From IMG/VR virus record IMGVR_UViG_3300030329_000135, positions 1 through 28,640 of that record: DNA of 28,640 nt; one strand, written 5' to 3'. This DNA comes from a virus. The notes beneath the pieces were generated by a model. The model was not told the origin of the DNA. It worked only from the letters and a program-made list of their open reading frames with translations, and made no database searches. A program made the position numbers and the translations under genes. Below are positions 1 to 28,640 of this stretch, in pieces (positions within the stretch are counted from its first letter, which is position 1; each line of letters starts with the position of its first letter).

Positions 1-132
1 TATATCATTATTCGCCAAAGCAAATACGACATTATACCAACCCCATTTACCCTCTAGCGTTTTGCCCTCAATCTTTGCCTCTCCCTCCTGGAATATCTGA
101 CTGAAGCGATTGGTAGTTTTCTCCCTAAACGA
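1..132 (-). CDS. -1 frame continuation of the tail-chaperone-like gene (partial, runs off left edge)
   Basis: Directly downstream of the ten-T run at 132-141 (minus-strand sense), the -1 frame is open for 44 codons to base 1. It reads SFREKTTNRFSQ, then IFQEGEAKIEGKTLE, then GKWGWYNVVFALANNDI. Unlike the arginine-rich end of frame 0, this has normal composition, an amphipathic stretch and a WGWYNVVFALANND segment that, as I remember it, recurs in the C-terminal part of related Bacteroidetes phage proteins. I infer that the full product is made by a -1 slip on T_TTT_TTT, or that one T is missing from the assembled run. The end lies outside the window. If the sequence closes on itself, the frame continues in phase into the truncated gene at 28515-28640, but one frame in three would do so by chance. 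Confidence 0.6.
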
Positions 133-650
133 AAAAAAAAACTCAATGCTGACATTGAGGGAAGTATTGGAAACTCTAAAAAGGATTCCTCTATTTCTTC
201 ACTTGGACTATAAGGCTGTATCTTATATCTTGTACTACTCTCCTTTTTAATAGGGCGATATAATATACTCATAATCTTATGTATGTTCTTATGAGCCTCT
301 TTACAATATTCTTCAATATCAATATATTCACCCATAGTTATCTCACTTAGATTAGGTATAAATCCATACTTCTTTCCATTCCATTCTACTTTCTTTTGTA
401 GCTCATCTGTATTTGGCGTTGAGGACATTAAAAACTGTAACTCTTTAGCTATTTTATTAATATCCTTAACCTCCATTCTTTCCAACACCTCTCTTTTAAT
501 ATCGCAAATAATACAAATCACTTGTATATTAAACTCTTGCTCCTCTAATCTTCCTTTCCTTTTCTTTAACCTTTGAAACTTGTTATACATCTTAATACTT
601 ATGTCATTCCAAGTAGTAGGTATTTCAATGCTTACTTTTTCTTTTCCCAT
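54..650 (-). CDS. Tail assembly chaperone-like protein (frame 0 product)
   Basis: This 198-residue product begins MGKEKVSIEIPTTWNDISI and has the LSEITMGEYIDIEEY and HKIMSILYRPI segments that I associate with a conserved Bacteroidetes phage protein encoded in the terminase/tail region. No catalytic motif is visible. Frame 0 is credible up to SALSFFF (about residue 173) and then becomes a basic tail of low credibility (SRRERQRLRAKR) before stopping. The change happens exactly at a run of ten Ts (132-141). This suggests a short and a long (-1 frameshifted) product, as in lambda gpG/gpGT-type tail chaperones, although a homopolymer sequencing error would look the same. It lies 32 bases downstream of the large terminase gene, and its start follows the AT-rich leader TATATATACTATTA. 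The chaperone role is inference. Confidence 0.6.
   Translation of the reverse strand: MGKEKVSIEIPTTWNDISIKMYNKFQRLKKRKGRLEEQEFNIQVICIICDIKREVLERMEVKDINKIAKELQFLMSSTPNTDELQKKVEWNGKKYGFIPNLSEITMGEYIDIEEYCKEAHKNIHKIMSILYRPIKKESSTRYKIQPYSPSEEIEESFLEFPILPSMSALSFFFRLGRKLPIASVRYSRRERQRLRAKR
132..141 (-). other. Slippery T10 run, candidate -1 programmed frameshift site
   Basis: On the coding (minus) strand the sequence is AG followed by ten Ts, then CGT. In frame 0 it reads AGT TTT TTT TTT CGT, so it contains the heptamer T_TTT_TTT, a textbook -1 slippery sequence. The frame 0 reading loses plausibility after it and the -1 reading gains it. I did not identify a convincing downstream stem or pseudoknot by eye. 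Confidence 0.5.
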
Positions 651-682
651 TTTAATAGTATATATATTTTGTTAATAATCGT

Positions 683-1858
683 TTATAATATGTAATATTG
701 TCCACTATAATTAGTCATTAGCTTATTTAAGGCTGTATATCTAACTGCATCAATAATATGATCTTGTTGGTTAGTAGCAGGTTTATTTACTATATGTCCA
801 TTCTTATCAGTTAGCCATTTGTAATATTTAAACTCGTTTAATGCATTGGTACTACTTTTAGTTATATGTAGTTTAAATCGCCTTAAAATGTCTATACCCA
901 TGTTTATAGAATCCGCTCCTTTCTTAGCTCCTTTAATATTAAATCCTAATCTATGTAATTCCTCTATTGATTTAGGCTCTGCACTATCTGCTATTATTTC
1001 TGTTTGTCTTGTTATATTTAATTCTCTTAGCTTCTGTGCTATATCTTGGTTTGTTAATCCTTTACTATATATTAGTTCGTTAATATACAAATCATCATTT
1101 AATTTAAACACTTCTACTATTGCTGTAGGATCGTTAGAATAACCCCAATCAAGTCCTAATGCAACAAGCTTAGCTTCAGTAGGCACATTATTAGCTATCT
1201 CAAATTGTCTAAATATAGTTTCTGTAGGTTGAGCCATATCCCCTAATCCATATATCTTCCAATAGTTACTATCTAAATCTCTAAGTCTTTCTATCTCCTT
1301 AATTGTTTCATCAGGTAAAAAAGGATTATCTAAATAAGTAGATTTAATAAATGTACAGTCCTCTCTATTCATAACATTATCATATATCCAGGAATAAGGA
1401 TCACTAGGATTAAAGTCTAAATAGATATTCTCTGTAGTTCTTAATGAGAGCTGTACCCAATCTTCAAAGCTAAACTCATTAGCCTCATTAAGCCATAATA
1501 TGTTTCTCTTACGCCCTCTAATTTTCTGTGGCATATCAACACTAATAAACTCTATTTCATTTTTATTTAGCTTATAAGTAAGTTCTGATTTATTATGATT
1601 GTTTGGATTGTATAGATTGTGTTCTTCTAAGATGTTAAAGAAATCTCTATATGCAGTACCTTTAAGAGCAGGTAGTGTTTTCCTACAAATAGTATATACC
1701 TTTCCTTGCTCCTGTAAGGCTCTTAGAATGATTAACTGTGCTAAAGAATAAGTCTTACTACTTCTAGTACCCCCTTGATTTACAACGATTCTAGTGGTCG
1801 CATTAAGATTCTTCTGTAGAACTACTGTTCCCTTTAGGTTTAACGATTTCAATTTCAA
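683..1858 (-). CDS. terL: Terminase large subunit (packaging ATPase and nuclease)
   Basis: This is the DNA-packaging motor, which translocates DNA into the prohead and cuts it. In the 391-residue protein the N-terminal ATPase has a Walker A-type loop, GGTRSSKT (29-36), and a Walker B strand, ILWLNEANE (120-128), with its catalytic glutamate. YLDFNPSDPYSW (146-157) looks like the motif joining ATPase and nuclease. The C-terminal RNase H-fold nuclease shows three acidic positions in the expected order: GLDWGYS (D237), IIADSAEPKS (D291) and HIIDAVRY (D370). Length and motifs fit the PBSX/Terminase_3/6 group. The chosen ATG overlaps the small-subunit gene by 56 bases. I kept it because the residues before Walker A (GTVVLQKN...RIVVNQGG) belong to the family's first strand, so a later start would truncate the ATPase fold. 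Confidence 0.96.
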   Translation of the reverse strand: MKLKSLNLKGTVVLQKNLNATTRIVVNQGGTRSSKTYSLAQLIILRALQEQGKVYTICRKTLPALKGTAYRDFFNILEEHNLYNPNNHNKSELTYKLNKNEIEFISVDMPQKIRGRKRNILWLNEANEFSFEDWVQLSLRTTENIYLDFNPSDPYSWIYDNVMNREDCTFIKSTYLDNPFLPDETIKEIERLRDLDSNYWKIYGLGDMAQPTETIFRQFEIANNVPTEAKLVALGLDWGYSNDPTAIVEVFKLNDDLYINELIYSKGLTNQDIAQKLRELNITRQTEIIADSAEPKSIEELHRLGFNIKGAKKGADSINMGIDILRRFKLHITKSSTNALNEFKYYKWLTDKNGHIVNKPATNQQDHIIDAVRYTALNKLMTNYSGQYYIL

Positions 1859-2183
1859 TCTTTTTTATTTCTTCATCATTAGAAGTTAGATTTATATTCT
1901 GCTGTTGTATATATCCTCTCTTGTGTCCTTTGTGCTGTAAGTAAAATATAATACTTCTTTCTTTTTCTTTTTGTATGTTCTTAAATAATTGGCTTTCTAC
2001 AAAGTCTAATTTTACATTATCTATCTCATCTACTTTCTTTCTAAAGTCCTCATCTTCTTTATACCATTTATAAAAACTAGATCTACTTATGTTTGCTTTA
2101 TTACAAGCTGTAGATACTATTCCTAATGAGTTCTCTAAACTCTCTATTAACATTTTTTTCTTTATGTGTTCTTTTTTGCTCAT
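1803..2183 (-). CDS. terS: Terminase small subunit-like HTH protein
   Basis: This 126-residue protein immediately precedes the large terminase. Residues about 20-48 (GIVSTACNKANISRSSFYKW) form a helix-turn-helix like those of phage small terminases that recognise packaging sites. The middle (FVESQLFKNIQKEKERSIIFYLQHKGHKRGY) resembles the region following the HTH in the phBC6A51-type group, and the tail is charged with serines at the end. It should bind concatemeric phage DNA and recruit the large subunit. The 3' end overlaps terL by 56 bases, which suggests translational coupling. Position and HTH together make the call good, but small terminases diverge so much that sequence alone would not be decisive. 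Confidence 0.85.
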   Translation of the reverse strand: MSKKEHIKKKMLIESLENSLGIVSTACNKANISRSSFYKWYKEDEDFRKKVDEIDNVKLDFVESQLFKNIQKEKERSIIFYLQHKGHKRGYIQQQNINLTSNDEEIKKIEIEIVKPKGNSSSTEES

Positions 2184-2193
2184 TTTATTAAAT

Positions 2194-3057
2194 TTATTTT
2201 ATAATTTTTAACTTCATTCCATAATTGTTTATTCGCTTTTTTTCTTTATAATCTTTTCTTTTAATTAATTTATTAGCTTTAAATTTTGTGTAATTTACAT
2301 AATGATGTATTCTTCCAAATCTCCATACTACCCTAGAAACATCAGGGTGTACTTTTACTTGCATTTGAGATTTAGGTAAAGTTCCCTCTTTGTCATAAAA
2401 CTCTTGACTATTACCACCCCTTAAAACTTGTGTTCTTACTTTTCCTTGTAGAAAGGCATTAAACTGTATTGTGCAATAGCCATCTTTTAACATATCTAAA
2501 CTCAGTATTGTGTCTTCATTGTACCTACCTCTCCATCTATAAGGTAAATCATTTTTAATTAAATTACAGGAGTATATTCTTGTATTAGTTATAAATGGAG
2601 GCATTTTAGATTTTCTTGAAGCAAACATAAAGTAATTAGGACCAGCCATAGCTACATTAGTATATCTATCACAAAAATCCTCCATAGCTCTAAATATAGA
2701 TCCTGATGAAACAGGTACTTTTAAGTTATTATTTAATCTAAAGAAATATTGTATATTATCGTCCATTACCCAATGTCTCTTATGCCCATTAGATATAGAG
2801 TGTTCCCAAGCAAAATTCCTTGCTGCTCCTGGCCCTTTACTTTTACTATCTCCTAAGTCATCACAAGTATCGTACTCATCTTGATATTTTTTATCTAATA
2901 CTAATAACTTATTTTTGTCTATAACCTTGCTATAATCTTTATACTCTTGTTTTTCTATTACTACTTTATAATCTACTTTCATAGAATCTAAAGTTTTTAC
3001 AGTTAGTCTGCTATCACTTCTTCCTTTTGATGGAATGTATATAGGGTACTTATTCAT
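2194..3057 (-). CDS. GT-A glycosyltransferase of the TAGT (TET-associated) type, putative DNA-base glycosyltransferase
   Basis: This 287-residue enzyme starts with a nucleotide-sugar-binding GT-A strand, YPIYIPSKGR (4-13). GPGAARNFAWEHS (75-87) and WVMDDN (96-101) follow, the latter supplying the DxD-like metal site. RYNEDTILSLDML (178-190), the RGGN turn (213-216) and HPDVSRVVWRFGR (237-249) complete the pattern. I recognise this combination from the TAGT family, proposed to add sugars to modified pyrimidines in phage DNA. The gene overlaps the ParB-like gene by 8 bases and directly precedes the terminase genes, an arrangement in keeping with a DNA-modification role. No TET/JBP or hydroxymethylpyrimidine synthase is visible here, so the acceptor base is unknown. 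The GT-A fold is very likely; DNA as the substrate is inference. Confidence 0.8.
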   Translation of the reverse strand: MNKYPIYIPSKGRSDSRLTVKTLDSMKVDYKVVIEKQEYKDYSKVIDKNKLLVLDKKYQDEYDTCDDLGDSKSKGPGAARNFAWEHSISNGHKRHWVMDDNIQYFFRLNNNLKVPVSSGSIFRAMEDFCDRYTNVAMAGPNYFMFASRKSKMPPFITNTRIYSCNLIKNDLPYRWRGRYNEDTILSLDMLKDGYCTIQFNAFLQGKVRTQVLRGGNSQEFYDKEGTLPKSQMQVKVHPDVSRVVWRFGRIHHYVNYTKFKANKLIKRKDYKEKKRINNYGMKLKIIK

Positions 3058-3640
3058 ATCTTTTGTCCATATATTTTTCTATTTCTACTTTAGGGTACCA
3101 TATGCTTTTAGTTTTATTTGTTAATTTCTGACCAATTAATTCAGAAAAAAGTTGCATATCTTTTTCATTTTTAAAAGATACTATAATTTGTTTTTGAGGC
3201 GTTTTATCCTCTTGCTTAAATTCAGGCATTCCTCCCCATTCATCTTGAGGGTTTATTTTGTCTATATTAAAACCAAGCTCTATATCTTTAAATCCCCATT
3301 CCTTTAAGTCTACTACATCAAACTCATTTGCTAGTATATCCATATCCCATTCTCCACCTGATTTATTTAGCCTTACATTTAACTCTCTTTCATCTTTTTC
3401 ACTTAGATTTACACTTACTGTAGGTACTTTCTCTGCTCCAAGCTCTCTTAGTATTCTTAATCGCTGATGTCCACCTACTACTACATTCTGCCGATCAGGA
3501 TTGATGTTTATTATAATAGGATCAACACAGCCAAACTTTTCCATAGATGCTTTTAAATCTTCGTATTGTTTGTTGCTAATCTGTCTTGGATTGTACTCAG
3601 CAGGATTAAGACTGTTTATGTTTACTAATGTAATTTTCAT
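3050..3640 (-). CDS. ParB/Srx-fold protein paired with the glycosyltransferase
   Basis: This 196-residue protein has a ParB-like N-terminal domain: INSLNPAEYNPRQIS (8-22), a helix, then VVVGGHQRLRILRELG (53-68) with the GGHQR phosphate-binding/catalytic motif, and VPTVSVNL (72-79). The central LNKSGGEWDMDIL and LKEWGF match phage ParB-like proteins. The C-terminal domain (about 148-196) ends TKSIWYPKVEIEKYMDKRY, a segment I remember from phage ParB proteins encoded beside or fused to TAGT glycosyltransferases. It lacks the DNA-binding middle domain of chromosomal ParB, so it is probably not a plasmid-type partition protein. It overlaps the glycosyltransferase by 8 bases and the HNH gene by 35 bases. 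A role in DNA modification or packaging control is inference. Confidence 0.83.
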   Translation of the reverse strand: MKITLVNINSLNPAEYNPRQISNKQYEDLKASMEKFGCVDPIIININPDRQNVVVGGHQRLRILRELGAEKVPTVSVNLSEKDERELNVRLNKSGGEWDMDILANEFDVVDLKEWGFKDIELGFNIDKINPQDEWGGMPEFKQEDKTPQKQIIVSFKNEKDMQLFSELIGQKLTNKTKSIWYPKVEIEKYMDKRYE

Positions 3641-3899
3641 ATAAGTATTTTTTAATGTTTTCTAAATGTTGTATTCTACAGTATGTATTAAATTCTTTAT
3701 CTGTTTCTGCCATATTATGACAATCTCTACAAAGAGCTACTAAGTTTTCTATATAGTCTTTACATTTACTACCACCTATTCCTCTTGCTTGTATATGGTG
3801 TATGTCTACAGCTTCACTACCACAGTTCATTTCGCAACCTATGTAATCGCTTTCATCTAAGTAAAAGAATGTCATATATACCTTAGTATGGTTTCTCAT
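3606..3899 (-). CDS. HNH endonuclease
   Basis: This small 97-residue protein has a clear HNH zinc-finger nuclease core. The first Cys pair is C22/C26, the catalytic segment is VDIHHIQARGIGG (31-43), ENLVALC (51-57) gives the Asn, and C57-RD-C60-H61 the second metal pair. Its length is normal for freestanding phage HNH proteins, which often sit near terminase genes and can assist packaging-linked cleavage. It overlaps the gene upstream by 4 bases and the ParB-like gene by 35 bases, so it belongs to the ParB/glycosyltransferase/terminase transcript. It could also be a homing-type nuclease, but its compact packing within the operon argues for an integral phage function. Confidence 0.9.
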   Translation of the reverse strand: MRNHTKVYMTFFYLDESDYIGCEMNCGSEAVDIHHIQARGIGGSKCKDYIENLVALCRDCHNMAETDKEFNTYCRIQHLENIKKYLYENYISKHKQS

Positions 3900-4264
3900 A
3901 CCTTACAGCTTTTATCATATACCTTTTTAAGATTACTCATTATTTGTTTATTACAAGGACTACAGCTTTTCCATTGAGGATCTACACCAAATACTCCTTT
4001 ATATAAAGCTGATACTATTCCTCTTTCAGCAGGTGTAAGCATACCTTTTTTATTTACTGTTGGTATTACCTCATCATATATCTTAATCTCATCTTCTGTA
4101 AACTGTCTAATGTTTTTAAAATTTGGAAACATTTGATTCAGCTTCTTTCTTCTTTCTTCACAACCACAATCATTTCCTAATACTGCTTTAGCTACTTTAT
4201 CTATTCCTGTAGCCTTTGTAATTTTTGCTATAGTATCTCCTAGTCCTTTACTTTTTTCTTTCAT
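3896..4264 (-). CDS. Conserved phage hypothetical, Cys-containing
   Basis: This 122-residue protein starts with GLGDTIAKITKATGIDKVAKAVLG (7-30). I recall the segment from Bacteroidetes phages as a conserved protein of unknown function found near ParB or HNH genes. Two cysteine pairs, NDCGCEER (C33, C35) and KSCSPCNK (C101, C104), plus C120 could bind a metal. NQMFPNFKNI and LTPAERGIVSALYKG look like short amphipathic helices. There is no signal peptide or membrane segment. It overlaps the HNH gene by 4 bases and a 54-residue gene by 17. I assign no function. Confidence 0.75.
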   Translation of the reverse strand: MKEKSKGLGDTIAKITKATGIDKVAKAVLGNDCGCEERRKKLNQMFPNFKNIRQFTEDEIKIYDEVIPTVNKKGMLTPAERGIVSALYKGVFGVDPQWKSCSPCNKQIMSNLKKVYDKSCKV

Positions 4265-4412
4265 TTTCTAAATATTTTATATGTTTAATAAGGTGTTTAA
4301 TATAAAATTGATCTTCTTTTAATAGTTCTTCAATTCTAAAACTTTCAAAATATTCTATAGCATTATAGGTTTCTATACAATTTTCTATCATTTCAAGTTT
4401 TTTCTTGTTCAT
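4248..4412 (-). CDS. Small hypothetical protein, 54 residues
   Basis: The product begins MNKKKLEMIENCIETYNAIEY and is predicted to be almost all helix, rich in Glu, Lys and Ile. The gene exactly fills the gap between its neighbours, overlapping the sigma-like gene by 20 bases and the Cys-containing hypothetical by 17. The ATG follows an A-rich leader (ACTATTTAAAAA), typical for this window. Bridging a gap in a series with no other wasted space is the main reason to call it real. I recognise no family. Confidence 0.6.
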   Translation of the reverse strand: MNKKKLEMIENCIETYNAIEYFESFRIEELLKEDQFYIKHLIKHIKYLENERKK

Positions 4413-4929
4413 TTTTTAAATAGTTTTTTACAATTCTTACTGATTTTCCTAAAGTGTTTCTATTAATCTTTGTAGCCATTTGCATAGTAGTTAGACTAAA
4501 GCCATTTAAATAGTAGATCTTAAATATCTGCACATCAAACCAATTTAGATTTTTACACTTATCATCTATCCAATTCAGCTTTCTTTCCATTTCTTTTAGT
4601 TCTTCCCAGTTTTCTATAGCAATACCACCCTCTTTATTAAATATATAATTTTCTTTATACTGTTTTCTTAACTTATAATGCCTTTTGTATTTACAGTAAA
4701 AAGGAGAAGTTGATGAATGATACTGATTAATCATTATTCTGACAATATAATACAATAGTTCCCCCCTATGTATTAACCCATTTATCAACTCCTCATCTTT
4801 ACTATACAGTTCTAATATTACCTCGTGCAACAAATCTTCATAGTCAGGGTATTTATCAGATGTTAATTTTCTACAAACTTCAGTTAGTTTGGTATATTTT
4901 TTGTTTATATATATGTTTAGACTTAACAC
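4393..4929 (-). CDS. Sigma-70-like regulator, possible phage transcription factor
   Basis: This 178-residue protein has the layout of a minimal two-domain sigma factor. Residues about 16-70 (LTEVCRKLTSDKYPDYEDLLHEVILELY) resemble region 2.1-2.2, where the acidic YEDLLHEV helix normally contacts RNA polymerase. Residues about 128-173 (LNWFDVQIFKIYYLNGFSLTTMQMATKIN, then RNTLGKSVRI) form a region 4-like helix-turn-helix. The linker is basic. It may direct host RNA polymerase to phage promoters, or act only as a DNA-binding protein, since region 2.4 is weak. It overlaps the 89-residue gene upstream by 7 bases. I am fairly sure of the fold and less sure of true sigma activity. Confidence 0.65.
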   Translation of the reverse strand: MLSLNIYINKKYTKLTEVCRKLTSDKYPDYEDLLHEVILELYSKDEELINGLIHRGELLYYIVRIMINQYHSSTSPFYCKYKRHYKLRKQYKENYIFNKEGGIAIENWEELKEMERKLNWIDDKCKNLNWFDVQIFKIYYLNGFSLTTMQMATKINRNTLGKSVRIVKNYLKNEQEKT

Positions 4930-5192
4930 AACTTAGGCACACCTAATTTAATTAGTTCATCATACTCCCATAACCCAAGCCTACTACCCTCTATTTTTAC
5001 ATTAGTATTATATTTAGAATACAACTCTTGTACTTTTCTGTCAATGTACTTATCATAATCTACACCCTCAAAGTCTGTTTCTAAATCTCTATGTACAAAT
5101 GTTTCTCCTGACTTTCCATCATCTACACAAAACAAAAAACAGTGTGTATATACCATGTGCTTAGGTCTTTCTATATTTTTATATTTCTTCAT
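4923..5192 (-). CDS. Hypothetical protein, 89 residues
   Basis: The product begins MKKYKNIERPKHMVYTHCF and contains a strand-like stretch (THCFLFCVDDGKSGETFVHRD) followed by an acidic, tyrosine-rich helix region. I see no signal peptide, membrane segment or known motif. It is packed between the VRR-NUC gene (14-base overlap) and the sigma-like gene (7-base overlap), so it is almost certainly expressed with them. I do not recognise a family. Confidence 0.65.
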   Translation of the reverse strand: MKKYKNIERPKHMVYTHCFLFCVDDGKSGETFVHRDLETDFEGVDYDKYIDRKVQELYSKYNTNVKIEGSRLGLWEYDELIKLGVPKLC

Positions 5193-5529
5193 TTTTATAA
5201 GCGTTAACTATTTCTATAAATTCTTCTAATGATCTACAGACTACAGCTTTGTAGTTCCTAGCATTTAATTTAGCTATCCATTCTTTTTGTTCTTTTGTAG
5301 GATAGTTTCCCTTTACTTTAAGCTCTACCATTAAGCCATTGTATTTATCGTTGTTAGATGGCTCAAAAATAAGTATATCAGGCACTCCTTTTTTATAATG
5401 CCTTGCTAACATTCTTTTCTGATTCCAATTGTTTCTACCTAAAAATATACCCCCTAAAGTACAGGTATATAAAAGTCCTGTATATTCTAAGTATGTTACT
5501 ATGCTATTTTGTAATTCTACTTCTTTCAT
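5179..5529 (-). CDS. VRR-NUC domain nuclease
   Basis: This 116-residue protein shows the PD-(D/E)xK core of the stand-alone phage VRR-NUC family. A glutamate-bearing first helix (VELQNSIVTYLEYTG) comes first, then KKGVPDILIF with D51, then the catalytic pair in MVELKVKG (E69, K71). The Q in KEQKEWIAKLNARGY-like context (Q81) and the final AVVCRSLEEF strand-helix complete it. Such proteins act as Holliday-junction or flap-type nucleases in phage replication and recombination. The start codon overlaps the stop of a 47-residue gene (ATGA), indicating coupling. Identification is strong; the precise DNA substrate is not determined by sequence. Confidence 0.88.
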   Translation of the reverse strand: MKEVELQNSIVTYLEYTGLLYTCTLGGIFLGRNNWNQKRMLARHYKKGVPDILIFEPSNNDKYNGLMVELKVKGNYPTKEQKEWIAKLNARNYKAVVCRSLEEFIEIVNAYKNEEI

Positions 5530-5669
5530 TTCCTTTTGTCTATAAATATTGTTAATTGTATTAGTAGTAAATATATTCGCATTTCAAAATATGGGTGGTT
5601 TTTATCAGCTTCAAAGTGTCTTACTCCAAGCATCAAGCCATTCCATATTATTGAAACTATTATATTCAT
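5526..5669 (-). CDS. Small conserved-looking phage protein, 47 residues
   Basis: The product begins MNIIVSIIWNGLMLGVRHFE and ends with a hydrophobic RIYLLLIQLTIFID stretch. The gene fills the gap between the adenine methylase and VRR-NUC genes, and its stop overlaps the next start as ATGA. The pattern of a hydrophobic start, 'GVRHFE...HPYFEMRIYLLLIQL' and an acidic end resembles small proteins I recall from Bacteroidetes phages near replication genes. Function is unknown; a peripheral membrane association is possible. Confidence 0.6.
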   Translation of the reverse strand: MNIIVSIIWNGLMLGVRHFEADKNHPYFEMRIYLLLIQLTIFIDKRK

Positions 5670-5670
5670 T

Positions 5671-6084
5671 TTAAAATATTACTAACATACTATCGTGCAT
5701 TCCACATTTATTATCTACATATTCTCCTTTTGTATTATATCCACTAAATTTTAATCTTCTTCTTATAAATCTTATTTCTTTTTTATTTGGCAATATATGA
5801 TCGTGGAATATCTTTGTACTTGTTGACACAGGTAACAACATAACACAAAGTTTACCTTTTTTACTTTCTTCTATTGCTTTTAATATAAATGCTTCTTTTA
5901 ATTTTCTACTATATGGAGGATTAATAAAATTTCTAGTACCCCAATCTATTTCTAATCCACACCATTCCATATTGTGCATATAAGGACAAGGATCAAAATT
6001 AAAATTATATTCTTTATCTAATTTATCATAAAACTCTTTAGGTGTTTTCCAATGATCTTTGTGTTCTAAATTTCTATTTTTCAT
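5671..6084 (-). CDS. Phage DNA N6-adenine methyltransferase (Dam family)
   Basis: This 137-residue protein matches the short phage Dam family (PF05869 type). Its N-terminal HWKTPKEFYDKLDKEYNF (11-28) is the family signature, DPCPY (31-35) follows, and the catalytic NPPY motif lies in NFINPPYSR (52-60). VMLLPVSTSTKIFHD and IRFIRRRLKFSGYN are the conserved later segments, ending HDSMLVIF. It should transfer a methyl group from S-adenosylmethionine to adenine N6 in phage DNA, protecting it or marking it for replication or packaging. No partner restriction enzyme is evident, so it is an orphan methylase. It overlaps the replication-like gene by 4 bases. Confidence 0.93.
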   Translation of the reverse strand: MKNRNLEHKDHWKTPKEFYDKLDKEYNFNFDPCPYMHNMEWCGLEIDWGTRNFINPPYSRKLKEAFILKAIEESKKGKLCVMLLPVSTSTKIFHDHILPNKKEIRFIRRRLKFSGYNTKGEYVDNKCGMHDSMLVIF

Positions 6085-6872
6085 CTTCTAATCCATTTAA
6101 TTTTACCATCATAATGATTTACTTTCTTTTCATATCCTAAGCTCTCTAGGTGTTTATAATAACTTCTTAAAGCTGTTTGGTCTTGCTCTAACCTTTTAGC
6201 AAAATGAACATCATAATAATCAGGATATTTAGGCTCAGATGATTTACTACCTTTATCAAACTTTGCATTTAATCTTACCCACCGTTTATATCGTAGTGAA
6301 GTGTTCCAAGTACGCTCAAGTTCCCATCTCATCTTTCCTTTAGAATTTTCCTCTGTCCAGTAATCTAAAAAATCTTCTATAAACTCTCTAGGCTGTAATT
6401 CTTTAATATCATTTAAAAATTTATCTTTTGGGGATATACTATTATTATTCTTTATTCTTATTTCTTTATTATTATTAATAGTTCTTAAATTTTTTGAAGT
6501 CTTGTTATTAAAATTTTCACATTCTAGTATTGAAGTTTTTTGAATACTAGAGTTTAAGTTTTTTAATATCTGAGATTCATCTATTTTAAAGTATAATTTA
6601 GCTGGTACACCCTTTCTAACTACTTTCAAAACACCCCATTTTGTTAGTATAGAAATTGCATTTTTTATCTGAAAATATGAAAGGGTTGTGACACAGCTTA
6701 TGTTTTCTGTAGTACAAAAAAACATTCCATCATCTAGTTGCCCTTGTTCCTTAAAGTAATTCTGTTGCTGATATAAGTGAGATAGTACAACATTAGCATC
6801 TATTCCAAAGGCAACTAAAAGAGATTTATTTACGATAAGAAAAGGAGTAGATGCTAATATTGATTTTTTCAT
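6081..6872 (-). CDS. Replication initiation/primosome-like protein with winged helix
   Basis: Residues about 45-105 of this 263-residue protein (FFCTTENISCVTTLSYFQ, IKNAISILTKWGVLKV) form a winged helix like those of phage replisome organisers. A low-complexity Asn/Lys/Ser linker (about 110-150) follows. The C-terminal segment EDFLDYWTEENSKGKMRWELE...NTSLRYKRW resembles the DnaT/DnaD-like C-terminal domain of phage replication proteins. It probably binds the origin or ssDNA and recruits host helicase, since no helicase or polymerase is visible here. It starts just after a 72-base AT-rich gap and overlaps the methylase by 4 bases. The fold is likely; the exact role is inference. Confidence 0.7.
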   Translation of the reverse strand: MKKSILASTPFLIVNKSLLVAFGIDANVVLSHLYQQQNYFKEQGQLDDGMFFCTTENISCVTTLSYFQIKNAISILTKWGVLKVVRKGVPAKLYFKIDESQILKNLNSSIQKTSILECENFNNKTSKNLRTINNNKEIRIKNNNSISPKDKFLNDIKELQPREFIEDFLDYWTEENSKGKMRWELERTWNTSLRYKRWVRLNAKFDKGSKSSEPKYPDYYDVHFAKRLEQDQTALRSYYKHLESLGYEKKVNHYDGKIKWIRR

Positions 6873-6944
6873 TGTGTGCTTAATATATAATATTTATTAT
6901 ATAAATGTAAAGTATAATATATGTTAGTTATTAACATAGTATTG
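6873..6944. other. AT-rich intergenic gap, weak promoter candidate
   Basis: This 72-base gap between the OB-like gene and the replication gene is almost pure A+T. On the minus strand it contains TACATTTA, one mismatch from the Bacteroidetes -7 consensus TAnnTTTG, and the alternating stretch TAATAAATATTATATATTAAG. No convincing stem with a U-tract is visible. It may hold a promoter for the replication gene, but the support is weak. Confidence 0.3.
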
Positions 6945-7325
6945 TTAAAAAGGAACTTCAACAGGTTTCTTTTTATTTAAAACCCATTCCTCAAATTCTT
7001 CTGCTGTTCCTATAACTTGTGCTGTTGTACAGCTTGATCCTGAATGAAAATCTACTGCTGCTTTTAACATACTTTGTCTAATAATATACTTTTGTCTATC
7101 ATCATTATTTGTATAGTTAGTAGTAAAACCACCACCCTCTGGAATAATTTTAATAGAGCCTTTATCATTCTTAGAATAGTTATATTCTTTTCCTATTTCT
7201 AATCTATGCTCTGAACTTTTTTTAAAGATAGTTCCTGTAGTACCATCTTCAAATTCTACATCAAACTTGTAAAAGTCTTTCCAATTACCATTAGCTTGAA
7301 TATTTGTTAGTTTTGATTTTGACAT
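6945..7325 (-). CDS. Conserved phage protein, possible OB-fold/ssDNA-binding
   Basis: This 126-residue protein begins with a beta-rich half (TNIQANGNWKDFYKFDVEFEDGTTG, then YNYSKNDKGSIKIIPEG) that looks like a small OB-type barrel. It ends with a helical half (RQKYIIRQSMLKAAVDF, then IGTAEEFEEWVL). I recall proteins of this layout beside replication genes in Bacteroidetes phages, where a single-strand DNA-binding role is suspected. The position just upstream of the replication-initiation-like gene agrees with this. No catalytic residues or membrane segments are visible. Function remains inference. Confidence 0.6.
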   Translation of the reverse strand: MSKSKLTNIQANGNWKDFYKFDVEFEDGTTGTIFKKSSEHRLEIGKEYNYSKNDKGSIKIIPEGGGFTTNYTNNDDRQKYIIRQSMLKAAVDFHSGSSCTTAQVIGTAEEFEEWVLNKKKPVEVPF

Positions 7326-7330
7326 TTTAT

Positions 7331-7555
7331 TTAGTATTTAATTAATAATTCGTTAATATCCACATTTAATATATTACATAATTCTAATAATTCTGATACT
7401 TTAAAAGTTCCAGGATTCTCAATCTTATTTAATATACTTGGATAGGACAGTTCCATTTTATCAGCAAGTTCTACCTTTCTGATTTTATTTCTAATCATTA
7501 GCCTATAGATAGATTCTCGTATATCTTGGCTCGTGTTTAATACTTTATATTTCAT
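7331..7555 (-). CDS. Cro/CI-type helix-turn-helix protein
   Basis: This 74-residue protein is essentially a single Xre/Cro DNA-binding domain: RESIYRLMIRNKIRKVELADKM, then ELSYPSILNKIENPGTFKVSELLELCNILNV. The HTH spans about residues 27-50 and the last helix is typical of the family. It has no dimerisation or cleavage domain, so it resembles a Cro-like or small regulatory repressor more than a full CI. It overlaps the 71-residue gene by 11 bases. It might regulate the early genes from nearby AT-rich gaps. With no integrase seen, temperate life cannot be concluded. Confidence 0.85.
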   Translation of the reverse strand: MKYKVLNTSQDIRESIYRLMIRNKIRKVELADKMELSYPSILNKIENPGTFKVSELLELCNILNVDINELLIKY

Positions 7556-7760
7556 CTTGTTTTTTTATTAGTGAGTTTATTGTATCAAAGTATTTGATAT
7601 ACATTTTGTTAAATGTTATTTTAACTGCAGGTCTTAATACATAACCTCTAAATTCGTGATAATTATTTACATACAAAGTTTCGTGATGATCTCCATATAT
7701 ATCTTTACATTTTTCAAGAGCTAGATGCTCGGCTAATTCCTTAATATTTATATTTACCAT
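7545..7760 (-). CDS. Hypothetical protein, 71 residues
   Basis: The product begins MVNINIKELAEHLALEKCKD, has a His/Tyr-rich middle (DIYGDHHETLYVNNYHEFRG) and ends with a lysine-rich helix. No family is recognised. The ATG lies behind a leader whose minus-strand sequence TTATATATATATTTATAAAA closely matches the leaders of three other genes, so it is probably the first gene of a transcript that continues into the HTH gene (11-base overlap). Confidence 0.6.
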   Translation of the reverse strand: MVNINIKELAEHLALEKCKDIYGDHHETLYVNNYHEFRGYVLRPAVKITFNKMYIKYFDTINSLIKKQDEI

Positions 7761-7811
7761 AACAATATCTTTTTATAAATATATATATAATTTAATAAAA
7801 CTGTTTATTAT
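7761..7811. promoter_or_regulatory. AT-rich leader/possible promoter before the HTH genes
   Basis: On the minus strand this 51-base gap contains TTATATATATATTTATAAAA just before the ATG at 7760. It is a near copy of the 18-base leader found upstream of genes starting at 17218 and 19731. TATATTTA within it is one mismatch from the -7 consensus TAnnTTTG. A promoter is plausible but not proven. Confidence 0.35.
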
Positions 7812-8051
7812 TTAACAATTAAAGTTAGCATAGTCTATATCATTTTCAATTAAAAAGTATCTTTTAAATCTTTTTTTTTGACCATATAAATTTACCCTAC
7901 TTTCCCATTTGTCAAGTATAGTATATCCATCTTCTTTAAGGTTTCTAATAACTCCCTGTAGATCTATAATAAAAAGTTCTACCACACACTCAAAAGAGGT
8001 TATACTTTCATTCTCTTTTAAGTATTTTAATAATGTTTCTTTTTGTGTCAT
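7812..8051 (-). CDS. HTH_39-like DNA-binding protein
   Basis: The 79-residue product starts MTQKETLLKYLKENESITSF and continues through a helical region to LQGVIRNLKEDGYTILDKWE. This is the layout of the small phage helix-turn-helix proteins grouped as HTH_39 (MTQ+E.VL.YL...G.ITS..A). The C-terminal half (RVNLYGQKKRFKRYFLI) would be the wing. It overlaps the upstream 62-residue gene by 4 bases. It probably regulates early phage transcription, but the target is unknown. Confidence 0.7.
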   Translation of the reverse strand: MTQKETLLKYLKENESITSFECVVELFIIDLQGVIRNLKEDGYTILDKWESRVNLYGQKKRFKRYFLIENDIDYANFNC

Positions 8052-8236
8052 ATCTTATTTATGTATTTGTTTAACTTTTCTTTCATATAAGGTATGTCTA
8101 AAGTATGTAATAATTGATAGGTATTTACTTTTATTATTACTTCATTACCATTATCATCATATCCCCCTATATGTGTATCTTCCCCATCACAAGCAAAAGT
8201 AGTTAGCTCTGATGTTTCTATATATTGTACTGCCAT
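8048..8236 (-). CDS. Hypothetical protein, 62 residues
   Basis: The product begins MAVQYIETSELTTFACDGED and ends with a helix (LHTLDIPYMKEKLNKYINKI). It has an acidic, glycine-rich middle (GEDTHIGGYDDNGNEVII). It shares one base with the upstream gene (TAATG) and four with the downstream HTH gene, so it is translated within the same unit. I recognise no family. Confidence 0.6.
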   Translation of the reverse strand: MAVQYIETSELTTFACDGEDTHIGGYDDNGNEVIIKVNTYQLLHTLDIPYMKEKLNKYINKI

Positions 8237-8691
8237 TATTCCTTAGATTTTAAATAGTCCTCATACTGTCTCATTACTTCCTCATGGTCTATATCCTCTC
8301 CATAAGCTCCCTGTACAATATCCTCATAAAAAGAAGTACCTATTATTTTAATTTGATTGTGAGGCTTTGTATATAAAACACTCATCATATCATCAAATTC
8401 TTTTTTAGTACCTGTAAAAACAGAACTCTCATAGCTACTACTTGGCAAATCGCTAAAGTTATCTCCTGTAATATGGTCTTTTGCAACCTCAATAACTCTA
8501 CCTACATACTCAATATAATCTATTCTCCACTTAGCTCTAATAGTATTATAGTATTCAGGTTTACTTAGTTCTTTTGACCGAGCTGATTTTCTTCTATATT
8601 CTTCCATATATTTATCAAACTCGCTTCGTTCATCTTGTAATTGTGTTAATTGTTTTTTCATATCATTTAACATTTTATTAATATTTTTCAT
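8236..8691 (-). CDS. Hypothetical coiled-coil protein, 151 residues
   Basis: The first 45 residues (INKMLNDMKKQLTQLQDERS, then EFDKYMEEYRRKS) look like a coiled coil. The rest is mixed: a Trp/Arg-rich segment (NTIRAKWRIDYIEYVGRVIEV) and an acidic helical end. There are no catalytic motifs, signal peptide or membrane spans. It sits between two small early genes and is transcribed from the promoter-like element near 8843. Function is unknown. Confidence 0.6.
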   Translation of the reverse strand: MKNINKMLNDMKKQLTQLQDERSEFDKYMEEYRRKSARSKELSKPEYYNTIRAKWRIDYIEYVGRVIEVAKDHITGDNFSDLPSSSYESSVFTGTKKEFDDMMSVLYTKPHNQIKIIGTSFYEDIVQGAYGEDIDHEEVMRQYEDYLKSKE

Positions 8692-8696
8692 TTTAT

Positions 8697-8816
8697 TTAT
8701 AATTTATTAGTAAATAATTTTGCTTTAGCTTTTTCTATATTTTTTTTTAATTCTTCTTTTTTTTGATCATAAGGAGGATTAAAAACCATATTCCAATTAA
8801 TAATGTATTTTTTCAT
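8697..8816 (-). CDS. Small hypothetical protein, 39 residues
   Basis: The product begins MKKYIINWNMVFNPPYDQKK and ends in a lysine-rich helix. The ATG follows the A-rich leader AACTAAAAGAA, and a TATATTTG promoter-like element sits 27 bases upstream. The gene sits where a first gene should be and ends 5 bases before the next. Its short length is the only reason for doubt. Confidence 0.5.
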   Translation of the reverse strand: MKKYIINWNMVFNPPYDQKKEELKKNIEKAKAKLFTNKL

Positions 8817-8842
8817 TTCTTTTAGTTTTAATTATTATACAA

Positions 8843-8867
8843 CAAATATATAAAACTTTCTTTACAA
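8843..8867 (-). promoter_or_regulatory. Bacteroidetes-type promoter candidate
   Basis: On the minus strand, TATATTTG (8843-8850) matches the Bacteroidetes -7 consensus TAnnTTTG exactly. A TTG (8865-8867) lies upstream, but the 14-base spacer is shorter than usual, so the -33 assignment is weak. The element lies in the 97-base gap between the metallophosphoesterase and the 39-residue gene. It would start a transcript carrying the small early genes down to the HTH proteins. Confidence 0.5.
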
Positions 8868-8913
8868 TTTAATAAAATATTTAATAAAGTTTATTAACAA
8901 GATTATGTTAATA

Positions 8914-9588
8914 TCATAGTTCCATAAGTAGATTTATAGGGAGCTTACCATTATTTAAGACTACGCCACAACCAATAGCAGGTTTCTTTCCATACTTAGC
9001 ATACGCCATAGCATAAGTTTCGTGATTGATACCACAGCCAATTTGCATTCCAAAGATTCTAAAATTCATTCCTACATAGTGTTCACAATAAGCTTGAGTA
9101 TGTAAATGACCTTGTATTGTATTCATCATATCTGCTCTACATTTAGTTCTTGCAGTACCACCTTCTCCGTGTAAATATTGAACACCATCTTTTTCATATC
9201 GTTCTACAAAGTTCCAATTAGGAACTTCTAAAACTTCTTTGTAAGATTTAATCCATTTACTTGGTATTGCTGAGGTCTGTCCTTTCCTAAAAATCATTCT
9301 ATCGTGGTTTCCAATGATTACTGTAGCTTTTGGAAACTCTTTATACCATCTAGCTATTCTTTCTATAGCTAATTCTAATTCATCAGCTCCACCCATTCCA
9401 TCTGCATTTGTTTCGTGGTAACTACTATAATGATTATCTATTATATCTCCAATAAACACTACTTCTGTACAATCAAATTGCTCATATTTAGATATACAAA
9501 ACTCTAAGTATTTATCTAAGCAAAATGGCTCGTGTAAATCTCCTATTACTAAAACATTATTTACTACACCACCCTCAGAAACTCTCAT
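8914..9588 (-). CDS. Calcineurin-like metallophosphoesterase
   Basis: This 224-residue enzyme carries all the metallophosphoesterase metal-binding motifs in order: GDLHEPF (16-22), FIGDIID (45-51), IIGNHDR (91-97), a His in YLHGEGG (H140) and GHLH (160-163). It would use two metal ions to hydrolyse phosphoester bonds; whether it acts on protein, nucleotide or nucleic acid cannot be read from sequence. The first ATG is at 9588, but 20 in-frame codons upstream (9589-9648) read IIKKDYRLRLTKTEHDLIQE and look like the true N-terminus. They follow the holin stop codon directly and lack an ATG, so initiation could be at ATT (9646-9648) or ATC (9643-9645). Confidence 0.9.
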   Translation of the reverse strand: MRVSEGGVVNNVLVIGDLHEPFCLDKYLEFCISKYEQFDCTEVVFIGDIIDNHYSSYHETNADGMGGADELELAIERIARWYKEFPKATVIIGNHDRMIFRKGQTSAIPSKWIKSYKEVLEVPNWNFVERYEKDGVQYLHGEGGTARTKCRADMMNTIQGHLHTQAYCEHYVGMNFRIFGMQIGCGINHETYAMAYAKYGKKPAIGCGVVLNNGKLPINLLMEL

Positions 9589-9648
9589 TTCCTGTATAAG
9601 ATCGTGTTCTGTTTTAGTTAATCTAAGTCTATAATCTTTTTTGATAAT

Positions 9649-10041
9649 TTATTTTTTTAGTTTTTCAACCGATCTGCCACCAAAATATGCTCCGATAATA
9701 GTTATCAAAGTTAATTGTAACAAATCCACCCATTGTGATTCCACTTGGAACTTTATACTACCACTATCTATAAATACTAATAACATAGTACAGGCAATAG
9801 TAAACACTAATACAAGTGGCCGCACATTTTTACTCAACCAGCTATCGCTATTCATATCTGCTTTCCATCTTTCACTTACATTTTTTTCTACTTCTACTTG
9901 ATGATTAACCATTAGTTCTTTAATCTTTCTTTTAGCTTCTAATTTTTCTTCTTTAGATGTACTTAGATTGTCTAATACACCCCCTACAGATTCTACTAGC
10001 TTATCTGCTCCACCCCCAAAAATTGTTTGTAGTATTTTCAT
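9649..10041 (-). CDS. Holin, GTA 3TM-type
   Basis: This 130-residue protein starts with a soluble amphipathic/charged half (SVGGVLDNLSTSKEEKLEAK) and a helix ending in SERWKADMNSDSWLSKNVRP. Two hydrophobic spans follow: about 73-91 (VRPLVLVFTIACTMLLVFI) and about 105-121 (WVDLLQLTLITIIGAYF). The 'DSWLSKNVRPLVL' and 'GAYFGGRSVEKL' segments fit the GTA holin 3TM family. It should form inner-membrane lesions that release the endolysin encoded directly upstream, whose gene overlaps by 4 bases. Its stop codon is in frame with, and directly adjacent to, the apparent N-terminus of the metallophosphoesterase. Confidence 0.85.
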   Translation of the reverse strand: MKILQTIFGGGADKLVESVGGVLDNLSTSKEEKLEAKRKIKELMVNHQVEVEKNVSERWKADMNSDSWLSKNVRPLVLVFTIACTMLLVFIDSGSIKFQVESQWVDLLQLTLITIIGAYFGGRSVEKLKK

Positions 10042-10505
10042 AATCCTTTTTCTATTGTATGGTATTTATATTTAGTCTTTCCACTTTCTTTATAAGCCTC
10101 TAATAATGATTTTCTATTATATTCGTGGTTATAGCTTATATGAATCCAAGAATAGTTAAACTCATTAATCATTTGGTCAAAAGGCAACCCTAGTTCTATA
10201 ACCTTATCCCAAATAGCCTTATTATTCATTACTCCATCTACTTTAAATTGTAGATCTGCTGCCTGTCCTTTACAGTGTTGGCTCTTTTTAGAGCCTTTTA
10301 TGAGCTTATTTAGGCTTTCTGAACGATAACCACTAGTGATTCTAATTGGTTTGTTTAAACCCTCTCTAAGTGGCTGTAAGACATATTTAACTAATAACTG
10401 TATATTCCTTATATGTTCAGCGTTTGGAGAATTATCTATACCATTTCTAATTGCTGATACACTTTTAGTAAATTCTTGTAGTGTAAAATTCTTTGATAAA
10501 ATCAT
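10038..10505 (-). CDS. Endolysin, peptidase M15 family
   Basis: This 155-residue enzyme has the M15 zinc peptidase signature: RITSGYRS (55-62), SQHCKGQAADLQ (75-86, the SxHxxGxAxD motif with H77 and D84) and SWIHISY (119-125) with the third zinc ligand H122. It would cleave peptide cross-links of peptidoglycan at lysis. There is no signal peptide, so export must depend on the holin encoded immediately downstream (4-base overlap). Length is normal for phage M15_3-type endolysins. It shares one base (TAATG) with the thioredoxin-like gene. Confidence 0.95.
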   Translation of the reverse strand: MILSKNFTLQEFTKSVSAIRNGIDNSPNAEHIRNIQLLVKYVLQPLREGLNKPIRITSGYRSESLNKLIKGSKKSQHCKGQAADLQFKVDGVMNNKAIWDKVIELGLPFDQMINEFNYSWIHISYNHEYNRKSLLEAYKESGKTKYKYHTIEKGL

Positions 10506-10882
10506 TATCTAAATTTAGAGATTATAATGCTGTCTATTACAGCTTGAATTTCTTGTTTTTCAACATTTAACTTAAAAAGCAAATCTCCTTTCCAAGTTCT
10601 AATAATTTTTTTTTTGTTGAAAACTATTATCGTGGGTAATACTTTAATCTTGTAAGATTCTGCTAAGTCAGGATTGTCCTCTATACATACTCTGTACTTC
10701 CTGCAGTCTTTTAAACTGCTTAAGAAATAGCATTTGTTACTGTCGTTCCAATCAGCCCAAAACTCAACTACTATAGGCTCTGTGGACATTTGAGCCTCTT
10801 TGAGTTTAGCTTTGTCAATAAGCGATTGGCTAAAACATTGATAAGGTATTACCCATAATAATATATAAAAAAGGTATCTCAT
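10505..10882 (-). CDS. Exported thioredoxin-fold protein lacking the CxxC motif
   Basis: The first 20 residues (MRYLFYILLWVIPYQCFSQS) are a Sec signal peptide with a flavobacterial-looking ...SQ end. The remainder reads as a thioredoxin fold: PIVVEFWADWNDSNKC (37-51), a helix, RKYRVCIEDNPDLAESYKIK, then VLPTIIVF (81-88) with the cis-proline, and a last strand KIIRTWKGD. The active-site WCxxC is replaced by ADWNDSNKC, so only one Cys remains at that site, with C60 and C66 nearby. It therefore probably does not work as an ordinary disulfide oxidoreductase. It sits in the lysis cluster, one base from the endolysin gene. A periplasmic role in lysis or exclusion is speculation. Confidence 0.72.
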   Translation of the reverse strand: MRYLFYILLWVIPYQCFSQSLIDKAKLKEAQMSTEPIVVEFWADWNDSNKCYFLSSLKDCRKYRVCIEDNPDLAESYKIKVLPTIIVFNKKKIIRTWKGDLLFKLNVEKQEIQAVIDSIIISKFR

Positions 10883-11169
10883 TTAAGTTCATATACTCTC
10901 TCCTCTATCTTCTCTACCTGCGTTTCTATTTTATCTAATTTATCAGCGTTTGACATAACCGTAGTCGAAATTAATTCCAACTTCAAATCTAATTCCTGTC
11001 TTGTAATTTCAGGATCGGGAATTTCTACTACAGGTAATTCCTTAGCCGCTTGTATTTCCATACTTAAACTCCAATACATACCAACAAAACTTGACACTAA
11101 AAGGACGATTCCTATTATAGATTTTATTGAGAGTAAAAATTTGCTATCTTCTGAGATTTCTTTAGCCAT
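10879..11169 (-). CDS. Membrane-anchored coiled-coil protein in the lysis cluster
   Basis: This 96-residue protein has a short charged N-terminus and one membrane span at about 10-34 (FLLSIKSIIGIVLLVSSFVG). A proline-rich turn (PVVEIPDPE) follows, then a predicted coiled coil to the end (LDLKLELISTTVMSNADKLD, then KIETQVEKIEERVYELK). This N-in topology with a periplasmic coiled coil is that of an inner-membrane spanin or holin-associated protein. It overlaps the thioredoxin-like gene by 4 bases and follows a 2-TM protein. A spanin-like role is inference from topology and position. Confidence 0.6.
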   Translation of the reverse strand: MAKEISEDSKFLLSIKSIIGIVLLVSSFVGMYWSLSMEIQAAKELPVVEIPDPEITRQELDLKLELISTTVMSNADKLDKIETQVEKIEERVYELK

Positions 11170-11172
11170 AGT

Positions 11173-11358
11173 TTAACATTTAACACAATTTCTGTCAGCA
11201 ATACCTTGACCTATAATTAAAGCAACAGTAACAATTACTAAAGTATTCATCTTAGTTTCACTTATTCCAAAACTATCAGAAAAAAGTATTAGCATAAGCG
11301 TTACAAAACCATACCAAAACTTTCTTGATTTACAAAATTTTAAAATTAATTCTTTCAT
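11173..11358 (-). CDS. Small two-span membrane protein, holin-like
   Basis: The 61-residue product has two hydrophobic stretches, about 15-30 (FWYGFVTLMLILFSDSFG) and about 38-54 (MNTLVIVTVALIIGQGIAD), with basic residues at the start (ILKFCKSRK). Size and topology resemble class II holins or antiholins. It lies three bases from the coiled-coil membrane protein in the lysis region. It may act with the larger 3TM-type holin at 9649-10041, but which is the main holin cannot be told. Confidence 0.6.
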   Translation of the reverse strand: MKELILKFCKSRKFWYGFVTLMLILFSDSFGISETKMNTLVIVTVALIIGQGIADRNCVKC

Positions 11359-11362
11359 TTTT

Positions 11363-11839
11363 TTATTTTATTTTAAAGTTAATTTTCCCATCTTCTATAT
11401 ACAGGTTTTCTCTCCTATATATTTCTTTTCCATTTAAATTATATATTTTATTGCTGTTTTTCGTTTTTTGCAGTATCTCTAAAATAGCAGTATTACCACA
11501 AGGTAATCCTGTAATACAATCAATATATTCTGTAACATACAAAGTATCTATAACTTCTACATAAACAGTATCTACAGGCACATAATCAAACACAAGGCAA
11601 TCTATAAAAGTAGTAGGTACTGCATCTGCTTCATCTGATCCATCTACACAATCTAACCAACCATCATTAAGGTAATACAAGTTATTAAGACCATTAGGTA
11701 CACAACCATTAGGAGAATACTGAGTCCAATTAGCTTCATCATTTCCACAATAGAATCCATTTTGCTCCACACATAATTCACAATTTGTTTGACTAAATCC
11801 ATAACATACAATTAAAAACAATACTAAAAATTTTTTCAT
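11363..11839 (-). CDS. Secreted Cys-rich protein with an LDL-receptor-A-like repeat
   Basis: The 158-residue product starts with a signal peptide (MKKFLVLFLIVCYGFSQ). Residues about 20-72 then show CELCVEQNGFYCGNDE, later GCVPNG, and WLDCVDGSDEAD. The spacing C...F-C...C-V-P...W-x-D-C-x-DGSDE resembles an LDL-receptor class A module, including its calcium-binding DGSDE. A repetitive Val/Asp/Tyr stretch follows (DYVPVDTVYVEVIDTLYVTE). The C-terminus (KIYNLNGKEIYRRENLYI) loosely recalls flavobacterial secreted-protein tails. It sits between the outer-membrane barrel and small membrane proteins. It is likely exported; surface display, adhesion or superinfection exclusion is speculative. Confidence 0.65.
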   Translation of the reverse strand: MKKFLVLFLIVCYGFSQTNCELCVEQNGFYCGNDEANWTQYSPNGCVPNGLNNLYYLNDGWLDCVDGSDEADAVPTTFIDCLVFDYVPVDTVYVEVIDTLYVTEYIDCITGLPCGNTAILEILQKTKNSNKIYNLNGKEIYRRENLYIEDGKINFKIK

Positions 11840-11840
11840 A

Positions 11841-12875
11841 CTAAAATATTAAATAATTAAACCCAAATTTGAACTCTTGTATAGGCTTTTCCCAAAACTC
11901 TAAATAAGTACCCTCTACAAATACACCTAAATTTTTTGTAATTCTCCAACCTGCTACTAAACCAAAATCAACATCAGTAGAAACACCCTCATAATCATAA
12001 GAATAATCATCTAAGCCATAGTGAAAAGGCATAACATTTAGCCAGGAATGAATCCAATACTTATCACTATAGTAATAGTAAGCTGTTCCAATAACCACAG
12101 AAAGCTCAGAAACGCTACCTAATGCATTTAATTGCTCTCGGTTATACTGAGCTATAGCTGAACCAAAATAATGCTTAAAAAACTCATCATTTGAAGTTGC
12201 TATTAATTCTCCATCATTATACCAATGATGACTACCAAATACAAATTGAGTTGAATAGCCAAAATCTTCTGCTAATTCTTGGAAAGCACTTTCTCCACTT
12301 ACCCAAAAATCCTCAATAGGAATTATGCCATAGACAGGGTGGTTTCTAACTACACCACCAATAGTAAAATCAAAAGCTCCTTTATTAACTCTAAACCTTG
12401 CATCTAATGAAGCGTATTCTAAATCTCTACTCTCATCATCTTTTATTTGTATTTTAGTAACAAAACTATTACCTAAGTATCTAAGCCAAAAATCTCTATT
12501 AGTATATGTTTCACTACGATTACGAATAAAAGAATAATTAAACAAATACTCCCAACCATTATTATTACCAATGGTAGTACGGTCAGCAATACTTGCTTCA
12601 TTACCTGTATACCAAGTTTCCATTTTCTGTTGATAATTAAATCTAGCCACCTTACGGATTCCGATTTGGAAATTATAATCGTAGGGATTGATTTGAGTTG
12701 TTTCTTCATAACCTTTATTTATTGCTATATAGTCTTGATCTTCAATCATACTTGTATTTATACTACCTGATGAATATATAGTAGCGTACTTAAAAAAGTC
12801 TTGTGCCTTACAAGTTCCTATTCCTAAAACAAAGACTATTAAAAAAATATATATATGTTTTTCTGATATTTTCAT
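11841..12875 (-). CDS. Outer-membrane beta-barrel protein, exported
   Basis: The likely start is the ATG at 12875, not the in-frame one at 12899. It gives a proper signal peptide (MKISEKHIYIFLIVFVLGIG, then TCKAQ) and removes the overlap with the upstream gene. The mature protein of about 320 residues has alternating strands rich in Tyr, Phe and Trp (YNFQIGIRKVARFNYQQK, ASLDARFRVNKGAFDFTIGG, LSVVIGTAYYYYSDKYW). It ends FKFGFNYLIF with a terminal Phe, the classic BAM signal. It thus looks like a host-type outer-membrane protein carried by the phage. It might alter the host surface (receptor blocking, lysogenic conversion) or take part in outer-membrane disruption. The barrel and export are well supported; the role is not. 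Confidence 0.75.
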   Translation of the reverse strand: MKISEKHIYIFLIVFVLGIGTCKAQDFFKYATIYSSGSINTSMIEDQDYIAINKGYEETTQINPYDYNFQIGIRKVARFNYQQKMETWYTGNEASIADRTTIGNNNGWEYLFNYSFIRNRSETYTNRDFWLRYLGNSFVTKIQIKDDESRDLEYASLDARFRVNKGAFDFTIGGVVRNHPVYGIIPIEDFWVSGESAFQELAEDFGYSTQFVFGSHHWYNDGELIATSNDEFFKHYFGSAIAQYNREQLNALGSVSELSVVIGTAYYYYSDKYWIHSWLNVMPFHYGLDDYSYDYEGVSTDVDFGLVAGWRITKNLGVFVEGTYLEFWEKPIQEFKFGFNYLIF

Positions 12876-12876
12876 A

Positions 12877-13407
12877 TTATAAAACTTTTGTATAAGCATA
12901 GGTTACATAAACATCAGCACTAAAGCCACCATTAAAAGCTGCTGATGAATATATTTGAAAAGGTTTATTTAATAAAGATACTTTACAACTACCTGAAGCA
13001 GCAGGCTCAGGAGAAAAACAAAATGAAGCGTCAGTAGTAACGCCATTCATAAAACGCCTATAACTATACCAATAATTAGTAGCTTCGGCACTATCATAAC
13101 TAAATACTAAATTTGCTGCTGCTGAATCTGTAGCTGAAGCATAAGTAGTTAAAATTGTAACTTGATATACAGTAATCATATATCCACTTAAAGCCCCTAC
13201 TAAGGTTTTAGGCGTAGAATCTAAAGCCTGAAATTCTGCATTACTAACAGAAATTTTATCTGTTTGCATTAAATATTTAAAGTCCATTTTCTTACTCGTA
13301 CCTGCTGCACTACCTGTAGTATCGTTTACATCTACCACCATTAGCAGGTCACCACTACCTACTTGCTCTGCTAGTTCTGTTTTGTCTGTCAGTTTTTGAT
13401 TTGCCAT
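12877..13407 (-). CDS. Probable virion surface/tail-associated protein
   Basis: This 176-residue protein begins MANQKLTDKTELAEQVGSGD and LLMVVDVNDTTGSAAGTSKK. I remember such a start from Bacteroidetes phage tail-fibre or surface proteins (a short conserved adaptor segment before variable beta structure). The remainder is beta-rich, with Ser, Thr, Ala and aromatic residues (YQVTILTTYASATDSAAANL) and an ending DVYVTYAYTKVL. No signal peptide is present, so it is not exported like its downstream neighbours. A receptor-binding or decoration role is inferred from the N-terminal pattern and its position after the neck genes. Confidence 0.55.
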   Translation of the reverse strand: MANQKLTDKTELAEQVGSGDLLMVVDVNDTTGSAAGTSKKMDFKYLMQTDKISVSNAEFQALDSTPKTLVGALSGYMITVYQVTILTTYASATDSAAANLVFSYDSAEATNYWYSYRRFMNGVTTDASFCFSPEPAASGSCKVSLLNKPFQIYSSAAFNGGFSADVYVTYAYTKVL

Positions 13408-13477
13408 AACTATCTAAATATTTTTTTAGTTTTTGTTCGTTATTTTTCCTTTGTTTTTCCTTTTGTTTTGTTTGCAT
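13355..13477 (-). CDS. Possible small basic protein, 40 residues (doubtful)
   Basis: An ATG at 13477 opens a frame for MQTKQKEKQRKNNEQKLKKY and a further 20 basic residues (ending RTSRASR). It begins 4 bases after the neck gene's stop and overlaps the next gene's first 53 bases in another frame. The gap of 73 bases would otherwise be empty. The composition is very lysine-rich and the overlapping part is unconvincing, so it may be only a leader. Confidence 0.25.
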   Translation of the reverse strand: MQTKQKEKQRKNNEQKLKKYLDSYGKSKTDRQNRTSRASR

Positions 13478-13480
13478 AAT

Positions 13481-14053
13481 TTAGCAACATATAGTTATAT
13501 CTGCTCCTTGTAAAAAGGATTTTGTTTTGTTACTTAGTGGAGCAACATCTAAATTTAAACCTGCATAGTAGTTTTCTGAGGTCGGTGTAAGGTCTGAGCC
13601 TGTATTTGTACTATACTCAGGGAAACTACTTGTATTGTTTCTTATATAGTCTATTAACCTTTCTCTGTAGAACTCTGCTTGATCCATACTTGCATTAATT
13701 AAAGGTTTTAATTCTTCGTGAGAAACACTAGAGCCTTGCTCACTTGACATAGTTACTATAGAATTATTAACCATTCTTAGTCTAAGAAATGGTAATACAG
13801 TAGCGAAGCTGTAATTTACAAGGCTCGGTTGAATGTAAGTTTGTAAAAGCGTAAGATATGCCCCTGATAAACTACTACCTTGTATATCAGATATTAATTT
13901 ATTATTTAAATCAGTTCCAAGTACAGGTAATATATACCTATCTTGAGCCATTAGTATATATGGAAGTAGTAAATTATCATCTACGCTACCACCTAATGCT
14001 GAATCTTTTTTTAATCTATCTGTACTTATAAATAATGTGTGTTGTATTGCCAT
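13481..14053 (-). CDS. Head-tail adaptor/neck protein (DUF6712-like)
   Basis: The 190-residue product begins MAIQHTLFISTDRLKKDSAL and includes LLLPYILMAQDRYILPVLGT, SLVNYSFATVLPFLRLRMVN and a helical DQAEFYRERLIDYIRNN. This all-helical layout with 'I..AQ.+YI.P.LG..L' is that of the Bacteroidetes phage adaptor protein that follows the portal, and it resembles the DUF6712 group. It would sit below the portal and link head to tail. It lies five bases after the portal gene. It ends in CC, which is unusual. The call rests on pattern memory and position. Confidence 0.7.
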   Translation of the reverse strand: MAIQHTLFISTDRLKKDSALGGSVDDNLLLPYILMAQDRYILPVLGTDLNNKLISDIQGSSLSGAYLTLLQTYIQPSLVNYSFATVLPFLRLRMVNNSIVTMSSEQGSSVSHEELKPLINASMDQAEFYRERLIDYIRNNTSSFPEYSTNTGSDLTPTSENYYAGLNLDVAPLSNKTKSFLQGADITICC

Positions 14054-14058
14054 AATTT

Positions 14059-16290
14059 TTAATTGTATTTACCTCTTGTTGGAGTATTAATAGGAGCTAT
14101 AGTTGGAGCAGGAGTTCTTGGCTCTTGATCTTTAATCTTTCTCCAACTTGAAGCAAATCTACCACTATTAACCTCTGATAAAAAGCTATTTCTAAACATA
14201 TCTAAAGTACCATTAGGAAGATATGTACCACCTTTATAAGTCTTTCCATCTATTGTTACTTGTGTTCCTTTAGGTACTCTTTTTCTTATATAAAACTTTC
14301 TAACAAAATAATGATGACAATAAGCCCCTCCTTTCCATTGGAAAATATCGTATGTATTCGCCCCATTTATACCAAAGCCTTTATTTACGCTTAAATTTTT
14401 AGCTTGTTTTAAGTTGTTAATTGTATATAAAGTTCCTGCTTTACTTAGTCTTACCATTTGTTTGCAAAAATCTCTACTATTAGCTTTTAAATTTCTAGAA
14501 TATCTATATAAAACCCTTATTAAACCTGCATTACTATCACTTGTTGGACTATCAGGATTTGATGGTATTCTTCCTGCGCTTGCAAACTCATAATGTTTGC
14601 TTAAATGTTGATTTGTAAAGGCTTGAAACTTCTCCTCAGTTTCTGTGTTACTATCTTCTGCATCTATTTCTCCTAATTCAAACCACTCTTTATCATCTAT
14701 TTCTGTGCTTTTTAAATTAGATAGGATTACTTTAGCATCATCATCACTTAAATTTTTCTCTACATTTTCTATTTCCTTTACTTTCTTTGCTGCCCAAGTT
14801 TGTCCTGGGTCACCGCCCCATAATTTCCATGCAATTGCGCCTGCTGAAGGGTAGCCATCTTCTCCAGGATCAAATCCCTCTGCTTTTTTATCTACTTCGT
14901 GCCTACTAAAAAAGCTGTGCATTCTTTTAATCGTGTCTAAACTTAGATTTTGACCATTGACTATTGACCTGGCACGAGCAACAGCAACCATAGTTCCACC
15001 TCTACCATGTTCTTTTCTCATTTCTAAACCCATTTTAGCCTGTTCTATCATTCCTTTAGTTGGTTTAGTGTCTATATCATCTAAAGCCTTAAATTCTTTC
15101 TTTACAGGCTCTCCTGTGTCTATTCCCTCTTTCTCTTGTTCATCTTCATCTTTTTTAGCTATTGTTTCAATATCTATAAAATCAGCAGGTTTAAGCGATT
15201 TAAAGTACAAATCAAGGTTTATATCACAAATATCAAAAATAGCTTGTAAACCCTCTAAAAGTGTGTTTTGGAATGGTTTTATTACAGTATTGTTAAATAA
15301 GCTGTAAGAATCTCTAAGCTCATCAGCATTATTACCAAAAGATGAATTTCCATTAACGCCAAAGAGGAGGGGGCTGGTACAACGGTGACCCGTCAGCACT
15401 TTTCTAGTAGTTTCTGTAGATAAGAATTGATAACTATCTGAATTGTCATTAGCATTTATAGGAACTATCTCAGGAGCTGTGTCTTTTCCATCATTAAAAG
15501 TTATTAGAATCTTGCCTGCATTACCACTACCACCAAATTTAGCGTTTATCTGTCTTTCTATAGTTCTTCTTTCCTCTCTTGTTGGTACGCCATTAGCAAA
15601 GTTTACAGCCATGCTAGGAAACATACCTGACTTTATATTAGATAAATGAAACTGCGCTATCTCCATATCTAATTGTATGTAAGAAGTAGAGCCTTGATAG
15701 TCAGGTAAGGAATAATAGTAACTACCAGGAGAATAATCTTTGATACATAATACTTGACTTGCACTTGTTCTGTCCTTTTCATCAAACGCTTTATATGTTC
15801 TTGGTTTGTGCTTTCTAGTATTATTCCAATCTGCTGAATAGTAATACTCATTTACTTTACCATAAGCATCAGCTTTTCCACTTCTTATATATTGTGCAGG
15901 GATATGATACATTTCTACAATCTTAGTTCTAGGCTTGTTCCATATTGTATTTACATAACACATTCCGAACAATTTTAGATCAAAAGCTAGGCACTTTAAA
16001 AGGTCTTTTTGTGAATGTCCTAGTAAAGATGTAAGCCTTAGCCATTGTTCCTTATGTTCTTCGCTATCTTGTTTATCAGTAGCATCTAATCCCTCTCCAT
16101 AAATCATAGCTGAAACACCTTTTATGATAGCATTATTAATACTACTACCATTGTATAATTCAAGTAGATATTGAGGGTACATATTATCTGTACCAAATTG
16201 TATATAATCTTTGTTAGCTGTTTCAGTAACTTCAGGTAAGTTAAATTCTGCTAAATGTATTACTGATATTTCTGTATTTTTCTTTTTCAT
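14059..16290 (-). CDS. Portal protein with two extra C-terminal domains
   Basis: Residues 1-370 of this 743-residue protein form the portal, the dodecameric DNA gate of the prohead: QFGTDNMYPQYLLELYNGSS, INNAIIKGVSAMIYGEGL, DLLKCLAFDLKLFGMCYVN and RKVLTGHRCTSPLLFGV. A low-complexity acidic/lysine linker (about 378-405) follows. A separate module then appears at 408-505 (KPTKGMIEQAKMGLEMRKEHG, RGGTMVAVARARSIVNGQ, MHSFFSRHEVDKK, PSAGAIAWKLWGGD), a pattern I recall from many marine phages as a stand-alone or fused domain of unknown function. The last part (585-665; YRYSRNLKANSRDFCKQMV, then FQWKGGAYCHHYFVRKFY) resembles the end of Bacteroidetes phage protease/capsid-associated proteins. Usual portals have about 400-550 residues, so this is a fusion. 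Confidence 0.85.
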   Translation of the reverse strand: MKKKNTEISVIHLAEFNLPEVTETANKDYIQFGTDNMYPQYLLELYNGSSINNAIIKGVSAMIYGEGLDATDKQDSEEHKEQWLRLTSLLGHSQKDLLKCLAFDLKLFGMCYVNTIWNKPRTKIVEMYHIPAQYIRSGKADAYGKVNEYYYSADWNNTRKHKPRTYKAFDEKDRTSASQVLCIKDYSPGSYYYSLPDYQGSTSYIQLDMEIAQFHLSNIKSGMFPSMAVNFANGVPTREERRTIERQINAKFGGSGNAGKILITFNDGKDTAPEIVPINANDNSDSYQFLSTETTRKVLTGHRCTSPLLFGVNGNSSFGNNADELRDSYSLFNNTVIKPFQNTLLEGLQAIFDICDINLDLYFKSLKPADFIDIETIAKKDEDEQEKEGIDTGEPVKKEFKALDDIDTKPTKGMIEQAKMGLEMRKEHGRGGTMVAVARARSIVNGQNLSLDTIKRMHSFFSRHEVDKKAEGFDPGEDGYPSAGAIAWKLWGGDPGQTWAAKKVKEIENVEKNLSDDDAKVILSNLKSTEIDDKEWFELGEIDAEDSNTETEEKFQAFTNQHLSKHYEFASAGRIPSNPDSPTSDSNAGLIRVLYRYSRNLKANSRDFCKQMVRLSKAGTLYTINNLKQAKNLSVNKGFGINGANTYDIFQWKGGAYCHHYFVRKFYIRKRVPKGTQVTIDGKTYKGGTYLPNGTLDMFRNSFLSEVNSGRFASSWRKIKDQEPRTPAPTIAPINTPTRGKYN

Positions 16291-16907
16291 TAGTTATTGT
16301 AATTTGGTGTCCAAGTTTGTACCCCATACTCTACATCTCTATTATCTACACTTGCTGAAGCAGGTTTACCTAAATTAGTCATCTCAACTTCAGTTAAATC
16401 ATTTGTTGTATAAGGATTGTAAGAAACAAAAGCAGGGTTTAAATAATCTGCCCAACTTGATGAATTAGTAACTATATCTCTATTTTCATCAGTTACATAT
16501 ACAACAGGCTTTATTTCAGGTATTAAAGTTACATCAGCATGGTCAGTATCAATAGTAAAAGAAGTAGAATAATATACTTTTACATCATAAGTTTCTATAG
16601 TAGGTAAAACTATAGTACCACCATAAGCGTTTCCTGATAAGTCCATTGTTTGAGTTCCTGTCCATTTAGGCATAAAAACACTACAAGCAAATTTAACATA
16701 CCTATCGTTACTATCATATACAGGACTTGAAAAATCAAGGTTAGCAGGTCTTGCTATACAAGAACGCTGATAATTATTGTTTCTTCCTGTAAATTTTAAT
16801 ACTATCCAATAAGTAGAAGATGGTAAATCTACATAAGCATTTAAGTTTTCGTAAAAACTTAAAAGGTTTTCTGTAAAAGGGAATAATACAAAATCTGCTT
16901 TATACAT
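16290..16907 (-). CDS. Putative virion structural protein, 205 residues
   Basis: The product starts MYKADFVLFPFTENLLSFYE and is mostly beta structure (STYWIVLKFTGRNNNYQRS, RYVKFACSVFMPKWTGTQT, YDVKVYYSTSFTIDTDHAD). The end is Asn/Thr/Tyr-rich. It overlaps the portal gene by one base and a 45-residue gene by 8. Nothing marks it as an enzyme or membrane protein. Its place directly before the portal and its composition favour a virion component, but I do not recognise the family. Confidence 0.6.
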   Translation of the reverse strand: MYKADFVLFPFTENLLSFYENLNAYVDLPSSTYWIVLKFTGRNNNYQRSCIARPANLDFSSPVYDSNDRYVKFACSVFMPKWTGTQTMDLSGNAYGGTIVLPTIETYDVKVYYSTSFTIDTDHADVTLIPEIKPVVYVTDENRDIVTNSSSWADYLNPAFVSYNPYTTNDLTEVEMTNLGKPASASVDNRDVEYGVQTWTPNYNN

Positions 16908-17037
16908 TATCTATCCATAGTTTATCTTGATACTCTTTTATAACTTCTAATCTTTCTTGTTCTGTAGTAGTTTTTTCAAACTTCTCATTGTACTCATCAA
17001 ACATTTCAAAATCAGGAACTTTAGTCTGTGTACTCAT
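16900..17037 (-). CDS. Small hypothetical protein, 45 residues
   Basis: The product begins MSTQTKVPDFEMFDEYNEKF and continues as a charged helix with EVIKEYQDKLW near the end. It overlaps the upstream 65-residue gene by 17 bases and the downstream structural gene by 8, exactly bridging the gap between them. Such dense packing supports a real gene. No family is recognised. Confidence 0.6.
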   Translation of the reverse strand: MSTQTKVPDFEMFDEYNEKFEKTTTEQERLEVIKEYQDKLWIDNV

Positions 17038-17218
17038 TGTAAGGGTTTGTTTCTACTTTAACTTTTTTCTTTTTTGGTTTAGGAGTATCTTGTTCAAAAT
17101 ACTTCTCTTTTACTTCATCACTTAAATTATCTATTTGATGAGGTCTTAATTGACCATAAGCCAAATTCATATTTATTGGTTTATAGTCTTTATATTGATC
17201 TTTTACTTTCCAAGCCAT
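17021..17218 (-). CDS. Small hypothetical protein, 65 residues
   Basis: The product starts MAWKVKDQYKDYKPINMNLA and has YGQLRPHQIDNLSDEVKEKY followed by a lysine-rich tail (DTPKPKKKKVKVE). It is the first gene after the terminator at 17323-17352 and follows a promoter-like TACATTTG, so it opens the portal/neck transcript. The pattern '.YGQL+PHQID.L' hints at a short motif for binding a partner protein, but I do not know the family. Confidence 0.6.
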   Translation of the reverse strand: MAWKVKDQYKDYKPINMNLAYGQLRPHQIDNLSDEVKEKYFEQDTPKPKKKKVKVETNPYNEYTD

Positions 17219-17228
17219 AATATTTGTC

Positions 17229-17246
17229 TTTTATAAGTATATATAA
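17229..17246 (-). repeat. 18-base leader repeat, copy 1 (before the gene starting at 17218)
   Basis: On the minus strand this reads TTATATATACTTATAAAA and is identical to the copy at 19742-19759. Near matches occur before the genes starting at 7760, 20802 and 650. It lies in the untranslated leader about 10 bases before the ATG, downstream of the TACATTTG element. Confidence 0.6.
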
Positions 17247-17264
17247 ATAGTTGTAATTCGTTTT

Positions 17265-17272
17265 CAAATGTA
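17265..17272 (-). promoter_or_regulatory. Bacteroidetes-type -7 promoter element
   Basis: On the minus strand TACATTTG matches TAnnTTTG exactly. It lies in the 162-base gap after the terminator at 17323-17352 and about 46 bases before the ATG at 17218, a sensible distance. No TTG at the -33 spacing is visible, so strength is uncertain. It would drive the 65-residue gene, the portal and the neck genes. Confidence 0.5.
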
Positions 17273-17322
17273 AGTTTTGTAAAAAAAACTTTATAATAAT
17301 TTGGTGATTGTAAAGTTTATTT

Positions 17323-17352
17323 AATAAAAAAGGGCTATCCTTAGATAACCCT
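17323..17352 (-). terminator. Rho-independent terminator after the tail tube gene
   Basis: In minus-strand RNA sense the sequence AGGGUUAUC, loop UAAG, GAUAGCCCU forms a nine-pair stem with one G-U pair, followed by UUUUUUAUU. It lies 28 bases after the stop of the putative tube gene and is the clearest terminator in the window. In the plus direction it is followed only by ATTTTAATT, so it is mainly directed left. Confidence 0.85.
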
Positions 17353-17380
17353 ATTTTAATTGAGTAACGATTTATTAATA

Positions 17381-17998
17381 CTATCCTGTAGTAATAGTCA
17401 AAGCAGCCTCATCAGTCAATCCATCAAATGGATATTTAGCTGTAGGCGTACCCCCTGAACCTGCTCCTGCTGTTGCATTAAGCCAAATTAAAGGGTCTTT
17501 TTCTTCTGCTCTTAGTTCTAAAGTATATCCTGACATATCACCTTTAGCAGCTCCTGTTACAGCAGTACCACCTGAAATATCACAACCATTGTCCATACCT
17601 AATAAGAATACATTGTCATTATTATCAAGTACAAATATTTGAGAACGATTGTAAGAGATTAACTTTAACTCATTTGTTTGTGCTACAGATAATTTTTGTA
17701 GTGAAAGGGATAAAGTTTGCTCAAAGAAAGTAGTTCCTGTTGCAGGGTCGCTATTAATATTAACAGTCATTGAAGATAGATTAGGTCTTAGATCATACTG
17801 AAATACAGTTACAGCTCCACCACTTTGTATATCCCAATTTGCAAATCCTGCTGTGTCCATTACATTAGTATCTACACCATCAAAAGTAGCATTAGCTCTA
17901 ATATCAGAACAATAAGACTTTACAAAAAAGATTCTTTTTAAGCCACCAATCTGATCTTTGCAGTCGACCGCTAAACCTTTTGTTAAATTACAAGCCAT
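17381..17998 (-). CDS. Putative major tail tube protein
   Basis: This 205-residue protein begins MACNLTKGLAVDCKDQIGGL and KRIFFVKSYCSDIRANATFD, then has mainly beta structure (SLSLQKLSVAQTNELKLISY, SQIFVLDNNDNVFLLG, SGYTLELRAEEKDPLIWLNA). The opening 'C.LTKG...DC+D..GG.K..+' and the 'GYTL.L...E..P' strand match, in my memory, the tube-like protein of Bacteroidetes siphoviruses. It lies right after the major capsid gene and sits between two terminators, as expected for a gene whose product is needed in many copies. The tube role is inference from length, fold pattern and position. Confidence 0.65.
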   Translation of the reverse strand: MACNLTKGLAVDCKDQIGGLKRIFFVKSYCSDIRANATFDGVDTNVMDTAGFANWDIQSGGAVTVFQYDLRPNLSSMTVNINSDPATGTTFFEQTLSLSLQKLSVAQTNELKLISYNRSQIFVLDNNDNVFLLGMDNGCDISGGTAVTGAAKGDMSGYTLELRAEEKDPLIWLNATAGAGSGGTPTAKYPFDGLTDEAALTITTG

Positions 17999-18022
17999 TT
18001 TATATAAGTTTTATATTGTTTA

Positions 18023-18048
18023 TAAAAAGGGGGTATATTTCAACCCCC
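18023..18048 (-). terminator. Terminator-like hairpin after the major capsid gene
   Basis: In minus-strand RNA sense GGGGGU, an eight-base loop (UGAAAUAU), ACCCCC forms a strong six-pair stem followed by UUUUUAUA. It lies 17 bases after the capsid gene stop and only 25 bases before the tube gene, leaving little room for a separate promoter. Partial read-through is therefore likely. Confidence 0.7.
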
Positions 18049-18065
18049 ATTAATTTAGGTATATA

Positions 18066-19061
18066 TTAAAATATACAACCAACTACACCATCAGTTCCAA
18101 TTCCTGACTGAACACCTATACCGAAGTTCATAACAACTCTTACATTATCACTCCCATCATATTGGTAGGTTGGGATAATTTGAGCCTCAGTTAGATCAGT
18201 TCCTAAGTTAGTACCAAATACTAAGTTGTCTTTGTAAGTAGCAACTATACAGTCATCTGGCATGCCTGGACATCTGTAAATTGGGTGTCCTAAGTAACTA
18301 AGTCCTTCAGGGTTTAATGTTAAACCTAACATATTAATACCTTGTCCTGAAGCTGTACCTGCTAAGAATTGAGAATAGAAGCTGAACATTTTGTTATTCA
18401 TATAGAATCCAAAACCCTCTTTATATTCTAATCCTGGGTGACTACCTGTTACACTTGCATATACTGAAGCTAAGGCATCATCTATATTAGCGTTTGTAGT
18501 AGCAGCTCCTGAGTTCATTGTAACTTGTGTAAAGTCTGCTGTTGCAGAAGCATTTAGACCTGATTGATCAAATACACCATCATTAGAAACAAATCCTGCT
18601 CCAAAATGTCCTGCAGCATCTCCTACCCATATACCATTTTCTATTTGAGCAGCAGCTTGACCTGCAACTACTTCTAATAAGAAGTCAGAAAAGCTATTTG
18701 GTAAATCTCCATTTTGTGTCATATTTTTTCCAACCCAAGTAGGAAATAATGTTTTTCTACAAACTTCTCTATTTACTTTTAAATCAGTAACAGTAAGCAC
18801 TCTCTCTCCTAATGTAGTAGTACCTGCATCAGAAAAGCTACAACTAGCTCCAACAATAGGGTCGGTAGTATTTATGCTACTAATAACTGCTTTGCTTGTA
18901 AGTCCGTCCATTGTTCTAACATATCCTTTTGCAACAGTATCATTTGATTTTACAGCAGCAGTAACATATGGTAGAGCTTGTTCTCCTGCATAAGTAGTAG
19001 CAGGATTTACAGTAACATCAAAATTGTACTGCTTATTTAGTTCTATTAATTTATTTGCCAT
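18066..19061 (-). CDS. Major capsid protein (HK97-fold)
   Basis: The 331-residue protein starts MANKLIELNKQYNFDVTVNP. LTVTDLKVNREVCRKTLFPT, SDFLLEVVAGQAAAQIENGI and NIDDALASVYASV follow. The C-terminal part, GLSYLGHPIYRCPGMPDDCI, VATYKDNLVFGTNLGTDLTE and RVVMNFGIGVQSG, is the typical P-domain/A-domain ending of Bacteroidetes phage capsid proteins (G...P....MP......T.K.NL.FGT.L..D). Its neighbours, an XkdF-like protease and an acidic scaffold-like gene upstream, agree. It forms the icosahedral shell. The gene is followed by a strong hairpin. Confidence 0.87.
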   Translation of the reverse strand: MANKLIELNKQYNFDVTVNPATTYAGEQALPYVTAAVKSNDTVAKGYVRTMDGLTSKAVISSINTTDPIVGASCSFSDAGTTTLGERVLTVTDLKVNREVCRKTLFPTWVGKNMTQNGDLPNSFSDFLLEVVAGQAAAQIENGIWVGDAAGHFGAGFVSNDGVFDQSGLNASATADFTQVTMNSGAATTNANIDDALASVYASVTGSHPGLEYKEGFGFYMNNKMFSFYSQFLAGTASGQGINMLGLTLNPEGLSYLGHPIYRCPGMPDDCIVATYKDNLVFGTNLGTDLTEAQIIPTYQYDGSDNVRVVMNFGIGVQSGIGTDGVVGCIF

Positions 19062-19071
19062 TTCTTTAAAT

Positions 19072-19731
19072 TTATTTATTGTTAATATAATACGCTGCTC
19101 TTTGTGATGCAGTCATTTTAGCTAAATCTACTTTACTATTTGATTTAGTTTTTGTTTCAGGATTGTGAGTAAAACCCTCAGCTCCTGGTGTTTCTTCCAT
19201 TTCTGATAACTTAGTTTTTAAGTGTTCTACTTCTTCTACTAAGCTAGTAACCATATCTTTAGACATTTCTACTTTTTCTTCTTCAGAAATTTCTTCTTCA
19301 ACTGTTTCTTCAGTTTCTTCTGACATTTCCTCTTTATAAATCTTCTTTTCTAATTCATCAACTCTTTTAGCTAATTCATTAAAAGATTGTTTTAAGTCCA
19401 TATCTTCAACTTCTTCTTGCATTTCTTCTTTATCCTCATCTTCAGCCTCTACTTCCTCAGCTTCTTTTTCTTCGCCCATATCTAAAATTTTACCATTGTC
19501 ATCAATAGTAAGTTCAGCTCCATCTTCCATAGTATATGATCCTGCTGCTAAAGGACTTGCCTCGCCATCATCATTTACTACAAAAACTTCAGAGCCAATC
19601 ATAAATTGCTCATCTTCGGTAGCTACAACTCTGCCATCATCTAATATCATCTCAGCATACATTTTAACTTCCTTAGATTCTTTATTATCAATAGACAATA
19701 AAGTTTTGATTTTTTCTAATGTGTCTTTCAT
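19072..19731 (-). CDS. Acidic scaffold-like capsid assembly protein
   Basis: The first 80 residues of this 219-residue protein form beta structure (YAEMILDDGRVVATEDEQF, VFVVNDDGEASPLAAGSYTM). An extremely acidic stretch of Glu and Asp (about 85-110) and predicted coiled coils follow (LKQSFNELAKRVDELEKKIY; VTSLVEEVEHLKTKLSEMEE). The last residues, KMTASQRAAYYINN, form a basic/aromatic helix that could bind the capsid protein. This layout and its position between protease and capsid genes are those of a scaffolding protein removed by the protease during maturation. The ATG follows the 18-base leader repeat (19742-19759). Confidence 0.72.
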   Translation of the reverse strand: MKDTLEKIKTLLSIDNKESKEVKMYAEMILDDGRVVATEDEQFMIGSEVFVVNDDGEASPLAAGSYTMEDGAELTIDDNGKILDMGEEKEAEEVEAEDEDKEEMQEEVEDMDLKQSFNELAKRVDELEKKIYKEEMSEETEETVEEEISEEEKVEMSKDMVTSLVEEVEHLKTKLSEMEETPGAEGFTHNPETKTKSNSKVDLAKMTASQRAAYYINNK

Positions 19732-19741
19732 TGTAATAGAT

Positions 19742-19759
19742 TTTTATAAGTATATATAA
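19742..19759 (-). repeat. 18-base leader repeat, copy 2 (before the scaffold-like gene)
   Basis: TTATATATACTTATAAAA on the minus strand, identical to the copy at 17229-17246, about 10 bases before the scaffold ATG at 19731. The following ATCTATTACAATG shares CTATTACAATG with the leader of the protease gene starting at 20802. Confidence 0.6.
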
Positions 19760-19782
19760 TTAATTTAATATTGTTTACAGGA

Positions 19783-20802
19783 CTACCTTTTTACAGTACC
19801 CCTTTTTATAGCTGAACATATTTTAGCAGCAGATTTTTCTCCATACTTTTTTTTCATATCAGCGATACATTGTTTCCAGGGATATTTAGCTAACGCCCTT
19901 TTCGTAATGTATTCTTTCATTAGCTCAAATTGATCTTTCTCATCTTGAGCTATAATCATTCTAATTCTATCTAACAAATCTTCATCACTTAGTCTATCTT
20001 CTTTTGTATATCTTTTTTTCTTTTTCTTTTTCTTACCCATTTCAGTAGCTTGTGAATGATCTGTACAAGCCATATATCTAATTACTCCCTCTACTTCGTG
20101 TTCGTGATAACCCTCACAGTTTTTAAATAGTTTAGCGTACATTTCAGCTTCTTCTATAGTAGCAAATAAAGGCTCTCCATCTAAAGCTCCTACAACAGCT
20201 ATTTTACTTTCTATATCTTGATACTTTTTCTTTTTCTTAAAGTCGTGCATAGTAGCCTCTATTAGTTTGTCTGTAAAGTAACCCTCTATGCTAAATCCTC
20301 TTACTTCTTTATTCTTTACTTTTTCCCAAACTTCCTCATTGTTAATTTTCATTTTTACAAACCATGTACCGATTGGCATTTTATTAAAACCATATTGAGA
20401 TGATTTATCAAATTTATCATCTTCCTTAATCCAACTCTCTACAACGCTTAAACCATCAATTGGTACTTTGTGTTCATAGGTAGCGTTATTGTTGTTTAAA
20501 CTGCTCATAAATAGCTCCTGAGCTTGTTTAATAGTTTCTTTACTAAAGTAAACTACATATTCCTCATCTAACTCTTGGTCATATCTAGGTATCTCTTTGT
20601 CTGGAATCAGTACTGCACCTACTAAAGTCTTTTTTTCTTCATCTAATTTTGCTAAGGATAGGAAATTGTCTTTATTGAAGAATACCCAGTTTTCCTCTAT
20701 TGCAGGAAATTCAACAAGGCTTATAGCTTCAACGCCAAATCTTTCAGATTCTTCATCTATGATTAGTTCTACTAATCTTCTTTTTAATTTTTTTTCTGCC
20801 AT
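19783..20802 (-). CDS. XkdF-like prohead protease
   Basis: This 339-residue protein begins RRLVELIIDEESERFGVEAI and has the XkdF-type serine protease layout. LVGAVLIPDKEIPRYD (60-75) leads to the putative catalytic His in YEHKV (H111), VVESWI (120-125) follows, and the putative Ser lies in VRGFSIEGYF (S171). After the protease domain come a lysine tract and two short extra segments: GYHEHEVEGVIRYMACTDH (231-249) and KYPWKQCIADMKKKYG...AAKICSAIK (306-333), which recur at the ends of phage proteases in this group. It should cleave scaffold and capsid N-termini during maturation. It precedes the scaffold-like gene and follows the tape measure, an order unlike that of lambda-type phages. Confidence 0.82.
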   Translation of the reverse strand: MAEKKLKRRLVELIIDEESERFGVEAISLVEFPAIEENWVFFNKDNFLSLAKLDEEKKTLVGAVLIPDKEIPRYDQELDEEYVVYFSKETIKQAQELFMSSLNNNNATYEHKVPIDGLSVVESWIKEDDKFDKSSQYGFNKMPIGTWFVKMKINNEEVWEKVKNKEVRGFSIEGYFTDKLIEATMHDFKKKKKYQDIESKIAVVGALDGEPLFATIEEAEMYAKLFKNCEGYHEHEVEGVIRYMACTDHSQATEMGKKKKKKKRYTKEDRLSDEDLLDRIRMIIAQDEKDQFELMKEYITKRALAKYPWKQCIADMKKKYGEKSAAKICSAIKRGTVKR

Positions 20803-20835
20803 TGTAATAGTATATATTAAAAGTTAATATTTTGT

Positions 20836-23100
20836 TTATAGGGTACTTTGTAAATCAAGTTCTGATTGTAAAGCCTGTGCGCCACTTACATCACTTTCTA
20901 CAACAAACGCTTGAATAGGGGGAGCATCTGATTCAACAGCTCCAAATGTAACTGATGGAACATCTCCTGTCATATCTCCACCAACTTCTGTAACAGTATC
21001 AGGCATACTATCATTACCACCACCGCTACCTCCTCCAGGTACTTTAGTCTTACTAATTTCTGCTAAGTTCTTAATACCTGTTGCTATAATTAAACCTGCT
21101 TGAGCAAAATTAAAAGGAAAAGGAACTTGAGCCATAGCCTTAGTTGCTCCCATATAAGTAGCCATAATAGTTTCAGCACTTGCAACAGCTTTAAAAGTAG
21201 CAGTACCCTCTTTAGCAAGATCCATACCCATTTGTAAAGTTTCTAATCCTGCTTGTCTTTCTAATTGTTTTTCTAATTCTTTTTCCTTTCTTATCTGAGC
21301 AATCCTATCTCTCATCATTTTAAATGCTTGTCTTTGCTCCCTTGTATTTATTTCGTTTATAGCATCAGCTTTTTCTTGTTCTAGTTTTTCAGTTGCCTCA
21401 GCATTACCCTGAGCTAACCCAATAAGTCTATCATACTTTTCTTCAGCTAATCTAATCTCTTTTTCTTTTGCTGTTTCAAAATGTAAAAATAACTCATCAT
21501 CTGCTTGTTGTTGAAGAACTGTTTTTGTTTCCCCTAAACTTTCTTCTATTTCTTCTATCTCTTGTGCATACTTTTCTTCTATCTCTTTTTTCTTTTCATT
21601 AGAATTGTTAATTATATTAAGTGAAGCCTCTGCACTTTGCTCAGAGGTTTCTAGTTGTGCTTGTGTTATATCATTATATACACCTGCTTCACTTTCTAAA
21701 TCTGTAGCTATTTTTTGTATATAATCCTCAAATTCTTTTTCTACCTTTTCTAAATCTTCAACAACAGCGTCAATAAAATAATCAGGTTCTGCAGAGTTTC
21801 TAATTGTTTTTATATTAGTAGCATTTTGCTGTTCAAATTCTTCTTGTAATTTTAGTAAATCCTCAAAAGATTTTATATTACTATCTTCAATTAATTTAAG
21901 AAATTGTCCTTGTGAATTTATAAGTCCAGAATATGTTTTCTCATTCTCAGCTATATAATCAAATCTGTAATTCATCATACCTTTTTCATTAGCTGTATCT
22001 CTAAATAGTTTTAAATCAGCTTTTACATTTTGTAAAATTTTCTTTTGCCTTTTTTCATCTTCTTTGTTCTTTTCTTCTATGTCTAATTTATATGCTTCTG
22101 TTTGTTCGTTTTGAGCCTTTATATTAGCCTTAGCATTTTTTACACTTGCATCAACCGCATCTAACTCCGCTTTCATTTGCTGTTTTTTCTGCTCTATAAG
22201 CTCTGCATTTGCTTCTTCTGCATTTTCAAATTGTGCATTTAAATCTCTATTTGCTTTTTTCTTTACTTTTATATCTTCATTCTGTAGGTCAATTAATTCC
22301 TGTAGCATTTTAGCCTCTTTCGCTAACTGTTCCTCTCTAGTCCTTGCAGCTTCTTTTTGTTGTGCTTCTCTTTCTCTTTCTAATGAATTTAGATTAGTTA
22401 ACTGCTCTGACCTTTGACCTGTAATCCTTTCATCTATTTCTGCTAATTTTGTCTTAGCATCTAACAAAGCAACCTGTAAATCTACATTATTTTTATTTCT
22501 TGATAGCTCTACTTCAGCTAAGAATAAACTCTCCTCTGCTATATCTCTTTCCCTTTGTAGTTGTTCCTCTAAAACTTTTCCTAATTCATAATTTGCATCT
22601 ATTCTTTGTTGAATACTTAAACTCTCATCATCTCTAATTTGTCGCATTAACTCAGCTTCCTTTTGATATTGTAGTTGCAATAAACCTAATTCAGCTTCTA
22701 ATAGTGTAACCTCTTTTCTTTGCTTTACTAAAGCATCTGACATATCTTCTGTTCCTGAAACAGCACTCATAGTTATTCCTACTAAATTTGCAATACCATC
22801 TACCACTGTAGCAATTACTTCAGCAACAGCAATTAAGATAGGCTCTAACGCTAAAAACATTTTATTCATAGCATCCATAAACTTCTGATTCTTTTGTAGC
22901 TGTTCTACTAACTTAGCAAATAAAGTTACTATCAACCCTATACCTGCTGCTTTCATAGCAGTACCCATAATCTTAAAGCCTTTACCTGCTAACTGTCCTG
23001 CTCCACCAATTCCTTTTAACCCCTCATCAACATTTTTTAAATCTTTTGCAGCTTTACCTGTTTTAACATTTAATTCTATATCTATTTTCTTTTTAGCCAT
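20836..23100 (-). CDS. Tail tape measure protein
   Basis: This is the second-largest gene (754 residues). It starts MAKKKIDIELNVKTGKAAKD and is dominated by long coiled-coil helices of Glu, Lys and Gln (about 125-620). Hydrophobic segments lie near the start (AAGIGLIVTLFAKLVEQL, LEPILIAVAEVIATVVDG) and near the end (VASAETIMATYMGATKAMAQ, FAQAGLIIATGIKNLAEI). The glycine-rich end GGGSGGGND and the final IQAFVVESDVSGAQALQ match Bacteroidetes tape measures in my memory. It sets tail length and is ejected into the host membrane. It follows the tail-tip-type genes and precedes the capsid genes, unlike lambda. Confidence 0.88.
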   Translation of the reverse strand: MAKKKIDIELNVKTGKAAKDLKNVDEGLKGIGGAGQLAGKGFKIMGTAMKAAGIGLIVTLFAKLVEQLQKNQKFMDAMNKMFLALEPILIAVAEVIATVVDGIANLVGITMSAVSGTEDMSDALVKQRKEVTLLEAELGLLQLQYQKEAELMRQIRDDESLSIQQRIDANYELGKVLEEQLQRERDIAEESLFLAEVELSRNKNNVDLQVALLDAKTKLAEIDERITGQRSEQLTNLNSLEREREAQQKEAARTREEQLAKEAKMLQELIDLQNEDIKVKKKANRDLNAQFENAEEANAELIEQKKQQMKAELDAVDASVKNAKANIKAQNEQTEAYKLDIEEKNKEDEKRQKKILQNVKADLKLFRDTANEKGMMNYRFDYIAENEKTYSGLINSQGQFLKLIEDSNIKSFEDLLKLQEEFEQQNATNIKTIRNSAEPDYFIDAVVEDLEKVEKEFEDYIQKIATDLESEAGVYNDITQAQLETSEQSAEASLNIINNSNEKKKEIEEKYAQEIEEIEESLGETKTVLQQQADDELFLHFETAKEKEIRLAEEKYDRLIGLAQGNAEATEKLEQEKADAINEINTREQRQAFKMMRDRIAQIRKEKELEKQLERQAGLETLQMGMDLAKEGTATFKAVASAETIMATYMGATKAMAQVPFPFNFAQAGLIIATGIKNLAEISKTKVPGGGSGGGNDSMPDTVTEVGGDMTGDVPSVTFGAVESDAPPIQAFVVESDVSGAQALQSELDLQSTL

Positions 23101-23258
23101 AATCTTTTAAATTGTTTTTTTAATTTATTAAAGTCTGTAGTATATTCTTCTTGTCCATAAACAAAATCAAATTCCTTTTCAGGTAGTTCGTGTTTAGTAA
23201 CTATTTTTAATACTCCTGGTATTATACCCCCTAATGTTTTAATATCTTTTAATTCCAT
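23082..23258 (-). CDS. Small hypothetical protein, 58 residues
   Basis: The product begins MELKDIKTLGGIIPGVLKIV and later has FDFVYGQEEYTTDFNKLKKQ before a basic end. It bridges the gap between the large tail gene (10-base overlap) and the tape measure gene (19-base overlap), so it is clearly coding in this tightly packed region. A protein of similar size precedes the tape measure in some related phages, as I recall, but I know no function. Confidence 0.7.
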   Translation of the reverse strand: MELKDIKTLGGIIPGVLKIVTKHELPEKEFDFVYGQEEYTTDFNKLKKQFKRLWLKRK

Positions 23259-26200
23259 TCTAATCTATTTATGTCTTGGAACAATATACCATCTCCATTT
23301 TGATATATTGCTAAATTCCTAAATTGTGAGCTGTCTTGTGGTATAGGCTGTAGTAATATCTTTACTTTAGCTACCCACCCTATTTGTTGCTCTCCTGATA
23401 CTTGTATTGTTGGAGTCCATAAGTCATTATTAAATGTTGTAAATCCTGCTGTGGGAGTAGGAAAGCCACTATCTGCATTAGACTTAGTTAATATACCACC
23501 TGCTGTTCCTATTGCTGAGTTTGTTCCTTGTATATTTTTTAATAAAGTTGTATAATTATAATAACCAACCTTGCTAACATTTGCAGGAGTATCTGTATCT
23601 ATTTGTACTGTTCCTATTAACTCTATTTCAATACTACCCATAGTGTTAGGGGGTATAGCTAAAGTTTTACGATCAATACCATTTACTAAAAAATTAGCAA
23701 CAGTATTATCATAAGTATTTGCATACATATAGAATGTGCTTGACTGTACTGAGCCATAACCTCTATTTAGTATTGTGTTTTCAGTAGAGCCAATTACAGG
23801 CATAGGTAAAGGTATTTGGTTGTTACCAAAACCAATAGATTCAACATTACTAAAACCCACTACTGCATCAGTATTTCCTGTATCTTGTGGATTTGTAGGA
23901 TTATTTAAATTATGATAACAAGTACCAACCCCTGTAGTATTATTTGTTTGTTCAAAAGTCCAGGAACTATCTATATCTTCACAACAAGCATTTGTTACAG
24001 TTACTGAGCCACCTGTTGGATTTTCAGGATCAACAAATGTTATTGTTCCATTCTCATTAAATTCATAAGGCATTACATCACATTCATAAGCTAGTTTAGA
24101 TATTACTTTAATCAGCTTGACTTTAGTAGTTTCTTTACCACCTACAACATAATTGTCTATACTCAAAACTCTCCATAATGTATTTTTTATATAAATAGTA
24201 TCAGCAAAATTAAAATCAAATATATCTTGCTCATTTAAATTTAAATTGCACTCCATTATCCTTGCTTCATCACTATATATCTCATTTATATAACTTGCCC
24301 AATAATCATAATAAAATCCGTGCAAACTTACTGTATTCCCAAATACAGGCGTTGTATATCCTGTAGAGAAAAATGGATTATAGTAATCCCAACTTACAAT
24401 CTTTGTGGAAGATGTTATTGCAGTTAAAGAATCTAAATTATATTGAGTACATAAAGGAAAGGTGTTACCTGTGCTATAAGCCTCAGTATTACCAAGTGTG
24501 GTTAATACTCCTGAGTATATTCTAAAGTCATAAGCAACATCTAATCCATCAGTTCCTGATATTGATATAGGAGTACCGCTATAATAAAATAACTTAGGTT
24601 TACCACCATCAATAGGTTTTCTTGTTTGATCGTTTTCCTGTATTTCAAATATACTTGCTACAGCTACTTGTGATTCTGTTCCATTACCTCCCATTAATCC
24701 ATTAGCTATAAAGGGAGAGTATATACTAAAATTAGTAAAGTCTTTTTGAGCAAAATCATTTCTATTAAAATTTAATCTACTACCCCAAACAGCGTTCCAT
24801 TTTTTTATGTAGCTATTATTAAAATAATCCTTATCCTCTAAGTCAGTAAATTTTAATTGCTTACTTTGTATCTCATTAGTAGATTTAACTACTTGCTCTT
24901 TAGATATATCTAGTTTATCTGTCCAATATCTTGTTACACCTGTATCTATAAAGTCCTGATAAGGCTCTACTAATAGCATTTTAGGGTTGTCTTTATCTAC
25001 CTGTACTATTAAGTTAAATCTATTTACCAAGTCTTTTACAAAGTCAGCTTGTGTTATATCAGGCATATTCTCCGCCATTACAATCTCAGCATTTACATTA
25101 CCATTGGTATAAGCTGATTCTCCTAAATTTAAACTCTGTATACTTGCTGAATTTAAAGTAGATGTAGCGGTATTTGCTCCTACTATATCATAGCTATTTA
25201 CAAAAAATTGAAATTGCCAGGTTTGACTAACTCCAACAGGGAGTAGTGTATTATAAGTATATTGGTAGTTGTTTTGAGTAGCTATCTGTGAATCATAGTC
25301 TTGGTTTACTATTGTAAAATATTGATCCTGCGACTCCCATCTTGAGGATATATTCCAAGTATCTATAGTATTACCACCTGAGTCTTGGGTAGCAAAACTT
25401 ATATCCATTGTTATAGATATATACATATAATCAGTAGGTAAAACATTAGGAGTATCAGGGTTATAGGTAATTGTAAAAGTATTATCTGTTCCTGTACTCC
25501 ACAGTCCACTTGGATCATATACAACTGTATTCCAATTAGGAGCATCTAAGTAATATCCTCCTGCATCATTAGATACTATATCTTGTGAATTACAAGTATA
25601 TCTAAAATCACCAAATACTTTAGTTCTTACCTTTGAAAATTGAGGAGATAAAGTCATAAATAATCTACTAAACCATTGAGTATCTGTAACAGGAGTTCCT
25701 GCTGTATCATCTAATCCAAAAAAACTACTCTTAATACTATACCCTGCCTTTTGAATTATCATATATAGTAGCTTCTGTATTCTTATTGCAGGTTTTAAAT
25801 CTCCTACTCTTACAGCTCCTAACATACTTAAAGTGTCATTAAAAGTTGTAGATTCACTTGTAATCGCTTCTATAGTGTTAGGAGAGAAAAACATAGCCTC
25901 AGAGGTAGGCATTTGGGTGTGTCCATAATCTATAACAGGATACATTACATCATTAGTAGTAGTTGATTCTACTGTGGTTAGTCCTGTAGTCCAACTTGTA
26001 ACTACATTTTGTGCTGTGTTAAAATGATCTAACTGTCTATCTACTACGCCATCAGCATTTATAAATGTATCTCTTAATTTTTTATTCTTAATATCAGCAA
26101 AGAAATTAGCAGTATCTCCAAATACCACAACCTCATAAATTCTTGCATTTAAATAAATTGCTTTAAGTTGTATATATCCCTCTAATTGAGGAATGGTATC

Positions 26201-26473
26201 TACTAATATTACCGCCTTAAATTTAGTCTTAGTATTATAAACCAAAGTGTCTAAATTAACATCAAACCAATTCTCAAAAAATGTATTGTTTCTATTAGTG
26301 AATGGGAGTTTTATTTTTTGACTAAAATTAGACTTTCTTTGATCAGGCTCTTTTATGTCTAACCAATTATAGTTGATTCTAATATTAGGAACTTTATCTA
26401 AGTCTAATTCAAAAGCGGTATCAGTTGTTGCTCCTGATGTATCTTTTCTATATACTACTAATCTCGTGTCCAT
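23249..26473 (-). CDS. Large tail/baseplate-type protein, 1074 residues
   Basis: The largest gene starts MDTRLVVYRKDTSGATTDTA. Near its N-terminus are a strand-rich block with the pattern KSNFSQKIKLPFTNRNNTFF (48-67) and a later LEGYIQLKAIYLNARIYEVV, which I recognise from Bacteroidetes phage tail-tip or baseplate proteins. The rest is beta-rich with many Asn, Thr, Tyr and Ser. A short Cys pair (NACCEDIDSSWTFEQ) lies about two thirds along. There is no signal peptide. It shares one base with the gene upstream and ends just before the small gene next to the tape measure. Tail-tip placement is inference from the pattern and position. Confidence 0.65.
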   Translation of the reverse strand: MDTRLVVYRKDTSGATTDTAFELDLDKVPNIRINYNWLDIKEPDQRKSNFSQKIKLPFTNRNNTFFENWFDVNLDTLVYNTKTKFKAVILVDTIPQLEGYIQLKAIYLNARIYEVVVFGDTANFFADIKNKKLRDTFINADGVVDRQLDHFNTAQNVVTSWTTGLTTVESTTTNDVMYPVIDYGHTQMPTSEAMFFSPNTIEAITSESTTFNDTLSMLGAVRVGDLKPAIRIQKLLYMIIQKAGYSIKSSFFGLDDTAGTPVTDTQWFSRLFMTLSPQFSKVRTKVFGDFRYTCNSQDIVSNDAGGYYLDAPNWNTVVYDPSGLWSTGTDNTFTITYNPDTPNVLPTDYMYISITMDISFATQDSGGNTIDTWNISSRWESQDQYFTIVNQDYDSQIATQNNYQYTYNTLLPVGVSQTWQFQFFVNSYDIVGANTATSTLNSASIQSLNLGESAYTNGNVNAEIVMAENMPDITQADFVKDLVNRFNLIVQVDKDNPKMLLVEPYQDFIDTGVTRYWTDKLDISKEQVVKSTNEIQSKQLKFTDLEDKDYFNNSYIKKWNAVWGSRLNFNRNDFAQKDFTNFSIYSPFIANGLMGGNGTESQVAVASIFEIQENDQTRKPIDGGKPKLFYYSGTPISISGTDGLDVAYDFRIYSGVLTTLGNTEAYSTGNTFPLCTQYNLDSLTAITSSTKIVSWDYYNPFFSTGYTTPVFGNTVSLHGFYYDYWASYINEIYSDEARIMECNLNLNEQDIFDFNFADTIYIKNTLWRVLSIDNYVVGGKETTKVKLIKVISKLAYECDVMPYEFNENGTITFVDPENPTGGSVTVTNACCEDIDSSWTFEQTNNTTGVGTCYHNLNNPTNPQDTGNTDAVVGFSNVESIGFGNNQIPLPMPVIGSTENTILNRGYGSVQSSTFYMYANTYDNTVANFLVNGIDRKTLAIPPNTMGSIEIELIGTVQIDTDTPANVSKVGYYNYTTLLKNIQGTNSAIGTAGGILTKSNADSGFPTPTAGFTTFNNDLWTPTIQVSGEQQIGWVAKVKILLQPIPQDSSQFRNLAIYQNGDGILFQDINRLEWN

Positions 26474-27900
26474 TAGCTATTTGTTCTTACTTTATTAGCG
26501 TATTCTAAATTAACTGTATATTGTATTTTGATCTTGTTATTTACACTTGTTTTTTTAGTGTATTTTTTATCTGTTATTACTACAGGATATACCACATTAT
26601 CATCTGCTAATATTTGTACATTAGTAGATGTAAATAGTTCTTCTAACCAAACCCCCTCATCAGGATTAAGCCAATCACTATTTATAGTTAGTTTTCTTGT
26701 AGCTTCAGTATATAAAGTCTTTTTACCTCTATCCCAATTATTGTAAGTAAATGTAGCACTATCCCAAGTACCAGGAACGCTACCTGCATCACTTCTTGTT
26801 ATGTCTACGCTTTCTGTTGATTTGCCTCTAAAGTTCATATAATCCCAAGCTCCTAATCTATTACGCCAAGCAAGTCTAACATTATCATATCTTGTACAAC
26901 TTTGATGTCTATCATCCACACCTGTTCTTGTAGCCCCATATCTATAGAAATAATATTTATCTGTTTCTTGGTTTCCTGAGCCATCTGCTCCATAGATAAC
27001 ATAATACGCCCAATCTGCAAATTCACTAGGTTGATTGTCAGGCTCATCTACTTGATTTTCTAAGTTAGCTGTACCGCAACCAAAATATAACAAACTATTT
27101 TTAACATCATCAGCGGTAGCTTTACCACCACTACCTGTATCATTAGTAAAGTATTTAGTTGATCCTATTTGCCCTCCTGCGCTATTGTAATATTCAATAG
27201 CCATCTTTACTAAAGCATCTCCATCAGTAACCAATCCTTTATTTATAAAAGCTATTGTTAGCTCATCTACATTATCTGCTGCTGTGCTACTACCTCTAAC
27301 AAATTGAACTCTCGGAGCATTAGTTAAAAACTTCTTTGTAGCTCCACTAGGTATATAGTTTGTTAAAGGATTGTTACTACTAGATGGACTTGTTATAATG
27401 TAATCTAACCCACCTACATTTGTTCCTGTATCTGTATAAGGAGTAGATGCAGGAATAGAGTATATTATTGTATTAGCTAAGGTTAATGTTTCTTCAGGAG
27501 CAGCGGTAGCAGATGAAGCCTTTTCATAACCACCTACTAATTTAACACCTACTACTTGGCTTGTATTTTGTGAATAAGAATTACTTGTATCTGATATGCC
27601 TATAGAATGAATACTACCTGCTATTGCTTCTTGATTTCCTACATTTTTTTCCTGTGTTTCTAAATAGCTTCTAACTATTTTATGAACATCTACTATTCCT
27701 ACATCTGCACTATTTTTATGTATTTTTATTTTAGCTCTTTCTACCCAAGTAGAAGCATCTGTTGTACTAATATATACTTGTGCTATATATCTAAATTTAT
27801 CTGCATTATATATAGCAGGGCTATCTTCTTTTAATACAAACACCATAGGGCTATTTGCTCCTGCTAATTGATTTGGTTTCTGTTCTATTGTATACGCCAT
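26473..27900 (-). CDS. Tail protein, possibly distal-tail type, 475 residues
   Basis: The product starts MAYTIEQKPNQLAGANSPMV with strands KFRYIAQVYISTTDASTWVE and VHKIVRSYLETQEKN. The second half has VRLAWRNRLGAWDYMNFRGK and LNPDEGVWLEELFTSTNVQI, then KKTSVNNKIKIQYTVNLEYA. The 'R..W.N+.G..DY..F' motif followed by an antiparallel strand domain is one I recall from Bacteroidetes phage tail-tip proteins, where it is thought to adapt the tail to its tip. It shares one base with the 1074-residue gene and lies four bases after the gp10-like gene. The specific role is inferred. Confidence 0.65.
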   Translation of the reverse strand: MAYTIEQKPNQLAGANSPMVFVLKEDSPAIYNADKFRYIAQVYISTTDASTWVERAKIKIHKNSADVGIVDVHKIVRSYLETQEKNVGNQEAIAGSIHSIGISDTSNSYSQNTSQVVGVKLVGGYEKASSATAAPEETLTLANTIIYSIPASTPYTDTGTNVGGLDYIITSPSSSNNPLTNYIPSGATKKFLTNAPRVQFVRGSSTAADNVDELTIAFINKGLVTDGDALVKMAIEYYNSAGGQIGSTKYFTNDTGSGGKATADDVKNSLLYFGCGTANLENQVDEPDNQPSEFADWAYYVIYGADGSGNQETDKYYFYRYGATRTGVDDRHQSCTRYDNVRLAWRNRLGAWDYMNFRGKSTESVDITRSDAGSVPGTWDSATFTYNNWDRGKKTLYTEATRKLTINSDWLNPDEGVWLEELFTSTNVQILADDNVVYPVVITDKKYTKKTSVNNKIKIQYTVNLEYANKVRTNS

Positions 27901-27903
27901 TTC

Positions 27904-28515
27904 TTAAAAGTTTAAATCTTCTTCTTTTATTTTTATTGTATTTGGTAATTTACCCACTAACTTCTCTAAGTCTAATCTAAAGGCTTCTGTAAGTTCGTTA
28001 GGAAGCGTTCTAAGGGCTTTATTCACAGGCTTACTATAAAACATTGTCCTTTCTAATCCACGCCTTTTTATACTATATCCTATTCCCCAAGCAGCACTAT
28101 TTATATTGCTATCCCCTAAACTAACAGGCTTGTTCTTAATCCAACCTTTAATAGCATTAACCATATCTCCTCCAGGATTAGCATATTTAAATTTAAAAGG
28201 ACTTGCTCCCCCTCTTGCATTTCCACTACCTTTAAAACCACCCACGCCAACAACACCTTGATCGACAAACTCCCAATAATCACTTGCTCTACCAAACTCA
28301 AAGCCAAAAGTAATTGTACTACTTGAGCTTTTCATTTTGTAGTGATAATCATTAAACAAAGTATTTGCCTGTGTTCTTTTGCTCTTTTGATTTAATATCT
28401 TTCTACCCTCTTTAATAACATTAGAACCAAAACTTGTTAAGGCTTTCTCTAAGTGTTTAACTTCTCCTCTTACATATTTACCATCAGGACTCCTTAATTT
28501 TAATCTTACAGCCAT
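27904..28515 (-). CDS. HK97 gp10-like neck/tail-completion protein
   Basis: The 203-residue protein begins MAVRLKLRSPDGKYVRGEVK and has a helix (HLEKALTSFGSNVIKEGRKI). The segment SSSTITFGFEFGRASDYWEF is followed by VDQGVVGVGGFKGSGNARGG, which matches the 'Y..FVE.G..G' pattern of the HK97 gp10 family. A helical end includes RLDLEKLVGKLP. Members act at the head-tail junction as the first tail protein. It shares one base with the truncated upstream gene (TAATG), and the tail genes follow directly. The fold call is good; the exact role is not certain. Confidence 0.72.
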   Translation of the reverse strand: MAVRLKLRSPDGKYVRGEVKHLEKALTSFGSNVIKEGRKILNQKSKRTQANTLFNDYHYKMKSSSSTITFGFEFGRASDYWEFVDQGVVGVGGFKGSGNARGGASPFKFKYANPGGDMVNAIKGWIKNKPVSLGDSNINSAAWGIGYSIKRRGLERTMFYSKPVNKALRTLPNELTEAFRLDLEKLVGKLPNTIKIKEEDLNF

Positions 28516-28640
28516 TATGTATTAGGATTATTATCTGATGGCTCTATAGGAGCATTACAGAGGTTATTAGCGTTGTTTACTTGTATTGACATTGATGTAC
28601 TCCAACCTGTAAGAATATTAGCAAATCTTGCAGTAAAAGG
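28515..28640 (-). CDS. C-terminal end of an upstream gene (truncated at right edge)
   Basis: The last 41 codons of a gene entering from beyond base 28640 read PFTARFANILTGWSTSMSIQ, then VNNANNLCNAPIEPSDNNPN and a final T before TAA. The stop overlaps the next start as TAATG, consistent with operon coupling. A beta-type, Asn-rich end suggests a virion protein, but too little remains to name it. Its frame matches that of the -1 continuation at 1-132 if the sequence is joined end to end. Confidence 0.55.
   Translation of the reverse strand, partial: PFTARFANILTGWSTSMSIQVNNANNLCNAPIEPSDNNPNT

Follow-up and report, generated by a model that had tools for sequence, protein, structure and literature searches.

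Conserved T9 to T11 run and a probable programmed -1 frame transition in a putative tail assembly chaperone gene of Bacteroidota phages

Comparative analysis of a 28,640-nt IMG/VR virus contig (the window, meaning the whole stretch of DNA that was analysed, with its genes on the minus strand) pointed to a gene of Bacteroidota phages in which a conserved stretch of nine to eleven T's (a T9 to T11 run) would serve as the site of a programmed -1 frame transition, so that two products would arise. The probability of this reading was put at about 0.85. Unshifted expression would give a short protein composed of a conserved N-terminal part (N-part) and a frame-0 tail, and, in a fraction of events, a slip with the effect of adding one U to the run would give a long protein in which the N-part is fused to the WGWY C-terminal part (C-part). 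Both proteins, as well as the ratio of short to long product, are predicted from sequence. The transition is supported by the conservation of the architecture and the run, the lack of an independent start codon, the constraint on both reading frames, and the single-ORF state of distant relatives. The features at the site were as follows.

54..650 (-): frame-0 ORF, the predicted short (unshifted) product of 198 aa, from the ORF call and homologues
135..650 (-): conserved N-part, 172 aa, PHROG 32199, common to the predicted short and long products (alignment; model pLDDT 90; PHROG match in 43/43 members)
132..141 (-): T10, the putative slip site, T9 to T11 in homologues and kept in 154/155 distinct junctions
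124..129 (-): TTTAGG directly 3' of the run, reading FR in the -1 frame and LG in frame 0, with a TAG stop in the +1 frame
54..131 (-): tail that only the short product carries, read in frame 0 across bases that the -1 frame also covers
1..132 (-): C-part in the -1 frame, PHROG 38404, truncated at the window edge

The initial annotation, made from the letters of the window, had described the site correctly: the T10 at 132-141 (-) lay inside the ORF at 54-650 (-), the T_TTT_TTT heptamer was present in frame, and the -1 frame was open from T10 through the window edge (SFREKTTNRFSQIFQEGEAKIEGKTLEGKWGWYNVVFALANNDI), the C-part being ~87 codons long in relatives. Past T10, frame 0 was read as RLGRKLPIASVRYSRRERQRLRAKR, with a stop at 54. 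The arginine-rich character that had been ascribed to this tail holds in the window but not as a general trait; it was found to be lineage-specific, and the frame-0 tails in the larger T9 group were mostly 50 to 65 aa and not arginine-rich. Under a Markov model, 0.16 sense-strand runs of 10 or more T's were expected in the window, and the presence of the T10 is by itself unusual, yet not decisive.

Homologues were gathered from a first scan (20 relatives), profile scans, and one locus from genome contigs, resulting in 252 loci that carry both parts. These represent 155 distinct junctions, which formed 47 clusters at 70% identity. N-part identity to the window ranged from 95% to ~26%. All 19 relatives from the first scan that reached the site had T10 or AA-T11-G with the C-part in the -1 frame, the frame relation at the AA-T11-G sites being the same as at the T10 sites. 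In the locus L005, unrelated sequence followed a T6, close to the end of its available stretch. Across the full set, 154/155 distinct junctions combined a frame-0 N-part with a WGWY C-part in the -1 frame, the two meeting at an uninterrupted T9 to T11 (T9, n = 124; T10, n = 26; T11, n = 4), with all three codon registers represented. The sole exception was L108, with a T8 at 2496-2503 where the near-identical L106, L107, and L109 have T9, and on this comparison its T8 is a single-T deletion, either natural or from assembly. An alignment of homologues had been proposed as a check in the initial annotation, and its result was that the two parts were always split at the T run in these 154 junctions and were fused in none of the 252 loci. 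The same arrangement was found in the Nonlabens phages P12024S and P12024L, at 27% identity, in which T9 is followed by ATCATTTAGGG and the -1 ORF reads SFRERLRDLYPE...; the programmed transition appears to have gone unrecognised in both. The protein gp39 of P12024S (L022:8522-8689) was given its own entry as a hypothetical protein starting at an internal ATG, and corresponds to the 3' part of the -1 C-part.

The pattern of substitutions indicated constraint on both reading frames. Variation was concentrated at third positions, those of frame 0 up to the run and those of the -1 frame beyond it, and the closer group showed this switch best. Approximately seven codons 3' of the run were constrained in both frames, with LG in frame 0 and FR in the -1 frame, and the frame-0 second positions (L-G-x-x-L) were conserved though they are third positions in the -1 frame, suggesting that the unshifted product is selected too. 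Both the short and the long products thus appear to be under selection. The third base of the Arg codon was G in 110/121 sites, and in the N-parts AGA was three times more common than AGG. We discarded a further argument, which held that neither frame constrains the third base of the F codon after the run: in frame 0 this base is the second of the Leu codon, and selection on the protein may explain its invariance. In the +1 frame, a stop was found within three codons of the run in 147/155 junctions, which would immediately terminate products made from other run lengths; the stop belongs to the FR/LG codons and may be incidental.

More distant relatives were reached from the N-part model (pLDDT 90): a structure search with it pointed to Flavobacterium phage 6H, through which the Duneviridae, Polaribacter phage Leef, and a Microcystis phage were found. 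In the Duneviridae FPSV-F7, laban6-1, and Ingeline (PHROG 25418), the homologue is one ORF of ~300 aa, and no T9 run was present at the joint. As in the window's lineage, a homologous N-part is followed by a probable C-part homologue in collinear order. With hhalign, the N-part of the window's lineage aligned to the first 209 columns of the single-ORF homologue (probability 97.6, E 2.7e-12), and the C-part aligned onward from the N-part end with a probability of 25 and an E value of 8e-4, a match that is weak alone but exactly collinear. The Duneviridae homologue differs in being a single ORF without the run, so that no short form would be made by slippage, and this state supports the trans-frame product as a real protein. 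The initial annotation had considered that a frameshift would be refuted by homologues that carry the two parts in a single frame and lack a slippery sequence; such homologues were found only in these distant Duneviridae, where they instead favour the trans-frame product. By this comparison, it is in the window's lineage that the two parts are split at a T run.

Phage 6H itself was considered as a further frameshifted case and rejected. Its gp10 (L263:10352-10927) breaks frame where 98 to 99% identical relatives (FPSV-F7 and others) have one ORF, and the 6H record therefore looks to have been frameshifted by mutation or by sequence error.

Several other explanations were weighed against a programmed transition. 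The -1 C-part could be a separate gene with its own start, the T run being incidental, as the annotation of P12024S gp39 from an internal ATG implies. However, no start codon was conserved in the -1 ORF (ATG in 0/28 in one group and 1/30 in the other), FR was conserved right up to the run, 5' of any such start, the T run was invariant, and the distant relatives have one ORF, and we regard a separate gene as very improbable. Sequencing or assembly error in the homopolymer, or decay of the gene, would agree with the single-T difference that does occur in L108, but not with the same frame relation in 154/155 junctions or with the constraint on both frames, and its probability was judged to be negligible. 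The one-base homopolymer error that the initial annotation had offered as its alternative is excluded by this recurrence, and a pseudogene was ruled out by the homologues that keep the frame relation. Replication slippage is likely at long runs, and the T8 of L108 could be its product; the long product might then be toggled by phase variation at the DNA level. Both states would be expected in that case, whereas the fused state, with one more T, was observed in 0/252 loci, and little credence was given to this explanation. The comparative data therefore strongly support the proposal of the initial annotation that the N-part is joined to the WGWY C-part by a programmed -1 transition.

With regard to the mechanism of this transition, a slip by RNA polymerase on the T run was favoured at slightly better than even odds, none of the features being decisive. 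One extra U in the mRNA would give the -1 frame. A conserved run of nine together with a conserved ORF organisation is the mark of productive transcriptional slippage (Baranov et al., PMC1088944), and runs of nine A or T yield mRNAs with extra nucleotides (Atkins et al., PMC5009743). The gene under study keeps a run of at least nine along with its ORF organisation. The minimum run was 9 in all registers, while the heptamer needs only 7, 8, and 9 T's in registers 2, 1, and 0, respectively. The eighth T was never C in 121 register-1 sites (38 clusters at 70%). At nearly all sites, C at this position would be synonymous in both frames (TTC Phe; CTA/CTG Leu) and would leave T_TTT_TTC, and TTC accounts for 24% of Phe codons in the same genes; as a rough figure, the chance of finding no C in independent clusters is 0.76^38, or ~3e-5. 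Away from the site, the coding sequences of these loci contained, on the sense strand, 0 runs of nine or more T's against 11.9 expected and 8 runs of nine or more A's against 50 expected. A conserved downstream fold was not found over the 155 sites (mean fold z of approximately -0.1, no supported pairs), single-sequence fold z being weak evidence, as the dnaX control reached only z -1.6. A Shine-Dalgarno-like (SD-like) motif was found upstream of the run in 0/155 sites. The conserved nine-T minimum and the lack of a stimulatory structure are accounted for by transcriptional slippage no less well than by ribosomal slippage.

The rival to polymerase slippage, which concerns this sub-mechanism only, is classical ribosomal -1 frameshifting by tandem tRNA-Phe slippage on T_TTT_TTT without a stimulatory structure. 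It is possible because the heptamer fits every site in all registers. Lambda-type chaperone frameshifts are ribosomal (PMC5009743), and little stimulation is needed at low efficiency. Moreover, T_TTT_TTC may merely be a poorer ribosomal slip site, and the avoidance of T runs elsewhere could also stem from replication slippage. On the other side stand the retention of at least nine T's in all registers, the absence of TTC at the eighth T, and the failure to find a downstream structure or SD-like motif over these sites. Ribosomal slippage was accordingly held to be a tentative alternative at roughly one chance in three, and a slip by both polymerase and ribosome was considered unlikely. Of the reading given in the initial annotation, the -1 transition stood, but a ribosomal slip is not required by a T9 minimum with no stimulatory structure. 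It was regarded as an even bet that, throughout this broad clade of Bacteroidota phages, slippage of RNA polymerase and not of the ribosome determines the short-to-long ratio of the tail chaperone.

Long A runs were also observed elsewhere in the window. A sense-strand A10 at 10606-10615, in the ORF at 10505-10882 (-), is another possible slippage site and occurs even though runs of nine or more A's are rare in the genes of these phages, and a sense-strand A9 is present at 7871-7879 in the ORF at 7812-8051 (-).

The gene is probably a tail assembly chaperone resembling lambda G/GT, a role suggested by its G/GT-like architecture, its structural-gene neighbourhood, matches to phrog_166 and 2OB9, and the position of the 6H gene. 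If it works like lambda gpG/gpGT, the tape measure protein would be coated by the short form, with the long form bringing in the tail-tube protein. The relevant neighbours in the window were as follows.

683..1858 (-): terminase large subunit, directly upstream of the frame-0 ORF (PF04466, E 2.9e-29)
28516..28640 (-): 3' end of a 170-aa gene, next after the C-part in relatives (translation matches L006:3894-4406; blastn)
20836..23100 (-): candidate tape measure protein, 754 aa (weak PHROG tail length tape measure matches, E 2e-4 to 1e-2)

In the window's lineage, the gene thus follows the terminase, and several tail-module genes precede the tape measure candidate downstream, whose best PHROG match was phrog_21537, a virion structural protein. 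The 6H homologue, by contrast with no lineage in particular, is encoded upstream of the gene annotated as tape measure in that phage. A protein encoded downstream of the gene in the window is presumably gp10-like. The genome is permuted, with ~480 nt missing between the window end at 28640 and base 1, and in L006 the ATG of the next gene overlaps the end of the C-part ORF. When window positions 27641-28640 and 1-2000 were compared with the contig locus L008, one end was 99.9% identical and the other only 90%, a mosaic relationship. The portal protein (14059-16290, 743 aa) was observed to match a separate PHROG (2859) over residues 405-512, as if a second protein had been fused.

Database matches for the gene itself were few. 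The phrog_166 "tail protein" match was weak (E ~1e-3, 12/43 members), PF10109 was found with an E value of 0.1, under its cut-off, and no confident family was found in Pfam or NCBIfam. The two halves are filed in PHROGs as 32199 and 38404, both of unknown function. The HK97 chaperone 2OB9 was matched with a Z score of 3.0 over 73 residues, ranking 2 of 15 rows and tied with unrelated rows. A Foldseek search of the N-part against the PDB gave nothing with an E value of <0.001, and the sequence search against the PDB gave chance-level matches only, mostly centrins. The C-part model was poor (pLDDT 69). The tail-chaperone-like label of the initial annotation is plausible, although its backing from sequence and fold searches is weak.

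The literature searched contained no description of this gene and no report of transcriptional slippage acting in tail chaperones, a result that is not proof of novelty, as most subscription papers lay outside the search. The analysis identifies a frame-shifting gene for a large, mostly unannotated clade of environmental phages with at least 565 relatives, gives annotators the real product of halves now filed as separate families of unknown function, and provides a natural test case that could tell the two slip mechanisms apart. Were the slip transcriptional, different machines would have solved tail-chaperone stoichiometry on two occasions, and the length-control logic of lambda G/GT would be implemented at the level of transcription.

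The closest known systems are lambda gpG/gpGT and its HK97-type relatives, in which a -1 transition late in the gene likewise gives a short and a C-terminally extended form, and in lambda as here the genes lie among structural genes. The slip site described here is an unbroken T9 to T11, in contrast to the G_GGA_AAG of lambda, and frame 0 continues for 21 to 100 codons past the slip. The gene also differs from lambda gpG/gpGT in having no confident sequence match to it, and in its place after the terminase, whereas the lambda gene immediately precedes that for the tape measure. In IS elements, Shigella mxiE, and Thermus dnaX, as in this gene, runs of at least nine A or T are kept along with the ORF organisation, and no stimulatory structure is needed. 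Compared with those systems, the present case is a phage gene of the chaperone type, its run is composed of T, and its slippage is predicted from sequence.
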